Notes under the pieces: model-generated | Database searches by the model: none | The model's input: only the letters and a program-made list of their open reading frames with translations | What the model was told of the DNA's origin: nothing | Assembly (NCBI RefSeq): GCF_003387155.1 | Contig: NZ_QUMT01000003.1 | Span: forward strand, 1,080,233-1,144,232 | From: Roseateles depolymerans | GTDB taxonomy: Bacteria > Pseudomonadota > Gammaproteobacteria > Burkholderiales > Burkholderiaceae_C | Reading direction: 5' to 3' | Length of the DNA stretch: 64,000 bases | Part shown: piece after piece, positions 1-64,000 of the stretch | Layout of the letters: each line of letters starts with the position of its first letter | Numbering within the stretch: position 1 is the first letter of the stretch | Made by a program: the position numbers and the translations under genes

Positions 1-1
1 G

Positions 2-433
2 ACGCTGGACCTGGCCTCTTTCACCCCGTGGACGTCGCTCGCCGGTGGCGTGCTCATCGGCGTCGCAGCGGCAATGCTGGTGCTGCTCAATGGCCGCATC
101 GCCGGCATCAGCGGCATCGTCTCAGGGCTGCTGGCGCCGCGTCCGCAGGAAACATCCTGGCGGCTGGCCTTTGTAATCGGCCTCATGGCCTCGCCCGCGG
201 TCTATGCCTGGGTGGCCACAGTGCCGGACCTGCACATCACCGCGAGCTGGCCCTGGCTGGTGCCCGCCGGGTTGCTGGTGGGCATTGGCACGCGGTATGG
301 ATCGGGCTGCACCAGCGGACACGGCGTGTGCGGACTCTCCCGTCGCTCGCCCCGGTCGCTGGCCGCCACCGCCGCCTTCATGGGCGCCGGGTTCCTGACC
401 GTCTTCATCGTTCGCCACCTGCTGGCCGTTTGA
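2..433 (+). CDS. YeeE/YedE family sulfur-compound transporter, first half (5' end outside window)
   Basis: The reading frame is open from the first bases, so the true start lies upstream; the GTG at 50 is internal. The visible 143 residues are hydrophobic, with about four membrane segments. Near the C-terminus they carry the family block [15 protein letters not shown] followed by a last helix. YeeE/YedE proteins import thiosulfate or related sulfur species through the inner membrane using conserved cysteines, and the two cysteines of that block are the likely ones here. A second, separately encoded half follows 22 bp downstream on the same strand, which is the usual split arrangement. The exact substrate cannot be told from the sequence. 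Confidence 0.85.
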
Positions 434-455
434 TGGCCCCCCGACTGGAATCCCC

Positions 456-881
456 ATGAGCCTTTTCACCGCCCTGCTGTCGGGCCTGATCTTCGGACTG
501 GGCCTGCTGCTGTCCGGCATGGCGTCGCCGGCGAAGGTGCTTGGCTTTCTCGACCTTGCCGGCGCCTGGGACCCGTCCCTGGCGCTGGTGATGCTGGGCG
601 CCGTCACCGTCGGCCTGGTCGCCTTTGCCGTGGCCGGGCAGCGGTCCCGGTCCCTGCTGGACCTGCCGATCCAGGACCCGCCCCGTCACCGCATCGACCG
701 CCGGCTGATCGGCGGCAGCCTGCTGTTCGGCATCGGCTGGGGCCTGGCCGGCTTCTGTCCGGGCCCGGCGCTGGTGGCCCTGGGCATGGGCAGCGGGCAG
801 GCGCTGGTGTTCTTTGCGGCCATGCTGGCCGGCATGAAGGCCTTCGACTGGATCGAGCGGCGCCGCGCGCCCCCGGCGTGA
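456..881 (+). CDS. YeeE/YedE-like (DUF6691-type) membrane protein, second half of the pair
   Basis: This 141-residue, very hydrophobic protein has about four transmembrane helices. It carries the repeated family signatures [17 protein letters not shown] near the N-terminus and [15 protein letters not shown] near residue 100, which contains the conserved cysteine. It starts 22 bp after the preceding YeeE-like gene and almost certainly forms one complex with it in the inner membrane for uptake of a sulfur compound. The role is inferred from family and pairing. Its stop lies 1 bp from the end of the convergent ModE-like regulator. Confidence 0.85.
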
Positions 882-882
882 C

Positions 883-1245
883 TCAATCCGCCAGCATCTT
901 CGTCAGCGTGCGGATGTCATCGGCGCAGTGCGCCTGGGCCCGCGCCTCGATCTGCCGGTAGAGCGCCACCAGCGCGCGCCCGCTGTCCGTCAGCACACTG
1001 CCGCCGCCCTGTGCCCCTCCCGCAGCGGTGGTCACCGCCGGCTCGCGCAGTGCGTGATTCAGCTCGTCGATCAGCAGCCAGGCCCGCCGGTAGGACATGC
1101 CCAGCGCCTTGGCCGCCGCGGTGATGGAACCGGCCTGGTCCAGGGCCTCCAGCAGCGCGATCTTGCCGGGGCCGATGGCCACCTGCTCGCCCTGCGTGAT
1201 GCGCATGCGCAGCTTGAATTCGGGGTGGACCGCGCTCATCCCCAC
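883..1245 (-). CDS. ModE N-terminal-like winged-helix regulator
   Basis: 120 residues comprising only the DNA-binding part of ModE: a winged helix with IALLEALDQAGSITAAAKALGMSYRRAWLLIDELN, broken here as residues 28-62. There is no C-terminal molybdate-binding (TOBE/Mop) domain, so it is a short 'LysR-type ModE' protein and may not sense molybdate itself. It overlaps by 10 bp the end of the diguanylate cyclase gene upstream on the same strand, so the two are probably translated from one message. MSAVHPEF (start 1239) is an alternative start. The target genes are unknown; the convergent YeeE pair is the nearest candidate. Confidence 0.8.
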   Translation of the reverse strand: MGMSAVHPEFKLRMRITQGEQVAIGPGKIALLEALDQAGSITAAAKALGMSYRRAWLLIDELNHALREPAVTTAAGGAQGGGSVLTDSGRALVALYRQIEARAQAHCADDIRTLTKMLAD

Positions 1246-3440
1246 GGGGTCTCCGTGGACGCGGCTGCCGCAGGGGGCGCCATGTGCCAGCAGCCCCGGC
1301 CGGACGCCTTGGCCGCATACAGCGCATCATCGGCACGGGCCAGGAAGGCCACATCGCTTTCAGAGTCCGCCGTCGTGCAGGCCACGCCGATGCTGGTGGA
1401 CAGGTGCACGTCGGCGCCCATCACCTCCAGCGGCGCCTCCACCGCGCCCAGCAGCTTTTGCGCAAGGGCACCGGCCTCGGTGGGGGTCTTGAGGTTCTCG
1501 ACAATCAGCACGAATTCGTCGCCCGCCAGGCGGCACAGCACATCGGTTTCCCGCACGGCGGCGCGCACGCGCGCGGCGAAGGTCTGCAGCACGACGTCAC
1601 CGGCCGCATGGCCCAGGGTGTCGTTGACCTGCTTGAAGTGATCCAGGTCCATGAACATCAGCGCCAGCATGTTGCCGCTGCGCCGGGCGCGGGCCAGTGC
1701 TTCGGACAAACGCTGGTCAAACTGGCGCCGGTTGGGCAGGCCGGTCAGCGGATCGACGCGGCTGAGCTGGTCCAGCTCCCGCTCCACCTGCTTGAAAGCC
1801 GTCACGTCCGTGCTGAGGGTGTAGACCCCTGCCACGGTGCCGTCCGCCCGCAGGTCGGGCACGTATTCGGTGAGCAGGTCCCGCATCACGCCGTTGGACT
1901 CCGAGCGTGTCTCGAAGCGCTGCCGCACACCGGCCAGCGCGCCCTTGAGCGCCGGCAGGCGCTGCTCGTACAGCACCGGGCCGATGGTCTCCAGCAGCGT
2001 CTTGCCGATGGCGGCTTCCGGCTCGGTGCCCAGCCAGGTGCGGAAGGTGGCGTTGAGGAACCGCAGTCGCTGCTCGGCATCGATGTAGGAAATGAGCACC
2101 GGCAGGTTGTCCGCGATGGTGCGCAGCCGGCGTTCGCTGGCTTCCTGACGCTGCATGGCGTCTTCCAGCGCCAGCGTGCGCGAGCGCACCCGCTCTTCCA
2201 GCGACGCATGGAGCTGCGCCAGGGACGCTTCCTGCTGGGCCTGGCGGCGGGCCAGCTCGGTCAGCGCATGGGACAGCACGGCTGCTTCCCGGTAGCCCCC
2301 CACCTGCGGCAGGGCCTCGTCGGTGAGGTGCTGCCGACGCGCGATCGCCCGCGACAACTGCTTGAGCGGCTGCGCCAGCCGTCGCGCCTGCCACCAGCAC
2401 AGCGGGACCGCCAGCGCCAGCAGGATGAGCGCGGTGTAGAAGATCTGCCGGCGCAGGCGGTAGTAGTCCTCCAGCGCGATGCTCACCGGCTGCCGCACCA
2501 TCACCGTCCAGCCCAGGCCCGGGTAGGACCCATAGCCTTGGGTCGGCACGGTCACGGCAAAGTATTCGTTCCCCTCGACCATCTGACGACGCAGGGCGGA
2601 CGAAGGGTCGTCGGGCAAGGCCATCTTCTTGCCTTCCATGTTGGCGGGACCCAGGATGACCGAACCGTCCCGGGCCAGAATCAGCGCATCCGCCTGATGA
2701 CTCGCCATGGTGGAGTCGATCAGCTCCGACTTGATCTGCCGGGCCCAGCTCCAGCTCAGGTGCGCGCCGAACACCCCGCGCGGCTGGCCGTTGTTGTCCA
2801 TCAGGGGAAGGGCGAAGTCCACGAAGCGCCACGGGTCGCTTTGGCGCGGCAGCAGCCGCTCCAGCAGCACGGCGGCATGCACGTCGCCCACAAACGGCCC
2901 GCGCTGGGCGCCCTGGAACCAGGGTCGCTGCGACACGTTCACCCCGTCCAGCAGGCCGCCGGCGGCGGCCAGCACCTTGCCTTGCGTGTCGGTCACACCC
3001 AGCCAGGCGAAATGGTCGAAGCCGATCTGGATCTGGTCCAGCGCCCGGCGCATGTCGGCCGGACTGCCGCCGCGGAAGGTGTCCAGCTGGGCCAGCACCC
3101 GCACTTCCTTGAACTGCTGGGCCATGCCGCGATCCAGGGCGTCGCGGAAATCCATGCCCACCTGCCGCAGCGACTGCACCGCCCGGCGCTCCGCATGGGC
3201 GCGGGCAAAGGTCTCGATCAGCACGGCAGACGCCAGGATGGCCACCGCCACCGCCGTCAGCACCACTGCCGTCAGCCAGCGGCCCATCGAGGCCCGCGAA
3301 CCGCGTTCGGGAACGAAGCGGTCCTCCCCGGCCGCGGCGAGGTCCGGCGCGGGCCCGGGACCCGGGCGACCGCTGTGGGAGGAAGGTGCGGAGGCCGCGG
3401 AGGGGGAGGCTGCGGCCTCGGCCAGGGTCGGAGTCTGCAT
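1236..3440 (-). CDS. Membrane-bound sensor diguanylate cyclase (Cache-HAMP-PAS-GGDEF)
   Basis: 734 residues. A Ser/Ala/Pro-rich cytoplasmic N-terminus of about 50 residues is followed by a first membrane helix (about 55-75), a periplasmic Cache-type sensor (about 80-330), a second helix (about 335-355) leading into a HAMP-like linker and coiled coil, a PAS domain (about 435-545) and a C-terminal GGDEF domain. The catalytic loop reads AGDEF with RETD five residues before it, the form of an allosteric inhibitory c-di-GMP site. It should make c-di-GMP in response to an extracytoplasmic ligand. The DPLTGLPNRR block marks the start of the GGDEF domain. The ligand is unknown. Confidence 0.9.
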   Translation of the reverse strand: MQTPTLAEAAASPSAASAPSSHSGRPGPGPAPDLAAAGEDRFVPERGSRASMGRWLTAVVLTAVAVAILASAVLIETFARAHAERRAVQSLRQVGMDFRDALDRGMAQQFKEVRVLAQLDTFRGGSPADMRRALDQIQIGFDHFAWLGVTDTQGKVLAAAGGLLDGVNVSQRPWFQGAQRGPFVGDVHAAVLLERLLPRQSDPWRFVDFALPLMDNNGQPRGVFGAHLSWSWARQIKSELIDSTMASHQADALILARDGSVILGPANMEGKKMALPDDPSSALRRQMVEGNEYFAVTVPTQGYGSYPGLGWTVMVRQPVSIALEDYYRLRRQIFYTALILLALAVPLCWWQARRLAQPLKQLSRAIARRQHLTDEALPQVGGYREAAVLSHALTELARRQAQQEASLAQLHASLEERVRSRTLALEDAMQRQEASERRLRTIADNLPVLISYIDAEQRLRFLNATFRTWLGTEPEAAIGKTLLETIGPVLYEQRLPALKGALAGVRQRFETRSESNGVMRDLLTEYVPDLRADGTVAGVYTLSTDVTAFKQVERELDQLSRVDPLTGLPNRRQFDQRLSEALARARRSGNMLALMFMDLDHFKQVNDTLGHAAGDVVLQTFAARVRAAVRETDVLCRLAGDEFVLIVENLKTPTEAGALAQKLLGAVEAPLEVMGADVHLSTSIGVACTTADSESDVAFLARADDALYAAKASGRGCWHMAPPAAAASTETPWG

Positions 3441-3636
3441 GCGGCATTGTGACGAGTTGCCAGGGCCCGACGCAACGCGGGATAGTGCCAGCGCACCACA
3501 GCGGCGCCTATGTGCACCTGCGCACTCTCACTGATCGCCAACCGCACCAAATTCGGTCATGCTGGGACGGTCCCGGGTGGGCACGCCCCTTGCAATCCCC
3601 CGGACCGGCCTCTCATGGCCCGTCTCTGGAGCCTTC

Positions 3637-5076
3637 ATGCATGCGCTGACCCTGCCGCCTTCCGGCCATTACGATGAAATGTTGCTGCAAAGTGGTGCTA
3701 TCCGGCCCAGCTACCAGGCCTTCGCCGAATGGCTGCACGCCCAGACCCCGGAGGCCCTGGCCAAGAAGCGGTCCGAAGCGGCCCTGCTGTTCCACAAGGT
3801 CGGCATCACCTTCGCGGTCTACGGGGACGAGGCTGGCGCGGAGCGGCTGATTCCCTTCGACACGGTCCCGCGCATCGTGCCGGCCGATGAATGGGCCATG
3901 CTGGAAAAGGGCCTGCGCCAGCGGGTCAATGCGCTCAACCGCTTCCTCTGGGACATCTACCACGACCACGAGATCGTCAAGGCCGGTCTGATTCCGGCCG
4001 AGCAGATCTTTGCCAATGCCCAGTACCAGCCCGCCATGCAGGGGCTGGACCTGCCGCTGGGCGTCTACGCCCACATCACCGGCGTGGACCTGATCCGGCA
4101 TGCCGACGGCGGTTATTACGTGCTGGAGGACAACCTGCGGGTGCCCTCCGGCGTGAGCTACATGCTGGAAAACCGCAAGATGATGATGCGGCTGTTCCCC
4201 GAGCTCTTCGCCCGTTATTCGATCGCCCCGGTGGCCCACTACCCGGCCCTGCTGCTGACGACGCTGCGCCAGGCCAGCCCTGCGGAGAATCCAACGGTGG
4301 TGGTGTTGACGCCTGGCCCCTTCAATTCGGCCTACTTCGAGCATGCCTTCCTGGCCCAGCAGATGGGCGTGGAGCTGGTGGAAGGCCAGGACTTGTTCGT
4401 CAAGGACGGGTTCGTGTTCATGCGGACCACCGTCGGCCCCAAGCGGGTGGACGTGATCTACCGCCGCATCGACGATGCCTTCCTGGACCCCTTGGCCTTC
4501 CGCGCCGATTCCATGCTGGGCGTGCCGGGCCTGCTGTCGGTCTACAAGCAGGGGCATGTGGTGCTGGCCAACGCCATCGGCACCGGCGTGGCGGACGACA
4601 AGTCCATCTACCCCTATGTGCCGGACATGATCCGCTTCTATCTGGGCGAAGAACCCATCCTGCACAACGTGCCCACCTGGCAGTGCCGCAAGCCGCAGGA
4701 CCTGGACCATGTGCTCCACCACATGGCGGACCTGGTGGTGAAGGAGGTGCACGGCGCCGGGGGCTACGGGATGCTGGTGGGCCCGGCCGCCACCGCCGCC
4801 GAAGTGGCCGACTTCAAGGAGCGGGTGAAGGCCAATCCGGCCAACTACATCGCGCAGCCCACGCTGTGCCTGTCCAGTTGCCCGACCTTCGTGGAGCGCG
4901 GCATCGCGCCGCGCCACATCGACCTGAGACCTTTCGTGCTGTCCGGGCGGGACGTGAACATGGTGGCGGGCGGCTTGACCCGCGTGGCCCTGAAGGCCGG
5001 CTCGCTGGTGGTGAATTCGTCGCAAGGCGGTGGCACCAAGGACACCTGGATCCTGGAGAGGAGCGCCGCATGCTGA
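3637..5076 (+). CDS. Circularly permuted ATP-grasp protein (amidoligase-type, DUF404/407)
   Basis: 479 residues from the chosen ATG at 3637, which has GGAG eight bases upstream; an upstream in-frame ATG at 3559 would add a non-conserved leader. Family hallmarks are the GGYYVLEDNLRVPSGVSYM block near residue 155 and YRRIDDAFLDPLAF near residue 285. Proteins of this family are ATP-grasp enzymes thought to form amide or peptide bonds, and they are nearly always encoded beside alpha-E proteins, as here: the next gene overlaps by 7 bp. Function in a modification or peptide-synthesis pathway is established only as a prediction from comparative genomics; the substrate is unknown. Confidence 0.88.
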   Translation: MHALTLPPSGHYDEMLLQSGAIRPSYQAFAEWLHAQTPEALAKKRSEAALLFHKVGITFAVYGDEAGAERLIPFDTVPRIVPADEWAMLEKGLRQRVNALNRFLWDIYHDHEIVKAGLIPAEQIFANAQYQPAMQGLDLPLGVYAHITGVDLIRHADGGYYVLEDNLRVPSGVSYMLENRKMMMRLFPELFARYSIAPVAHYPALLLTTLRQASPAENPTVVVLTPGPFNSAYFEHAFLAQQMGVELVEGQDLFVKDGFVFMRTTVGPKRVDVIYRRIDDAFLDPLAFRADSMLGVPGLLSVYKQGHVVLANAIGTGVADDKSIYPYVPDMIRFYLGEEPILHNVPTWQCRKPQDLDHVLHHMADLVVKEVHGAGGYGMLVGPAATAAEVADFKERVKANPANYIAQPTLCLSSCPTFVERGIAPRHIDLRPFVLSGRDVNMVAGGLTRVALKAGSLVVNSSQGGGTKDTWILERSAAC

Positions 5077-6038
5077 GCCGTACCGCCGCGCAGCTCTACT
5101 GGATGAGCCGCTACCTGGAGCGCGCCGAGAACCTGGTGCGCATGCTGGACGTGACGCACTCGCTCTCCCTGCTGCCGCAAAGCCGGGGCGCCGTGACCGA
5201 GCTGGCCGCGCCGCTGGCGGTCACCGGCACGCTGGAAGCCTTCCAGGCCCGGTTGCCCCGGCTCAGTGCCGAGGAGCTGTTCCGCTTCATGGGCATCGAT
5301 CTGGAGAACCCCGCCTCGGTCCTGTCCTGCATCCGTCAGGCGCGTGAGAACGCGCATGCGGTGCGGGGACAGATCACCGCCGAGATGTGGGAAGCCATCA
5401 ACACCAGCTGGCTGGAAGCCCGGGAACTGGCCCGCCGCGGCGTGGTCGATCCGTCCTCCTTCTTCGACTGGGTGAAAGAGCGGTCCCACCTCTTCCGCGG
5501 CGCCACCTACGGCACGCTGCAGCGCAACGACGCCTACTGCTTCATCCGGCTGGGCACCTTCATCGAGCGGGCCGACAACACCGCGCGGCTGCTGGATGTG
5601 AAGTCGCAGCTGATTGCCCCGGCGGTGGACTCGCTGGCGCCGGTGGACGTGCCGAGCGAAAGCGCGCCGGACTTCTACGCCTGGAATGCGCTGCTGCGAT
5701 CGCTCTCGGCCTTCGAGGCCTACCACGCGGCCTATCGCGACAGCCTCAACGGACGGCGCGTCACCGAGCTGCTGATCCTGCGTCCCGACGTGCCCCGCTC
5801 GCTGCGGGCTTGCTGCGACGAGATCCGGTCCATCCTGCCCCAGATCGAATCCCGCGAAGGCGCGCTGGATGCCGGCCGCATCGTCAAGCAGCTGGCGGGC
5901 GAACTGGCGCTGCGGCTGGAATACGGCTCGGTGGACGAGATCCTGGACGCCGGCCTGCATCCGTGGCTGACGGGATTCCTCGACGACTCGGCCCACTTGG
6001 GCGTGGCGATCCAGCGAGCCTACTTCGAGGCGCAGTGA
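5070..6038 (+). CDS. Alpha-E domain protein (DUF403)
   Basis: 322 residues, all-alpha, beginning MLSRTAAQLYWMSRYLERAE, the typical N-terminus of alpha-E proteins. GTFIERADNTARLLDVK appears near residue 170. The ATG overlaps the stop region of the ATP-grasp gene by 7 bp, indicating translational coupling. Alpha-E proteins accompany circularly permuted ATP-grasp and transglutaminase-like proteins and may act with them as one enzyme system; no catalytic activity has been assigned from sequence alone. It ends 7 bp before the transglutaminase-like gene. Confidence 0.9.
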   Translation: MLSRTAAQLYWMSRYLERAENLVRMLDVTHSLSLLPQSRGAVTELAAPLAVTGTLEAFQARLPRLSAEELFRFMGIDLENPASVLSCIRQARENAHAVRGQITAEMWEAINTSWLEARELARRGVVDPSSFFDWVKERSHLFRGATYGTLQRNDAYCFIRLGTFIERADNTARLLDVKSQLIAPAVDSLAPVDVPSESAPDFYAWNALLRSLSAFEAYHAAYRDSLNGRRVTELLILRPDVPRSLRACCDEIRSILPQIESREGALDAGRIVKQLAGELALRLEYGSVDEILDAGLHPWLTGFLDDSAHLGVAIQRAYFEAQ

Positions 6039-6045
6039 GGCGGTC

Positions 6046-6882
6046 ATGCACCTGCACATCTCGCATGAGACGGTCTACACCTATGCAGCGCCGCTGAGCC
6101 GCAGCACCCAGTACCTGCGGCTGACGCCCCGGCGCAGCCCGGGGATGCGGGTGCTGCATTGGGGCCTGCGACTGCCGGCCGAGGCCAGCGTCTGCAAGGA
6201 TGCGTTCGGCAACACCATGCATGTGCTGAGCCTGGACGGCCCGCGCGGGGAGATCCATCTCCAGGCGGTGGGCGAAGTCGACACCGAGGACGGCCCGCCC
6301 CGCCCCGATCCCCACGATGAATTCCCGCCAGAGGTCTTCCTGCGCGACACCGCCCTCACCCGCGCCGATCCGGCCCTGCGGGCCTTCGCCGAAGGCTTCG
6401 CCGACGCCGCCCGCCAGGACGCCCATGCGGCCCTGCTGGCGATGATGGCGGCGGTGGTCGAGCACATGCCCTATGTGAAGGGCTTCACCGATGCCGCGAC
6501 CCCGGCCGCCGAGGCCTTCGCCTCCGGACGCGGCGTCTGCCAGGACCATGCGCAGGTGTTTGCCTGCTGCGCCCGGCTGCTGGGCCTGCCGGCCCGTTAC
6601 GTCTCGGGTTATCTGGCCACGGACGCCGAACACGTGGCCAGCCATGCCTGGACGGAAGTGCGTTTGCCGGACGGTGGCACGCAGTTTCCGGACGCGCCGG
6701 GCGGTGGCTGGCTGGGGTATGACATCAGCAACCAGTGCCTGGCGGACGGCCACCATGTGAAGCTGGCCATCGGCGCCGACTATCTGGACGCCTGCCCGGT
6801 CCGCGGCGTCCGGCTGGGCGGCGGCACCGAGACGATGAGAGCCCAGGTCCTCGTGAAACCCGGCACGCCGGACCAGCAATGA
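6046..6882 (+). CDS. Transglutaminase-like cysteine protease/peptidase
   Basis: 278 residues. An N-terminal beta-rich 'bacterial transglutaminase-like' domain (residues 1-85, starting MHLHISHETVYTYAAPLSRS) precedes the papain-like core. The catalytic triad is visible: Cys in GRGVCQDHAQVF (about 165), His in SHAWTEV (about 204) and Asp in YDISNQ (about 226). It is probably a peptidase or amide-bond cleaving enzyme. It follows the alpha-E gene by 7 bp and precedes the Anbu gene by 52 bp, the conserved neighbourhood of this family. The protein carries no obvious signal peptide, so action is probably cytoplasmic. Confidence 0.9.
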   Translation: MHLHISHETVYTYAAPLSRSTQYLRLTPRRSPGMRVLHWGLRLPAEASVCKDAFGNTMHVLSLDGPRGEIHLQAVGEVDTEDGPPRPDPHDEFPPEVFLRDTALTRADPALRAFAEGFADAARQDAHAALLAMMAAVVEHMPYVKGFTDAATPAAEAFASGRGVCQDHAQVFACCARLLGLPARYVSGYLATDAEHVASHAWTEVRLPDGGTQFPDAPGGGWLGYDISNQCLADGHHVKLAIGADYLDACPVRGVRLGGGTETMRAQVLVKPGTPDQQ

Positions 6883-6934
6883 GGGCCCAGGGCCCCCTGC
6901 CAGGCCCGTCCGCGATGCGCTAATCTTTCGCGCC

Positions 6935-7687
6935 ATGACTTACTGTGTTGCCATGCGGCTGCGCGCCGGCCTGCTGTTCGCCTCGGACTCGCGTACCAAC
7001 GCGGGCGTGGACCACATCGCCACCTTCCGCAAGATGAATATCTTCGAGGTGCCGGGCGAGCGGCTGGTCACCCTGCTGAATGCGGGCAACCTGGCCACGA
7101 CCCAGAGCGTGGTCAGCCTGCTGCGCCAACGCGCCAGCGGCGGCGGCCGTCACCTGCTGAACCTCCCCTCGATGTATGACGTGGCCGAGCTGGTCGGCCG
7201 TACCGTCAAGGAGGTGGTGGCCCGGGACAGCGACGGCGGCGGGCAGCTCAACCAGGGCGTGGACTTCGGTGCCAACTTCATCGTCGGCGGTCAGATCCGC
7301 GGCGAGGCGCCGCGCCTGTTCCATGTCTACCCGCAGGGCAACTTCATCGAAGCAACCGAGGACACGCCCTATCTGCAGATCGGTGAATCCAAATACGGCA
7401 AGCCCATCATCGACCGCGTCATCGACTTCGACAGCAGCCTGACCGAAGCCACCAAGTGCGCGCTGATCTCGTTTGATTCGACCATCCGCAGCAACCTGTC
7501 GGTCGGTCTGCCGCTGGACATGCTGCTCTATCGCACCGACAGCTTCGCGCCGGCGCGTCCGCACCGCGTGACCGCAGAAGATCCCTACTTCAACCGGCTG
7601 CGCCAGGGCTGGGGCGGCGGCCTCAAGCGGGTCTTCGAGCAGTTGCCCGACGACGACTGGTTCCTGCCCGATCAGATCGGCGGCTGA
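6935..7687 (+). CDS. Anbu-type proteasome-like peptidase (Ntn hydrolase)
   Basis: 250 residues matching the Anbu (ancestral beta-subunit) family. The sequence starts MTYCVAMRLRAGLLFASDSR, so removal of Met exposes Thr as the expected N-terminal nucleophile. The Asp in ASDSRTNAG and the lysine in RKMNIF (about 33) occupy the positions expected for Ntn-hydrolase active-site partners. Anbu proteins form open helical or ring-like assemblies related to HslV and proteasome beta subunits. They co-occur with ATP-grasp, alpha-E and transglutaminase genes exactly as in this cluster. Physiological substrates are not established. Confidence 0.9.
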   Translation: MTYCVAMRLRAGLLFASDSRTNAGVDHIATFRKMNIFEVPGERLVTLLNAGNLATTQSVVSLLRQRASGGGRHLLNLPSMYDVAELVGRTVKEVVARDSDGGGQLNQGVDFGANFIVGGQIRGEAPRLFHVYPQGNFIEATEDTPYLQIGESKYGKPIIDRVIDFDSSLTEATKCALISFDSTIRSNLSVGLPLDMLLYRTDSFAPARPHRVTAEDPYFNRLRQGWGGGLKRVFEQLPDDDWFLPDQIGG

Positions 7688-7724
7688 AGCGCATCAAGCC
7701 TTCCGGCGCCAGGCCCCGCGTCCA

Positions 7725-8507
7725 TCAGTCATGCAGCGAGGCCAGGAACTGCTGCAGCTCCGGCGTGCGGGGCGCGCCAAAGATCTCCGACGGCGGTCCG
7801 ATCTCGTGGACGCGGCCCTGATGCATGAAGATGACCCGGTCCGCCACCTTGCGGGCGAAGTTCATCTCATGCGTGACCATCAGCAGCGTCATGCCCTCCC
7901 GGGCCAGTGACTCCACCACCCGCAGCACTTCCCCCACCAGCTCCGGGTCCAGCGCCGAGGTGATCTCGTCGCACAGCAGCACCTGCGGCTCCATCGCCAG
8001 CGCACGGGCGATGGCCACCCGCTGCTGCTGCCCGCCGGAGAGCTGCTCCGGCATCGCATCGAACTTCTCCGACAGGCCCACCCGTGCCAGCAGGGCCCGC
8101 GCCTGCTCTGCCGCTTCGGTCCTGCTGCGCTGCTTGACCAGCGTCGGCGCCAGCATCACATTGCGGCCCACGGTCAGATGCGGAAAGAGATTGAAGCTCT
8201 GGAAGATCATGCCCACCTGCTGCCGCAGCGCCCGCATCGCCATGGCGCTCTCATGCAGCAGCGGCTTGCCGGCCACCGTCAGCGATCCGTCCTGGAAGCG
8301 CTCCAGCCCGTTGATGCAGCGCAGCAGCGTGCTCTTGCCCGAGCCGCTCTTGCCGATCAGCGCGATGACCTCGCCGCGCATCACATCCAGGTCGATGCCC
8401 TTGAGCACCTCGTTGTCCCCATAGGACTTGCGCAGCGCGGTGATGCGCACGATGGGCACACGCGGCGCCTGCGTCGGCGTGAGCACGGCTTCAGGCTGGG
8501 CGGCCAT
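7725..8507 (-). CDS. Polar amino-acid ABC transporter ATP-binding protein
   Basis: 260 residues with a full ABC ATPase: Walker A GKSGSGKST (about 53-61), Q-loop, signature LSGGQQQR (about 160), Walker B VLLCDEIT and switch histidine VTHEM. It resembles the GlnQ/ArtP/HisP family. It overlaps the end of the upstream permease gene by 17 bp and is the last gene of an operon of regulator, binding protein, two permeases and ATPase. It energises uptake of an amino acid or related solute through the inner membrane. Confidence 0.93.
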   Translation of the reverse strand: MAAQPEAVLTPTQAPRVPIVRITALRKSYGDNEVLKGIDLDVMRGEVIALIGKSGSGKSTLLRCINGLERFQDGSLTVAGKPLLHESAMAMRALRQQVGMIFQSFNLFPHLTVGRNVMLAPTLVKQRSRTEAAEQARALLARVGLSEKFDAMPEQLSGGQQQRVAIARALAMEPQVLLCDEITSALDPELVGEVLRVVESLAREGMTLLMVTHEMNFARKVADRVIFMHQGRVHEIGPPSEIFGAPRTPELQQFLASLHD

Positions 8508-9144
8508 GGCGATTCCTTTCGAGGTGGCGGGCCAGCAGGCTGACCGGGAAACACAGGACGAAATACATCAGGGCCACGCAGCCGAACACGAGGAAGGGCT
8601 TGAAGCTGGCGTTGGCCATCATGCTGCCGGTCTTGGTGAGTTCCACAAAGCCGATCACCGACGCCAGGGCAGTGCCCTTGATGACCTGCACCAGGAACCC
8701 GACCGTCGGTGCAATCGCCAGGCGCAGGGCCTGGGGCAGGATCACATGGCGCATCTGCTCGCCGAAATTCATGGCCAGGCTCCTGGCGGCTTCCCACTGC
8801 CCCTTGGGAACGGCTTCCACACAGCCGCGCCAGATCTCGACCAGATAGGCACTGGTGTAGAGCGTGAGGGCGCAGCTGGCCGCCGTCCAGGCCGACACCT
8901 CCACGCCCAGCAGCGACAGGCCGAAGTAGGCCAGGAACAGCTGCATGAGCAGCGGCGTGCCCTGGAACACCTGCACATACAGCCCGACGAGGCGACCGGT
9001 GAAACGGCCCAGCCCCAGCCGCAGGCACAGCAGCAGCGCCCCGACCAGCCCCCCGCCGACAAAGGCGATCATCGACAGCACCACCGTCCAGCGCAGCGCC
9101 AGCAGCAGGTTGCGCAGGATGTCCCAGAGGGTGAACTCAACCAT
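8491..9144 (-). CDS. Polar amino-acid ABC transporter permease (HisM/GlnP-like)
   Basis: 217 residues with about five membrane helices. The family EAA loop, WEAARSLAMNFGEQMRHVILPQA (residues about 117-139), docks the ATPase. It overlaps the preceding permease by 8 bp and the ATPase by 17 bp, a tightly coupled operon. With the second permease it should form the heterodimeric channel of the importer. Confidence 0.92.
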   Translation of the reverse strand: MVEFTLWDILRNLLLALRWTVVLSMIAFVGGGLVGALLLCLRLGLGRFTGRLVGLYVQVFQGTPLLMQLFLAYFGLSLLGVEVSAWTAASCALTLYTSAYLVEIWRGCVEAVPKGQWEAARSLAMNFGEQMRHVILPQALRLAIAPTVGFLVQVIKGTALASVIGFVELTKTGSMMANASFKPFLVFGCVALMYFVLCFPVSLLARHLERNRHGRPA

Positions 9145-9853
9145 GACGGGCTCCCAGCCAGCGGCGCTTCAGCGGGACGCGGGCGGTGGCCACGGGCGCG
9201 CTGCCGAAGAGGAAGCGCGTCCCCACCCACAGCAGCAGATGCCGCACGGCGATGCTCAGCATCAGGTACAGCGCGACCGCAATGAAGGTGGCCTCGAAAG
9301 CCCGGAAGTTGCGGCTGTGGATGAGGTTGGTGGCGTAGCTCAGCTCCTCGGTGGAGATCTGGCCGCAGACCGCCGTGCCCAGCATCACGATGATGATCTG
9401 GCTGGTCATGGCCGGCCACACCCGCTTGAAGGCAGGCGGCAAGACGACCCGCACAAAGGTCTGCACGGGACCCATGGCCAGGCTGTAGGCCGCTTCCCAT
9501 TGGCCCTTGGGCGTGGCCTGGATGCCGGCGCGCAGGATCTCGGTGCCATAGGCACCCAGGTTCAGCGTCATGGCGATGACCGAGGCGGTCGCGGGCGACA
9601 GCTTCACCCCCAGCGACGGCAGGCCGAAGAAGATGAAGAACAGCTGGACGATGAAGGGCGTGTTGCGCAGCAGCTCCACATAGACCGCGACGGCGTTGCC
9701 CAGCCCGCGAGGCCCGCAGGCACGGGCCCAGGCGCCCAGCGTGGCCGCCAGCAGCCCCAGCGGGACCGCCACCGCCGTCAGGCCGACGGTCCAGCCCAGG
9801 CCGCGCAGCAGCAGCGGCCATTCCATCAGCACGGCGCCGAAGTCGAACTCCAT
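9137..9853 (-). CDS. Polar amino-acid ABC transporter permease (HisQ-like)
   Basis: 238 residues with about five membrane helices and the EAA loop, of which WEAAYSLAMGPVQTFVRVVL is visible near residue 133. It lies 15 bp downstream of the binding-protein gene and overlaps the next permease gene by 8 bp. It is the partner of the permease encoded next and a core part of the same amino-acid importer. Confidence 0.92.
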   Translation of the reverse strand: MEFDFGAVLMEWPLLLRGLGWTVGLTAVAVPLGLLAATLGAWARACGPRGLGNAVAVYVELLRNTPFIVQLFFIFFGLPSLGVKLSPATASVIAMTLNLGAYGTEILRAGIQATPKGQWEAAYSLAMGPVQTFVRVVLPPAFKRVWPAMTSQIIIVMLGTAVCGQISTEELSYATNLIHSRNFRAFEATFIAVALYLMLSIAVRHLLLWVGTRFLFGSAPVATARVPLKRRWLGARHG

Positions 9854-9868
9854 CGCAGTGTCCCTGGC

Positions 9869-10717
9869 TCAGAGCGGCAGCTCGCCGGTGCCGCGTCCCA
9901 GCCACTTCTTCGACAGGGCCTCCAGCTCACCGGCCTGCTTGGCCGCGGCGATGATGCTGTTGACCTTGGCCAGCAGCGCATCCTCCCCCTTGGCCACGCC
10001 GACGTAGCAGGGGCTGTCCTTGAGCAGCAGCTTGTATTCGATGTTCAGGCCCGGGTTGCGCTGCATCAGGTTGGCCGCCACGGCGGCGCTGGTGGCCAGC
10101 ACCTGCGTCTGTCCGGCCGCGAACGCGGCGATGGTGGCGTTGTTGTCCTCGAAGCGCTTGAACTCCAGCGACGACGGGGCCACCTTGCCCAGTTCCTGGT
10201 CTTCCATCGCGCCGCGGGTCACGGCCACCGTCTTCCCGGCCAGGTCTGCAAAGGACTTGATGCTCAGGCTCTTGGGCGCAAACACCGCCTGGTAGAACGG
10301 CGCGTAGGCGGCGCTGAAGCTGATGACCTTCTCGCGCTCCGGGTTCTTGCCCAGGGAGGAAATGACGAGATCGGCCTTCTTCGTCTGCAGATACGGAATG
10401 CGGTTGGCGCTGGTCACCGGCAGCAGTTCCACCTTCACGCCCAGCTTGGCGGCAATCAGCTCGGCCATGGCGATGTCCAGGCCCTGCGGCTTCATGTCGG
10501 GGCCGACAAAGCCGTAGGGCGGATAGTCGGTCGGCACGGCGATGCGGATGGTCTTGGTCTTGGTGATGGTGTCCAGCGCTGTCTGGGCATGCGCCCCGGT
10601 CATGGCCAGACCCAGGCCCATGCCGGCGGCGGCGAGCAGCAGGCGACGGGTCACGGACGCAGGGCGTCGGGTCAGGGACAGGGAGGACGGACGGGCGCGG
10701 CGGGCGGCAAGGCTCAT
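9869..10717 (-). CDS. Periplasmic substrate-binding protein of the amino-acid ABC transporter
   Basis: 282 residues, family 3 solute-binding protein. The N-terminus has a long basic region and twin arginines before a hydrophobic stretch ending in GAHA-Q, so export could be Sec or Tat. The mature protein begins around TALDTITKTKTIRIAVPTDYPPYGF, and GLDIAMAELIAAKLG and ADLVISSLGKNPEREK are typical of amino-acid binders. The ATG overlaps the stop of the GntR gene (ATGA), with AGGAG upstream. The ligand is not identifiable with certainty. Confidence 0.92.
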   Translation of the reverse strand: MSLAARRARPSSLSLTRRPASVTRRLLLAAAGMGLGLAMTGAHAQTALDTITKTKTIRIAVPTDYPPYGFVGPDMKPQGLDIAMAELIAAKLGVKVELLPVTSANRIPYLQTKKADLVISSLGKNPEREKVISFSAAYAPFYQAVFAPKSLSIKSFADLAGKTVAVTRGAMEDQELGKVAPSSLEFKRFEDNNATIAAFAAGQTQVLATSAAVAANLMQRNPGLNIEYKLLLKDSPCYVGVAKGEDALLAKVNSIIAAAKQAGELEALSKKWLGRGTGELPL

Positions 10718-11577
10718 AACAAGGCTCCTAGGTAGGCGGCGGGGGGATCGTCTGCGTCGTTGGACGTCCGCGGGGAAAGAGGCGATGCGGACGAAGCGGA
10801 ACGGGGAGCGCGCGAGGAGCGCGAAGAGCGGGAAGCACGCGAAGAGCGGCCCTGTGGACTGGCGTCATCGGCCTCACCGGACGGCTGCGCCCCCGCACCC
10901 GGCACCGGGGCCAGGGCCTGGCGCAGCAGGTGCAGCGGATCGCTGTTGGCCGGCAGCTGCAGGCCTGCCTGGACGTGGGTCAGGTGGTCCGCCATCAGCG
11001 CCTCGGCCGCGGCGAGATCCCCGCGCTCCAGCGCATCCACGATGGCGACGTGCTCCTGGCAGGACTGCGCCGCATCATGCGAGGACTGATAGAGCATGGC
11101 GATCAGCGTCGTGCGGGCGGTGAAGTCGCGCAGGGTGTCGGCCAGCAGGCTGTTGCCCAGGCACTCGGCCAGGCAGACATGGAAGTCGCCCAGCAGGAAG
11201 CTGCGCGTGCCGACGTCGTCGCCACGCACCGCGGCATGCTCCTGCTGCAGATGGCCTCGCAAGCGAGCCAGCCCCATTGGATCCAGGCCGCCCTGCCCCT
11301 GTTGCCCACGGATGAGGCCCAGCTCGATGACCCGCCGGGCCTCGAAGGCTTCCCGGGCTTCCTCCTGGCTGGGCGCGATGAGGTACCACCCGCGACGTGC
11401 ACTGACGGTGACGATGCCGCGTGCCGCCAGTCGCGTCAGCGCCTCGCGGACGATGGTGCGGCTGCAGTCGAACAGCAGCGCCAGCTGTTGCTCACCCAGC
11501 CGGGTGGCTGGCGGCAGCTTCTGGGCCAGCACGGCTTCGATGATGCGCTGGCTGATGTCGGTGGCGGAGGTGCCCAT
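10714..11577 (-). CDS. GntR-family regulator with FCD ligand domain, first gene of the ABC operon
   Basis: 287 residues: a GntR winged helix (about 1-75), then an all-helical FCD ligand-binding domain (about 80-215). A further 60-odd residues form a Ser/Arg/Ala/Pro-rich low-complexity tail, unusual for the family, which normally ends near residue 230. The gene overlaps the binding-protein start by 4 bp (ATGA), so the tail keeps translation coupled to the transporter. It probably senses the transported amino acid or a metabolite and controls its own operon; a candidate operator lies about 42 bp upstream. Confidence 0.9.
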   Translation of the reverse strand: MGTSATDISQRIIEAVLAQKLPPATRLGEQQLALLFDCSRTIVREALTRLAARGIVTVSARRGWYLIAPSQEEAREAFEARRVIELGLIRGQQGQGGLDPMGLARLRGHLQQEHAAVRGDDVGTRSFLLGDFHVCLAECLGNSLLADTLRDFTARTTLIAMLYQSSHDAAQSCQEHVAIVDALERGDLAAAEALMADHLTHVQAGLQLPANSDPLHLLRQALAPVPGAGAQPSGEADDASPQGRSSRASRSSRSSRAPRSASSASPLSPRTSNDADDPPAAYLGALL

Positions 11578-11618
11578 GCCACAGGCTTTGCAGCTTCCGT
11601 GCCAGGGCGTTCATCTGT

Positions 11619-11630
11619 CTTGTATGCAAG
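11619..11630. promoter_or_regulatory. Candidate GntR/FCD operator upstream of the transporter operon
   Basis: The palindrome CTTGTATGCAAG (CTTG, four-base centre, CAAG) lies 42 bp before the gntR-family start. FCD-type GntR proteins commonly bind TTGTAT-N-like short palindromes. The assignment is inferred from position and sequence style. Confidence 0.45.
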
Positions 11631-11721
11631 CGATGCGCACAGGCTTGGTGTGCGGGGCCTGCGATTCGGGGGGTTCCGGCCCAACGCGGGGCGCGGGGAT
11701 GCACTGGGGCGGTGCCGGCGA

Positions 11722-12582
11722 TCAGCCGTCCACCCGCATCGAATAGTCGATGGCCTTCACATCCTTGGTCAGGCGGCCCACCGAGATGCGGTCCACGCCG
11801 GTAGCGGCAATCCAGCGCAATTGATCCAGCGCAACGCCGCCGGAGACCTCCAGCAGCGCACGGCCTGCCGTCAGGGCCACGGCCTCGCGCATCATCGGCT
11901 CGCTGAAGTTGTCCAGCAGCACGCTGACCGCGCCGGCCGCCAGCGCCTCGCGCAGCTGGTCCAGGGTTTCCACCTCGACCTGGATGGTCACGCCGGCCTG
12001 CAGGGCCTGGGCCTGCTGCAGGGCCTGGGTGACCCCGCCCGCCGCGGCGATGTGGTTTTCCTTGATGAGGATGCCGTCATACAGCGCCAGTCGCTGGTTG
12101 GCGCCGCCGCCCACCCGCACCGCATATTTCTGCGCCAGGCGCAGGCCGGGCAGGGTCTTGCGCGTGTCCAGCACCACGCAGCCCCGGGGATTGGGGCTGG
12201 CGCCCTCGATCGCCCGCGCATGGGTGCGGGTGACGGTGGCGGTGGCGGAGAGCAGCTGCAGGAAGTTCAGCGCCGGACGCTCGGCGGACAGCAGGGATCG
12301 GCCGTCCGCCTCGATCCGGCAGACCACCGTGTCCGCCGCCATGTCCGCCCCTTCGTCATACAGCCATTCAATCCGGCTGCCGGCGTCGAGCTGGCGGAAG
12401 ACGCCTTCGAACCAGTCGCGGCCACACAGCACCGCCGCTTCACGCACCCGCACATGGGCGCGGACCGGCCGGTCGGCCGGCACCAGGCGGGCCGTCCAGT
12501 CGGCAAGGCCGATGTCCTCGAACAGGGCGTCGCGGATGTTGCGCGCGCGGGCTTCTTCCAGGCTCTCGTTATGGTCAAACAT
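11722..12582 (-). CDS. nadC: Nicotinate-nucleotide pyrophosphorylase (quinolinate phosphoribosyltransferase)
   Basis: 286 residues, the normal length. It converts quinolinate and PRPP to nicotinate mononucleotide, CO2 and PPi in de novo NAD synthesis. Recognisable blocks are LDTRKTLPGLRLAQKYAVRVGG (residues about 140-161, broken by one typical Lys/Arg cluster), NQRLALYDGILIKENH and VEVETLDQL, and LLEVSGGVALDQL near the C-terminus. It is encoded 39 bp downstream of the fumarylacetoacetate-hydrolase-family gene on the same strand; nadA and nadB are not in this window. Confidence 0.93.
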   Translation of the reverse strand: MFDHNESLEEARARNIRDALFEDIGLADWTARLVPADRPVRAHVRVREAAVLCGRDWFEGVFRQLDAGSRIEWLYDEGADMAADTVVCRIEADGRSLLSAERPALNFLQLLSATATVTRTHARAIEGASPNPRGCVVLDTRKTLPGLRLAQKYAVRVGGGANQRLALYDGILIKENHIAAAGGVTQALQQAQALQAGVTIQVEVETLDQLREALAAGAVSVLLDNFSEPMMREAVALTAGRALLEVSGGVALDQLRWIAATGVDRISVGRLTKDVKAIDYSMRVDG

Positions 12583-12621
12583 GGCGGGCTTCAGCGGTTC
12601 TGGTCTTGCGGTCGGCGCGCC

Positions 12622-13320
12622 TTATTCGGCCTCGCCGATGGTGATCTGCAGCGTGCCGAAGCCTTCGATCACGCCTTCGATCACATCCCCCGGCTTCACC
12701 GGGCCGACCCCTTCGGGCGTGCCGGTGTAGATCAGGTCGCCCGGTTCCAGGTGATAGAACTGCGACAGGTTGGCCACCAGCTCGGGAATGCTCCAGATCA
12801 TGTCGGACAGGTCGCCGCGCTGCTTCTCCGTGCCGTTCACGCTCAGGGTGATGGCGCCGGACTTGAGCTCGCCCAGCTCGCTGCGCGGCACCAGCGGGGT
12901 GATGACGGCGGAGTGCTCGAAACCCTTGCCCAGGTCCCAGGGGCGGCCGATGGCCTTGGCCTCGTTCTGCAGGTCGCGGCGGGTCATGTCCAGGCCCGCG
13001 GCATAACCCCAGACGGCGTCGCCCGCCTGCTCCGGCGTGGCGCGGAACACGGGTTTGCCGATGGCCACCACGAGTTCCATCTCATAGTGCAGGTTCTTGG
13101 TGCCGGGCGCGTAGGGAATGGAGCCGCCCGACGGCGCCAGCGCGCTGGCCGGCTTGGTGAAGTAGAACGGCGGTTCACGGTCCGGGTCGCTCCCCATCTC
13201 CCGGGCGTGTGCGGCGTAGTTGCGGCCCACGCAGAAGATGCGGCTGACGGCGTAACGGGCATCGGTGCCGCGCACGGCCACGGCGGCCTGCGGGGCGGGG
13301 GGGAAGATGTAGGAGCTCAT
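12622..13320 (-). CDS. Fumarylacetoacetate hydrolase family protein
   Basis: 232 residues from the chosen ATG at 13320 (MSSYIFPPAPQ); an upstream ATG at 13392 adds a basic leader absent from the family. It has the single-domain FAH fold with FCVGRNYAAHAREMG (about 29-43), the metal-ligand block HYEMELVVAIG (about 81-91), AAGLDMTRRDLQ and a C-terminal DLIYTGTPEGVGPVKPGD. Members are acylpyruvases, oxaloacetate decarboxylases or isomerase/hydrolases of aromatic breakdown; an FAHD1-like acylpyruvase role fits the size, but the substrate is not certain. Probably co-transcribed with nadC. Confidence 0.88.
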   Translation of the reverse strand: MSSYIFPPAPQAAVAVRGTDARYAVSRIFCVGRNYAAHAREMGSDPDREPPFYFTKPASALAPSGGSIPYAPGTKNLHYEMELVVAIGKPVFRATPEQAGDAVWGYAAGLDMTRRDLQNEAKAIGRPWDLGKGFEHSAVITPLVPRSELGELKSGAITLSVNGTEKQRGDLSDMIWSIPELVANLSQFYHLEPGDLIYTGTPEGVGPVKPGDVIEGVIEGFGTLQITIGEAE

Positions 13321-13421
13321 GGCTGGACGGTGGTGTGGAGGGTGGAAACCAAACGTTCGAAAGCACGAACCCGTGCAGCATAACCTTGGCAAAAGCGGGC
13401 CACGTTGCTAGGGTTGCGGCC

Positions 13422-14693
13422 ATGTTTGAAGCCCGCCCCGCCGGCCAGCGCCTGGCCGTCCTGACGAGTGCCCTGTTGCTGGCCGCCTGTGCCAGCCGTG
13501 CTCCTGCCCCTGCCGACCGCTCCGCCACGTCGGCGCTCGGCACTCCCAAAGTGACCCAGTGGCCGTCCAAGGATGGTCCCGAAGCGGTGGTGCCGGCCGA
13601 CCTGGACAAGCTGCCGGACGCCCTGCCCCGCCTCGAAAGCATCCGCAAAGGCGGCCCCAACAAACCCTATGCCGTCGCCGGCCAACGCTACCAGCCGCTG
13701 ACCGATGACGACCCGCTGGTGCAGCGCGGGCTGGCGTCCTGGTATGGACGCAAGTTCCATGGCCGGCCCACCGCCAGCGGCGAGCTCTACAACATGTATG
13801 CGATGACGGCCGCGCATCCGACCATGCCGATTCCGAGCTATGCCCGGGTGCGCAACCCCAAAAACGGCAAGGAAGTCATTGTGCGGATCAATGACCGGGG
13901 GCCGTTTCACAGCAGCCGCATCATCGACCTGAGCTACACCGCCGCCCTGAAGCTGGACCTGCTGCGCGGGGTGGCGGAGGTGGAGGTCGAGCGCATCACC
14001 TATGAGGACATCCGCACCGGCGCCTGGCTGCGCGGCAAGGAAGCGCCGGCACAGCCCGGGGACCGGACCCTTCCGCAGGCACCGCTGTATGCGGCGGCGA
14101 CGCCCAACGGGGCGCCTGAAGTCACCACGGGTGCCCAGATGCGGGACACGGACCCGGCCGCCGGGACAACGGCTGGAACACGCGGCGGTGCGTTGCGGCC
14201 ATCCCCGACCCTTCCTGCGGCCGGAACCTCCAGGTCGGTCGCCACCAGCGCTGCGACCACCCCGGTGAGCGCCAGCGCCGGCATGGTGCCGATCCCCGTG
14301 GTGGCCCTGCCGCCCGGCACGGACCTGGACAGCCGCCGCGACCTGCCCGCGTCCGCCGCATCGGCCCCATCAACGCCGCCCACCGCCGTCGCGCAGAGCG
14401 ATGTCTCGGCCTCCCCCAGTCCAGACGCCGCCGTCCCGGCCATGAAACTGGCCGCCGCCCCCGGCTTCTGGCTGCAGCTGGGCGCCTTTTCCCGCCTGGA
14501 AGGCGCGGAAACCCTGCGCGAGCAGTTCACCCGGAACCTGGACTGGATGGCCCCGATGCTGACCATCTTCAAGGACAAGCAGTTGCACCGCCTCCAGGCC
14601 GGTCCCTTCAACAGCCGGGAAGATGCCCGGGCCGCCGCCGACAAGGTGCGCACGGCCATGGCGCTGACGCCGGTGCTGGTCGAGCGGCGCTAA
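13422..14693 (+). CDS. rlpA: RlpA-family septal-ring lytic transglycosylase lipoprotein with SPOR domain
   Basis: 423 residues. The start at 13422 puts a lipoprotein signal in place with lipobox LLLAAC (Cys about residue 22). The double-psi beta-barrel follows (about 100-190), with GLASWYGRKFHGRPTASGE and NDRGPFHSSRIIDLSYTAA carrying the conserved residues. A long Ala/Pro/Thr linker leads to a C-terminal SPOR domain (about 345-423, starting near FWLQLGAFSRLEGAE). RlpA cleaves glycan strands lacking stem peptides and is recruited to the septum by SPOR. It is divergent from the FAH gene. Confidence 0.92.
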   Translation: MFEARPAGQRLAVLTSALLLAACASRAPAPADRSATSALGTPKVTQWPSKDGPEAVVPADLDKLPDALPRLESIRKGGPNKPYAVAGQRYQPLTDDDPLVQRGLASWYGRKFHGRPTASGELYNMYAMTAAHPTMPIPSYARVRNPKNGKEVIVRINDRGPFHSSRIIDLSYTAALKLDLLRGVAEVEVERITYEDIRTGAWLRGKEAPAQPGDRTLPQAPLYAAATPNGAPEVTTGAQMRDTDPAAGTTAGTRGGALRPSPTLPAAGTSRSVATSAATTPVSASAGMVPIPVVALPPGTDLDSRRDLPASAASAPSTPPTAVAQSDVSASPSPDAAVPAMKLAAAPGFWLQLGAFSRLEGAETLREQFTRNLDWMAPMLTIFKDKQLHRLQAGPFNSREDARAAADKVRTAMALTPVLVERR

Positions 14694-14738
14694 CCCCCCG
14701 GACGGGGGACGCGATTGTGCGCAGGGGTGCGCTTTGCG

Positions 14739-15899
14739 ATGATGCCGCCAATGCCTGCCCTGGACGCCGCCACCCTCCTGATGGTGCTCACCATGGTCGA
14801 CGGCTTCGCCTGCGTGGTGTGGCTGCTGCTGGGTGAGGTTCTGCGCATCGCACCCGGGGCTGCGCGGCGCGTGGCCCTGCACCACGGCCTGCTGGTGCTG
14901 GCCTGGTGGCCCACGCTGCCGGACTGGACCGAGCCGGTGCTCAGCCTGCCGCTCTCGCTGGTCTGTGCCGGCTTGCTGACCGCCGGGGTGCGGGGCCTGA
15001 TGCGACTGCAGCACGGTCTGAACGACGTCATCGCCGTCGTGGTGCTGGGGCTGGTCGTCCAGGCGCTGGTCTATCCGGACCTCAACACCGCCCGGGCGGT
15101 GCTCAACCTGGGCTCCTGCACGCTGGCGCTGATGGCGGTGGCGGACATCCTGCGCGGCACCGGCTTTCGCTTCGGCGTCACTGGCCTGCTGGTGCTCCCC
15201 TATCTCGTGCTGGCCGGCGCAGGCCTCTGGCGCGCTGGCGGCCTGCTGGGCTGGATGCCGGCCGGCATGGGCCTGCAGGGCCTGTCCTACAACGCGCCGC
15301 TGGCGCTGCTGCGGCTGGTGGTGAACCTGGGCGTGACCACCGGGCTGGTGGCCCTGGTGCTGCAGCGGCTGATCGCCCGGGTGCGGCACCTCACCCGCCG
15401 GGACCCGCTGACCGGGCTGCTCAACCGCCGCGCCCTGGAGGAACAGCTCCAGCGCCTGCAGGCGCAGGTGGACCGCGGCCGCACGCATGCCCTGCTGATC
15501 CTGGACGTGGACCACTTCAAGCGCATCAACGACGAACTGGGTCATGCGGGCGGTGATGCGGCCCTGCGTCACCTGGCCCAGGTGCTGGGCGAAGCGCTGC
15601 GCACCACCGACAACTTCGGCCGGCTCGGCGGCGAGGAATTCGCGGTGCTGATGCCCGACACCGACGAGCCCGGCGCCGTGCTGGTGGCCGAGCGGCTGCG
15701 CCGGCTGCTGCAGGAGCGGCCGCTGACCTGGGAAGACAAGATCTGGCCGATGAGCGCCAGCATCGGCGTGGCCGCCATGCGGCAGCAGGACCCGCACGGA
15801 CGCGATGCACTGGCGCGGGCCGACGCCGCCATGTACGCCGCCAAGGCCGCTGGGCGCAACCGGGTGCAGCGCGCGACCGTCGCGAGGGTGGCGGCATGA
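14739..15899 (+). CDS. Membrane diguanylate cyclase (GGEEF)
   Basis: 386 residues from ATG 14739, which has AGGGGTG about ten bases upstream. The N-terminal half consists of about six membrane helices with no known ligand motif. The C-terminal GGDEF domain starts at DPLTGLLNRRALEE, with LDVDHFKRINDELGH, catalytic GGEEF and RTTD five residues before it (inhibitory-site form). It overlaps by 4 bp (ATGA) a second cyclase of the same architecture, so the pair is co-translated and is likely a duplication. Confidence 0.9.
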   Translation: MMPPMPALDAATLLMVLTMVDGFACVVWLLLGEVLRIAPGAARRVALHHGLLVLAWWPTLPDWTEPVLSLPLSLVCAGLLTAGVRGLMRLQHGLNDVIAVVVLGLVVQALVYPDLNTARAVLNLGSCTLALMAVADILRGTGFRFGVTGLLVLPYLVLAGAGLWRAGGLLGWMPAGMGLQGLSYNAPLALLRLVVNLGVTTGLVALVLQRLIARVRHLTRRDPLTGLLNRRALEEQLQRLQAQVDRGRTHALLILDVDHFKRINDELGHAGGDAALRHLAQVLGEALRTTDNFGRLGGEEFAVLMPDTDEPGAVLVAERLRRLLQERPLTWEDKIWPMSASIGVAAMRQQDPHGRDALARADAAMYAAKAAGRNRVQRATVARVAA

Positions 15900-17113
15900 C
15901 GTCCAGCGATCCGGTCACCCTGGTCGCCGCCCTGCTGGCGGTGATGAGCGTGGCCACGGTCATCTGGCTGCTGATTGCGGCGGGGATGCGGGAATGCTCC
16001 TCCGCCTGCCTGTGCCTGGCCGGGGCCAATGCGCTGCAGGCCCTGGCCCTGGTGCTGCGGTGGATGCCCGAATCGCAGCTGCACACGCCGGCCCTGGTAT
16101 CGCATGGGCTGCTGCTGGGGGCCTTTGCCCTGCTGCATCTGTCGGTGCCGCTGATGGACGAGCAGCCGACCCGCTGGCCGCTGCTGCTGGCCGCACTGGC
16201 GATCGTGGTGGCGCTGCTGACGCAGCTGCCGACCGGCCCCAGCCATGTCACGCACCATCTGGTGGTCAACGGCACCGGCGGCCTGCTGTGCTTCCTGGCT
16301 GCACGCAACACGGCCCGCCTGCTGCGGGCGCGCGAGCTGCGGCCGGCCATCTGCCTGATTTTCGGCCTGCCCTTCATCGTGATCGGCGGGCTGCTGCTGG
16401 CCCGGCCGCTGGCCACCTTGTGGATGCCGGACGTGCCGGCCTCGCTGGACACCCGCGGCGCCTTCAACGGGGTGTGGCTGTGGACCGCCCTGGTCATGAC
16501 ACTCACGGTCAACGGCACGCTGGCCTTCCTGCTGATGCTCAAGCTGGTGCTGCAGATCCGCCGGCTCACCCTGCGCGACCCGCTGACCGATGCGCTGAAC
16601 CGTCGCGCGATGGCCGAGGCCATGGCCGCCGAACATCAGCGGGTGCGGCGCGGCCACACCTATGCCCTGGTGCTGCTGGACATGGACCGCTTCAAGCAGC
16701 TGAACGACACTCTGGGCCATGCGGCCGGCGATGCCGCGCTCAAGACCCTGGTGGACCTGCTCAAGCCCTGCCTGCGGGAAGTGGACCTGCTCGGGCGCCT
16801 GGGCGGCGAGGAGTTCTGTGCCCTGCTGCCCTACACCGGTGTGGCCGGCGCGGCGCTGGTGGCCGAGCGTATGCGCCATCTGCTGGAGCGCAGCGAATTC
16901 CAATGGAACGGACAGTCCTGGCCGCTGAGCGCGAGCTTTGGCATCACCGAGTCGGTGCCGGGCGACAGTGATCCGACCGAAGTGCTGCGCCGCGCCGATG
17001 AAGCGCTGTACCGGGCGAAAGCCCAGGGGCGCAACCTGGTCCAGGCCGTGGAAGCGGCCGACCAGCGGCCGCGCCCGGTTGCCTCAGGCCAGGGCGACCC
17101 GATTGCGTCCTAG
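15896..17113 (+). CDS. Membrane diguanylate cyclase (GGEEF), tandem partner
   Basis: 405 residues with the same layout as the gene before: about six or seven helices (residues 5-215), then DPLTDALNRRAMAEA, LDMDRFKQLNDTLGH and catalytic GGEEF with REVD five residues upstream. The start codon overlaps the stop of the preceding cyclase (ATGA). The last 30 bp overlap the end of a third, convergent cyclase gene. Expected to make c-di-GMP; the membrane part may sense a membrane or redox signal, but nothing identifies it. Confidence 0.9.
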   Translation: MTSSDPVTLVAALLAVMSVATVIWLLIAAGMRECSSACLCLAGANALQALALVLRWMPESQLHTPALVSHGLLLGAFALLHLSVPLMDEQPTRWPLLLAALAIVVALLTQLPTGPSHVTHHLVVNGTGGLLCFLAARNTARLLRARELRPAICLIFGLPFIVIGGLLLARPLATLWMPDVPASLDTRGAFNGVWLWTALVMTLTVNGTLAFLLMLKLVLQIRRLTLRDPLTDALNRRAMAEAMAAEHQRVRRGHTYALVLLDMDRFKQLNDTLGHAAGDAALKTLVDLLKPCLREVDLLGRLGGEEFCALLPYTGVAGAALVAERMRHLLERSEFQWNGQSWPLSASFGITESVPGDSDPTEVLRRADEALYRAKAQGRNLVQAVEAADQRPRPVASGQGDPIAS

Positions 17114-18742
17114 GTGCTTGGCCCGCTGCACCGCCTGGGTGGCGCGGGCCACCAGCAGGTCGGTGGCGTAAGGCGGCGCGCTGGCCAGGCCCATGCTCAG
17201 CGTCACGTCCAGGCCCGCCGACAAGCGCTGCCACGGATGCACCGACACGCTGGCGCGGATGCGCTCGCAGACCTCGAAGCCGCGGTCGGCGATGGTGTCG
17301 GGGAAGACGATCAGGAATTCCTCGCCGCTCCAGCGCAGAGTCAGGTCGCTGGTGCGGGTGTTCTCCCGCAGCAGCTGGGCCAGTTCCTGCAGCACCCGGT
17401 CGCCGATGTCGCGGCCGTGCCGCTCGTTGATCTGCTCCAGGCCGTCGGCATCGATCAGCGCGACGGTCAGCGGACGGTCTTCCTGCTCGGCCGCGCGCAG
17501 CATCGGCGGCAGCCGGGTCTCCAGGCAGCGGCGGTTGCCCAGGCCTGTGAGCGGGTCGCGGAAGGTGGCGGGGTCGCGGTCGGCGCAGGCGCCGCCGTCC
17601 ACCTGGATTTCGGCTTCCAGGCGGGAGACGAAGTATTGGGACTGGGCCATCAGCTGGCGCACACCGCGGCGGCGCTCCACCGACCGGGCTGCCTCCAGGT
17701 GGGTCAGCGCCGGGGCGAGCAGGTCCAGGGCCTTGGCCGCCTGGTAGGCGACCTGGTGCAGGCGCAGATGGAGGTGGGGCGGCAGGTGGTCCAGCGAGGG
17801 GGGCACCAGGGGCTGCGGCGCGTGGGGCGCGTTGTCCTTGGGGCTGGACAGCTCGGTGATCAGGTCCTGCATCCGTTGCCAGGCCTCAGCAGCCTCGCCC
17901 CGCGCCAGCAGCCACTCGGCCAGGGTGCAGCGCACCCGCCAGCCCAGCAGATGGAAACCGCAGCGGCTGGCGTGCTCAAGCGCCTCCTGCAGCAGCGGCT
18001 CGGCTTCGTCCAGGCGCCCCATCCGCAGCAGGACTTCGCCGAAGTTGCTGGCGGTCAGGGCGATGCCGTAGAGGTCGCCCAGCTCCAGCGAGAAGGGCCG
18101 GGCCTGGCGAGCCAGCTCCAGCGCCCGCTCCAGGGTACGGGCCGCCGCCTCGGGCGTTTCCGCGTCCCGCTGCAGGTGATAGGCCCCGAGCGCGACGGTA
18201 CACAGATTGGTGAGGGTGACCACCCGCTCAAAGGGCGTGGCCGAGTCCCGGACCAGGCCAGCGGCCTCGCCCATCAGGCGTTCCGCCTGCCAGGGGTCGC
18301 CCATGCGTTCAAAACAGGCGCCCAGTCCGTTCAGGGCGACGGCGCGCAGTCGGGCATCGCCCAGCTCCACCGCCTGTCGCAGGCATTCATGGGCGCAGGC
18401 CAGGCCCTGGTCATAGTCGCCCAGCTCGCAAGCCGCCAGACTCATCCAGCGCAGCAGCTCGCACAAGGACACTGACGGGCCCAGCGGACGCAGCAGATGC
18501 AGCGCCCGCTGCCCGGCCTCCAGCATGCCCGCCAAATCCCCCTGGCGCAGCAGGAAGAAGCTGCGCAGCTTGCCGGCCTCGGCCTGCTCGATGATGTAGC
18601 CCTCGGCCTCGGCCCGGCGCCAAATGCGGTCGGCCAGGCGCAGGCCTTCGTCCAGGCGCGCCTCGCGCTGGGCCAAACGGGCCAGGTCCAGCCAGTCACT
18701 CAAAGGCGCGTCGTCGGACAAGTCGTTCAGGAGATCCCGCAT
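17084..18742 (-). CDS. Soluble diguanylate cyclase with TPR-like N-terminus
   Basis: 552 residues. The first 370 are helical, tetratricopeptide-like repeats (for example LGDYDQGLACAHECLRQAVEL and the DEAEPLLQEALEHA region), without membrane helices. The GGDEF domain follows from DPLTGLGNRRCLE. Its catalytic loop reads SGEEF rather than GGEEF, with RTSD five residues before it, so activity is plausible but less certain. The 3' end overlaps the convergent cyclase gene by 30 bp. TPR repeats suggest control by a protein partner. Confidence 0.88.
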   Translation of the reverse strand: MRDLLNDLSDDAPLSDWLDLARLAQREARLDEGLRLADRIWRRAEAEGYIIEQAEAGKLRSFFLLRQGDLAGMLEAGQRALHLLRPLGPSVSLCELLRWMSLAACELGDYDQGLACAHECLRQAVELGDARLRAVALNGLGACFERMGDPWQAERLMGEAAGLVRDSATPFERVVTLTNLCTVALGAYHLQRDAETPEAAARTLERALELARQARPFSLELGDLYGIALTASNFGEVLLRMGRLDEAEPLLQEALEHASRCGFHLLGWRVRCTLAEWLLARGEAAEAWQRMQDLITELSSPKDNAPHAPQPLVPPSLDHLPPHLHLRLHQVAYQAAKALDLLAPALTHLEAARSVERRRGVRQLMAQSQYFVSRLEAEIQVDGGACADRDPATFRDPLTGLGNRRCLETRLPPMLRAAEQEDRPLTVALIDADGLEQINERHGRDIGDRVLQELAQLLRENTRTSDLTLRWSGEEFLIVFPDTIADRGFEVCERIRASVSVHPWQRLSAGLDVTLSMGLASAPPYATDLLVARATQAVQRAKHLGRNRVALA

Positions 18743-18833
18743 GGCGGGGAGGATACACCCCCAAACGGGGCTACTGGCCGGGCTCCTTGACGGGGCCCGC
18801 GGCGGGCGGTCCCACCGGCCGGGGCGCCTCGGC

Positions 18834-20354
18834 TCAGCGGCTCACCGGCATCGCGAATTCCGGGCCCTTGGCGATGGTGGCCGGCCAGCGCTGCATGACG
18901 CTCTTCTGCCGGGTGTAGAAGCGCACGCCCTCCTCGCCGTAGGCATGCATGTCGCCAAACAGGCTCTTCTTCCAGCCGCCGAAGCCCTGCCAGGCCATCG
19001 GCACCGGGATGGGCACGTTGATGCCCACCATGCCCACCTGCACACGCCGGGAGAATTCGCGGGCCACGTTGCCATCGCTGGTGAAGCAGGCCACGCCATT
19101 GCCAAACTCGTGGGCATTGACCAGCGCCAGGGCCTCGCTGAAGCCGTCCACCCGCACGCAGGCCAACACCGGGCCGAAGATCTCTTCCCGGTAGATGCGC
19201 ATGTGGGGCTGCACATGGTCGAACAGCGTGGCGCCGGTGAAGAAACCGTTCTCCTGCCCAGGCACCCGCAGGCCGCGGCCGTCCACCACCAGCGACGCGC
19301 CCTCTTCCACGCCCAGGCCGATGTAGCCCTCGATGCGGTCCCGCGCTTCGCGGGTGACGATGGGGCCCATCTCGGCGTCGAGGTGGATGCCGTCCTTGAT
19401 CTTCAAGGTGCGTGCCCGCTCGGCCAGGCGCGGCACGATCCGGTCGGCCACATCCCCCACCAGCACCGCCACCGAAATCGCCATGCAGCGCTCGCCCGCC
19501 GAGCCGTAGGCGGCGCCGATCAGCGCATCGACCGCCTGGTCCACATCCGCATCGGGCATCACCACCATGTGGTTCTTCGCGCCCCCCAGCGCCTGCACCC
19601 GCTTGCCGTGATGGGCGCCGGTCTCGTAGATGTACTGCGCAATCGGGGTGGAGCCGACAAAGCTCAGGGCCTTCACATCGGGGTGGGTGAGCAGCGCGTC
19701 CACCACCTGCTTGTCGCCCTGCACCACGTTGAAGATGCCGTCGGGCAGGCCGGCCTGCTTGAACAGCTCGGCCATCAGAAGGCTGGGGGACGGGTCGCGT
19801 TCGCTGGGCTTGAGGATGAAGGCGTTGCCGGTGGCAATGGCCATCGGCGCCATCCACATCGGCACCATGAAGGGGAAGTTGAACGGGGTGATGCCGGCCA
19901 CCACGCCCAGCGGCTGGCGCATCGTCCAGTTGTCGATGCCGGTGGAGACCTGCTCGGTGTAGTCGCCCTTGAGCAGTTGGGGGACACCGCAGGCGAATTC
20001 CACGATGTCGATGCCGCGGGTGACTTCGCCCTGGGCGTCGGTGAAGACCTTGCCGTGCTCGGCGGTGATCATGGCGGCCAGCTGGTCCCGATGCTGGTTC
20101 AGCAGTTCCAGGAACTTGAACATCACCCGCGCGCGACGCAGCGGCGGCGCGTCCGCCCAGGCCGGGAAGGCGGCGAGTCCGGAGGCGACCGCGGCCTGCA
20201 CATCCTCCACGCTGCCCAGTTGCACCTGTCGCGCCACGGTCCCGCTGGCGGGGTGATAGACCGCCTGGCTGCGCCCGGAGGTGGCCGGGCGGCGGGCACC
20301 GCCGATGTAGTGGGTGAGGTCGGCCGGGTCGGTGTAAGGGATGGGTGAGGACAT
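18834..20354 (-). CDS. mmsA: CoA-acylating methylmalonate-semialdehyde dehydrogenase
   Basis: 506 residues, the usual length for the family. It oxidises methylmalonate or malonate semialdehyde to propionyl- or acetyl-CoA with NAD+, in valine, inositol and beta-alanine breakdown. Key blocks are [19 protein letters not shown] (cofactor entry), [15 protein letters not shown] and the catalytic cysteine in [11 protein letters not shown] (about 286). It is transcribed away from a LysR-type gene with 130 bp between them, so that regulator probably controls it. No other valine-pathway gene is present in the window. Confidence 0.92.
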
Positions 20355-20463
20355 GGCGGTCTCCGCAAGGCGTTGGGGCCGGGTGGGGGATTGGAGGATT
20401 GGGGGGATGGGGCCAGTCTAGGCAGCGCGGATGGGCTTGCCTAGCCGGGTACGACGGCCAGAC

Positions 20464-20481
20464 TGTTCAGTACACTGAACA
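20464..20481. promoter_or_regulatory. Candidate LysR operator and overlapping -10 in the mmsA/LysR intergenic region
   Basis: TGTTCAGT-AC-ACTGAACA is a perfect 8-bp inverted repeat with a 2-bp centre. It ends three bases before the ATG of the LysR gene. A -10-like TACACT (20471-20476) lies inside it, so binding would block transcription of the regulator gene. The message, if started there, would be almost leaderless. Confidence 0.6.
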
Positions 20482-20484
20482 ATC

Positions 20485-21534
20485 ATGGCAAAGTCAAAAG
20501 GCGAAAGCCGCTCCGTCAGCCCCTCCGTCAGCTCTTCCGTCCGCCGCTCCGACGGTCACAGCGCCAGGGCCGATGCACCCGCGCAGCCGGTGACGTCGCC
20601 TCTGCGCGCCGAGGCGCGCGACGAGTGGCTCTGGCCGCAGCTTCAGGCCCTGGTGGCCATCGGCCGTCTGGGCAGCTTCACCAAGGCGGCGCAGCGCCTG
20701 GGACTGTCCAAGGCCGCCATCAGCCAGCGCGTGGCGGACCTGGAGCATCACCTGGACCAGCAACTGGTGCAGCGCACCACCCGCTCGGTGCGGCTGACCG
20801 ACGCCGGCCAGCGCCTGATGGAGCAGGCCGAGCCGGGCATGGCGCTGCTCAACCGGAGCCTGAGCGAAGCCCGCGAAGCCGCCGGCCAGCCGCGGGGCGT
20901 GCTGCGGGTGACGGCCCCGGTGGCCCTGGGCCGCCAGCATGTGGCCCCGTCCCTGGTGGACTTCTTCGAACGCCATCCGGCCCTGCGCATCGAACTGGAC
21001 CTGACCGACCGGCTGGTGCCGCTGGCCCAGGAAGGCTTCGATCTGGCCATCCGCCACACCAGCCAACCGCCCGACACGCATGTCGCGACCCGGCTTTGCG
21101 CCTCCCGCGCCCTGCTGCTGGCCAGCCCCGCCTATCTCGGACGTTTCGGCACGCCGCAGCATCCGGCCGAGCTGGCCCAGCACCGCTGCCTGCCCTACCT
21201 GCGACCCGGCCCGGCCCAGTGGTTTTTCGAGCGCCAGACACCGGCGCTCGAACGCTTGCGGGTGCCGGTGCAGGGCCTGCTGCGGGCGGGCAACAGCGAG
21301 GTGCTGCGGGACGCGGCGCTGTCCGGACTGGGCCTGGCGCTGCTGCCGGATTTCAGTGCGCGGGACGCGCTGCGCCGTGGTGACCTGGTGGAGGTGCTGC
21401 CGCAGTGGCGCGTGGTCGGCTTCTTCGGGGATTCGATCTATGCCATTCACCCATGGAGCGGTCACACCCCGCAGGGCGTGCGACTGCTGGTGGAGCATCT
21501 GCGGTCGGTGATGAGCGCAGGGTTTGCGGCTTGA
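20485..21534 (+). CDS. LysR-family transcriptional regulator (probable mmsA regulator)
   Basis: 349 residues. The helix-turn-helix (about 50-110, LVAIGRLGSFTKAAQRLGLS and AAISQRVADLE) is preceded by about 45 residues of Ser/Arg/Ala-rich sequence not normal for LysR proteins. A GTG at 20590 would remove most of it, but the operator-like palindrome sits directly before the ATG at 20485. The effector domain occupies about 135-345 and resembles the CrgA/AaeR-like subgroup. It is divergent from mmsA. Confidence 0.88.
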   Translation: MAKSKGESRSVSPSVSSSVRRSDGHSARADAPAQPVTSPLRAEARDEWLWPQLQALVAIGRLGSFTKAAQRLGLSKAAISQRVADLEHHLDQQLVQRTTRSVRLTDAGQRLMEQAEPGMALLNRSLSEAREAAGQPRGVLRVTAPVALGRQHVAPSLVDFFERHPALRIELDLTDRLVPLAQEGFDLAIRHTSQPPDTHVATRLCASRALLLASPAYLGRFGTPQHPAELAQHRCLPYLRPGPAQWFFERQTPALERLRVPVQGLLRAGNSEVLRDAALSGLGLALLPDFSARDALRRGDLVEVLPQWRVVGFFGDSIYAIHPWSGHTPQGVRLLVEHLRSVMSAGFAA

Positions 21535-21562
21535 GTTTTGCGGCTTGAAAGCCGGACCGCAC

Positions 21563-21598
21563 AAAAAAGGACGCCCGACCAGCGAGCTGATCGGGCGT
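21563..21598 (-). terminator. Rho-independent terminator reading on the minus strand
   Basis: On the minus strand a 10-bp stem (ACGCCCGATC paired with GGTCGGGCGT, one mismatch) with an 8-base loop is followed within two bases by six T's. The plus strand has no T tract after the stem, so the signal is directional. No minus-strand protein gene ends here, which points to a short RNA upstream. Confidence 0.75.
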
Positions 21599-21760
21599 TG
21601 CAAGTCCTAGAAAGGACGTCGTTGGGATCGGTGCGCCCCCTAAAGAGCGCCTGGAAGTGACTCTAGGGCGAACCCTGAGCGGCGGACATCCCCAGGAGGT
21701 AGGAGACCTGTGAGAAAAAGTCAGCAGGTGTAAGCGCGACTTCATCATGCGGAAAATCGT
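21563..21760 (-). ncRNA. Candidate small RNA ending at the orphan terminator
   Basis: The 257-bp gap between the LysR gene and the UPF0149 gene carries a strong minus-strand terminator but no minus-strand protein gene. Just before the terminator the strand can fold GTCCT-TTCT-AGGAC (21604-21617), a clean tetraloop hairpin, followed by further paired segments. The 5' end is not defined; a weak -10-like CATTAT lies near 21780. I could not match it to 6S, 4.5S, tmRNA or RNase P RNA by eye. Confidence 0.4.
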
Positions 21761-21791
21761 CGGACGGGAGGGCCTCCCGGATAATGCCGGC

Positions 21792-22706
21792 ATGAGTGCC
21801 TCCAAGCCTTCGTCGAAAAAGCCTGCCCCGCGCGGAACCGGCACCGCCGCCAAGCCGTCGGGTCCGCGGTCCGCGTCTGCATCCGGCCCGGGGGCGAGGT
21901 CGTCGGCCTCCCGTCCTGCCGGTGCGCCCTCCACAGGGCCGTCCAGCCGTCGGCAGGCCGCGCCCACCTCGTCCGCCCCTGCCGCCTACGTCCCCCGCAC
22001 CCCGGCACCGCCCGAGCCCTGGAGCGACGAGGACCTGGAGCGCCTGCAATCGCTGCTGGACGAGGTCGCGCAGCGGTCGGAGCCGCTGGACGTGTCCATG
22101 CTGGACGGGTTTCTGGTCGGCGTGATCCTGCAGCCGCGCCCGGTGGCCTTGTCGGCCTGGTGGCCCTGGGTGCTGGACAGTGAGGAAGGTCAGGCCCCGG
22201 CCGGCGTGGACGCGCAGGCACTGCTCCAGTTGGTGCAGCGCCGTTTCACCGAGCTGCGTCAGGCCATCGCCGACCGTCAGTGGTTCGACCCCTGGGTCTT
22301 CGAGCTGGACGAGGAAGCCTCGCCGTCCGACACCGTGCTGCCCTGGGTGGCCGGATTCGCGCTGGCCACGGATGTGTTCCCGGGCTTGATGGGCTTGGAC
22401 GAAAGCCAGCTCACCGAACCGCTGGCGCAGCTCTACATGCATCTGGATCCGGACGATCTGGAAGATGCGGACGCGCTGCTGGAGGAGATCGAAAGCCTGG
22501 AGCCCCCGGAGGAGCTCGACGAAGCCGTCGAGAGCCTGGTGCGTGCCAGCCTGCTGCTGGCCGATGTGTCGCTGCCCCAGGCGGCGCCGCGTCCGGCGGG
22601 TCGCGGCGGACCGCGCTCTGGCGGGCCCCGCTCGGGTGGACCCCGGTCCGGCGGACCTCATTCGGGCGGACCTGGCCGAGGCCCTTCGCCACGAGGACGG
22701 CGCTGA
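21792..22706 (+). CDS. UPF0149/YecA-like protein with Gly-Pro-Arg-Ser tail
   Basis: 304 residues from ATG 21792. A basic Pro/Ser/Ala-rich N-terminus (about 80 residues) precedes a UPF0149 domain (about 85-260; EPLDVSMLDGFLVGVILQPR, LPWVAGFALATDVFPGL). In place of the SEC-C zinc motif usual at the C-terminus there is a repeated GGPRSG tail (last 35 residues), resembling RGG-type RNA-binding tails. The paralogue at 29921-30721 keeps the SEC-C motif. Function unknown; an RNA- or ribosome-related role is only a guess. Confidence 0.85.
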   Translation: MSASKPSSKKPAPRGTGTAAKPSGPRSASASGPGARSSASRPAGAPSTGPSSRRQAAPTSSAPAAYVPRTPAPPEPWSDEDLERLQSLLDEVAQRSEPLDVSMLDGFLVGVILQPRPVALSAWWPWVLDSEEGQAPAGVDAQALLQLVQRRFTELRQAIADRQWFDPWVFELDEEASPSDTVLPWVAGFALATDVFPGLMGLDESQLTEPLAQLYMHLDPDDLEDADALLEEIESLEPPEELDEAVESLVRASLLLADVSLPQAAPRPAGRGGPRSGGPRSGGPRSGGPHSGGPGRGPSPRGRR

Positions 22707-22796
22707 TCCGAGGTGAATCCAGGGCGGATCCGACGCGGATCCCACCCGCCTGGCCTGGGGACTGAGCCCCCGGCGCGTCAATGCAAGCGGCGCCGC

Positions 22797-24125
22797 TCAG
22801 CCGGCAAACAACCGGGCAGCATGCAGCCCCAAGCCTGTTGCCACCGAAGCGAAGCGGTCCCCGCGCACCTGCTGCGCCTGCGGATAGTCCGCGGCAATGC
22901 GCTCGGCCAGCAGCCGCAGCCCGGTGGAGCCCCCGGTGAAATACAGCGCGTCCACATCGGCGGGCGTCAGCCCGGCCATGGCCACTGTCTCGCGGCCGGC
23001 GGCGGCAATGCGCTCGATGTCCGATTGCAAGGCGCCCACCGCCGTTTCTTCCCGCAGCTCGACGCTCAAGCCGGATTCGATCAAGCCCAGGTCGATCTGG
23101 CAGCCGCCGCCCCCGGACACGGCAATCTTGGCCTCTTCCGCGCGATGGGCCAGCTCATGGCCCAGCCGCTCCTCCAGCACCGTCATCAAGCGCTGGTGGT
23201 GGCGCGGCTCCCCGTAGAAGGGCTTCATGTTGCGCAGTTCCATCACCCGCTGCGGGCTGTAGCAGGTGTTGATCAGGTGCCAGGTGGCCAGGTCGAAATA
23301 GATGCCGCTGGGCACCTCCCGCGGCGGCTGACCGGCCCGCGCCGGCCCCAGGGCCCGGTAGCCGAATTCACGCAGGATGCCGGCCAGCTCAATGTGGCGG
23401 TCGAAGTCGGTGCCGGCGATGTGCACCCCGTGGTTGGCCAGGATGTCTTCCCGGCGCTCGAGCCGCTGCATCCGGTCCGGGCCCACCCGCACCAGCGAGA
23501 AGTCGGACGTACCGCCGCCGATGTCGGCCACCAGCACCCGCTGTTCGCGGGTGGCCTGCTGTTCATAGTCGAAAGCCGCGGCAATCGGCTCGAACTGGAA
23601 CTGCACCTCCTCGAAGCCCACCGCCCGGGCAGCGGCCGTCAGCGACGCCTGCGCCGCCGCATCCCGCGCTGGTTCCCCGTCCACGAAATAGACCGGACGG
23701 CCGAGCACCACCCGTCGCGGTTCGATCCCGTCCTGGATCGCCTGCCGGCGCAAATGCTTGAGGTAGCCGGCCAGCATGTCGGCGTATTTCACGCCGCGGC
23801 CGCCACCCACGTCGGTGACCTGGTCGATCAGGCTGGAGCCGAGGATGCTTTTCATGGACCGCATCAGTCGGCCGTCCACGCCCTCCTCGTAGGCCGCCAT
23901 CGCCGCACGACCGAAGGCGCGCGGCGGACCGTCCGCATCGTGACGGCCTTCCGCGAAATAGAAGACCGCCGTCGGCATGGTGGTGTGGCGGCCCTCCAGC
24001 GGCACCAGGCGCATGCCGCCGGTGAGCTGGCCCCCCTCCTGGGCAGGCACGGCCACCGCCGAGTTGGAGGTGCCAAAGTCGATTGCGCAGATGTCGCGCG
24101 GCAGCGCGCTGGAGGTGGAAGCCAT
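22797..24125 (-). CDS. yegD: Hsp70-family chaperone-like ATPase, YegD type
   Basis: 442 residues from ATG 24125 (MASTSSALPRDICAIDFGTSNSAVAV, broken as the phosphate-1 loop at about 12-24); a longer start at 24263 adds an Arg-rich leader. It has the actin/Hsp70 ATPase fold with phosphate-2 LVADIGGGTSDFSLV (about 200) and the adenosine block LYFTGGSTGLRLLAERI near the C-terminus. It lacks the substrate-binding beta domain and lid of DnaK, as in E. coli YegD. Function is not settled for the family. Transcribed alone on the minus strand. Confidence 0.88.
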   Translation of the reverse strand: MASTSSALPRDICAIDFGTSNSAVAVPAQEGGQLTGGMRLVPLEGRHTTMPTAVFYFAEGRHDADGPPRAFGRAAMAAYEEGVDGRLMRSMKSILGSSLIDQVTDVGGGRGVKYADMLAGYLKHLRRQAIQDGIEPRRVVLGRPVYFVDGEPARDAAAQASLTAAARAVGFEEVQFQFEPIAAAFDYEQQATREQRVLVADIGGGTSDFSLVRVGPDRMQRLERREDILANHGVHIAGTDFDRHIELAGILREFGYRALGPARAGQPPREVPSGIYFDLATWHLINTCYSPQRVMELRNMKPFYGEPRHHQRLMTVLEERLGHELAHRAEEAKIAVSGGGGCQIDLGLIESGLSVELREETAVGALQSDIERIAAAGRETVAMAGLTPADVDALYFTGGSTGLRLLAERIAADYPQAQQVRGDRFASVATGLGLHAARLFAG

Positions 24126-24219
24126 GATGCGGGCCGCGGGGGCGCCGTCAGCGGCGCTGCGGCGGCCCCACGCAGATCTGAAGGGGGGCGCGGATTCTAG
24201 ACCGGCTTGGCGCCCGCGC

Positions 24220-25545
24220 TCAGGCCGGCACCTTGCTGCGCGGCTGAGCCGCCGGGAGCGCATCCCCGTAGAAGCCGAAATTCAGCGCGGGACGCTGCCC
24301 GCTCATCAGCTCCGCCAGCGCGCGGCCGGAGCCGGCACCGTGGGTCCAGCCCAGGGTCCCGTGGCCGGCATTGATCCACAGGTTGGAGGCCTTCAGGCTG
24401 CGGCCGATGTAGGGCACGTTGGTCGGGGTGCTGGGGCGCAGACCGGTCCAGAAATTCGGCTCGCTCGTGTCGGCCACGCCGGGGAAGAGCTCTTCGTAGC
24501 GGCGCACCAGCGACTCGCAGCGCACCTTGGAGGTGGGGCTGTCGAGGCTGGTGTCCAGGCCCACCAATTCGGCGGTGCCGGCAATCCTGACATGGTCGCC
24601 CAGGCGGGAGATGGCGATCTTGCGCGCGTCGTCCAGCAGCGAGATGGTGCTGGCCTGCTCCGGCTTGAGCAGACGCATGGTCGCGGAGTAGCCCTTGGCG
24701 GGGTAGATGTTCAGGGTCTCGCCCAGCGGCTTCATCAGGCCAGGCGCGTAGGACGCGAGTGCCACCACGTAGGCATCACCCTTGAGCCATTGCGACTGGC
24801 CGGTCTCGCGGGAGGTGATCTTCACACCGGCCACTTCCTGGCCCCGGGCACCGCCCTGCGGCTGCAAGAGGTTGATGTCGTGGTTCCACAGGAACTGCAC
24901 GCCACGCCGCGCGGCCAACTGGGCCAGGGCCTGGGTGAACACCCGGGCATCGCCGGATTCATCGCTGGGAGTGTAGGTGCCGCCATGCACATATTGCGAG
25001 GCATTGCGCAGCGCCGGCTCGATGGCCAGCACCTCTTCCCGCGACAGCACCCGGCGGTCCACGCCGTGGCGGCGCATGATCTCGGCCCCTTGCGCACCGG
25101 CTTCGAAATCGGCCTGGCTGCCGAAGAAGTGCAGGATGCCGCGCTCCAGCCGGTTGTATTCGATGCCGGTCTCGGCCACCAGCGCCTTCAGCGACTCATG
25201 GCTGTAGCGGCCCAGATGCACCAGCTGCTCGACATTGCGCTCGAAGGCGGAGGTCGTGCACTGGCCCAGGAAGGACAGCCCCCAGCGCCACTGGGCCGGG
25301 TCCAGGCGGGGACGGAACAGCAGCGGAGCGTCGTCCTTGAGCAGCCATTTAGCGACCTTGAACGGCGCCCCGGCATTGGCCCAGGGCTCGCAGAAGCACA
25401 CCGAGATCTGGGCCCCGTTGGCGAAGCTGGTCTCCAGCGCCGCATCGGGCTGGCGGTCCACCACCACCACATCGTGGCCCTGCTCCATCAGGTACCACGC
25501 GGTATGCACGCCGATGATGCCGGCGCCCAGGACGATGACTTTCAT
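24220..25545 (-). CDS. dadA: D-amino acid dehydrogenase, small subunit
   Basis: 441 residues from ATG 25545, preceded by AAGGAG at seven bases. It starts with an FAD-binding Rossmann motif, VIVLGAGIIGVHTAWYLMEQG (GxGxxG). Internal blocks are TPSDESGDARVFTQALAQLA, LNIYPAKGYSATM and a C-terminal NLWINAGHGTLGWTHGAGS that closes the flavin site. It oxidises D-amino acids (D-alanine classically) to 2-oxo acids and passes electrons to the respiratory chain. It follows the LysE-type exporter gene by 14 bp; the pair is probably one transcript. No alanine racemase gene is adjacent. Confidence 0.92.
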   Translation of the reverse strand: MKVIVLGAGIIGVHTAWYLMEQGHDVVVVDRQPDAALETSFANGAQISVCFCEPWANAGAPFKVAKWLLKDDAPLLFRPRLDPAQWRWGLSFLGQCTTSAFERNVEQLVHLGRYSHESLKALVAETGIEYNRLERGILHFFGSQADFEAGAQGAEIMRRHGVDRRVLSREEVLAIEPALRNASQYVHGGTYTPSDESGDARVFTQALAQLAARRGVQFLWNHDINLLQPQGGARGQEVAGVKITSRETGQSQWLKGDAYVVALASYAPGLMKPLGETLNIYPAKGYSATMRLLKPEQASTISLLDDARKIAISRLGDHVRIAGTAELVGLDTSLDSPTSKVRCESLVRRYEELFPGVADTSEPNFWTGLRPSTPTNVPYIGRSLKASNLWINAGHGTLGWTHGAGSGRALAELMSGQRPALNFGFYGDALPAAQPRSKVPA

Positions 25546-25559
25546 GTGGAACTCCTTGT

Positions 25560-26174
25560 TCAGCCCAGCGGGCGCACCAGCAATTGCAGGCCCAGCCAGG
25601 CCATCACGAGGGCGATCACGGCGTCGATGCTGCGCCAGACCACCGCGCGGCGCAACGGCGCCGCCACCGCTGCCGCGCCGAAGCCCAGCAGCGAAAACCA
25701 CATCACCGAGGCCAGGCTGGCCCCGGCTGCAAACGCCATCCGGGCGTCGGCCGGCTGCTGAGCGCCCACCGTGCCGAGCAGCACCACCGTGTCCAGGTAG
25801 ACATGGGGATTGAGATAGGTCATGGCCAGGGTGCTGCCCAGCACCGTGCCCAGGCTGGCGGTGCCGACCTGGGCCTGCAATCCGGCCTTGGGCGACAAGG
25901 CGCGCCGTGCGGCGGCGAAGGCATACACCAGCAGAAAAGCCGCCCCGCCATAACGGAAGGCAGTCAGCAGCAGCGGGCTGGCGGCAATGAGGCTGCCCAG
26001 GCCAAACACCCCAACGCAGATGAGGAAGACATCCGACAACGCACACACCGCCACCACCGGCGCCACATGCTGGCGCATCAGGCCCTGGCGCAGCACCAGC
26101 GCGTTCTGGGCGCCGATGGCCACGATCAGCCCGGCACCGGTCAGCCAGCCTTGAAGGAGCGCGGTGGAAGCCAT
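25560..26174 (-). CDS. argO: LysE/ArgO-type basic amino-acid exporter
   Basis: 204 residues, about six membrane helices, starting MASTALLQGWLTGAGLIVAIGAQNALVLRQG with the family block IGAQNALVLRQGL near residue 20. LNPHVYLDTVVLLGTVG lies near residue 125. Exports arginine or lysine and protects against excess. It is divergent from an ArgP-like LysR gene, which is the classic regulator of this exporter, and lies directly upstream of dadA. Confidence 0.9.
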   Translation of the reverse strand: MASTALLQGWLTGAGLIVAIGAQNALVLRQGLMRQHVAPVVAVCALSDVFLICVGVFGLGSLIAASPLLLTAFRYGGAAFLLVYAFAAARRALSPKAGLQAQVGTASLGTVLGSTLAMTYLNPHVYLDTVVLLGTVGAQQPADARMAFAAGASLASVMWFSLLGFGAAAVAAPLRRAVVWRSIDAVIALVMAWLGLQLLVRPLG

Positions 26175-26292
26175 GGAAGGAAGGGGCGAGTGGGGCCAGC
26201 GGCCGCGGGTGGGGTCGAAGGGCGAATTGTGGTGGGGCGCTCTCCGATCATGAAGCGGCATTAATATCTCAGCGTCATCATTAGGACAGCTT

Positions 26293-27225
26293 ATGAAAGA
26301 CCTGGATGCTGCCGGGCTGGACTGCCTGGCTGCGCTGGCCGACGAGCGCAGCTTCGAGCGGGCGGCAGAGACCCTGGCCATCACCCAGAGCGCGGTGTCG
26401 CAGCGGCTGCGCAGCCTGGAAGCCCAGGTCGGGCAGTTGCTGGTGGTGCGGTCCCGCCCCCTGCGGCTGACCGAGCCCGGCAAGCGCCTGCTGCGCTATG
26501 CGCGGCAGCTGCATGCGCTGCGCTCGGACGTGGTGCGGGAGCTGGGGGTGCGGGCGTCGACGCCGGAGCGGCTCCCGATCGCGGTGAATGCCGACAGCCT
26601 GGCCACCTGGGTGCTGCCCGCCCTGGATCCGCTGGTACAGCGCGGCCTGCGCGAGGGCTTCGGGCTGGAGCTGGTGGTGGACGACCAGGACTTCACCCAC
26701 GACTGGCTGCGCCAGGGGGAAGTGCTGGGCTGCGTGACCACGGTGCGTCAGGCGCTGCGCGGCTGCGTGGCGCTGCCACTGGGGGTGATGCGCTATGTGG
26801 CGGTCGCCAGTCCGGCCTTCGTCCAGCGGGAACTGCCCGGCGGACTGGTGGCGTCGGCCATCGCACAGGTGCCGTTCCTGGTGTTCAACCGCAAGGATGA
26901 CACGCAGCAGCAGTGGGTGCGGCAGGCGCTGGGTCTGCGTGCGGCGCGGCTCAATGCGCGGTATGTGCCGTCCAGCGAGGCCTACGTGCAGGCCGTGACC
27001 CGGGGGTGGGGGGTGGGCGTGGCGCCGGAGCTTCAGATCCGACCGCTGCTGATGCGCGGGGACCTGGTGGCGCTGCGGCCGGACATCCATGTGGATGTGG
27101 CGCTGTATTGGCACCAATGGAAACTGGGCGCGGACGGTGATGCTGCCCAGGGAAGTCCGCCGTCCTTGCTGGATCAGATCGGGGAAGCGCTGGCGCTGGG
27201 GGCCAGGGAAGCCCTGCAGGTCTGA
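26293..27225 (+). CDS. argP: ArgP/LysG-type LysR regulator
   Basis: 310 residues. The helix-turn-helix lies at about 5-60 (DCLAALADERSFERAAETLAI and SAVSQRLRSLEAQ), with an effector domain typical of ArgP/IciA: IAVNADSLATWVLPAL, LGCVTTVRQALRGCVALPLG. AGGACA precedes the ATG by six bases. In characterised systems ArgP binds lysine or arginine and activates the exporter gene encoded divergently; the 118-bp gap should contain both promoters. Confidence 0.9.
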   Translation: MKDLDAAGLDCLAALADERSFERAAETLAITQSAVSQRLRSLEAQVGQLLVVRSRPLRLTEPGKRLLRYARQLHALRSDVVRELGVRASTPERLPIAVNADSLATWVLPALDPLVQRGLREGFGLELVVDDQDFTHDWLRQGEVLGCVTTVRQALRGCVALPLGVMRYVAVASPAFVQRELPGGLVASAIAQVPFLVFNRKDDTQQQWVRQALGLRAARLNARYVPSSEAYVQAVTRGWGVGVAPELQIRPLLMRGDLVALRPDIHVDVALYWHQWKLGADGDAAQGSPPSLLDQIGEALALGAREALQV

Positions 27226-27272
27226 GGGCAGGGGGCAGTGATGCGGGCTGATGCCGGTGTGAGGCAGGGTCC

Positions 27273-27331
27273 CTACGCCGTGTCCTTATACGACTTGCCA
27301 CTACGCCGTGTCACTACGCCGTGTCACTACG
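27273..27331. repeat. 13-bp tandem repeat
   Basis: The unit CTACGCCGTGTCA occurs twice head to tail at 27301-27326, followed by CTACG. A further copy of its first 12 bases is at 27273-27284. The region is non-coding, after argP. No function is evident. Confidence 0.7.
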
Positions 27332-27415
27332 CAGGGAGGTGATGCCGCGTTGGTGATGCCCGTTTGTAACAGCGGGGGACCTAGCAGCCAGCGGTTCGCG
27401 GCCGGGGCCGCGGGT

Positions 27416-27694
27416 TCAGCGGCTCGACGCCAGATGGACCGAGGTCTGCGTTTCCGGGTTTCCGGCATGCACCGACTGGACGGTGGCGACCCGGGGGGCG
27501 ACCGGCGCAGAATGGGTCACAGGCATCGCCGGACGCAAGGACGCGTGATGCGAAGGCGCCGCGCCCATGCGCAGTCCCTGACGCTCATGGGCTTGCTGCA
27601 CGTTGCCGGCCAACCAGGCGGACATCGAGACCACGGTGCCGACGATGGTCCAGGTGAGTGATCGATGAATCAACGGAGACATGAAGAGGTGCAC
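27416..27694 (-). CDS. Possible small exported protein, unknown
   Basis: Up to 92 residues, reading from a GTG at 27694 or, more likely, the ATG at 27682 (MSPLIHRSLTWTIVGTVVSM). A single hydrophobic segment near the N-terminus could be a signal or anchor. The rest is rich in Ala, His, Pro and Val without a recognised motif. No convincing ribosome-binding site is visible, and composition alone does not prove it coding. It fills an otherwise empty interval between argP and the next small gene. Confidence 0.3.
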   Translation of the reverse strand: MHLFMSPLIHRSLTWTIVGTVVSMSAWLAGNVQQAHERQGLRMGAAPSHHASLRPAMPVTHSAPVAPRVATVQSVHAGNPETQTSVHLASSR

Positions 27695-27954
27695 AGGCGC
27701 GCGAAGGACACAAGAGCGGAAGCATAGTGATCCCCGTGGTCGGGGGGGGTCCTACCAAAGTGGGGTACGTGGTTATTTGGCTGCACTCTGTCGCAGGTTG
27801 GCACCACTTTGTGTGGATTTGTGAACGTGTTTTTCTTGAGCCCCCAATTTGGGGATTTGCCTGAGGACAACTTCCCCCACACTGTGGCATAGCAACGGCG
27901 CCTCGAGGTTCCTGGCGTCGGGCGTTCACCCCGTGCTTTTCGACGAGGTCCATC
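27695..27954. other. AT-richer non-coding stretch with inverted repeats
   Basis: This 260-bp stretch is clearly less GC-rich than its surroundings. It contains CAAAGTGG (27756-27763) matched by CCACTTTG (27804-27811), and a short palindrome CCCCAATTTGGGG near 27843. No protein gene is seen. It probably holds the promoter region of the small gene starting at 27955. Confidence 0.4.
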
Positions 27955-28176
27955 ATGCGAATCGCCTCCGCCCTGCGCCTGTTCCGTCGCAACAGTCCCG
28001 GCACCCAAGAGCCCGAGCCGGCTGACATGGGGACCGCCTTCGGCATGGAGGCGAGCTTCGGCGATGCCAGCGAATACGAGGACTTCCGACGGAGCGACTA
28101 CGGGCTGGAATCGCAGACCACGCCTGCGGCCGCCATCGAGTCCCCCTTGTCCTGGATGACGGCTCGGCGCAGCTGA
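27955..28176 (+). CDS. Small acidic hypothetical protein
   Basis: 73 residues, starting MRIASALRLFRRNSPGTQEP, acidic in the middle (GDASEYEDFRRSDYGLES) and without membrane segments. GAGG lies eight bases before the ATG. No family recognised. It lies downstream of an AT-rich regulatory-looking stretch and is convergent with the universal stress protein gene. Confidence 0.5.
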   Translation: MRIASALRLFRRNSPGTQEPEPADMGTAFGMEASFGDASEYEDFRRSDYGLESQTTPAAAIESPLSWMTARRS

Positions 28177-28276
28177 GCCGGTTGCGTGCCCGGGACCTGA
28201 CCGGGGCCGGGCGGTTCAAGGAGGCATCTCAGGTGCGCATCTCAGGCGCGGGTCTCAGGTGCGCGCTTGCGTGCGG

Positions 28277-28699
28277 TCAGCGGATCAGCAGCACCGGCAC
28301 CTCGCAGGTCGCCATCACCTTGGTCGCGACCGACCCCAGCACCAGATTGCCCAGCGTGGTGTGACCATGCGAGCCCATCATGAGCAGGTCGAACTTGTTC
28401 TTGGCGGCGATGGTGGCAATGACTTCCGCCGCATGACCGGCCTTGGTCACGTACTTGGCGTTGATGCCGCGTTTGTCCATGAATGCGCGGATCGGTTTGA
28501 GCACCTTGGCCGCTTCGTCGTCGTAGTACTCACTGAGGACGGCCTTGTCCAGGACGGCGGCGGCCCGAGGCGGGACCGGGGGCACCACATGCACGACGGT
28601 GAAGTCATGCTGGTCGCCCAGCCACTCGTCGTGCGCCGCGAGATAAGCCAGCATACGCTTGCTGTAGACACTGCCGTCGACGGCTACCAGGATCTTCAT
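28277..28699 (-). CDS. Universal stress protein (UspA family)
   Basis: 140 residues, a single Usp domain. It begins MKILVAVDGSVYSKRMLAYL and ends with the ATP-binding signature region LLMMGSHGHTTLGNLVLGSVATKV (G-2x-G-9x-G(S/T) form) and PVLLIR. Usp proteins bind ATP and accumulate under stress or growth arrest. Transcribed alone. Confidence 0.92.
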   Translation of the reverse strand: MKILVAVDGSVYSKRMLAYLAAHDEWLGDQHDFTVVHVVPPVPPRAAAVLDKAVLSEYYDDEAAKVLKPIRAFMDKRGINAKYVTKAGHAAEVIATIAAKNKFDLLMMGSHGHTTLGNLVLGSVATKVMATCEVPVLLIR

Positions 28700-28997
28700 G
28701 TCGCAACCCTCCTTGCACCCCGGTCGGGGCTCTGGGTGAGTGTGGCACTGAAACTGCTCGCAAAAACCTGCAGCAGTTCAGCAAAAAGGGCGGTCGCTGA
28801 CATGTCGCAAAGTCGGCGGATCATTCGCGCTCTTGAGCCGACAATGGCCGCAGGTCCCGGCCCTTTTCCAGGGCTGACAGAATCGAGGCCCGACCTGCGC
28901 CTCACTGCCCCGTCGCGCCGGGACGCCCCCTGAGCCCCGGCTCCAGACGACGCCCGCGCAAGCCGCCTCCCCTCGACTGACAAGAAGTTTTCCCGCT

Positions 28998-29834
28998 GTG
29001 CGCCTCCAACTGATATCGGACCTCCACCTGGAACGACAGATCGGCTTCAAGGCCGTCCCCCTGCCCGAGGCCGACCTGCTGGTGCTGGCCGGTGATGTTG
29101 GCTCCTATCAGGCCGGCTCCGAGCTCGTCACCGACGACTTCGGGCTCGGTCGGTTTTCCCCGCTGCGCGCGGACACCGGCTGGAAGCGGGTGCTTTATGT
29201 GCCGGGCAACCATGAGTTCGACGGCCTGGAGTACGCGCCCACCTACGATCGGCTGCGTCGCACCTGCGAGGATCTGGGCATCGAGTGGCTGGACCGGGAA
29301 GTGCGGGTCATCAACGGCGTCCGGTTCCTTGGCACCACGCTGTGGAGCGACTTCGACGCCCTGGCCTCGCGCCTGCCCACGCCCACCCAGCAGCTGGCAG
29401 CGCGTGGCAAGGCATTTCGAGCGGCCAACTATTACCTGAGCAAATATTCGACCCTGCGTGGGGGCCGCCACCTGCTGGCGGAGGACCTGCGGGAGATGGC
29501 GCTGGACTGCCAGGACTGGCTGCGAACGCAGCTTGGCACCCCGTTTGACGGCAAGACGGTGGTGGTGACCCATTTCGCGCCCAGCCTGCGCAGTGCCGAC
29601 CCGCGGTACGGGCTGGCGCCCGGGACGGCGGGGTTCTGCAATTCCCTGGACGAGCTGATTCCGCTGGCCGATGTCTGGATGCACGGCCATCTGCACTGCA
29701 TGAATGACTATGTGGTGGAGACGCCGACCGAGGGCGGCGGACTGCACCGGTGCAGGGTCGTGGCCAATCCGCTGGGCTATGCGCGCAAGGGCGAGCAGGA
29801 GGATTACCGGCCGGGGCTGATCGTGGAGATCTGA
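28998..29834 (+). CDS. Calcineurin-like metallophosphoesterase
   Basis: 278 residues from a GTG start at 28998. Metal-binding motifs appear in order: ISDLHLE (D-x-H), LAGDVGS (GD), PGNHEFD (GNHE), VTHFAPS (H) and WMHGHLHCMND (GHxH). The domain is complete. Substrate is unknown; the family includes phosphodiesterases and protein phosphatases. The protein has no signal peptide. Confidence 0.88.
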   Translation: MRLQLISDLHLERQIGFKAVPLPEADLLVLAGDVGSYQAGSELVTDDFGLGRFSPLRADTGWKRVLYVPGNHEFDGLEYAPTYDRLRRTCEDLGIEWLDREVRVINGVRFLGTTLWSDFDALASRLPTPTQQLAARGKAFRAANYYLSKYSTLRGGRHLLAEDLREMALDCQDWLRTQLGTPFDGKTVVVTHFAPSLRSADPRYGLAPGTAGFCNSLDELIPLADVWMHGHLHCMNDYVVETPTEGGGLHRCRVVANPLGYARKGEQEDYRPGLIVEI

Positions 29835-29920
29835 ACGCGGCGAGTGCGCAGCGGGGTGCGCGACGGGGTGCGCGGCATCCGCGCGCGCACCCTCAGCCGT
29901 CCGTCAGGCCGGGCGGGGTT

Positions 29921-30721
29921 TCAGTTGGCCCCGTGGCACTGCTTGAACTTCTTGCCCGAACCGCAATGGCACGGGTCGTTGCGTCCGAGCTTGGGCGTCT
30001 CCCGGCGCACCTGCTCCACATGAAAGCGCTGGGTTTCCGTCGCGGCCTGCAGATCCACCACGGTCAGCACCAGGTCTTCGATGGCGTCGTCCAGATCCTT
30101 CAGCGGATGTTCGCGGTTCAGGGTGTCGACCACTTCCTGCTCTTCCGGCGTCTCCACCGGCAGATGGCGATACAGACGGGCCAGCAGCGTGTCGATGTTG
30201 TCGTCGGCCTGCTCGTGCAGGTCGGGGAAGGTCACGGCAGCGTATTCGAAGCCGCCCACCCAGGGCATGAGCGTGCGGGTAATAGGGTCGGAGGGGAGCG
30301 CATCGGCTTCCGCTTCGGCAGTTTCAGAGGTTTCAGCCTCCGTGGCCGCAGCCGGTGCCTCGCCCGCTTCCACCTGAGCAGCCGCCTCAGCCTCAGCTTC
30401 GGCTTCCAGGTCCAGCACCACCGGATAGAACCAGCCCTGCTCCAGCATGCTCTGGTTCAGGGACGCAAACCGGCGCTCCACCAGGCCGCGGATGCGCGCC
30501 AGCCAGGCGGGATCCACCGACTCCGGCAAGGGCTTGCCCTCAAAGTCGAAAATTGGCGGCAGCCATTCCTCGATCGGAATCAGGCGCGGCTGCACCAGGA
30601 CGCCGCACAAGTAGCCGTCCAGCATGGACGTATCCAGGGCTTGCAGCGGTTCCGGGGTCTGGGCGAGGAGATCGTCGAGTTCGGCGAACTCGGCGTCGGT
30701 CAGGTCGTGGGCAATGCTCAT
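29921..30721 (-). CDS. UPF0149/YecA family protein with SEC-C zinc motif
   Basis: 266 residues. The UPF0149 domain occupies about 1-190 ([37 protein letters not shown]) with an Ala/Glu-rich insertion near 105-140. The C-terminus has a canonical SEC-C motif, [18 protein letters not shown], which binds zinc in SecA and many other proteins. The function of the family is not established. A paralogue lacking the motif is at 21792-22706. Confidence 0.9.
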
Positions 30722-30848
30722 GGGCGGATTGTCGCTGCTTAAGTGGCGCCAGGCGTGCCCTGCCGGCCCGAACCGCCCGGCGGTACAAGTTCACGTGGCA
30801 TTCACGCGGCTTATGGAGCGGATTCCATCCTTTCATTGGCGGAGCGTC

Positions 30849-30862
30849 TAGGGTTAACCCTA
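30849..30862. promoter_or_regulatory. Perfect 14-bp palindrome upstream of the small basic protein gene
   Basis: TAGGGTTAACCCTA is a perfect palindrome 55 bp before the ATG at 30918. It is AT-richer than the surroundings and lies where a promoter or operator is expected. The binding protein is unknown. Confidence 0.5.
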
Positions 30863-30917
30863 AACTTCGTTCCGTTGGTTCTACAGAGCCATCAAACCAC
30901 CAAAAAAAGGAATCGCC

Positions 30918-31163
30918 ATGAGCGTCGCTACTCAAACCTTCGGTCTGCCGGTTAGCCGCACGGTGCGTCGCGGCGGCACGTTTGCCACCATCGGTGCCCG
31001 TGTCTGGGCCCGCAGCATCAGCAACATCAAGGCCCGCCTGGAAGCCGCCCGCATCGCCCGTTCGGAGCGCGAGCTGCTGTCGCTGGCAGCCCAGTATGAA
31101 GAGAGCATGCCCTCCTTCGCTGCTGAACTGCGCGCCGCCTACGCCCGCCGCAACAACGGCTGA
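30918..31163 (+). CDS. Small basic conserved-looking protein, unknown
   Basis: 81 residues, pI clearly basic, no membrane segment. A variable N-terminus (MSVATQTFGLPVSRTVRRGG) is followed by a helical region rich in Arg, Ala and Glu (IKARLEAARIARSERELLSLAA). AAGGAA precedes the ATG by six bases, and a strong terminator follows about 110 bp after the stop, so it is a well-defined single-gene unit. The helix pattern is reminiscent of DUF1127-type small proteins, but the match is not firm. Confidence 0.75.
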   Translation: MSVATQTFGLPVSRTVRRGGTFATIGARVWARSISNIKARLEAARIARSERELLSLAAQYEESMPSFAAELRAAYARRNNG

Positions 31164-31273
31164 TTTGAGCCTTCGGATACCGGTCCGCAGCGGGACAACG
31201 GTGTTGTGATGTAAGTGCCGGCTCCTGTGCCGGCTGTTGCCACCGCTGCCCACTGGTGTCCACCAGAATCCAA

Positions 31274-31310
31274 AAAGCCCACCTTGCGCGAGCAGGGTGG
31301 GCTTTGCTTT
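31274..31310. terminator. Bidirectional rho-independent terminator
   Basis: AAAGCCCACC (31274-31283) pairs perfectly with GGTGGGCTTT (31296-31305) around a 12-base loop, with A's before and T's after the stem. It sits between the small basic protein gene on the plus strand and pckG on the minus strand and can end both transcripts. Confidence 0.9.
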
Positions 31311-31385
31311 TGGGCCCAAGGCACATGGGCTCCGGCTGGCGCCGGGAGGGTTTCACCAGCCGCCCCGGGGGACGGCCGGCGTCGC

Positions 31386-33257
<1,872 letters not shown>

Positions 33258-33289
33258 GGTGTTTCCGATTTGAGGATATGAAAAGCGGG

Positions 33290-33370
33290 ATTGGGTCAGC
33301 GCCTGGGGGACGCCTCGTCGGGGTGGACAACACACCGCTTTCAGAGGAGAACCCGCGACGCTGACCCAAT
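33290..33370. repeat. Perfect 12-bp inverted repeat upstream of pckG
   Basis: ATTGGGTCAGCG at 33290-33301 is matched exactly by CGCTGACCCAAT at 33359-33370, 57 bp apart. It lies 33 bp before pckG on its 5' side, so it could be a paired operator, a leader-RNA stem, or a boundary of the compositionally different DNA to the right. Confidence 0.7.
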
Positions 33371-33445
33371 GCCGCGCACCATGGATGGGCGAAAGAACTG
33401 GCTACTTGGCCAATGTAATCACGCCGTAACTCGTGTGGGGAGGTT

Positions 33446-33568
33446 ATGTCGTGGGCGCATAGATTGATGCGCAAAGGCAAGTGGTACCGGTGTCGTTGGC
33501 AGTGGATCGATGCCACCCCGATGGGTGAAGACTCTCAGCAACTGGTAGTCAGCGAGCTAAAGCGCTAG
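33446..33568 (+). CDS. Possible 40-residue basic, Trp-rich small protein or gene remnant
   Basis: Reading ATG at 33446: MSWAHRLMRKGKWYRCRWQW and then a more acidic second half ending in VVSELKR. GGAGG lies two bases before this ATG, which is too close, but is well spaced for the internal ATG at 33467. The composition looks protein-like rather than random. No family recognised. It may be a true microprotein or a leftover of a lost gene at the edge of the MoxR region. Confidence 0.3.
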   Translation: MSWAHRLMRKGKWYRCRWQWIDATPMGEDSQQLVVSELKR

Positions 33569-33611
33569 CGTGCCATCTAGCCCCGGCAGACATTGGCGCA
33601 GTCTGCGGTGC

Positions 33612-33695
33612 CTACCCGTACAGCTCGCTAATCTGTTTTTCCAAGCGAATCAACCACTTCGGCAGATCTGATTCCTTAACCTCCAAACCTGGCAC
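33612..33695 (-). pseudogene. Protein-like fragment (C-terminus of a lost gene?)
   Basis: On the minus strand, from a GTG at 33695, the frame reads about 27 residues including ESDLPKWLIRLEKQISELYG before a TAG. It has balanced, helix-forming composition unlike the shadow frames around it. There is no room for a full gene because the next plus-strand gene begins at 33738. It is best explained as a decayed end of a gene, or chance. Confidence 0.22.
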
Positions 33696-33737
33696 ACCTG
33701 TTGCAAATCGGGAGGCGTCACCGTTGATCCGGCCCCG

Positions 33738-34517
33738 ATGCGCCTCGCTGAACCGACCCTGCCCTCCATGCACGCCATGCCCGCCATCATTGCCGACGCC
33801 TACCAAGTGTTCGGACGTCACCCCGCCCCCAGCCTGCCGCTGGACGCCTGCCCCTGCTGCATGGATCCGGAGCTTCAGGAGGACCTGCGCAAGCTGCCTT
33901 TGCGCCAGCTCTCCCGGCACTACTTCTCCGAGTACAACAGCGCCGCCAAGGGCGAGGTTCAACCGGTCTCCGAAGTCCTCTACTTCCTGCCGCGTCTGCT
34001 CGAACTGGTCGCTCACGGGGAAGAGATTCACCACTCCATCGAGCTCTATCTGAACCGCATTGGCCGCTGTCCGCAAACCACCTTCAACGAGTCTGAACAG
34101 GCCATCCTTGATCGATTCGCGCTCACCTACTTCGCTGACCATCTGGCGTCGCTTGAGCATCGAGTGCTCAAAGACGCCATGTCGGTATTGCTGATGTTCC
34201 ATATCGGAGGCCTGCGCCTGGAGCCGTTGCTGGACTATTGGCTCAACTGCCAAGACCCAAGGTCCACGGTTCACTATGTCGAAACCTGCTATTGGGATTT
34301 CCTGGAGGGCCGGGAAGTGTCCAACCCATTCGCCGACGACCTCCCCGACTTTCGCCAAACCATCGCGCAATGGATGCTCGCACCGGCCCACCGGGCCGTC
34401 TTTGCCAACAAGCTGATGCAGCCGACATTCCTGCGCTTGGTGGACCAGAAACCCAAGAGCATGAGCATGAGCTTCAGAGAGGTTGTCGATGCCGTCTCGG
34501 CCTTCCTGTCTGAATGA
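33738..34517 (+). CDS. Uncharacterised protein, first gene of the MoxR module
   Basis: 259 residues, no membrane segment or signal peptide, largely helical. A CPCC motif near residue 38 (LDACPCCMDPE) is followed by LPLRQLSRHYF and EVLYFLPRLLELV (about 79-91). This arrangement of a Cys pair, 'PLRxLS' and 'FLPRLLEL' resembles a widespread hypothetical family whose name I cannot give. The start is uncertain: MHAMPAII (33771) is an alternative, and neither has a good ribosome-binding site. It precedes the MoxR gene by 42 bp on the same strand and probably acts with it. Confidence 0.75.
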   Translation: MRLAEPTLPSMHAMPAIIADAYQVFGRHPAPSLPLDACPCCMDPELQEDLRKLPLRQLSRHYFSEYNSAAKGEVQPVSEVLYFLPRLLELVAHGEEIHHSIELYLNRIGRCPQTTFNESEQAILDRFALTYFADHLASLEHRVLKDAMSVLLMFHIGGLRLEPLLDYWLNCQDPRSTVHYVETCYWDFLEGREVSNPFADDLPDFRQTIAQWMLAPAHRAVFANKLMQPTFLRLVDQKPKSMSMSFREVVDAVSAFLSE

Positions 34518-34559
34518 ACAGGCCCGTCACGCCTGAACCGCCAGTCCCATCCATTTCCC

Positions 34560-35639
34560 ATGCATTCAACCGTCACCCTTTCCATCAAGCAGATTCATGA
34601 GCTGCTGCTGAACGTCGCCCCCGTGCGCCCAGTCTTCATCTGGGGGCCGCCGGGTGTTGGCAAGAGCTCGCTGGTGGAGCAATTCGCGTCCTCGCTGGGC
34701 TTGGAATGCGTTGCACTGCTGGGCTCGCAGTTGGCGCCCGAGGACTTGATCGGCATTCCAAAGATTGAGGGCGCGGTGAGCCGCTTCTATCCGCCCTCGA
34801 TGATCGTGCGCGACCGCGAATTCGTGCTTTTCATTGATGAGCTGAACATCGCCTCGCCGGAAATCCAGAAGGCCTTCTACAGCCTGATCCTGGACAAGCG
34901 AATCGGCGAATACCGGCTTCCCGAGGGCTCCATCATCATCGGCGCCGGCAACCGGGCCCACGATGCCGCTCTGGCCAAGCAAATGCCCAGCGCCCTGGTC
35001 AACCGCATGGTTCACGTGCATTTGCGGGCGTCGCACCGGGAATGGCTGGAATGGGCTGAAGCGAACGCCATCCACCGCTGGGTGCTGGACTATGTCCGCT
35101 CGCGACCCAGCCAGCTCTCCACCGACGTGCCGCCGGCCAAGGAAGAGCCGTTCTCGACCCCTCGCAGCTGGCACGCGGTCAGCGATGCGCTACACGCCTT
35201 TGGTGAGGACATCTCGCCGGACCACCTCGATGCGCTCCTGTTTGGCAGCCTGACGCGCGACCATGCCGTCGGCTTCAAGGCCTTCCTGAAGCAGATCCGC
35301 AATCAGTTCAGTGTCCACAAGATCCTCAAGGGCGAGGAAACCTGGCCCAGTGCAGCAGAGGACCGTGACTTGACCTACTTCCTGACCCAGAGCCTGCGCG
35401 ACCTGCTGGTCAAGGAGTTGCCCGATCGCGAAACGCAGCTCAGCCGCGAAAGCCGAGAGCTGGCCCAGTCGGCCAAGCTCGCGCTGAAATCCCTGGCCCG
35501 CATTGACGGCGAGCTTGCGCAACTGGTGCTCACCGACAACGACGCCGGAGACCGCGTGCCGGACTGGTTCGTCCTGGACATCGCCAAAGAGTTGCCTCGC
35601 CTGCTGCAGCAAAGGACCCCCGATGGGCAGCAAAAGTAG
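34560..35639 (+). CDS. MoxR-type AAA+ ATPase
   Basis: 359 residues. The AAA+ core occupies about 15-260: Walker A WGPPGVGKSSLVEQF (about 24-38), the MoxR-like LLGSQLAPEDLIGIP, Walker B VLFIDELNIASPE (about 89) and GSIIIGAGNRAHDAA as sensor 1. The C-terminal third is helical. MoxR proteins act as chaperone-like motors together with a VWA-domain partner, here the next gene, whose start lies inside this gene (17-bp overlap). The partner's MIDAS site is expected to contact the ATPase ring. Confidence 0.9.
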   Translation: MHSTVTLSIKQIHELLLNVAPVRPVFIWGPPGVGKSSLVEQFASSLGLECVALLGSQLAPEDLIGIPKIEGAVSRFYPPSMIVRDREFVLFIDELNIASPEIQKAFYSLILDKRIGEYRLPEGSIIIGAGNRAHDAALAKQMPSALVNRMVHVHLRASHREWLEWAEANAIHRWVLDYVRSRPSQLSTDVPPAKEEPFSTPRSWHAVSDALHAFGEDISPDHLDALLFGSLTRDHAVGFKAFLKQIRNQFSVHKILKGEETWPSAAEDRDLTYFLTQSLRDLLVKELPDRETQLSRESRELAQSAKLALKSLARIDGELAQLVLTDNDAGDRVPDWFVLDIAKELPRLLQQRTPDGQQK

Positions 35640-37434
35640 CCGCGCCAAGCGCAAGCCTCAACCCCACGAGGAGGCCATCGAGAAGCTGCGAGCGCACTAC
35701 CTGTTGGGACCGGTGGCCCACACGCTGACCTTCTATCCGAGCGCTCGGGCGGGGCGGGCGCAAGTGTCACCCAAGGCCTATTGCCAACTCGAAGGCAGCG
35801 GCACAGTGATCTTCAATGAGGAACTGAAGCTCTCGACCTCGCAGTGGCTTGGCGTCTTTGCGCTGATCGCATTGGTCTACGCCGTGGGCGGCCCGCGTCG
35901 CCTGCCTGTTCCCTCATTGACGTCTGATCTGGCTGCGCAGATCGCCGCGCTGCATTGGTGGCATCAGCTCAAGGTCGGCGAGTTGCCGGAACACATCGAG
36001 CTGCCGCCGGAGATCTTGCAATGGGGACGTCAGCCCATCGAGCTGATCGCCACGCGCCTACGTTCCGAGCCGCCCAATGAGGTTCTTGACGGCGACTGGA
36101 CCTTGACCCGGTCGCCCGAGGCCCTCATGCGTACCGCAGCGGAAGTCCCGGCCATTGCCTACCGCCAGCCGGTGGACCATGAGCAACTGTTCGCCCAGGC
36201 CCTGGTGGACAACGCCAAGCGGGCCCTGCAGCTGCAGCACGAGGCCAGTCACCCGGTCAGGCCTGGCCATGACCCCAACAGCACAGGCGCCAAGGCGAAG
36301 CGTTGGCTGATTTCCCACTACCCGCTGCTGGGCTCCCTGCTCACCAGTTTCGAGCTGGTGGAAGACGCAGACATCTGCGAGCGCCTGGGCATCCACATCG
36401 CCGCCATCCAGGTCGGGATCGGTGAGATCTACTTGAACCCGCGCCGGCAACTGGGTCTGGAGCAGGCCAAGTTCGTCTTGGCCCATGAAATCCTGCATGC
36501 CGGCTTGAACCACGCCAGCCGACGACAGGGCCGCGATCCTTACCTGTGGAACGTGGCCTGCGACTTCGTGATCAACGATTGGCTGGTCAGCATGAATCTC
36601 GGCATGCCGCCCGACAGCGGGCTGCTCTTCGATGAGGAGCTTCGTGGCCTGCCCGCAGAACACATCTACCTAAAGCTGGCCGCAGATCTGCGCATACGCC
36701 GCAAGCTCACGACCTTGCGAGGTGACGACGTTGACATCCTGGACGAGCGCCCCGGCCGCTTCTTCACCGACCGCGAGGAATTCTGCAGGCGAGCGTTGCT
36801 GCAAGGCCTGGACTACTCCCAGGCCACGGGGCGCGGCTTGTTGCCCGCCGGCTTGATTGAAGACATCCGCACCTTGAATCAACCCGCCATCCCGTGGCAA
36901 GCCAAGCTCGCGGAATGGATACAGGAGCGTTTCCCGGTCCCAGAGCGCCGGCGCAGTTGGGCGAGACCGTCGAGGCGGCAGTCCACCACGCCGGAGACCC
37001 CCAGACCGCGTTTCGTGGAGCCTGAGGAAGAGCGGATGACGCGAACCTTCGGGGTGATCGTCGACTCCAGCGCGTCCATGGACCGCGCGGACCTGGGCAA
37101 GGCGCTGGGGGCCATCGTGGCCTACTCGCAGGCGCAGGCCGTGAAGCAGGTCCGCCTGGTCTACTGCGACGCCCAGCCCTATGACGAGGGCTACGTGCAG
37201 GTGGAGTCCCTGGCCTCGCGCGTTCGGGTGCGGGGGCGAGGAGGCACGGTGCTGCAGGCTGCGGTCAACCTGCTTCAGGGGCAAAAGGATTTTGCGAAGG
37301 AGTGCCCCATCCTGATCATCACGGACGGCTTCTGCGAGCCAGACCTGCAGGTGGTCCATGACCATGCATTCCTGCTCAGCACTGGCATGCGCCTGCCGTT
37401 TGCGACCCGCAAGCCTGTTTTCCAGATGAGCTGA
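35623..37434 (+). CDS. DUF2201-like protein: metallopeptidase-like domain plus VWA-like C-terminus
   Basis: 603 residues from ATG 35623 with AAAGGA six bases before; the start overlaps the MoxR gene by 17 bp, so the two are translationally coupled. The centre has AHEILHAGLNHASRRQG (about residue 286), which contains HExxHxxxxxH, the zinc-peptidase form, followed by NVACDFVINDWLV. The C-terminal 140 residues form a VWA-like domain with the MIDAS-like DSSASMD (about 482-488) and a later RGRGGTVLQ. An Arg/Pro-rich linker separates the domains. Likely the effector or substrate-binding partner of MoxR; whether the protease centre is active is unknown. Confidence 0.88.
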   Translation: MGSKSSRAKRKPQPHEEAIEKLRAHYLLGPVAHTLTFYPSARAGRAQVSPKAYCQLEGSGTVIFNEELKLSTSQWLGVFALIALVYAVGGPRRLPVPSLTSDLAAQIAALHWWHQLKVGELPEHIELPPEILQWGRQPIELIATRLRSEPPNEVLDGDWTLTRSPEALMRTAAEVPAIAYRQPVDHEQLFAQALVDNAKRALQLQHEASHPVRPGHDPNSTGAKAKRWLISHYPLLGSLLTSFELVEDADICERLGIHIAAIQVGIGEIYLNPRRQLGLEQAKFVLAHEILHAGLNHASRRQGRDPYLWNVACDFVINDWLVSMNLGMPPDSGLLFDEELRGLPAEHIYLKLAADLRIRRKLTTLRGDDVDILDERPGRFFTDREEFCRRALLQGLDYSQATGRGLLPAGLIEDIRTLNQPAIPWQAKLAEWIQERFPVPERRRSWARPSRRQSTTPETPRPRFVEPEEERMTRTFGVIVDSSASMDRADLGKALGAIVAYSQAQAVKQVRLVYCDAQPYDEGYVQVESLASRVRVRGRGGTVLQAAVNLLQGQKDFAKECPILIITDGFCEPDLQVVHDHAFLLSTGMRLPFATRKPVFQMS

Positions 37435-37480
37435 CCGGGAGGATTCAAACCTCTGGTCTTGCGAGCACCGTGCGGCCAAG

Positions 37481-37518
37481 TTCTGAACTCAACGAGCGCC
37501 ACCCCGAACAGTTCAGAA
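37481..37518. repeat. 9-bp inverted repeat between convergent genes
   Basis: TTCTGAACT (37481-37489) pairs with AGTTCAGAA (37510-37518) around 20 bases. It lies between the end of the DUF2201-like gene and the convergent SUFU-like gene. There is no T run, so it is not a typical intrinsic terminator. Confidence 0.4.
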
Positions 37519-37569
37519 TGCAGCCAGCAATCCGTCCCGTATCTGCTCAGATCACTTCAGAACCCCGGG

Positions 37570-38373
37570 TCACCAGAACTTCCACCACGGCTTCGTCTCT
37601 GAGCGGCTCGCCCCGTCGGTTGCTGAGCCCGTCGCTGCAGTGGGTGCGGGTGCAGGTGCGCCCCCTGCGGCCGCAGAGCTCCCCGCTGCGGCCTCCAGCG
37701 CGGCCAAGGCCTCAGCTGTCACCAGCGACGGCCGTCCCGGCGCCACGTAGTGATACTGGCCCGACGACTTCAGCTTGTCATGAAGCGCTTTGCGCCCGGC
37801 CGCACGCGCCTGGGACACATAGTGAAGTTCCTCGGCCGTCAGCAATTGGACGCTCGCGAGCACCACTTCGCCGCCAGGAAACTCCACCGTCTTGGGAATC
37901 TCGGGATGGTCCACGCCGATCATGACGCCGACCATCCCCGCTTCATTCTGGTAGTCCTCCAGTCCCATCTCATCGGCGAACAACTCCATGGTGACCACGC
38001 CATGGGTCTTGACGAACTGCGCCACCTGCCCCGAATGGGCCGCCTGCTGCGCCACCGCATGAACCAGCTTGAACACGGGGCTGTCGGTCACCGCACCCGC
38101 AAGAGGGGCCTGCGTCTCGGCGTAGATCTCAATGCCGAAACCCGCGTTAGGCGCTTCGGAGTCGTCAAACGGATCGGACAGACCATTGGAGATGACCAGC
38201 GTGTGGCTGCCGCGTCGCACCACACTGAAGGCCTGCCGCAGGGCCGGCCAGCTCGGGCCTCCCATGAACGCCGGGTTGATGATGTGGCCGATGACGTCCG
38301 GATCCACCTGGCCGAATGAGGCATACAGCGCGTCGCGCGCCTGGCAGGTGGCATCAAACAGGGACTGAGACAT
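37570..38373 (-). CDS. Suppressor-of-fused (SUFU)-like domain protein
   Basis: 267 residues from ATG 38373 (MSQSLFDATCQARDALYASFG). The central region with LVISNGLSDPFD and GFGIEIYAETQA, then VQLLTAEELHYVSQARAAG, follows the pattern of bacterial SUFU-domain proteins. The C-terminus is an Ala/Pro-rich linker ending in KPWWKFW, a possible short docking peptide. Bacterial SUFU proteins are often immunity-like or of unknown role. It is convergent with the MoxR module and may or may not belong to it. The family call is by eye. Confidence 0.6.
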   Translation of the reverse strand: MSQSLFDATCQARDALYASFGQVDPDVIGHIINPAFMGGPSWPALRQAFSVVRRGSHTLVISNGLSDPFDDSEAPNAGFGIEIYAETQAPLAGAVTDSPVFKLVHAVAQQAAHSGQVAQFVKTHGVVTMELFADEMGLEDYQNEAGMVGVMIGVDHPEIPKTVEFPGGEVVLASVQLLTAEELHYVSQARAAGRKALHDKLKSSGQYHYVAPGRPSLVTAEALAALEAAAGSSAAAGGAPAPAPTAATGSATDGASRSETKPWWKFW

Positions 38374-38526
38374 GAACCGTTTCCAATCAATGAGGTTGCG
38401 AAGGACGCGCTCCACGATATAAGTTCGCGTCCACGCGCAACACCACCTCAGGGGGGACGTGCTTCAGGATCTCGCCGCAAGCGTGCAAAACTCAACGCAC
38501 CTCGGCCGTCTCACGGACGGCGCCGA

Positions 38527-39099
38527 CTACGGCACCGCAAAGGTCGCCAGGATCTTCGGCTGTCCCTTGTCATCCGCGCCGACCACCAGCCCTTCGCCCG
38601 ACGCGGTGTCGCCGCTGACCAGCGCGGACTGCACAAACATGTGGGTGACCCACACCTCAAACTGCCCCGGACGCTTCGACGCATCCACCACCGCCTGCCG
38701 CAATTGCACCATCGCCTGCGCATTGACCTGATCAGAAGCCCCCTGCGGCGACCCGAGCGCCGGCCAGCGCTCGGCCGACCCGAAAGCCAGTTCGGCCGTA
38801 TCCACGCAGCGGCACCAGGGACTGCTGCGCACCCGGGACGGGGTCAACTGTTGCGACTTCAGATACGCCCCCAACTGCCGCGCCTGCGCCCGGCCTTCCT
38901 CGCTGAGGTTGCGCTGCGTGCTGCAGTCACCCAGACGGAACCCGGGCGGATCGAAGGTGCCCGGCGCCCGTGCATGACGGAGCACCAGCACCACGCCCCC
39001 TCGACGCAACCAGGCAAGGCCGTCGTCCTGGGCGCCCCAGGCGCGTTGCAGCATCAGCGGCAGGCTCAGCAGCCCCAGACAGGTGGATCGACGGTCCAT
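38527..39099 (-). CDS. Exported histidine phosphatase family protein
   Basis: 190 residues with an N-terminal signal (MDRRSTCLGLLSLPLMLQRAWGA). The phosphoglycerate-mutase-like motif is LVLRHARAPG (RHA in place of RHG), with SSPWCRCVDTAELAF as the second arginine block and a later histidine in WVTHMFVQ. These are the usual catalytic residues, so it is probably a periplasmic phosphatase. Substrate unknown. Monocistronic. Confidence 0.85.
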   Translation of the reverse strand: MDRRSTCLGLLSLPLMLQRAWGAQDDGLAWLRRGGVVLVLRHARAPGTFDPPGFRLGDCSTQRNLSEEGRAQARQLGAYLKSQQLTPSRVRSSPWCRCVDTAELAFGSAERWPALGSPQGASDQVNAQAMVQLRQAVVDASKRPGQFEVWVTHMFVQSALVSGDTASGEGLVVGADDKGQPKILATFAVP

Positions 39100-39329
39100 G
39101 CGGCACTCCTCGGGATCAACAGCATCAGGATGACTTTGGCGCCGGATGATGCCGGTTTTGGCAGACCCTGGTCATTGCCCGGATATGGTGGGCGCCACCG
39201 CGTCAAGCCGCTGCGCGCTCCGCGGCTGAGGCAGGGTTCGCTCCAATGCCAGCACGCCCAGAACCCATGCCCGCTGAGGCACACTTGCGCCCACCCAATC
39301 GTCCAACAATCCATTCCAGGGAGAATTCC

Positions 39330-39875
39330 ATGCGCGCTTTCGCACTCATCGCTCTGTTTGCATCCTTTGCCGTGCAAGCCGCCCCGGCCAGCGAAGCGTC
39401 GGTCGAACAGTTGCTCACGGTCACCCGGGCGGAAGCCCTGATGGACGGCATAAAGGCCAACATCGAGCCGATGTTCAACCAGACCTTTGAAGAGTCCATG
39501 CGCGGCCAGCCCATGACGGCTCAACAAAAGCAATGGGCTCAAAAGTTCCAGACCAGTGTCCGCGCGCTGATGCAGGAAGAACTGGCCTGGGACAAGCTCA
39601 AGCCGCAGTACATCCAGATCTACCGCGAGAGTTTCGAGCAGGAAGAGATCGACGGCATGCTGGCTTTCTACGCGTCCCCGGCCGGTCAGGCCATGATCAA
39701 CAAGATGCCGGTTGTGATGCAGAAATCGATGCAGCTGTCGCAGCGCATGATGCAATCGATGATGGGCAAGATGAAGACCCTGGTCGAAGAGACGGCGAAG
39801 GAAGCCATGGAAGCCATGGAAGCCGAGGAAGCGAAGGAAGCGAAGGAAGCCCAGGCCGGTCAGGCGAAGAAGTGA
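39330..39875 (+). CDS. DUF2059 domain exported protein
   Basis: 181 residues from ATG 39330 with AGGGAG six bases before. A signal peptide ends near AVQAA-PASEA. The DUF2059 core is helical and repeated in the family style (DGIKANIEPMFNQTFEE; YRESFEQEEIDGMLAFYASPAGQAM). The final 25 residues are an Ala/Glu/Lys repeat (EAMEAMEAEEAKEAKEAQ) encoded by near-perfect short DNA repeats. Function unknown. Confidence 0.88.
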   Translation: MRAFALIALFASFAVQAAPASEASVEQLLTVTRAEALMDGIKANIEPMFNQTFEESMRGQPMTAQQKQWAQKFQTSVRALMQEELAWDKLKPQYIQIYRESFEQEEIDGMLAFYASPAGQAMINKMPVVMQKSMQLSQRMMQSMMGKMKTLVEETAKEAMEAMEAEEAKEAKEAQAGQAKK

Positions 39876-39895
39876 ACCCCGTGCGGGCGGCTCGC

Positions 39896-40792
39896 TCAGT
39901 GGCCCGAGCCGGCCTCCTGGCCGATCCCGTTGAGCGCCGCCACCGCTTCCGGCGGCAACGTCAGCGCTGCCGCCTGCATGTTCTCTCGCAGATGCGAGAC
40001 TGAGCTGGTGCCCGGAATCAGCAGCAGGTTCTCCGACCGCTGCAGCAGCCAGGCCAGCGCCACCTGCATCGGCGTGGCCTGCAGCTGCCGGGCCATCTGA
40101 CCCAGCGTGCCCGACTGCAGCGGCGTGAATCCCCCCAGCGGGAAGAACGGCACGAAGGGGATGCCTTCGCGAGCCAGCAGGTCCACCAGGTCGTCGTCCG
40201 CGCGCCGAGCCATGTTGTAGAGGTTCTGCACACAGACGATCGGCACGATGCGCCGCCCGTCCTCCACCTGGCGGCGGGTCACGTTGCTCAGCCCGATATG
40301 GCGCACCAGGCCTTCCTGGCGCAGCTCCGCCAGTGCCGTCAGCGGCTCCTCCAGCGATCCTTCCGCGGGGCCATGCACATCCAGCATGCTGCGCAGGTTC
40401 ACCACGTCCAGCACGTCCAGGCCCAGGTGGCGCAGGTTGTCGGTCACGGCCTGCCGCAGTTCGGCACGGGACAAGGCTGGCAGCCAGCCGCCCTGCTCAT
40501 CCCGGCGCGCTCCGACCTTGGTCACCAGCGTCAACCCGTCGCGATACGGATGCAGCGCCTCCTTGATGATCTGGTTGGTGATGTGCGGGCCGTAGAAATC
40601 GCTGGTGTCGATGTGGTTGACGCCCAGCTCCACGGCTTCGCGCAGCACCGCAACGGCGGCGGACCGGTCCTTCGGGGGGCCAAAGACACCGGGACCGGCC
40701 AGTTGCATGGCGCCGTAGCCCAGGCGCCGGATGGGACGGCCGGCGAGGGGGTAGGTGGAGGTCGAGGTCAGGGTCGAGGCAGGTGCAGTCAT
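39896..40792 (-). CDS. Aldo/keto reductase
   Basis: 298 residues from ATG 40792, with GGAG nine bases upstream. It folds as a TIM barrel of the AKR family: IDTSDFYGPHITNQIIKEAL (catalytic Asp and Tyr), LVTKVGARRDE (catalytic Lys), GLSNVTRRQVE and LLIPGTSSVSHLREN for NADPH binding. Reduces an aldehyde or ketone; the physiological substrate is not shown. It is divergent from a LysR gene that probably controls it. Confidence 0.9.
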   Translation of the reverse strand: MTAPASTLTSTSTYPLAGRPIRRLGYGAMQLAGPGVFGPPKDRSAAVAVLREAVELGVNHIDTSDFYGPHITNQIIKEALHPYRDGLTLVTKVGARRDEQGGWLPALSRAELRQAVTDNLRHLGLDVLDVVNLRSMLDVHGPAEGSLEEPLTALAELRQEGLVRHIGLSNVTRRQVEDGRRIVPIVCVQNLYNMARRADDDLVDLLAREGIPFVPFFPLGGFTPLQSGTLGQMARQLQATPMQVALAWLLQRSENLLLIPGTSSVSHLRENMQAAALTLPPEAVAALNGIGQEAGSGH

Positions 40793-40884
40793 GAAGGGCT
40801 CCGTTGAATGCAATGGACTGTAGGCACCCAAGCTCTGCGCGATAAGATGGTTCAATCAGGACGGGCTGTACGGCTGGACGAACA

Positions 40885-41820
40885 ATGACGGACTTGACCG
40901 AGCTTCAGGCATTGTTGGCGGTGGTGAGGGCCGGCGGCTTCCGGGAAGCGGCCCGGGCCAGCGGCGGCGGGGCTTCCAGCCTGAGCGACGCCGTGCGCCG
41001 CCTGGAAAAACGCCTGGGCGTGCGCCTGCTCAACCGCAGCACCCGCAGCGTGGCCCCGACCGAGGCTGGACAGCGGCTGCTGGAGCGCCTTGCACCCGCG
41101 CTGGATGAGGTCGAGGCCTCGCTGGATGTGGTCAACAGCTTCCGAGACCGGCCCGCCGGCACCCTGCGCTTGAATGTGCCGGTCAGTGCGGTGCGCCTGG
41201 TGCTGCCGCAGATCGTGCCCGCCTTCCTGGCCGCGTATCCGGACATCCGGCTGGAGGTGATGGCCGAGGAAAGCCTGGTGGACATGCTCGCGGCCGGGTG
41301 CGATGCCGGCATCCGCTATGAAGAGCGGCTGGAGAAGGACATGATCGCCGTGCCGATCGGTCCCCGTGTGCAGCGCTATGCCACGGCCGCCTCCCCCGCC
41401 TACCTCGACCGCCACGGGCGGCCGCATCACCCGCGTGAGCTGTTGCAGCATGCCTGCCTGCGCGGACGCTTCGCGAGCGGTCACATGCCACTGATGGAGT
41501 TCGAACGGGACGGGGAAGTGATCCTGCTGGACCCACCCGGCCCGCTGGTGGTGCGGATCGGGGAAGGGGTGCAGTTGGCGGTGGAAGCCGCGGTCGCCGG
41601 CACTGGTGTCCTTCAGCTCTTCGACGGCTGGCTTCAGCCTTATTTCGACAACGGCTCGCTGGAGCCGGTGCTGACCCCCTGGTGGCGATCCTTCAGCGGC
41701 CCCTTTCTCTATTACCCCAGCCGGTCGTTCATGCCCGCACCGCTGCGGGCTTTCGTGGACTTCATCAAGGCGGCACCCGCAGAGGCGCCGGCACCGATGT
41801 CCCTCCAGGCCTCGCCATGA
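40885..41820 (+). CDS. LysR-family transcriptional regulator
   Basis: 311 residues with an N-terminal helix-turn-helix (LQALLAVVRAGGFREAARAS, SSLSDAVRRLE) and effector domain to about 295. It has the 92-bp intergenic region with the aldo/keto reductase gene, its likely target. It overlaps the following GNAT gene by 4 bp (ATGA). Confidence 0.9.
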   Translation: MTDLTELQALLAVVRAGGFREAARASGGGASSLSDAVRRLEKRLGVRLLNRSTRSVAPTEAGQRLLERLAPALDEVEASLDVVNSFRDRPAGTLRLNVPVSAVRLVLPQIVPAFLAAYPDIRLEVMAEESLVDMLAAGCDAGIRYEERLEKDMIAVPIGPRVQRYATAASPAYLDRHGRPHHPRELLQHACLRGRFASGHMPLMEFERDGEVILLDPPGPLVVRIGEGVQLAVEAAVAGTGVLQLFDGWLQPYFDNGSLEPVLTPWWRSFSGPFLYYPSRSFMPAPLRAFVDFIKAAPAEAPAPMSLQASP

Positions 41821-42356
41821 CACACCTGCCCGAGTCTCCTGACGCGCCCCATTTGCGCCCGGCCACGCCGGACGACGCAGACCGCTTGTCCGCCCTGGCC
41901 ATCCAGGTCTATCTGGACACCTATGCGACGCAAGGCGTGAGCCAAGGCCTTGCCCGGGAAGCGCTGACCCTGATGTCCTCCGGCGCCTTCGCCGAGCGCG
42001 CCCAGCAGCCCCATCTGCGGCTGATACTCGCCGAGAAGGGCGATGGACTGGTGGGTTTCGCCGAGATGGCTCTCAACGCCGGTCCGGCCCCGGGCACCTC
42101 GCAGGAAGGGGCGGAACTCGTGCGGCTGTATGTGCAGCCGGCCTTCCAGCGCAGCGGGGTGGGCGGTCTACTGATCGAGGCGGCTGAACAGCTGGCCCGG
42201 GCTGCTCAGCGGCCGTCCCTGTGGCTCACCGCGTGGGAGGGAAACCACCGGGCACGGGCCTTCTACGCCAAGCGCGCTTATGCCGACCATGGAGCGACCG
42301 TGCACTGGATCGAAGGCCAGCCGATCGGCAACCGGGTGCTGGTGCGTTTGCTGTAG
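41817..42356 (+). CDS. GNAT-family N-acetyltransferase
   Basis: 179 residues from the ATG at 41817 overlapping the LysR stop. The acetyl-CoA binding motif is VQPAFQRSGVGGLLIEAAEQL (Q-x-x-G-x-G form, about 106-126, here broken at the usual beta-bulge) and the C-terminal NHRARAFYAKRAYADHG is typical. It may acetylate an amine or a protein N-terminus; the substrate is unknown. Coupled to the LysR gene, so both may respond to the same signal. Confidence 0.88.
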   Translation: MTHLPESPDAPHLRPATPDDADRLSALAIQVYLDTYATQGVSQGLAREALTLMSSGAFAERAQQPHLRLILAEKGDGLVGFAEMALNAGPAPGTSQEGAELVRLYVQPAFQRSGVGGLLIEAAEQLARAAQRPSLWLTAWEGNHRARAFYAKRAYADHGATVHWIEGQPIGNRVLVRLL

Positions 42357-42402
42357 CCCTCGCGGGATGCGGCTCAGCGGGGGTCCCCGGTGGGTCTCCG
42401 GC

Positions 42403-43104
42403 TCAGTGGGCAAGCCCCGGTACGGTGTCAGCGCGGCGGCCGCGCCGGAGCACACCCCCCACCGCCAGCAGCCCCACCAACATCAGCGCATAGCTGCCGG
42501 GCTCCGGCACGAGGGCGACCGTCCAGACGCCGCCGAGACTGTTCGGTGCACTGGTGTAGCTCCCCGCATGGCTGTAGTACGAGTAGGCCTCCCGGTTCAG
42601 AGAGCCGCCTTGCTGCGTGGAAGCCATCTGGAAGGTCTCCGAGAACCCCGACACGAGGAAATCGCGGCTGAGGAAGATGTCCCAGTTGGTGGGCAGACCG
42701 TTGACGTCCAGCGCGCCGATGCTGAAACGGCTGTCATTGGTGTAGCAGCCGCCCGGGATCTGGCATCCGTCCGGCACCAGCGGCCAGGTCAGGGAGTCGA
42801 GGTTGGCCGGCCCACCGCCCCAGATGGTCATCTTGTAGCTGATGATGTCGTTGGTCGTCGCGGGCCCGGTCAACGGCGTCCAGGTGTAGAACTCGATGCG
42901 CAGTTGCCCGGGAATGTCCCGCTCGTTGTCCCCAGGGACACGGTAGGTGATGGAATGGATGTTGAAGACATCGGACATGTAGGTGTACTGGTACCAGTCC
43001 GCATGCGCGGGACGCCCCAGTGCCATCAGCACCAGCGCCAGCATCACAAGGGGCCATCCACGCAGCCGTGTGCCCACCCAGGCGCGCAGGTTCTCGATCG
43101 TCAT
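42403..43104 (-). CDS. PEP-CTERM sorting domain protein
   Basis: 233 residues. An N-terminal signal/anchor (WPLVMLALVLMALGRPAHA) and a C-terminal tripartite sorting tail: VPEPGSY, a hydrophobic segment (ALMLVGLLAVGGV) and an Arg-rich end (LRRGRR). Such tails are processed by exosortase in outer-surface or exopolysaccharide-producing Gram-negatives. The body is Tyr/Ser/Gly-rich, with no catalytic motif seen. No exosortase gene is in the window. Confidence 0.88.
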   Translation of the reverse strand: MTIENLRAWVGTRLRGWPLVMLALVLMALGRPAHADWYQYTYMSDVFNIHSITYRVPGDNERDIPGQLRIEFYTWTPLTGPATTNDIISYKMTIWGGGPANLDSLTWPLVPDGCQIPGGCYTNDSRFSIGALDVNGLPTNWDIFLSRDFLVSGFSETFQMASTQQGGSLNREAYSYYSHAGSYTSAPNSLGGVWTVALVPEPGSYALMLVGLLAVGGVLRRGRRADTVPGLAH

Positions 43105-43373
43105 GTTGCTTCTCCCTGATGCGCTGCCGCCATGGCGGTCTCGCAGCGGCCCCGAAGGGCCTCGGGAACATTAGTGAAGCGGGGACCGCGATTCCAGCGC
43201 GGGCCGCGATGGTTTCGAGTGACATGTGTTGCGCCACCGGGCATGCCGCTTGACGCAGCCGGACCGCCTCCCAGTCTGTGACAACACGTGTGCCGCACGG
43301 CGCCAAGTCGGACGCAGCAGGGATACTGCATCGCTTCCTCCCCCCCGATGGCGCCCGTACGCCGTATGTGCCG

Positions 43374-45221
43374 ATGACTGCTCCCTCCTCCCGCGCTGAT
43401 CTGCTGCCGCTCATCGGGCAACGCGCATCCGCTGAAATCGCGGCGCTGGTCATTCCGCCGGTGGTGCTGGCGGCGGTACCGGCGCATGCGTCCCGCCAGT
43501 GGGCCTGGCTGTGGGCGGGTTGTTATCTGCTGGCGGCCGTGTTGCTGATCACCGCACGCCGACTGTTCCGGCGCGACCATGCACAGATGTCGGCGCAGGC
43601 TTTTCAGACGCGCTGGAGCCGGCGCATGGAAGTGTTCGCCCTTGGCTTTGGCCTGCTGTGGGGCGCCCTGCCCTGGCTGAGCGTGCCGACCCACTCCTTC
43701 GAATACGCGCTGCTGCTCTACCTGATGCTGGCGGGCACGACGGCGTCCACCGTCTCCTACGCCGCGGCCGACCTGCGGGTCTTCCTGTGTTACCTGCTGC
43801 CCGCCTGGGCCCTGGCCGTGCTCGGGGTTCCGCTGGCCTTCCCCTCCCATTGGCACACCGTCCTGCCGCTGTGCCTGCTGTACCCGTGGCTGGTGTGGCG
43901 GCATGCCCGCACCTCGCATGGCTTTCTGAAGGAGCAGTCCCAGCTCAAGCTTCGCAGCGAGGCGCTGGCCAGCGCCCATCGCGAAGCGCGCGACGCAGCC
44001 GCGGCCGCCTCCCGTGAGAAGAGCCTGTTCCTCGCGACGGCCAGCCATGACCTGCGCCAACCGCTGTATGCCCTGACGCTCACCGCGCAAGCCGCCGTGC
44101 AGCGCAACCGGGATCCGGCGCTGTCTCCGCTGCTGCTGGACATCAGCCAGGCTGCCAGCCATGTCAGCGACCTGCTCAATGCGCTGCTGGATGTCTCCGC
44201 GCTGGACAGCCGCAACGAACAGCTTCCGCTGCAGGCGCTGGCCCTGACGCCGCTGCTGTGCGAGCTGCATGAACGCTTCCAGCCGGAAGCCACGGCCCGC
44301 GGGCTGGACTGGCGGCTGCGCGGTCCGGACACACCCGCTTTTGTGATGGCAGACCCCATCCTGCTGCGGCGCGCCCTGTCCAACCTGCTGCACAACGCGC
44401 TGCGCTACACGCCGCGCGGTGGCGTGCTGCTGGCGGTGCGTCCGCGCGCGGCGGGATGGGCGATCGAGGTGTGGGACACCGGCGTGGGCATGGCCGAGCA
44501 GGAGCAGCAACGGCTGTTCGCCGCCTTCGAACGCGCCGACGATGCCTCACGACATTCCTCGGAAGGTCATGGTCTGGGACTGTCGGTGGTGCGCGACTGC
44601 GTGCACCGCCTGGGCGCCACCATCGAATGGCGGTCCCGCATTGACGTGGGCTCGCGCTTTCGCATCACGCTGGCAGCGGCCCCGGACACGCCCCCGCCGG
44701 TGCGTCGCAGCGATGCCCCCGTACTGGCCGCACCCGCGCCGCTGCGCGGCCAGGTGCTGGTGGTAGAGGACGATCCCGGCGTGACCCAGGGCCTGCGCCA
44801 CCTGATGCAGGACTGGGGGCTGGACAGCCGCTTCGCCGCCGATGCGGTGCAGGCCTACCGGGCGCTGGCCGACGGTTTCGAGCCCGTCGTGGTGATGAGC
44901 GACCTGCGGCTGCGCGGGGACGTCAGCGGCTACGACCTGCTGCAGGCCCTGCTGGTGCGGCATCCCCAGGCGCGGGGGCTGATCGTCACCGGCGAGCTGG
45001 ACCATCCGGACCTGGCCCGGGCCGATGAGGACGGGTTCCTGGTGCTGCGCAAACCGGTGGCGCCTGAAGCACTGCACCGGGTGCTGTCAGGCCTGCTGGG
45101 CTACACCCCGCTCCGGCCCCCGCTCCAGCCCGCGCTCACTCCTGACCCGGATGCGCACGCTGCGCCGCGGACGCCTCCTGCGCCGCCCGTTGCCGAAGCG
45201 AGGGCACCTCGCCCAGCTTGA
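43374..45221 (+). CDS. Membrane hybrid sensor histidine kinase with C-terminal receiver
   Basis: 615 residues from ATG 43374; a GTG at 43278 would lengthen it. About six membrane helices occupy residues 15-185, followed by a coiled coil, the phosphoacceptor FLATASHDLRQPLYALTL (about 222), N-box LSNLLHNALRYTP, G1 VWDTGVGM and G2 GHGLGLSVV. A receiver domain follows (about 458-575, VLVVEDDPGVT, acceptor Asp in VVMSDLRL, Lys in VLRKPVAPE). The Pro-rich C-terminal 40 residues overlap, antisense, the end of the CLC gene by 86 bp. No cognate regulator lies adjacent. Confidence 0.9.
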   Translation: MTAPSSRADLLPLIGQRASAEIAALVIPPVVLAAVPAHASRQWAWLWAGCYLLAAVLLITARRLFRRDHAQMSAQAFQTRWSRRMEVFALGFGLLWGALPWLSVPTHSFEYALLLYLMLAGTTASTVSYAAADLRVFLCYLLPAWALAVLGVPLAFPSHWHTVLPLCLLYPWLVWRHARTSHGFLKEQSQLKLRSEALASAHREARDAAAAASREKSLFLATASHDLRQPLYALTLTAQAAVQRNRDPALSPLLLDISQAASHVSDLLNALLDVSALDSRNEQLPLQALALTPLLCELHERFQPEATARGLDWRLRGPDTPAFVMADPILLRRALSNLLHNALRYTPRGGVLLAVRPRAAGWAIEVWDTGVGMAEQEQQRLFAAFERADDASRHSSEGHGLGLSVVRDCVHRLGATIEWRSRIDVGSRFRITLAAAPDTPPPVRRSDAPVLAAPAPLRGQVLVVEDDPGVTQGLRHLMQDWGLDSRFAADAVQAYRALADGFEPVVVMSDLRLRGDVSGYDLLQALLVRHPQARGLIVTGELDHPDLARADEDGFLVLRKPVAPEALHRVLSGLLGYTPLRPPLQPALTPDPDAHAAPRTPPAPPVAEARAPRPA

Positions 45222-46461
45222 CGCCGGACGGCAGCTCCGGATGCTTGGCCAGACCGACACGCTGCGACTTGTAGATGCCGGTGTGGCCGGAGCACAAATA
45301 ACTCACGCCGCAGGCCAATGCTGCATACACGCCGATCTCGGCGCCGAAGAGCTCGATGGCCATCAGCGTGCAAGCCATGGGCGTGTTGGAGGCCCCGGCG
45401 AACACTGCGACGAAACCCAGCCCTGCCAGCATCGGGAACGGCAGTTGCAGCAGCGGCGCCAGGGCATTGCCCAGGGTCGCGCCGATGAAGAAGAGCGGCG
45501 TCACCTCGCCCCCCTTGAAGCCGCTGGCCAGGGACCCGGCTGTCAGGGCCAGCTTGGCGGCAAAGTCGGTGGCGGGCAAGGGCTGCTGGAAGGCCTCCTG
45601 GATGACCGGAATGCCCAGACCCGCAAAGCGCCATGCATCCAGGCCCCAAATGATCAGCGCCAGAACCACGCCGCCTACCAGCGGGCGCAGCGGCGCATAC
45701 GCCAGGCGCTGCCTCATGAAGGCCTGCCCGGCATGTGTCACGGTGGCAAACAGCATCGCCACCAGCCCGAACAGCATGCCCGCCAACACGACCGCCAGCA
45801 GCGGCCAGGCCGAGATCGGCGGCAGCGCCCCGACGGCATAGTGGGTGTGATGAGCGCCCCAGGCCGTGGTCACCTGGTCCGCCACGACCGCCGCCACCAG
45901 GCAGGGCCACAGGGCGTCATAGCGCAGACTGCCGATGACCAGCACCTCCAGGCCAAACACCGCGCCCGCCAGCGGCGTGCCGAAGACCGAGGCAAAGCCG
46001 GCGCTGATGCCGGCCATCAGCATCAGGCGTCGGTCCTCATCCCGCAGCTTGAAGCGGTCGGTGAGCTGGTCGGCCAGTGCACCGCCCATCTGCACCGCGG
46101 TGCCTTCACGCCCAACCGAGGCCCCGAACAGGTGCGACACCACCGTCGCGCCCAGGATCAGGGGCGCCATGCGCAGCGGCACCACGCGCTTGGGATCGTG
46201 GATCTCGTCGATCAGCAGGTTGTTGCCCGCCTCCACCTCCCGGCCCAGTTTCAGGTAGACCCATCCCACGCAGAACCCGGCGATGGGCAGTCCCCAGACC
46301 AGCCAGCGGTGCGCCTCGCGCGTGCGGGTGGCCCAGTCCAGCGCAAAGAGGAAGAAGGCCGAGGCCGTACCGGCCAGGACGGCGACCAGACTGGCCAGCA
46401 CCAGCCAGCGCAGCAAGGAAGGGATGAGGTGGATGTGCTCGAGATGGCGCAGGTGTTTCAT
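45136..46461 (-). CDS. eriC: CLC-F type fluoride/proton antiporter
   Basis: 441 residues from ATG 46461, about twelve membrane helices. Instead of the chloride filter GSGIP it has EAGNNLLIDEIHDP; the gating glutamate lies in GREGTAVQMGG, and GGEVTPLFFIGATLG (Val-Thr where canonical CLCs have Phe-Ala) is the form of the fluoride subfamily. These three features together mark the CLC-F branch, which exports F- in exchange for protons. The assignment is strongly supported by a fluoride riboswitch directly upstream. The 3' end overlaps the kinase gene antisense. Confidence 0.9.
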   Translation of the reverse strand: MKHLRHLEHIHLIPSLLRWLVLASLVAVLAGTASAFFLFALDWATRTREAHRWLVWGLPIAGFCVGWVYLKLGREVEAGNNLLIDEIHDPKRVVPLRMAPLILGATVVSHLFGASVGREGTAVQMGGALADQLTDRFKLRDEDRRLMLMAGISAGFASVFGTPLAGAVFGLEVLVIGSLRYDALWPCLVAAVVADQVTTAWGAHHTHYAVGALPPISAWPLLAVVLAGMLFGLVAMLFATVTHAGQAFMRQRLAYAPLRPLVGGVVLALIIWGLDAWRFAGLGIPVIQEAFQQPLPATDFAAKLALTAGSLASGFKGGEVTPLFFIGATLGNALAPLLQLPFPMLAGLGFVAVFAGASNTPMACTLMAIELFGAEIGVYAALACGVSYLCSGHTGIYKSQRVGLAKHPELPSGVKLGEVPSLRQRAAQEASAAQRAHPGQE

Positions 46462-46572
46462 CAGGGACCCAGCGGTAGCAGCACGGCCTTCAAGGCCGCA
46501 CCCGGATTGCAATGACGACTGGTTGATGAGGCCCGGGCGAACACCCACATGGCCCCGGTCTCCCAGGACGAT

Positions 46573-46635
46573 GTAGGCATCATCAGCGTCACGACGAGGG
46601 CGTCGTTCGGCGGTTCGCGGAGGAATGCCATCTCC
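46573..46635 (-). ncRNA. Fluoride riboswitch (crcB motif) in the leader of the CLC-F gene
   Basis: On the minus strand, reading 5' to 3': GGAGATGGCATTCCTCC, then AACCGCC, a hairpin ACGACG-CCCT-CGTCGT, then CTGATGATGCCTAC. These are the conserved parts of the crcB aptamer in order, including GGCAT that can pair with ATGCC as the pseudoknot. The gene start is 111 bp downstream. Between them CGGCCTTGAAGGCCG (around 46485-46499) forms a hairpin near the start codon and could be the expression platform. It switches the fluoride exporter on when F- binds. Confidence 0.92.
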
Positions 46636-46825
46636 GTGCGGCGATTCTAGCCACGGACTCGGCTGCACGCTGCCTGCGTCAAATCCGGCCCTGTGCGAAG
46701 AATTCACGACGCCCGGCCGTGAAGCTGTGCCAAATGCCCCCGATCCAGGGGCTGACCGCTTGCAGGCCCGCCGTGCGGCCAGAGGACAATCAGGCCTTCT
46801 GCCCTGCCCGAAGAAGGTTTGCCTG

Positions 46826-48505
46826 ATGCCCATCGCCGTGACCGGCCTGTCCATGCGCAATCGCCTGCTGCTGACGCTGGTGCTGTCGCTGGTGCTGGTG
46901 GCGGCCTCGGCATTGCTGGGCCTGTGGCAGACGCAGCGCATGGCGGACACCACCGAGTCGCTGTATGCCGACCGGCTGGTGCCGCTGAGCCTGCTGCGCG
47001 AGATGGCACGGGACCTGGGTCCGCAGGGCCTGGGCGGCGTCATCAACCCGGTCGTGGGCATCCGGACCAAGGGCTCGGACCGCGATGCACAGCGGCTGGC
47101 GGAGGCGTTGCGCCGCCAATGGCAGGCCTACCTCGGCACGCGGCTGGACACCACCGAAGACGTGCTGGCCCAGCGGCTGCAACCGCAGCTGGACAGCCTG
47201 CTCGGGGAAGTGGTCACGGCCAGCCAGGCCTCGCCGGACGACATCCGCGAGCTCAACCGGCTGAGGCTGGCGGTCATGCGGCAGGTGGACGATTTGGCCG
47301 GCTTCCAGCTCAGCCAGGCCCGCCTGGATACCGAGCGCACCCGCGAGGCCACTGGCGACGCGGCCCGCCTGGGCGTGGTGCTGGTCTCGGTCACCGCCTT
47401 GCTGTGCGGCCTGATGGTCTGGACCGTGTGGTGGCGGTATGACGAAGAACGCCGCGCCGGTGCCGACGCCCGGGAGCGGCTGCATCGCATGTACCAGGCG
47501 CTGTCGCAGACCAACCAGCTGATCGTGCAGCGGGAGGCGGTGCTGGCCCTGGGGCCGTCGGCCGAACAGACGCTGTTCGAGGGCTTGTGCCGCATCTGCG
47601 TGGAAACCGGCCATTCGCGGGTGGCGAACGTGGTCCTGCAGGACGGCAGCCAGTACGTGCGTGCCGCGTCCGCGGGGGATGTCGAGCGCTGGATGCCAGG
47701 GGCACCGCCGCGCTGGACCCAGGACTCGGCCTTCGGTCAAAGCTCGGTCAGCACCCGCGCCATCCTGTCGGGCAGCCACCAGGTCATCAACCGGCCCCTG
47801 CAGGATCCGCGGGTAATCCAGCCCGGTGCGCCGGTGGTGCCGCCGGGCGTGGAGGGCTTGGCCGCGTTTCCGCTGCGCCGCAACGGACAGGTGATCGGCG
47901 CCCTCAGCGTGCTGGCCGGCGAGCCGGACTTCTTCGACGAGACGGTCCTCCGACTCTTCGACGAGATGACCGACGACCTGTCCTTTGCGCTGGACAACCT
48001 CACCCGCGAGCGGGAGCGGGCCCAGGCCCTGGTCACCGCCCGGGAAGCCGGTGACGAGCTGCGCAACCTGATGCAGGCGATGCCGGTGCACATGGCGCTG
48101 ACGCGGCTGCCCGATGGTGCGGTGCTGGCCATCAACGACGCGATGTGCCGCCGCTACGGCATCACCCGCGAAGAAGCACTGGGCCGCCGCCTGGTGGACC
48201 TGGGCGTGGGCCTGCTGCCGAGTTACCGGCAGCGCTATTATGAACTGCTGCAGCAGCACATGGACGTGGTGGGCCTGCCGGTGCGGGCCAACACCCGTGA
48301 TGGCCGCGTGCTCACCTCCCGGGTGTATGCCCGACGGGTGCGGTATCACGGCCAGGACTGCGTGATCGGCTGCAGCGTGGATCTGGACGACACCACCGAT
48401 GGCGCCGCGGCGCTGGCGGCGGTGATGCCAAAGGCAGGAACAACGAACACCGGCAGCGGGGCGCAAAGTCCTGGAGAATCGCTGCATGCAGATCCTCAGT
48501 CTTAA
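46826..48505 (+). CDS. Membrane sensor with 4-helix periplasmic, GAF and PAS domains, no output domain
   Basis: 559 residues from ATG 46826, preceded by AAGAAGG. The first helix (NRLLLTLVLSLVLVAASALLG) and the second (about 185-205) flank a helical-bundle sensor resembling the MCP/4HB type. A GAF domain (about 235-405) and a PAS domain (about 415-530) follow, and the protein then stops. No kinase, GGDEF, EAL, HD-GYP or methyl-accepting segment is present. It overlaps the MOSC gene by 20 bp. The role is unknown; it may act through a partner. Confidence 0.8.
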   Translation: MPIAVTGLSMRNRLLLTLVLSLVLVAASALLGLWQTQRMADTTESLYADRLVPLSLLREMARDLGPQGLGGVINPVVGIRTKGSDRDAQRLAEALRRQWQAYLGTRLDTTEDVLAQRLQPQLDSLLGEVVTASQASPDDIRELNRLRLAVMRQVDDLAGFQLSQARLDTERTREATGDAARLGVVLVSVTALLCGLMVWTVWWRYDEERRAGADARERLHRMYQALSQTNQLIVQREAVLALGPSAEQTLFEGLCRICVETGHSRVANVVLQDGSQYVRAASAGDVERWMPGAPPRWTQDSAFGQSSVSTRAILSGSHQVINRPLQDPRVIQPGAPVVPPGVEGLAAFPLRRNGQVIGALSVLAGEPDFFDETVLRLFDEMTDDLSFALDNLTRERERAQALVTAREAGDELRNLMQAMPVHMALTRLPDGAVLAINDAMCRRYGITREEALGRRLVDLGVGLLPSYRQRYYELLQQHMDVVGLPVRANTRDGRVLTSRVYARRVRYHGQDCVIGCSVDLDDTTDGAAALAAVMPKAGTTNTGSGAQSPGESLHADPQS

Positions 48506-49055
48506 TGTGGCCCGTATCGCCCCGCTGGTGGTGAACGGCAAGCAGGTGCTCAGCGCCATCCGCAAGCAGCCGGTGGACGGCCCGCTCGACGTCGGCCCGC
48601 TGGGCCTGACGGGTGACGAGCAGGCCGATCCGCGCTACCACGGCGGCCAGGCCAAGGCGGTGTATGCCTACCCCGCCGAACACTATGCCTTCTGGCAGAC
48701 GGTGCGGGCCCAGGCGCAGGTCGCCGACTGGCAGGCGCCCCTGCCCTTTGGCAGCATGGGCGAGAACCTGAGCATCGAGGGACTGCTGGAGAACGACGCC
48801 TGGATCGGCGACGTGCTGGTGTTCCCGGACTGCGAGCTGGCCATCAGCGAGCCGCGGTATCCCTGCAGCAAGTTCAATGCCGTCATGGGCTTCAACAAGG
48901 CCACCAAGATGATGGTGCAAAGCGGCTGGTGCGGCTTTTATCTGGCCGTGCGTCAGCCCGGCCAGCTCGCGGCCGGACAGCGCTTTGAACTGCGCCCGGG
49001 TCCGCGAGAGGTCTCCATCGCCGAGGTGTTCCGGTCGAAGAAGCCCAAGGGCTGA
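48486..49055 (+). CDS. MOSC domain protein (YiiM-like)
   Basis: 189 residues. The MOSC domain has the conserved ADPRYHGGQAKAVYAY, SMGENLSIEGL and the single conserved cysteine in EPRYPCSKF (about 138), the presumed molybdenum-cofactor sulfur carrier position. YiiM-type MOSC proteins reduce hydroxylated compounds such as 6-hydroxylaminopurine. The start overlaps the end of the upstream sensor gene by 20 bp. Confidence 0.9.
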   Translation: MQILSLNVARIAPLVVNGKQVLSAIRKQPVDGPLDVGPLGLTGDEQADPRYHGGQAKAVYAYPAEHYAFWQTVRAQAQVADWQAPLPFGSMGENLSIEGLLENDAWIGDVLVFPDCELAISEPRYPCSKFNAVMGFNKATKMMVQSGWCGFYLAVRQPGQLAAGQRFELRPGPREVSIAEVFRSKKPKG

Positions 49056-49063
49056 TCAGGTGT

Positions 49064-50140
49064 TCAGTCCGCCAGCGCTGGATAGTCGGTATAGCCCTCG
49101 GCACCGCCGCCGTACATCGTGGCCGAGTTGGCCTTTTGCAGCGGCGCATTCAGGCGCAGTCGACGCACCAGGTCCGGATTGGAGATGAAGCTGCGGCCGA
49201 AGGCCACCGCGTCCACCTTGCCCTCGGCGACCGCCGCCAGGGCCATCTCGCGGGTGTAGCCGTTGTTGGCGATGTAGGGGCCCTTGAAGCGCTCACGCAG
49301 CGCAGCGTAGTCGAACGGCGCCACGTCACGCGGGCCGCCGGTCTGGCCTTCGATCACATGCAGGAAGGCCAGCTTCATCGGTGCCAGCTGTTCGACCACG
49401 TAGTTGAACAGGGCCTGGGCGTCGCTGTCCTGGCCGGCATCGTTCACCGGCGTCACCGGGGACAGACGCAGGCCGGTGCGGTCCGCACCGATGGCGTCCA
49501 CGATGGCGCGCATCACTTCCAGCAGCAGACGGGCACGGTTCTCGATGGAGCCGCCATAGGCATCGGTGCGGTCATTGACGCTGTCGCGCAGGAACTGGTC
49601 CAGCAGGTAGCCGTTGGCGCCGTGCACTTCCACCGCGTCGAAGCCGGCTTCCATGGCCGACCGGGCGGCATGCGCATACGACTGCACGATGCCGGGCAGC
49701 TCTTCCGTCTTCAGCGCGCGGGGCGCGGCCACATCCACGAAGCCTTCCTTGGTGAAGGTCTTGCTGTTGGCCGGGCGGTTGGTGGAGGACACCGGCTTGG
49801 CGCCGCCGGGCTGGAACTCGGCATGGGAGATGCGGCCCACATGCCACAGCTGCACGGCGATCTTGCCGCCGGCCTCATGCACCGCATCGGTCACCCGCTT
49901 CCAGGCGGCGACCTGTTCCGGCGAATAGATCCCCGGGGTGTCCAGATAGCCCTGGCCTTCCGGAGAGATCTGAGCGCCTTCGCTGATGATCAGGCCGGCG
50001 CTGGCACGCTGGCGGTAGTACTCGATGGCCAGCGGGCCGGGCAGCAGGCCCTGCGAGCGGTTGCGGGTGAGCGGGGCCATCACGACACGGTTGGCCATGG
50101 AGACGGCACCCAGTTGCAGCGGATCAAACAAGCTCGGCAT
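49064..50140 (-). CDS. Old Yellow Enzyme family alkene reductase (NemA-like)
   Basis: 358 residues, an FMN-dependent TIM barrel. Blocks: NRVVMAPLTRNRS, AVQLWHVGRISH, the substrate-binding EVHGANGYLLDQFLRD (His-Gly-Ala-Asn), NRARLLLEV and VDAVAFGRSFISNPDLV for the phosphate of FMN. Reduces activated alkenes, N-ethylmaleimide or nitro esters with NADPH. It is transcribed alone; no TetR (NemR-like) regulator is next to it. Confidence 0.92.
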   Translation of the reverse strand: MPSLFDPLQLGAVSMANRVVMAPLTRNRSQGLLPGPLAIEYYRQRASAGLIISEGAQISPEGQGYLDTPGIYSPEQVAAWKRVTDAVHEAGGKIAVQLWHVGRISHAEFQPGGAKPVSSTNRPANSKTFTKEGFVDVAAPRALKTEELPGIVQSYAHAARSAMEAGFDAVEVHGANGYLLDQFLRDSVNDRTDAYGGSIENRARLLLEVMRAIVDAIGADRTGLRLSPVTPVNDAGQDSDAQALFNYVVEQLAPMKLAFLHVIEGQTGGPRDVAPFDYAALRERFKGPYIANNGYTREMALAAVAEGKVDAVAFGRSFISNPDLVRRLRLNAPLQKANSATMYGGGAEGYTDYPALAD

Positions 50141-50610
50141 AGTTGGTCACTCGAAGATGAAGAGTCAAAAGGGGCTCCGGGGCGGGTGGCCGCTGCCCTT
50201 TGCGCAGCGTCGCTCCCACCGCATCGGAACCGTCTGATCGGGGATGGCGCAAGCTTACTGGCCATGCTGATCGCGTGCTGAACCTGCGCGACAGTCCGGA
50301 TTCGGGCTGGGGGCTTGCGGCGCGGCCTGCACGAGGGGCGCGGCTTGGCTACACTCGCGCGCCCCTGACGAGGCGGAGGGTGCGGTGGGCCACACAGGGT
50401 TGCCGCGAGCTGCGGTGGGCGCCCGCACGCCGACGTATCGGCGCGGCTGCATCGACACAGCCCAATCGCACGTCCTCATCGACACCATCGCGCTTGACCC
50501 GCTATCGTGCAGGCCTTGCAGCTCTCCTGGCGGCCATGTCCTCCTCCCGGCTCCCTCCCGATGGCCCTGGTGGTTCGCGTGTTTCAACACACGACACTGG
50601 GTGTGCGTCC
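50141..50610. other. 470-bp gap without a recognised gene
   Basis: It lies between the divergent OYE and beta-helix genes. The frame of the beta-helix gene is open through it, but the encoded Arg/Ala-rich sequence looks non-coding. A -10-like GGCTACACT near 50345 may be part of a promoter. Nothing else is identified. Confidence 0.5.
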
Positions 50611-51915
50611 ATGCTGCAAGGTCACGCGTGGCGCCCGGCAGGGCCGAACGCCGCCGCTGACATCCAACCGGAGCGACGCGCGCTGTTGAACGCTTTCATG
50701 ACCGCCTGGCTCGGCCGGGCGGCCGTGGGGACAGGCGGGACCAGCCTGGTGGGGCTGGCCGGGCTGGTGCCGACTCAAGCTCAAGCTCGGTCTCAACCGC
50801 CCGGACGGTCCTCCGACTCACAGCGAGGCCCGTCCGATGAGCGTCCCATCCTGCGCGTCGGTCCCGGCCAGCGGCTGACCACCCTGGCGGCCGCCGCCGC
50901 TGAGGCCCGCCCCGGCAGCATCATCGAAGTGGCCGCTGGCGACTACCGCGCGGATGTCGCCACCTGGACGCAGGACGACCTGACCCTGCGCGCGGTCGGC
51001 GGCCGGGTGCGGATGCTGGCCAGCGGCGCCCACGCCCAGGGCAAAGGCATCTTTGTCTGCGCCGGTCGGCGCCTGTCCATCACCGGCTTCGACTTCATCG
51101 GCGCCCGCGTGCCGGACCGCAACGGCGCCGGCATCCGGCTGGAGCGCGGCTCCCTGCTCATCCGGGACTGCCGTTTCGAGGACAATGAAAACGGTCTGCT
51201 CGCCGCCAACGATCCGTCCATCACCCTGGACATCGAACGCTGCGAATTCGGCGCCATCGCCCCCGGGGAAGGCCGCACCCACAACTGCTATGTGGGCAGC
51301 ATCGGCCGGCTGCGGGTGACGGGCAGCTACTTCCATCACGGCCACACCGGACACCTGCTCAAGAGCCGCGCCGCGGTGAACCATGTGTTCTACAACCGCC
51401 TCACTGATGAGACCGGCCGCGCCAGCTTCGAGCTGGAGTTCCCGAACGGCGGACTGGCGCTGGTGGTGGGCAACCTCATCCAGCAAAGCGCCTCGACCGA
51501 GAACTTCCATCTGGTGGCGTACGGCAGCGAAGGCCTGGTCGGTCCTCGCCACGAGCTGCATCTGATCAACAACACGCTGGTGGACCTGCGGCCCGCGGGC
51601 GGCGTCTATCTGCGGATGGCGCCGGGCGCGCAGCAGGTGCGCCTGATCAACAACCTGCTGTGCGGCAAGCGGGAACTGCCGCCGGGACCGGGCTGGGAGC
51701 AGCGGCAGAACTATTTTGTGGACCGCTCCGCCTTCGTCGCCCCCGACCGATACGATTTCGCGCTGCGTCCCGATTCGCCGCTGCTGGGTCGGGCGGTGGA
51801 TCCGGGTGTGGTGGATGGACAGCCGCTGCGCCCAGTGGCGCAATACCGCCACCCGTGCGACACAGCGCCGGTCCCGGTCGGCGCCCCCTACAGCCCGGGC
51901 GCGATGCAGGTCTGA
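50611..51915 (+). CDS. Exported right-handed parallel beta-helix protein
   Basis: 434 residues from ATG 50611. The N-terminus has ERRALLNAFMTAWLG followed by a hydrophobic stretch to TQAQA, compatible with a Tat-like signal. From about residue 85 the sequence shows parallel beta-helix repeats with turn residues (LSITGFDFIGARVPDRNGAG, LIRDCRFEDNENGLLAAND, HLINNTLVDLRPAGGVYL). Such proteins often are polysaccharide lyases or surface adhesins; no catalytic set can be assigned. The start choice is the weak point. Confidence 0.8.
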   Translation: MLQGHAWRPAGPNAAADIQPERRALLNAFMTAWLGRAAVGTGGTSLVGLAGLVPTQAQARSQPPGRSSDSQRGPSDERPILRVGPGQRLTTLAAAAAEARPGSIIEVAAGDYRADVATWTQDDLTLRAVGGRVRMLASGAHAQGKGIFVCAGRRLSITGFDFIGARVPDRNGAGIRLERGSLLIRDCRFEDNENGLLAANDPSITLDIERCEFGAIAPGEGRTHNCYVGSIGRLRVTGSYFHHGHTGHLLKSRAAVNHVFYNRLTDETGRASFELEFPNGGLALVVGNLIQQSASTENFHLVAYGSEGLVGPRHELHLINNTLVDLRPAGGVYLRMAPGAQQVRLINNLLCGKRELPPGPGWEQRQNYFVDRSAFVAPDRYDFALRPDSPLLGRAVDPGVVDGQPLRPVAQYRHPCDTAPVPVGAPYSPGAMQV

Positions 51916-51951
51916 CGGCTTGGCAGGCCCGATCACAGGTACAGTGCCGAC

Positions 51952-52806
51952 ATGCTCGCTTATCGACACGCTTTCCACGCCGGCAACCATGCCGACGTGC
52001 TCAAACACCTGGTTCTGGCCGAAGTGCTCCGCTACATGGGAGAAAAGGACAAGGCCTACACCGTGGTGGACACCCATGCCGGCGCCGGCGGTTACGCGCT
52101 GGACGGCCGTTATGCCCAGAAAAACGCCGAGCACCTGGGCGGTATTGCCGCGCTCTACCAGCGCAAGGACCTGCCGGAGCCGCTGCAGCACTATGTGAAC
52201 CTGGTGCGCGACTTCAACGCCGGCGGCCCGCTGGAGCAATATCCCGGCTCACCGGCCATTGCCCGGATGCTGATGCGGGAACAGGACCGGCTGCGCTGCT
52301 ACGAACTGCATCCCACCGACCAGCGCATCCTGGAGAGCTACCTGGCCGACCGGCCCAACTCCCAGGTGCAGAACAGCGACGGCTTCGCTGGCCTGAAGGC
52401 CGAGCTGCCGCCGCCGTCGCGCCGGGGGGTGGTCCTGATCGACCCGCCCTACGAGATCAAGACGGACTACGCCAAGGTCATCGGCGCCCTGCGTGAGGCC
52501 CTGCAGCGCTTCCCGGATGGCACGGTGGCAATCTGGTATCCGCAGCTGCAACTGCTGGAGTCGGCCCAGGTGTTGCAGCGCCTCAAGGCCGTGGGGGAAT
52601 CCACGGCCAAGAAGGGCTGGCTGCATGTGCGCCTGACCGTGGCCCAGCCCGACGAGCGGGGCTTTGGCATGCTGGGCAGCGGCATGTTCGTCATCAACCC
52701 GCCGTACGTGCTGCATGACAAGCTGGCCGAATGCCTGCCAATGCTGGTGGACGTGCTCGGGCAGTGGGACGGCGCCAACTATCTGCTGGAGCAGCAGACG
52801 GTCTGA
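51952..52806 (+). CDS. rlmJ: 23S rRNA (adenine(2030)-N6)-methyltransferase RlmJ
   Basis: 284 residues. The N-terminus MLAYRHAFHAGNHADVLKHL is the RlmJ signature, with VVDTHAGAGGYAL as SAM-binding motif I and VLIDPPYEIKTDY (DPPY catalytic motif IV, about 163). KGWLHVRLTV lies nearer the C-terminus. It methylates A2030 of 23S rRNA. Length is normal. Monocistronic. Confidence 0.94.
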   Translation: MLAYRHAFHAGNHADVLKHLVLAEVLRYMGEKDKAYTVVDTHAGAGGYALDGRYAQKNAEHLGGIAALYQRKDLPEPLQHYVNLVRDFNAGGPLEQYPGSPAIARMLMREQDRLRCYELHPTDQRILESYLADRPNSQVQNSDGFAGLKAELPPPSRRGVVLIDPPYEIKTDYAKVIGALREALQRFPDGTVAIWYPQLQLLESAQVLQRLKAVGESTAKKGWLHVRLTVAQPDERGFGMLGSGMFVINPPYVLHDKLAECLPMLVDVLGQWDGANYLLEQQTV

Positions 52807-52864
52807 TCCAGCGTGGATCCGGCGTGGGGTGCAGCCGGATTCGGGCGCGGATCCCGCTTCGCGA

Positions 52865-53506
52865 TCAGTAGCCGACGGTAAAGCGGCGGCGGATGTGCTG
52901 CGGCTGCTCCAGCTCGTCCACGATGGCCACCGCCAGGTCCGCCGTCGAGACGTGGGCCGGACCGTTGCTGTCCATCACCGGCGTGTCCAGGCTGACCCGG
53001 TAGCTGCCGCGGCGCTCGCCCGGCTCCAGATGGACGGCGGGCGACAGGAAGGTCCAGTCCAGCGAGCTTTCCTCGCGCAGCAGGTTCAGCGCCTCACGGG
53101 CGGCCAGGGCGCCGCTCTTCCATTGCGCCGGGAATTCCGGCGTGTCCACGAGCTGCACGCCGGGCGCGATGTAGAGGCTGCCCGCCCCGCCCACCACCAA
53201 CAGACGCTTGACGCCGGCCTGGCGCGTGCCGGCATAGATGGCGCGTGTGCCGGCCAGGAACTCGTCGTACAGGTTGGGCACGGACCAGCCCGGGTTGTAG
53301 GCATTGACCACCGCATCCACGCCCTGGACGGCCTTCGCCACCTGGGCGCTGTCCTGGACATCGGCCTGCACGACGCTCAGCTTGGGCTGCGGCTCGATCT
53401 TGGCTGGGGTGCGGGCCAGCGCCACCACCTCATGGCCGCGGGCCAGCAGTTCCTTCAGCACCTGGCTGCCGACAAATCCGGTGGATCCGATCAGCGCGAC
53501 TTTCAT
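52865..53506 (-). CDS. NAD(P)-binding oxidoreductase (atypical SDR, NmrA/YwnB-like)
   Basis: 213 residues, Rossmann fold with MKVALIGSTGFVGSQVLKEL (GxxGxxG) at the N-terminus and LSPAVHLEPGERRGSYRVSLD near the C-terminus. A small NAD(P)H-binding family related to YwnB and YtfG. Substrate unknown. It is divergent from a LysR gene across 123 bp with a LysR-style box, so it is probably that regulator's target. Confidence 0.87.
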   Translation of the reverse strand: MKVALIGSTGFVGSQVLKELLARGHEVVALARTPAKIEPQPKLSVVQADVQDSAQVAKAVQGVDAVVNAYNPGWSVPNLYDEFLAGTRAIYAGTRQAGVKRLLVVGGAGSLYIAPGVQLVDTPEFPAQWKSGALAAREALNLLREESSLDWTFLSPAVHLEPGERRGSYRVSLDTPVMDSNGPAHVSTADLAVAIVDELEQPQHIRRRFTVGY

Positions 53507-53569
53507 GGCAATCCTTCTGTGAAGCCCGGCGTGTTCCGAGCGGGTTGAATCGATGCATGGACTTTAGAA

Positions 53570-53591
53570 ACTTCATAATCCACCGTGAAGT
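53570..53591. promoter_or_regulatory. Candidate LysR box
   Basis: ACTTCA-N10-TGAAGT, a 6-bp perfect inverted repeat with ten-base spacing, of T-N11-A type. It sits in the gap between the divergent oxidoreductase and LysR genes, 39 bp before the LysR start. The gap is AT-rich and contains TTTAGTTTTTC, so promoters are likely here. Confidence 0.5.
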
Positions 53592-53629
53592 CATTCGCTG
53601 ACGCCTTCATCGTTTAGTTTTTCTTCACA

Positions 53630-54550
53630 ATGCTGGATCAACTTCGTCGCATGGCCGTGCTGGCCACCGTGGTCGAGCAAGGCAGCCTCGTCGCTGCGGC
53701 CCGCCATCTGCAGACCACCACCTCCGCCGTCAGCCAGCAGTTGCGGGCGCTGGAGCGGGACACGGGCGTGACGCTGCTGCACCGCTCCACCCGCCGCATC
53801 AGCCTGACGCCGGCGGGGGAGCATTTCGTGGCGGGATGCAAGGCCATGCTGGCCGCGGCGCAGGAGGCACAGGCCCAGCTGCACCGGCTGCGGGATGCGC
53901 CGGAAGGGGAACTGCGCATCAGCGCCACCGTCGGCTTTGCCCGCCAGCTCGGGCCGGCGCTGGCGCCCTTGATGGCCGCACATCCCGGGCTGCACCTGCA
54001 TCTGGAGGTGGACGATGGCTTCACCGATCTGGTGGCCAAGCGCATCGACCTGGCCGTGCGTTTTGGCCGGCTGCCCGACAGCAGCTGGGTGGCACAGCGC
54101 ATCGGCGCCAAGAGCGTGGGGCTGTATGCGGCGCCGGGGTATCTGGCGCGGCGCGGCGTACCCTCGGGCACGGCGGACCTGGTGCGGCACGACTGGCTGG
54201 CCTTGCGGCCGGACACGACCCCGTTCCAGACGCTGCCGCTGCGCGGGCCTGGCGGGGAGGAGCAATGGCTGCGCGTGACGCCACGGGCCAGCAGCAACAA
54301 CCAGTTGAGCCTGCAGCAGCTGTGCGAGGCGGGCCTGGGCCTGGCGATGCTGGGCGCGGACGATGTGGATGAGTCGGTGGCGCAGGGACGGCTGCTGCGC
54401 CTGCTGCCTGACTGGGAGATGCCGACCTTGCCGGTGCATGTCCTGACCCCGCAGCGGGATGCACAGCCGGCCAAAGTGCGGCACGCCATCGACGCCCTGC
54501 GCCGGGCCTTCGCGGAAACGCCGCGAAACCCCGCCACAATCGGCGCATGA
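53630..54550 (+). CDS. LysR-family transcriptional regulator
   Basis: 306 residues of the CrgA/AaeR-like group. The helix-turn-helix occupies the first 60 residues (LATVVEQGSLVAAARHLQTTTSAVSQQL) and an effector domain the rest. It overlaps the CPBP protease gene by 4 bp (ATGA) and is divergent from the NAD(P)-binding oxidoreductase gene, the likely target. Confidence 0.9.
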   Translation: MLDQLRRMAVLATVVEQGSLVAAARHLQTTTSAVSQQLRALERDTGVTLLHRSTRRISLTPAGEHFVAGCKAMLAAAQEAQAQLHRLRDAPEGELRISATVGFARQLGPALAPLMAAHPGLHLHLEVDDGFTDLVAKRIDLAVRFGRLPDSSWVAQRIGAKSVGLYAAPGYLARRGVPSGTADLVRHDWLALRPDTTPFQTLPLRGPGGEEQWLRVTPRASSNNQLSLQQLCEAGLGLAMLGADDVDESVAQGRLLRLLPDWEMPTLPVHVLTPQRDAQPAKVRHAIDALRRAFAETPRNPATIGA

Positions 54551-55218
54551 TGACTCCCGCTGCCTGGGCCCGTGTGCTCCCGTTTGCGCTGTTCATGGGC
54601 CTGCTGGCCCTGCGCGGCGCCGTTCCGGCCGACAACGCCTGGGGGCTGGACCCCCGCTGGCTGTATGCGCTGAACCTGGTCGTGGTGGGCGGGGCGCTGG
54701 CCTGGTTCTGGCGGCAGTATGGGGAGTTTTCCCGGCAAAACTGGCCGACGCTGAAGGAGGCCGCCGCCAGCGTGGGACTGGGTTTGGTGGTCTTCGGGTT
54801 GTGGATCGTGCTGGATGCGCCGTGGATGCAGTTGAGCGAGCCCACGGCGAGCTTCATTCCCGTGGGACCGGACGGACGGCTGGACTGGCCGCTGATCGTC
54901 GTGCGCTGGCTGGGTGCGGCGCTGCTGGTGCCGGTGATGGAAGAGCTGTTCTGGCGCAGCTTCCTGATGCGCTGGATCGCCAACCCGCGTTTTGAAGGCG
55001 TGGACCCGCGGGAATCGGGGCTCAAGGCCCTGGTGCTGTCGACCTTTCTTTTCATGCTGGCCCACACCCTGTGGCTGGCCGCAATCGTGGCGGGGCTGGT
55101 CTACGCTCTGCTGTATCAGCGCACGGGCAAACTGGGCTGCGCCGTGATCGCCCATGCCGTCACCAATGGGGTGTTGGGGATCTGGGTGATTGCTTCAGGT
55201 CATTGGGAGTTCTGGTAA
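54547..55218 (+). CDS. CPBP intramembrane glutamic endopeptidase (CAAX-protease type)
   Basis: 223 residues, about six or seven membrane helices. The conserved metal-independent protease motifs are MEELFWRSF (EExxxR, about 131), FLFMLAHTL (FxxxH) and HAVTNGVLG (HxxxN). The C-terminus ends HWEFW. It resembles the CAAX prenyl protease-related proteins found in PEP-CTERM/exosortase organisms; a PEP-CTERM protein is encoded about 12 kb away. It overlaps the LysR gene by 4 bp. Target protein unknown. Confidence 0.85.
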   Translation: MMTPAAWARVLPFALFMGLLALRGAVPADNAWGLDPRWLYALNLVVVGGALAWFWRQYGEFSRQNWPTLKEAAASVGLGLVVFGLWIVLDAPWMQLSEPTASFIPVGPDGRLDWPLIVVRWLGAALLVPVMEELFWRSFLMRWIANPRFEGVDPRESGLKALVLSTFLFMLAHTLWLAAIVAGLVYALLYQRTGKLGCAVIAHAVTNGVLGIWVIASGHWEFW

Positions 55219-55298
55219 CGCAGTGTTGATGGTCTCGATCGGCGACGTGTCTTCAATGCGCTTGTGGCAAGCTCACGTCAGTGCATGAAGGAGGCCCT

Positions 55299-55535
55299 AT
55301 GGTCGATCGACTGACATTGCTGGAGTCGCTGGAAGCGCAGGCCATGAGCCTGACGGCGCCTGAGAGATCGCATCTACTGGAGCGGCTGGTTGCCAGCCTG
55401 GACGTCGACGCTCAGACCGAGCTCGAATGGGACCAGCTGGCGGAACAACGTGAAGCCCAGCTCGCGACCGGTCAGGCACATGCCGTCCCGGTCGACGAAG
55501 CACTGGCCCGCCTCAGGGACCGAGCTGCGCCGTGA
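55299..55535 (+). CDS. Addiction-module antitoxin
   Basis: 78 residues from ATG 55299 with AAGGAGG five bases upstream. The layout is that of the small 'addiction module component' family: MVDRLTLLESLEAQAMSLTA, a helical middle, then WDQLAEQREAQLATGQAHAVPVDEAL. The stop overlaps the GTG of the toxin gene (GTGA). It should bind and neutralise the toxin and repress the operon. Confidence 0.85.
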   Translation: MVDRLTLLESLEAQAMSLTAPERSHLLERLVASLDVDAQTELEWDQLAEQREAQLATGQAHAVPVDEALARLRDRAAP

Positions 55536-55822
55536 GGTATCTGCTGCACCCAGCGGCGGAGAAAGATCTGAGCGACGCGTTTTCCTTCTACCTTGAGAAG
55601 GCAGGCCGAAGCGTCGCGCTGAGGTTCCTCGACGAGTTCGAGCGTGCACTGGGCGTTCTGGAGCGCCACCCACGTCTGGGCACGCCAACACGCGGTCGGC
55701 GCGTCTATCCGATGCGGATCTTTCCCTACGCGATCATTTACAAGGAAGGTGAGCCTGGTCTTCTGGTGCTGGTCGTGAGGCACCAGCGAAGGCGCCCGAA
55801 CGTTCTGGGCAGTTCGCGCTAA
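55532..55822 (+). CDS. RelE/ParE superfamily toxin
   Basis: 96 residues from a GTG start that overlaps the antitoxin stop. It begins RYLLHPAAEKDLSDAFSFYL, the ParE-type N-terminus, with HPRLGTPTRGRRVYPMRIFPYAIIY and a C-terminal hydrophobic strand and basic tail (RHQRRRPNV). ParE proteins poison gyrase; RelE proteins cut ribosome-bound mRNA. The ParE-type reading is favoured but not proven. All parts are present, so the toxin may be active. Confidence 0.87.
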   Translation: MRYLLHPAAEKDLSDAFSFYLEKAGRSVALRFLDEFERALGVLERHPRLGTPTRGRRVYPMRIFPYAIIYKEGEPGLLVLVVRHQRRRPNVLGSSR

Positions 55823-55847
55823 CGTCACGCCTCGCACGGTCGCGACC

Positions 55848-56615
55848 TCATGGCACGCGGGACGCTCTGACGACAGCCGCGGGTCGCTGGAGGTGGGCGA
55901 AGCGCTCGAACAGCCAGCAGCGCATGCCCATCACCAAAGTGAACTGGCGCTTTTCGTCCTCGGGCAGTTTCTGGTCCAGCAGATGCTGACGGGCAAAGTC
56001 CTCGGCCACGCGTTGCAGGCGGTCCCGCAGCTCGCGGGCCATACCCGGGCTGAGCTGGCCATGCACCAGCATCATCATCTCGCCGTCCCCGTCAAAGCCT
56101 CCATTGAAGAAGTCCTGCATCACGCTCTCCCGGAAGAACTGCATCACCGGCCCATGCGGACGCCAGCGGAACGTCTTGGCCACCTGGAGCCGATAGCGGT
56201 TCAGCGGCCGCAGTTCAATGATGCCCAGACGATCCAGATGCGCCAGCGCCCGGGTCGCGTCGGCTTCGGTCAGGCGGTAGGTCGCAACGATCTGCTCGTA
56301 GCTCCACTGGCTGAGGCAGCAGATGGCCATGAGCAGCAGCTTCTCGTCGGCCACCACTTCCTTTTCCTGCTGCAGCGTCAGCTCCACACGCAATGCCTGG
56401 GCACGTGACAGGCGCTGGGACAACTCGGCAAAGTCGGTCTTCAGCACCCGGCAGAGTTCATCGATGCGCGACAGCGGCATCTCGCCCCCCGCCGCAAACA
56501 TCCGCTTGACGCTCGACTCGGACAAGTCGAGCTCCCGCGCCAGTTGCGCATAGCTGATGCCGGCGGTCTTGAGTTCCGCCTTGATGAGGTCGATGAGGGT
56601 CTGGGTGCTGGCCAT
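55848..56615 (-). CDS. Helix-turn-helix (XRE-type) transcriptional regulator
   Basis: 255 residues from ATG 56615. The N-terminus is a Cro/C1-type helix-turn-helix (ISYAQLARELDLSESSVKRMF, about 18-38). The remainder is helical: a winged-helix-like middle (YEQIVATYRLTEADATRALAHL) and a C-terminal region with LSPGMARELRDRLQRVAEDF. This resembles large uncharacterised regulators in beta-proteobacteria. It is divergent from the amidohydrolase gene. Confidence 0.82.
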   Translation of the reverse strand: MASTQTLIDLIKAELKTAGISYAQLARELDLSESSVKRMFAAGGEMPLSRIDELCRVLKTDFAELSQRLSRAQALRVELTLQQEKEVVADEKLLLMAICCLSQWSYEQIVATYRLTEADATRALAHLDRLGIIELRPLNRYRLQVAKTFRWRPHGPVMQFFRESVMQDFFNGGFDGDGEMMMLVHGQLSPGMARELRDRLQRVAEDFARQHLLDQKLPEDEKRQFTLVMGMRCWLFERFAHLQRPAAVVRASRVP

Positions 56616-56758
56616 GGCAGAACGGTATCGCAGATTGACACCGCCCGGCTCATCGGACGCTACCGGCAACTGCCGTTGGCCGTCTCCGCGCACCGGGCAG
56701 CGAGCATCCGCTGTCTCCACTCTCCACGGCCGCCGTGTGTCCTGCGGCCCATCGCCTC

Positions 56759-58015
56759 ATGTTGCGACGACGTCATCTGCTGTGCTGCGGCGGCCTGGCC
56801 GGCGTGGGCCTGTTCAGCGCCCTGGCGGCCCATGAAGCCGGGCCGCTGCTCAATCCCTGTCCGGTGATCCCCACGACCGCCGCGGGCGCAGGGGCCACAG
56901 ACGCTGAGCTGGACGGCGTGCCGCGAGACTGGCTGGCCGGCGTCTGGGAGGGCATCGACCCCACCCAGCTCCTGGATGTCCACGCCCATCTGCTGGGCAC
57001 CGGCGACAGCGGCTCCGGCTGCTGGGTGGATCCACGGCTGACGCAGTGGTGGCATCCGGTGGAGCACCTGCGCCAGCGAATGATCCTCAACGGGGCCTGC
57101 GTGCCGGCCGACAGTCAGGCGGTGGATCACGCCTACGTCGCCCGTCTCACCCAGCTGGCAGACGCCTTTCCGGTGGGCGCCCGCTGGCTGCTGTTCGCCT
57201 TCGACGAGGCCCTGGACGGCCACGGCACGCGGCGCCCCGACTGGACCACCTTCCATGTGCCGGATGCCTATGCGCGGCAGGTCGCGGCCGGCCGTCCGGA
57301 CCGATTCGGCTGGGTGGCGTCCATCCATCCGGCCCGGCCGGACGCGGTGGAGCGACTGGACAGTGCCCTGCAGAGCGGCGCCGCGGCCGTCAAGTGGCTG
57401 CCCAGCGCCATGAACATCGACCTGCGATCGCCCCGCCTCACGCCGTTCTACGACCGGCTCGCCGCGGCCCGCGTGCCCTTGATCGTGCATGTCGGCGAAG
57501 AACATGCCGTCCCCGGCGCGGGCCAGCAAGGCCTGGGCAACCCGCTGCATCTGCGCTCGCCCCTGCAACAGGGCGTGCGGGTGATCGCCGCGCACTGCGC
57601 ATCGCTGGGCACGGCCCTGGACCTGGACCTGCCCCGACCGCGCCAGGTCCCGGCCTTTGATCTGTTTGCCAGGCTGATGGACGAACCGGACTGGCGCCCT
57701 CTGCTGCTGGGCGACGTGTCGGCGGTCTTTCAGTTCAACCGGCGCCCGGAGATCTGGCACACCCTGCTGCGGCGGCAGGATTGGCATCCCCGCCTTCTGC
57801 ACGGCTCCGACTATCCGCTGCCCGGGGTGATGCCGCTGGTGCGGCTGCCTAGCCTCGTGAAGGCCGGCGTGCTGGACGCGGCCGACGTGCCGCCGCTGGA
57901 GGCGCTGCGCCGCCAGCACCCGTTGCTGTTTGACCTGGCGCTGAAGCGGCGGGTGCGCTCGGGCAGCAGCCGTCTGTCCCCGTCGGTTTTCGCGACGGCC
58001 CGGCACTTCGTGTGA
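56759..58015 (+). CDS. Exported amidohydrolase-2 family protein
   Basis: 418 residues from ATG 56759. The N-terminus MLRRRHLLCCGGLAGVGLFS looks like a Tat signal with a possible lipobox (Cys 9-10). The amidohydrolase barrel follows: LDVHAHLLGTGDSGSG (metal-binding HxH, about 75), VKWLPSAMNIDL, LIVHVGEEHAVP (H) and AAHCASLGT, with LLHGSDYPLPG (D) near the C-terminus. All metal ligands seem present. Substrate unknown. Confidence 0.88.
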   Translation: MLRRRHLLCCGGLAGVGLFSALAAHEAGPLLNPCPVIPTTAAGAGATDAELDGVPRDWLAGVWEGIDPTQLLDVHAHLLGTGDSGSGCWVDPRLTQWWHPVEHLRQRMILNGACVPADSQAVDHAYVARLTQLADAFPVGARWLLFAFDEALDGHGTRRPDWTTFHVPDAYARQVAAGRPDRFGWVASIHPARPDAVERLDSALQSGAAAVKWLPSAMNIDLRSPRLTPFYDRLAAARVPLIVHVGEEHAVPGAGQQGLGNPLHLRSPLQQGVRVIAAHCASLGTALDLDLPRPRQVPAFDLFARLMDEPDWRPLLLGDVSAVFQFNRRPEIWHTLLRRQDWHPRLLHGSDYPLPGVMPLVRLPSLVKAGVLDAADVPPLEALRRQHPLLFDLALKRRVRSGSSRLSPSVFATARHFV

Positions 58016-58090
58016 CCATCGGCCCAGACGTCGATCGAGGGTGCGGAGATACTCCCGGTCCATCAAAGAAACCATGACAGAGGGAGGACA

Positions 58091-58145
58091 GGTATCGCGC
58101 GACGGGTATCACGCCACGCTACTACCCCCGCCACCGCGCGATACC
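58091..58145. repeat. 11-bp inverted repeat upstream of the YiaA-like gene
   Basis: GGTATCGCGCG (58091-58101) pairs exactly with CGCGCGATACC (58135-58145). It lies in the 241-bp gap before the YiaA-like gene at 58257. No T tract follows, so it is more likely an operator pair or leader stem than a terminator. Confidence 0.55.
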
Positions 58146-58256
58146 GCTGCGGAATTCCGCCCAGCCGGGCGAACCGGCCACCGAAGATTCATCCATCGCC
58201 ACCCCACCGGGGGCGACGACACCCAGAAACACCCTGCTTCCCTTCAAGGAACGATC

Positions 58257-58724
58257 ATGAACCGCATCCAACGTGACACCTCGGCCTGGCGCTACCAAGT
58301 GTGGGCTTCCTTCGGCATCAGCGTGATGCTGTGCGCCACCGGCCTGGCCTACCTCCCGGGCGCCGACCTGGACCGCGCCTTCATGGTGATGGGCTACGTG
58401 TTCTGCCTCTCCACCGCCTTTGCCCTGGCCAAGTTCATCCGTGACAAGCAAAGCGAGCGCAGTGACACGCCGATGTGGGGCCTGGTGGTCTGGAGCGGCT
58501 TCGGTCTGGCCATGGGCCTGACCGCCTGGGGCCTGTGGCGCATGGACATCCAGCCGGTCTGGAAGGCCTATCTGCTGGTCTCCTGGCTCTACCTGATCTC
58601 CAACGTGTTCACCCTGGCCAAGATGCTGCGTGACGCCCACGATGCCGATCTGATGGAAGCCCGCCTGCAAGGCCGCCGTGAAGCCGCCCGTGGCGCCGTG
58701 CAGGAAGTGGACCGCGCCGCCTGA
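58257..58724 (+). CDS. YiaA/YiaB-like inner-membrane protein
   Basis: 155 residues from ATG 58257 with AAGGA upstream. Four membrane helices in two related pairs (SFGISVMLCATGLAYLPG... and VVWSGFGLAMGLTAWGLW...), each with the small 'two-helix' YiaAB repeat. The C-terminus is a charged helix (ADLMEARLQGRREAARG). E. coli YiaA and YiaB are of unknown function. It lies 65 bp upstream of a small exported/membrane protein gene, probably one operon. Confidence 0.85.
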   Translation: MNRIQRDTSAWRYQVWASFGISVMLCATGLAYLPGADLDRAFMVMGYVFCLSTAFALAKFIRDKQSERSDTPMWGLVVWSGFGLAMGLTAWGLWRMDIQPVWKAYLLVSWLYLISNVFTLAKMLRDAHDADLMEARLQGRREAARGAVQEVDRAA

Positions 58725-58789
58725 GGCCTGACACCGCAAGTGCAACAGCCCCTGCCCCCACCCTCGCTCCACCCTCATTCGGATTCATC

Positions 58790-59287
58790 ATGAGCCCCGC
58801 ATTCAAACCCCTGCTGCTCCCCCGGATCACCGCCGTGATCCACCGCCCGACACATCTGCTGCTGTGCGCAGCCCTGGCGGCCGCCTGCACCTGGATGACC
58901 CCGCAGACCGCCCTGGCGCACGGCGACGGCGGCAGCGAGGCCAGTGCCGCACTGTCGGGCCTGCCGATTGCGGTGTCGGTGGTGGCGCCTTCGATGGTGC
59001 TGACGGCCGGCGCGTCACTGGTGGTGGTCGCGGTGGAGGTGACGGCCTCCGGGACCGTCTGGGTGCTCAAGCGCGTCTCCGACGGCGTGAAGGTCAGCGT
59101 GCGGTTTGCCGGCAAGGTCGTCACCGGCGCGTCGGTGGCCGTGGGCACGGCGGTGACGGTGGTGGTGGTGGGCACCGGCCTGCTGCTGTCCGCCGCCGGG
59201 GAAGCCATCGCCTTCATCCCGAACGAGATCGGCGCCTCCTTGATGCACAACGAGCGCATCACCCCGCGCGGTCGCAACGGGCAATGA
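58790..59287 (+). CDS. Exported/membrane protein of unknown function
   Basis: 165 residues. A signal peptide ends near PQTALAHGDGG. The mature part has two very hydrophobic, valine- and glycine-rich segments around residues 55-85 and 115-140 (VGTAVTVVVVGTGLLLS). No motif recognised. It follows the YiaA-like gene by 65 bp and may act with it. Confidence 0.75.
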   Translation: MSPAFKPLLLPRITAVIHRPTHLLLCAALAAACTWMTPQTALAHGDGGSEASAALSGLPIAVSVVAPSMVLTAGASLVVVAVEVTASGTVWVLKRVSDGVKVSVRFAGKVVTGASVAVGTAVTVVVVGTGLLLSAAGEAIAFIPNEIGASLMHNERITPRGRNGQ

Positions 59288-59402
59288 GCGGCCCGCCCCG
59301 CTGCCCTGGTTATCCCGTAGAGCAGCGGGCAAGACGCCACAGACCCTGCGTTCACCGCTCTAATGGCGGTTCACGCTGAACCTTCTCCTGGACAAGCCGG
59401 CC

Positions 59403-61367
59403 ATGACTCAAGCCTCTCACGGCGATCCCGCATCGCCTTCCCAGTTCCGACTGCTCGGTCAGCGCAGGTTCGGTCCGTTTTTCGCCACGCAACTGGCGGG
59501 AGCGTTCAACGATTCCTTCCTGAAGCAGTTGGTGATCCTGCTGGTGACCTTCCATGCCACGGACTACACCACGATGTCCGCCGGCCTGGTGGCCAATCTT
59601 GCGGCGGGCCTGTTCATCCTGCCGTTCGTGCTGTTCTCGGCCTATGCCGGACAGCTGGCGGACCGCTTCGACAAGGCCAGGGTCATCCGGGCGGTGAAGG
59701 CGGCCGAGGTCGCCATCATGGTGGTGGCCAGTGCCGGCTTCTACATGAAGAGCCTTCCGGTGCTGCTGACCGCCGTCTTCGCCATGGGCTGCCATTCCGC
59801 GTTCTTCGGGCCGGTGAAGTACTCGCTGCTGCCACGCGTGCTCGCCAAGGAGGAGCTGACCGGCGGCAACGGCCTGCTGGAGATGGGCACCTTCCTGAGC
59901 ATCCTGCTGGGCACGCTGGTCGCAGGCGTCATCGCCGCCGTCACAACCAACCCGCTGTGGCTGTCCATCGCGCTGCTGGGTTTTGCGGTGCTGGGTCTGG
60001 TGTCCAGCCTCTTCATCCCCGCCACCGGCGAGGCCGCCCCCGACCTGAAGCTGCGCTTCAGCGTCGTGGCCGAGACCGTGGCCACGGTGAAGATGGGCAA
60101 GCATGAGGGCGAAGGCGTCTGGAACAGCCTGCTGGCCATTTCCTGGTTCTGGTTCGTCGGGGCTGTGGTGCTATCGCAGATCCCGGCGCTGGGCAAGGAC
60201 GTGCTGCACGGAGACACCACGGTCGTGACGGTGCTGCTGGCCACCTTCTCCATCGGCATCGCCGCCGGCTCGCTGCTGTGCGAGCGACTGTCGGGGCACA
60301 AGGTGGAGATCGGCCTGGTGCCGATCGGCTCCATCGGCCTGACGCTCTTCACCGCCGATCTGGCCTGGTCCTGCGAGCGTTTTGCCGCGGCGATGCACTC
60401 GGCCGCCGTGCAGGGGCCGCTGAGCTGGTCCCAGTTCCTCGCCACCAGCGGCAGCATGCGGGTGCTGGGCGACGTGGCGCTGCTGGGACTCTTTGGCGGC
60501 CTGTTCATCGTGCCGCTGTATGCCTTCGTGCAGCTGCGCACCGCGCCGCAGCGGCAGTCGCGCATCATCAGCGCCAACAACATCCTCAATGCCGTGGCGA
60601 TGGTGATCGCGGCCGGCATGTCGGCGGGCCTGCTGGCCTATGGCGTGTCGGTGACGGGCCTGATCCTGGTGTGTGCCGGTCTGAATGCCCTGGTGGCGGT
60701 CTACATCTATCGCACCGTGCCGGAGTTCCTGTGGCGCTTCGTCAGCTGGTTCGTCGTGCATGCGCTCTACCGGCTGCGCACCACCGGCACGCATCACATT
60801 CCCGAGGACGGTCCGGCCATCCTGGCGCCCAATCATGTCTCCTATGTAGACGCGCTGGTGCTCAGCGCCCTGTGCCCGCGGCCCATTCGCTTTGTGATGG
60901 ACGCCAGCATCTTCCGGGTGCCGGTGCTGTCGTGGCTGTTCCGGCAGGTCAACGCGATTCCGATCGCATCGGCCAAGCGGGAGCCGGAGACGCTGGAGAA
61001 GGCCCTGGCGACGGTGGATGCGGCTCTTCGCAACGGCGAGCTGGTCTGTGTCTTCCCCGAGGGCGCACTGACACGCGATGGCCAGCTGGCGGAGTTCAAG
61101 CCCGGCATTCGCCGCATGCTGGACGCCTGCCCGGTGCCGGTGATTCCGATCGGGCTGGTGGGGCTGTGGGAAACGGCTTTCGCCCGCAACGGAAAGTCGG
61201 CCGGTGCACGGCTGGCCAGCCTGCGTCCCGGCCGGCGGCTGCAGGCGCATGTGGGCGCGCCGCTACCGGCGGACGTCAGCGTGGAGGTGCTTCGCGGCAA
61301 GGTCCAGGCCCTGCTGGGGCCGGTTGAGCCGGCCAAGCCGGAGCAGTCGTTCGAGGTGCAGCGCTAG
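59403..61367 (+). CDS. MFS transporter fused to a PlsC acyltransferase (LplT-PlsC type)
   Basis: 654 residues. The N-terminal 400 residues form an LplT-like MFS transporter (RFGPFFATQLAGAFNDSFLK, about twelve helices). The C-terminal domain (about 460-640) is a 1-acylglycerophosphate acyltransferase with APNHVSYVDALVLSAL (HxxxxD), VFPEGALTRDGQ and GIRRMLDACPVPVIPIGLVG. E. coli LplT and Aas do this as separate proteins; here import of lysophospholipid and its reacylation are in one chain, though the acyl-ACP synthetase domain of Aas is missing. Plausible role: membrane phospholipid repair. Confidence 0.9.
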   Translation: MTQASHGDPASPSQFRLLGQRRFGPFFATQLAGAFNDSFLKQLVILLVTFHATDYTTMSAGLVANLAAGLFILPFVLFSAYAGQLADRFDKARVIRAVKAAEVAIMVVASAGFYMKSLPVLLTAVFAMGCHSAFFGPVKYSLLPRVLAKEELTGGNGLLEMGTFLSILLGTLVAGVIAAVTTNPLWLSIALLGFAVLGLVSSLFIPATGEAAPDLKLRFSVVAETVATVKMGKHEGEGVWNSLLAISWFWFVGAVVLSQIPALGKDVLHGDTTVVTVLLATFSIGIAAGSLLCERLSGHKVEIGLVPIGSIGLTLFTADLAWSCERFAAAMHSAAVQGPLSWSQFLATSGSMRVLGDVALLGLFGGLFIVPLYAFVQLRTAPQRQSRIISANNILNAVAMVIAAGMSAGLLAYGVSVTGLILVCAGLNALVAVYIYRTVPEFLWRFVSWFVVHALYRLRTTGTHHIPEDGPAILAPNHVSYVDALVLSALCPRPIRFVMDASIFRVPVLSWLFRQVNAIPIASAKREPETLEKALATVDAALRNGELVCVFPEGALTRDGQLAEFKPGIRRMLDACPVPVIPIGLVGLWETAFARNGKSAGARLASLRPGRRLQAHVGAPLPADVSVEVLRGKVQALLGPVEPAKPEQSFEVQR

Positions 61368-61440
61368 TCACTGCTTCTGGTTGCGGCTGCTCGTGGCGTT
61401 GAGTCACCGCCACCAGTCGCCGGACTTCACCGCGAGCAGC

Positions 61441-61902
61441 TCACTGGCAGGACGCCGAGCTCAGTTCGAAGTCGGTGTTATGGCTGCGCTTGTACACCAC
61501 CTGGCAGCGGCTATAGCCGTCGAGCGACCGGACCAGCTCCACCCGGGTGCGGAAGTAGCTGCAGATGGCCACGCCGCCCGTCATCCCTTGAAGGTTCCAG
61601 GACAGGGTGCGGGTCGCGCCGCCCTTGCCGTCCTTGCGTTCTTCCTGCTTGTCGTAGATCTCGCCATTGGGGGTGCCGGGCGGGCCGCTGTTCACCGCAA
61701 AGTTGGTCAGGACGTGTTGGGTCCTGGCGGCATGGGAGGTCCATCCGGACCCGACCTCGGCCAGGGACTGCGCCGGCAAGGCCTGCTCGGTCAGCGGCAT
61801 CTGCAGGGGGCAGCTGAAGGGCTCCGGCGCCGCCTGGAGCGACGCGTGTCCCCCCAGCGAAGCCAGGGCCAGCCACCAGGGAATCAAGCGGGACGTGGGC
61901 AT
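61441..61902 (-). CDS. STY0301-family exported protein (possible immunity protein)
   Basis: 153 residues from ATG 61902, which has GGTGAG upstream overlapping the stop of the preceding gene. An N-terminal signal peptide ends near SLQAA-PEPF. Cysteines at FSCPLQ, AICSYF, SRCQVV and the penultimate position suggest two disulfides. The pattern fits the STY0301 family of small periplasmic proteins. It is encoded 4 bp after a BPSL0067-like gene; that pairing suggests it neutralises the partner in the periplasm. Inference. Confidence 0.75.
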   Translation of the reverse strand: MPTSRLIPWWLALASLGGHASLQAAPEPFSCPLQMPLTEQALPAQSLAEVGSGWTSHAARTQHVLTNFAVNSGPPGTPNGEIYDKQEERKDGKGGATRTLSWNLQGMTGGVAICSYFRTRVELVRSLDGYSRCQVVYKRSHNTDFELSSASCQ

Positions 61903-61906
61903 CAGC

Positions 61907-62374
61907 TCACCATTGGATCGTGGAGTAATCGAGGCCATTATTCAGATAGCTGGCACGCTTGCCATGCTTGGCCGGCTCAAAGTAGACCGTGCGTTCGGTG
62001 ATCTGGGTGATCCCGTTGTACTGTTCGATGATGCTGAAGCCGATGACCTCGCCCGACTTGTCGCGCACGGCACCATTGAACAGCCCGGCGTGCTGGCCGG
62101 AGTCGTTGTTGGGATAGTAGCCGCCGACGGTCCAGCCCGTCGCGATGGGCGTGCCCACCGGCAGCGCCGCCACGAGCTTGCCGGTCAAATCCATGCCCCG
62201 CTTCCAGTTGTCTGGCTGCGTCGGAGGGGCCCCTGCTTTCTGCTTGACCAACTCCACGCAAGGCGTGACCGTGCCGCCGGGCCGCTTGAGCGGTGGCTTG
62301 TCCACCAGTTGGGACGGATTGTGGACAGCGCCGAGGTGCTCGGTGTAGCTGCGTGCGGGGGCGGATGTGGCCAT
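61907..62374 (-). CDS. BPSL0067-family cysteine amidase-like protein (possible effector)
   Basis: 155 residues, no signal peptide. The catalytic-looking cysteine is in VTPCVELVKQ (about 39) and the histidine in SGQHAGLFNG (about 95), in the order and spacing of NlpC/P60 or Tae-like amidases. GTPIATGWTVGGYYPNNDSG and VIGFSIIEQYNGI follow the BPSL0067 family pattern. Absence of a signal peptide with a periplasmic partner fits delivery of a peptidoglycan-cutting toxin through a secretion machine such as type VI, which is not encoded in this window. Confidence 0.75.
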   Translation of the reverse strand: MATSAPARSYTEHLGAVHNPSQLVDKPPLKRPGGTVTPCVELVKQKAGAPPTQPDNWKRGMDLTGKLVAALPVGTPIATGWTVGGYYPNNDSGQHAGLFNGAVRDKSGEVIGFSIIEQYNGITQITERTVYFEPAKHGKRASYLNNGLDYSTIQW

Positions 62375-62456
62375 GGGAAGCAGACAGAGGGTGAGTGTGG
62401 CGCCACTCTAAGCAGCCCGACCGCCGTCGCCAATGAACCTTGGTCACTTCCGCGGT

Positions 62457-62975
62457 TCAGGACGGCGTGCCAGCGGCACTGCGGCGCAATACGCTGCGCA
62501 ATACGCGTCGCAGCCGCAGTTTCAAGGCGCGCGCGCTTCGCCACACACCGCTGGCCCGCACCCACGCCAGCAGTTCCGCCTTCCAGGCGATCCATCGGGC
62601 ATACAGCGTGCGGAACCACGCCAGATGCATCAAGGCGGGCTGGGTCAGCGCGAACAGGTGGGCCACCACGGCCGTGCCCGCCAGCTTGGCGGCAATGATC
62701 ACGGTGACGCCGAGCGCGGCATGGCTGCGGCTGATCAGCCACAGCGCCAACAGCTTGATGGGGATGAGGAACAAGCTGGGCACCAGCAGCACCGCCAGCG
62801 CAAGATAGGGCGGCAAGCGCCGCACGGCCGCTTCGAGATGACGGATGACCGGCAGGCGGCCGATGCGCGCCATCACCCGCTGCAGCGGCTCCCAGCCCCA
62901 TTCCTCGAACAGGATGATCAGGGCCAGCACGAGCCGGATCGCCCACAACAGGGGCGCCAACATCATTTTCAGCAT
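62457..62975 (-). CDS. Membrane protein of unknown function
   Basis: 172 residues with about four membrane helices (APLLWAIRLVLALIILF, LALAVLLVPSLFLIPIKLLALWLIS, TVIIAAKLAGTAVVAHLFAL) and a strongly basic C-terminus (ALKLRLRRVLRSVLRRS). No known motif. Transcribed towards the amidase-like gene but with 82 bp between, so perhaps independent. Confidence 0.75.
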   Translation of the reverse strand: MLKMMLAPLLWAIRLVLALIILFEEWGWEPLQRVMARIGRLPVIRHLEAAVRRLPPYLALAVLLVPSLFLIPIKLLALWLISRSHAALGVTVIIAAKLAGTAVVAHLFALTQPALMHLAWFRTLYARWIAWKAELLAWVRASGVWRSARALKLRLRRVLRSVLRRSAAGTPS

Positions 62976-63085
62976 GGGGGGATCATCCTCCGGGTTGGCA
63001 TCCGGTGCAAACTGATGCTTGTCGCTGTTGAGTGCGGAATTTTCTTCAGATTGACGGGGTTGACGGCATCGCCCATTCTTTTTGC

Positions 63086-63114
63086 TTGCAATTAGTTTGT
63101 GTGCGAGTTAAATT
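63086..63114 (+). promoter_or_regulatory. Sigma70-like promoter of the OhrR gene
   Basis: TTGCAA (63086-63091), 17-bp spacer, TAAATT (63109-63114). The ATG at 63122 is only seven bases after the -10, so the transcript would start at or next to the start codon. The TTGCAATTAG part resembles half of an OhrR operator, so it may be autoregulated. Confidence 0.65.
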
Positions 63115-63121
63115 CTCGTCC

Positions 63122-63679
63122 ATGGCACACAACACCTCCCCCACCCCCGCGAAGCCGCTGTCCGGCACCGCTGACCTGCCGGCCGGTGTTCAGGCGAACG
63201 TTGCAGGCGCCGGCGCATCAGCGGCCTCAGCCCCGCCCGCCGCCTGCGTGCCGCTGGATATCGATCAGCAGCTGTGCTTTGCGGTCTACTCCACCATGCT
63301 GGGCTTGAACAAGGTCTACCGGGACCTGCTCAAGGACCTGGGCATCACCTACCCGCAATACCTCGTGCTGCTGGTGCTGTGGGAACGTGACGGCCTGACC
63401 GTGGGCGAGATCAGCGAGCGCGTCTTCCTGGACTCCCCCACCCTGACCCCGCTGCTCAAGCGCCTCGAAGCGGCAGGCCTGCTGACCCGCACCCGGTCGT
63501 CGCAGGATGAACGCCAGGTTCTGATCGCCTTGACTGAAGAGGGGCGCGCCATGCAGCAGCGCGCTGCTCATCTTCCGCAGTGTGTGGCGGATGCTTCCGA
63601 TACGGAGATGTCCGAGATCATCGAGTTGCGAGACCGCTTGCTGGCCCTGCGAGCGCGGATGGCCCGCAAGTCGGGGTGA
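63122..63679 (+). CDS. ohrR: MarR-family peroxide sensor OhrR
   Basis: 185 residues from ATG 63122. OhrR core: [20 protein letters not shown] with the redox-active cysteine that reacts with organic hydroperoxides, then a winged helix ([21 protein letters not shown]) and [13 protein letters not shown]. The first 43 residues are Ala/Pro-rich and unusual; a GTG at 63248 would give the normal 143-residue form. It represses an organic hydroperoxide defence gene in known systems. The downstream gene here is only partly visible, so the target is not confirmed. Confidence 0.88.
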
Positions 63680-63777
63680 GGCGTCGCCCTCGCTATACGG
63701 TCCCCTCACCCTTCATCAACCTTCACCAGCCTTCGTTGACCCAGATCGCCATGCCGTCACCTTCATTCACCTCAGCC

Positions 63778-63799
63778 AATACCTCGCATGCGAAGTATT
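63778..63799. promoter_or_regulatory. 22-bp near-perfect palindrome before the last gene
   Basis: AATACNTCGCATGCGANGTATT (one mismatched pair) lies 111 bp before the ATG at 63910. Its length and symmetry fit a dimeric regulator site; OhrR is the nearest candidate, but the sequence does not follow the known AT-rich OhrR consensus closely. Confidence 0.5.
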
Positions 63800-63909
63800 A
63801 GGAACCTAAGCAAAGAGCGGCACCCAGCCTGACGGGCTGGCGCATCCGCCCCCTGTTCTCACGTCCCTTCAACGTTTCCCTCACGTCCCCTCACCTCAAG
63901 GAGCCTCTC

Positions 63910-64000
63910 ATGTCCAACATCAGCACCTTCGCCCGCTCGTCCCGCCGCCACCTGCTGGCGATCTCCACCCTGGCCATTGCTGCAGCCAGCGCCATCGCCA
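63910..64000 (+). CDS. Start of an exported protein, cut by window end
   Basis: Only the first 30 residues are visible: a basic stretch with paired arginines (ARSSRRHLLAI) and a hydrophobic alanine-rich core (AAASAIA), a signal peptide, possibly Tat. CAAGGAGCC lies nine bases before the ATG, a good ribosome-binding site. In many beta-proteobacteria an alpha/beta-hydrolase or Ohr protein follows ohrR, but the visible part does not identify it. Confidence 0.7.
   Translation, partial: MSNISTFARSSRRHLLAISTLAIAAASAIA

Follow-up and report, generated by a model that had tools for sequence, protein, structure and literature searches.

Promoter elements and gene linkage suggest that a MoxR ATPase and metallopeptidase-VWA module of Roseateles depolymerans is a satellite of the Rtc RNA-repair response

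RNA repair in bacteria comprises a sealing arm, provided by RtcB, and an end-healing arm, provided by RtcA and RlaP. On the side of protein remodelling, the eukaryotic ribosome-remodelling AAA+ protein midasin (Rea1) is a single giant chain with six AAA modules and a MIDAS domain as partner. The main RNA-repair survey, by Burroughs and Aravind in 2016 (NAR), reportedly covers TROVE, Band-7 and RlaP. As described in passages of PMC9650030, the E. coli rtcBA promoter carries an upstream activating site for RtcR together with sites for IHF and sigma-54, while the RtcR site of Salmonella is given as not known in a table of a 2016 review (PMC4987338). The passages of the rtc literature consulted here name none of the three genes described below. 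Likewise, no paper joining MoxR with RtcB operons was found in the open-access literature searched, outside the scope of which the 2016 survey lies, and the passages seen of open-access papers that name both proteins draw no link between them.

We analysed a 64,000-nucleotide stretch of the R. depolymerans genome, hereafter the window, in which three open reading frames on the forward strand form a compact module (33738-37434; Table 1). They agree with the initial annotation, which had proposed a three-gene module with a MoxR ATPase and a metallopeptidase-VWA fusion, and had noted the 17-bp overlap of the latter two genes (35623-35639). We placed the start of gene 3 at an ATG, while the mechanical list of reading frames puts it at a TTG (35503). 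The claim that the module is less GC-rich than its flanks holds in part: genes 1, 2 and 3 are at 0.601, 0.627 and 0.645, respectively, versus 0.678 for the whole window, but the immediate neighbours, a PEPCK gene and a SUFU-domain gene, are also at 0.65. No convincing non-coding RNA was seen inside the module, and ARAGORN detected no tRNA in the window.

Table 1 Features of the module and its promoter (positions in the window)
Feature	Positions	Strand	Description
CTAG-N8-CTAG dyad, candidate RtcR upstream activating site	33565..33580	+	centre 117 bp upstream of sigma-54 site
IHF-like site AATCAACCACTTC	33648..33660	+	one mismatch to WATCAAN4TTR
Perfect -24/-12 sigma-54 element TGGCACACCTGTTGC	33690..33704	+	33 bases before gene 1 ATG
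Gene 1	33738..34517	+	259 aa; unmatched in Pfam; two invariant Cys residues; family tied to rtcB operons
Gene 2, MoxR-type AAA+ ATPase	34560..35639	+	359 aa
Gene 3, metallopeptidase-VWA protein	35623..37434	+	603 aa
Gene 3, N-terminal domain (about aa 22-174)	35686..36144	+	degenerate peptidase-domain copy, by profile comparison
Gene 3, DUF2201_N metallopeptidase domain	36283..36984	+	HEILHAGLNH at 36484-36513
Gene 3, VWA domain	37054..37431	+	MIDAS residues D481, S483, S485, T542, D568

The product of gene 1 matched nothing in Pfam or the PDB, and the CPCC motif first seen in it (C38-P-C40-C41) is present, with C38 and C41 invariant in all 30 aligned relatives. Gene 2 matched AAA_5 (PF07728, E = 3.1e-11), and its top PDB sequence match was midasin (6or5, E = 6.5e-14). 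In gene 3, the DUF2201_N metallopeptidase family was well above its cut-off (PF13203, 95.7 versus 23.2 bits), whereas the DUF2201 VWA-like domain scored below its own (PF09967, 22.8 versus 26.4 bits), so that the Pfam comparison bore out the first of these domains only. The sole PDB match of this protein was MJ1213, over about 36 residues. As judged from alignments alone, the putative zinc-site residues H288, E289, H292 and H297 were invariant in 40 of 40 gene 3 relatives, as were the five MIDAS residues near the C-terminus. The proposal of a protein-remodelling or proteolysis device in the initial annotation fits these conserved zinc and MIDAS residues.

Upstream of gene 1, we found a sigma-54 element, an IHF-like site and a CTAG-N8-CTAG dyad (Table 1). 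The sigma-54 site alone is unremarkable in 64 kb, as 29 of 100 shuffles of the window contain one; the whole 5.66-Mb genome holds 22 perfect sites, against 5 for a reversed control pattern. When an IHF-like site (≤ 1 mismatch) and a dyad (≤ 2 mismatches) were also required, only two of the 22 sites were retained, those of the module and of rtcB. The dyad motif was derived by eye from the same promoters, not from footprints, and the dyad score is therefore partly circular. Exact dyads occur at 7 places in the genome; that of rtcB has 2 mismatches, and 3 further sigma-54 sites are accompanied by a dyad of this level. Exact dyads also lie 105-125 bp upstream in the rtc promoters of loci L094, L097, L099, L104 and L106, and the spacing in L094 is the same as in the module. 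The centre of the module's IHF-like site is 36 bp upstream of the sigma-54 site; of the 15 other family-type promoters listed, 14 have a spacing of 35-37 bp. In E. coli, the rtc promoter lacks the dyad. The genome encodes one rtcR (a single PF06956 match, G000:C4:298096-298641), one rtcB and one rtcA (G000:C4:309498-311665), all on a contig other than that of the module (C3), and rtcB and rtcA are thus outside the module's transcription unit.

We further compared the neighbourhoods of these genes in other genomes. Gene 1 is also carried by 17 further genomes of the taxonomic family. In 14 of these, its distance from rtcB, the RNA-ligase gene, is at most 2.4 kb (at most 200 bp in 11), and it adjoins a Ro60/TROVE gene in one more; no rtc gene neighbours gene 1 in L098, L102 and three Neisseria-like genomes. 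The initial annotation had named a lack of linkage between gene 1 and MoxR elsewhere as grounds for refutation, and on its face this nearly applies: 15 of the 17 genomes lack gene 3. In L106, one of the two that have it, the genes share a full operon (slipin-gene1-rtcB-rlaP-MoxR-peptidase-rtcA). The MoxR/peptidase pair has rtcB nearby in 5 of 23 loci (compared with 0 of 10 for loci of the short-form DUF2201 protein), and the closest gene 3 relative among the genomes (75%) belongs to such an arrangement (L054, TROVE-rtcB-MoxR-gene3-rtcA-rlaP). Given that gene 1 and the pair are each separately linked to rtcB operons, the trio is better explained by a link to RNA repair.

A competing explanation is a generic MoxR-VWA chaperone or peptidase pair with a housekeeping or client-maturation role, comparable to the iron loading by NorQ/NorD, a studied MoxR-VWA pair (PMC9976466), to which gene 1 and a sigma-54 promoter were added by chance. 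It draws on the 18 of 23 pair loci with no rtcB within the flanks examined, and on copies on cyanobacterial, actinobacterial and Deinococcus plasmids, where no rtc gene is named in the annotated stretches. The stand-alone pairs shared no common neighbour (10 neighbour proteins scanned were mixed, including a sulfate transporter, HipA and HAD) and had no detectable rtc promoter; across the 22 of 23 gene 3 loci scored, the rtc-promoter threshold was reached only at L061, with L054 left out because only 36 bases of its contig precede the sigma-54-like site. This explanation is nevertheless unlikely, as gene 1 and the pair recur independently in rtc operons and the combined dyad, IHF-like and sigma-54 promoter matches those of rtc genes.

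The suggestion of a stress or anti-phage system pointed in the right direction as far as stress is concerned, but its anti-phage part received no direct support from PADLOC, which returned no family for either gene 1 or gene 3 and, for gene 2, nothing beyond weak generic AAA matches (best E = 3.5e-4); a known anti-phage system was rejected on these grounds. We consider it improbable that the module is one of the MoxR-VWA ternary systems directed against invaders, in which gene 1 would supply the sensor or third component. Passages of PMC7159879 describe such conflict systems, with a metallopeptidase as a rare effector domain, and a subset of the relatives has gene 1 as a consistent partner; yet gene 2 scored below the cut-off of the bpMoxR model (18.3 versus 27 bits), gene 1 has no Pfam match, no VMAP, beta-propeller or FtsH partner was seen, no defence genes were seen adjoining the module, and gene 1 accompanies rtcB mostly without MoxR. 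Virion-assembly pairs of MoxR and a metallopeptidase-VWA protein are described for group 2.2 jumbo phages in passages of PMC7824862, and 152 phage records match gene 3, but a phage origin of the module is very improbable. Only one of these records covers at least 80% of gene 3, and the 14 others listed align with roughly one third of it, in the peptidase part, with identities of about 28%. Moreover, the module adjoins no identified phage genes, and two scans found no gene 1 relative on IMG/VR contigs.

The in silico evidence, from linkage of the genes, elements of the promoter and conservation of active-site residues, makes it fairly probable that the module is a sigma-54-driven satellite of the Rtc RNA-repair response under the control of RtcR, whose products would remodel or cleave protein on damaged RNA. 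Its predicted membership of the RtcR regulon is very likely and well supported computationally, and we are also confident of a functional tie to Rtc repair; the combination for which the initial annotation could name no pathway may thus find its missing context in RNA repair, through the rtcB linkage and the Rtc-type promoter. The three genes would form one transcription unit of the RtcR regulon, remote from rtcBA, and their products a protein-handling arm of RNA repair. More tentatively, the MoxR ring and its MIDAS-bearing VWA partner might pull on protein that is attached to damaged RNA or to stalled ribosomes, the zinc peptidase might cut this protein, and the gene 1 product might act as an adaptor to the RtcB machinery. 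A speculative, rather doubtful generalization would add a third arm, a proteolytic one, to RNA repair in bacteria. In it, a minimal midasin-like ATPase with its MIDAS partner, armed with a zinc peptidase and a pseudo-peptidase domain, would be deployed by RtcR even from a remote locus and would strip damaged RNA or stalled ribosomes of protein, or cut that protein, while gene 1 would be an adaptor dedicated to the Rtc machinery. If the satellite reading is true, the RNA-repair response gains an ATP-driven peptidase and, with gene 1, a so far unnamed protein family, and the RtcR regulon can reach beyond rtcBA within a genome. CTAG-N8-CTAG would then provide a concrete hypothesis for the RtcR binding site, and the poorly understood MoxR/metallopeptidase-VWA pairs would gain a testable setting.

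Among described systems, the group 2.2 jumbo-phage pair resembles the module in that an AAA+ MoxR gene adjoins one for a VWA protein with an N-terminal metallopeptidase (passages of PMC7824862, where virion assembly is proposed), but gene 3 adds a degenerate peptidase-like domain and the module has an rtc-type promoter. The short DUF2201 form (about 420 aa), common in the same order, shares the peptidase and VWA parts and the upstream MoxR gene, but lacks both the N-terminal extension of gene 3 and, in the ten neighbourhoods counted above, rtcB. Midasin has a MIDAS partner domain in common with the module, but the sequence similarity of gene 2 is to one AAA module only, and midasin has no peptidase. 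Compared with Rtc operons (rtcBA, or rsr-yrlBA-rtcBA in Salmonella, under RtcR), the module contains neither ligase nor cyclase and lies on a separate contig from rtcBA; it nevertheless shares their promoter layout of sigma-54 element, IHF-like site and upstream dyad (the candidate RtcR site), and gene 1 and the pair are both found within operons of this type, alongside rtcB, rtcA, rlaP, TROVE/YrlA or slipin.

The three open reading frames that the initial annotation had grouped into a module were all present in the window. Gene 1 encodes a 259-aa protein without a match in Pfam, NCBIfam or PADLOC searches, and none of 30 aligned relatives gave a convincing Pfam family (best E-values of 0.0062 to 0.062, for one or two members each). 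Gene 2 encodes a MoxR-type AAA+ protein, and gene 3, starting at ATG 35623, combines a DUF2201_N metallopeptidase domain with a VWA domain. Across 40 aligned long-form relatives of gene 3 (38–93% identity to the window protein), both H288, E289, H292 and H297 and the MIDAS residues D481, S483, S485, T542 and D568 were invariant. The genome carries one copy each of gene 1, MoxR (E ≤ 0.001) and DUF2201_N.

We found 14 homologues of gene 1 by single-sequence search and 203 matches with a 30-sequence profile (E ≤ 0.001); the 120 matches listed include Neisseria, Cardiobacteriaceae, Bacteroidia, a planctomycete and Actinoplanes. The order sample (399 genomes taken from a larger group) contained gene 1 in four genomes, namely our own and three of one other genus, where it stands alone. 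The family sample contained it in 18 of 399 genomes including our own, and inspection of all 17 others (gene starts assigned mechanically) showed rtcB no more than 2.4 kb from gene 1 in 14; the two genes share a strand in 13 and are at most 200 bp apart in 11. In L096, which belongs to the window's genus, 46 bp separate gene 1 from a Ro60/TROVE gene, and rtcB occurs on that contig at a distance of 30 kb. No rtc gene was found near gene 1 in L098 and L102. Most of these operons encode RtcR divergently, followed by TROVE or slipin (Band_7). In L094 and L095, TROVE and gene 1 are separated by YrlA RNA, which a search of L096 did not detect; in L097, L099, L100, L103, L105 and L106 the slipin ORF has a partial tRNA-like RNA (model positions 5–66 of 71) upstream of it or at its start. 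Separately, L094 carries a dense tRNA gene array with a GOLLD RNA about 4 kb downstream of its rtc operon, and an unannotated gene-1-like stretch (59% covered, 34% identity) occurs in L177, a 4.8-Mb record labelled E. coli H240 plasmid.

At some loci the MoxR/peptidase pair also lies near RNA-repair genes. Gene 3 matches occurred in 88 of the 399 order genomes, but besides our own only G272 (75%) and G299 (55%) had long forms above 50% identity. A scan of named genomes yielded 23 gene 3 loci from betaproteobacteria, Lysobacteraceae, actinobacteria, Lachnospiraceae, Abditibacterium and others, in all of which a MoxR gene precedes (gap ≤ 609 bp) or overlaps gene 3. At least five have rtcB in the flank (L054, L061, L062, L071, L074), a lower bound because some contigs are short, compared with 0 of 10 short-form DUF2201 neighbourhoods (L038–L047). 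RtcB was encoded somewhere in 19 of 22 genomes from these loci, a figure we do not lean on because a background rate is missing. Among the 17 family genomes with gene 1, two contain gene 3: G712 has the order RtcR(divergent)-slipin-gene1-rtcB-rlaP-MoxR-gene3-rtcA (L106), and G713, apparently the Allofranklinella genome of L066 (identical rtcB coordinates), has the pair on a different contig from the rtc/gene 1 operon.

In our genome, neither the single rtcR gene nor rtcB-rtcA, about 11 kb from it, lies on the window's contig. The window has a perfect sigma-54 element 33 bases before gene 1, which is weak evidence by itself because such an element also turns up in 29 of 100 shuffled windows. 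Across the genome we detected 22 perfect sites, and the reversed control pattern gave 5; among the 22, one is the window's and another lies directly upstream of rtcB. An IHF-like site some 36 bp upstream is common to the family's rtc promoters, many of which have a CTAG-N8-CTAG dyad 105–149 bp upstream. The window's dyad is exact and centred at 117 bp, as in L094; exact copies occur at 7 places in the 5.66-Mb genome, versus 357 on each strand for the reversed control GATC-N8-GATC. One lies about 20 bp upstream of the rtcR ORF, with no sigma-54 site nearby. Of the 22 sigma-54 sites, only the window's and rtcB's have the IHF-like site (≤ 1 mismatch), and these two and three others have the dyad (≤ 2 mismatches); the rtcB dyad, with 2 mismatches, is weak taken alone. 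A joint three-element score over 41 sequences (threshold ≤ 4 total mismatches) retained the window (1), our rtcB (2), L061 (4) and 13 of 17 gene-1 loci; in 960 kb of Markov sequence no stretch scored ≤ 3 (best 7). This score is not independent because the motif was partly derived from these promoters; the genome-wide element counts are. In E. coli K-12, the rtcBA promoter combines a perfect sigma-54 element with IHF-like sites that deviate at one position, and lacks the dyad. In a hybrid promoter described in an excerpt of PMC9650030, the UAS for RtcR and the IHF site come from E. coli rtcBA, and the nifH -24/-12 site replaces the rtc one.

The first 180 residues of gene 3, a region absent from short forms, resemble the protein's peptidase domain in profile comparisons (hhalign probability 98.7 with all 40 rows, 97.9 with 15 distant rows, 65.7 with 25 near rows including the window; controls: VWA part 0.1, gene 1 0.1, reversed peptidase profile 0.4). 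Some relatives keep the H-x3-H spacing there but lack the glutamate. Judged from these profiles, the region is probably a pseudo-peptidase domain, perhaps serving in client binding.

RtcB and RtcA act on RNA ends with 2',3'-cyclic phosphate. RtcR senses 5' tRNA fragments bearing this group, according to an excerpt of PMC7790460. Alongside the linkage, promoter elements and conserved active-site residues established here, we propose that RtcR would switch on the window module, the MoxR ring and its VWA partner would remodel a protein on damaged RNA, the zinc peptidase would cut the remodelled protein, and gene 1 may link MoxR/peptidase to RtcB. By sequence, the PDB entry that best matches the MoxR ATPase is midasin, a ribosome-remodelling AAA+ protein, which would fit a ribonucleoprotein client and proves nothing.

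Coordinates of features in the window and related loci
Feature	Location	Strand	Remark
Gene 1	window 33738-34517	+	
Gene 2 (MoxR)	window 34560-35639	+	
Gene 3	window 35623-37434	+	
Sigma-54 site	window 33690-33704		
IHF-like site	window 33648-33660		
CTAG-N8-CTAG dyad	window 33565-33580		candidate RtcR site
tRNA-like stretch	window 37433-37464	-	at gene 3 stop codon; GAGGTTTGAATCCTC
SUFU-domain gene PF05076	window 37570-38415	-	27.6 bits, cut-off 25; convergent with module
Fluoride riboswitch RF01734	window 46567-46644	-	41.2 bits, gathering 34
rtcR	G000:C4:298096	-	
Dyad upstream of rtcR	G000:C4:298667-298682 (L114 6667-6682)		exact
tRNA array, GOLLD RNA	L094 16077-20000		
Gene-1-like stretch	L177 5001-5453		
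ADP-ribosylglycohydrolase	L100 7978-8970		among rtc genes
Metallo-beta-lactamase-fold protein + THAP4-like heme-binding domain	L105 12647-14487		among rtc genes
Fic	L061 5238-6683		among rtc genes
PIN	L037 7797-8222		among rtc genes
zf_Tbcl	L074 6524-6916		among rtc genes

The stretch at the gene 3 stop codon is like the 3' part of a tRNA (T-arm-like), has no second copy in the window (≤ 3 mismatches) and drew no tRNA call; it could be an integration-site relic.

The module is no named defence system; it is probably a satellite of a known stress response and includes an ATPase-peptidase as well as one component without annotation. Part of the rtc linkage may already have been published. The MoxR/peptidase-VWA pair was described earlier in group 2.2 jumbo phages, where, in an excerpt of PMC7824862, its proposed role is virion assembly.
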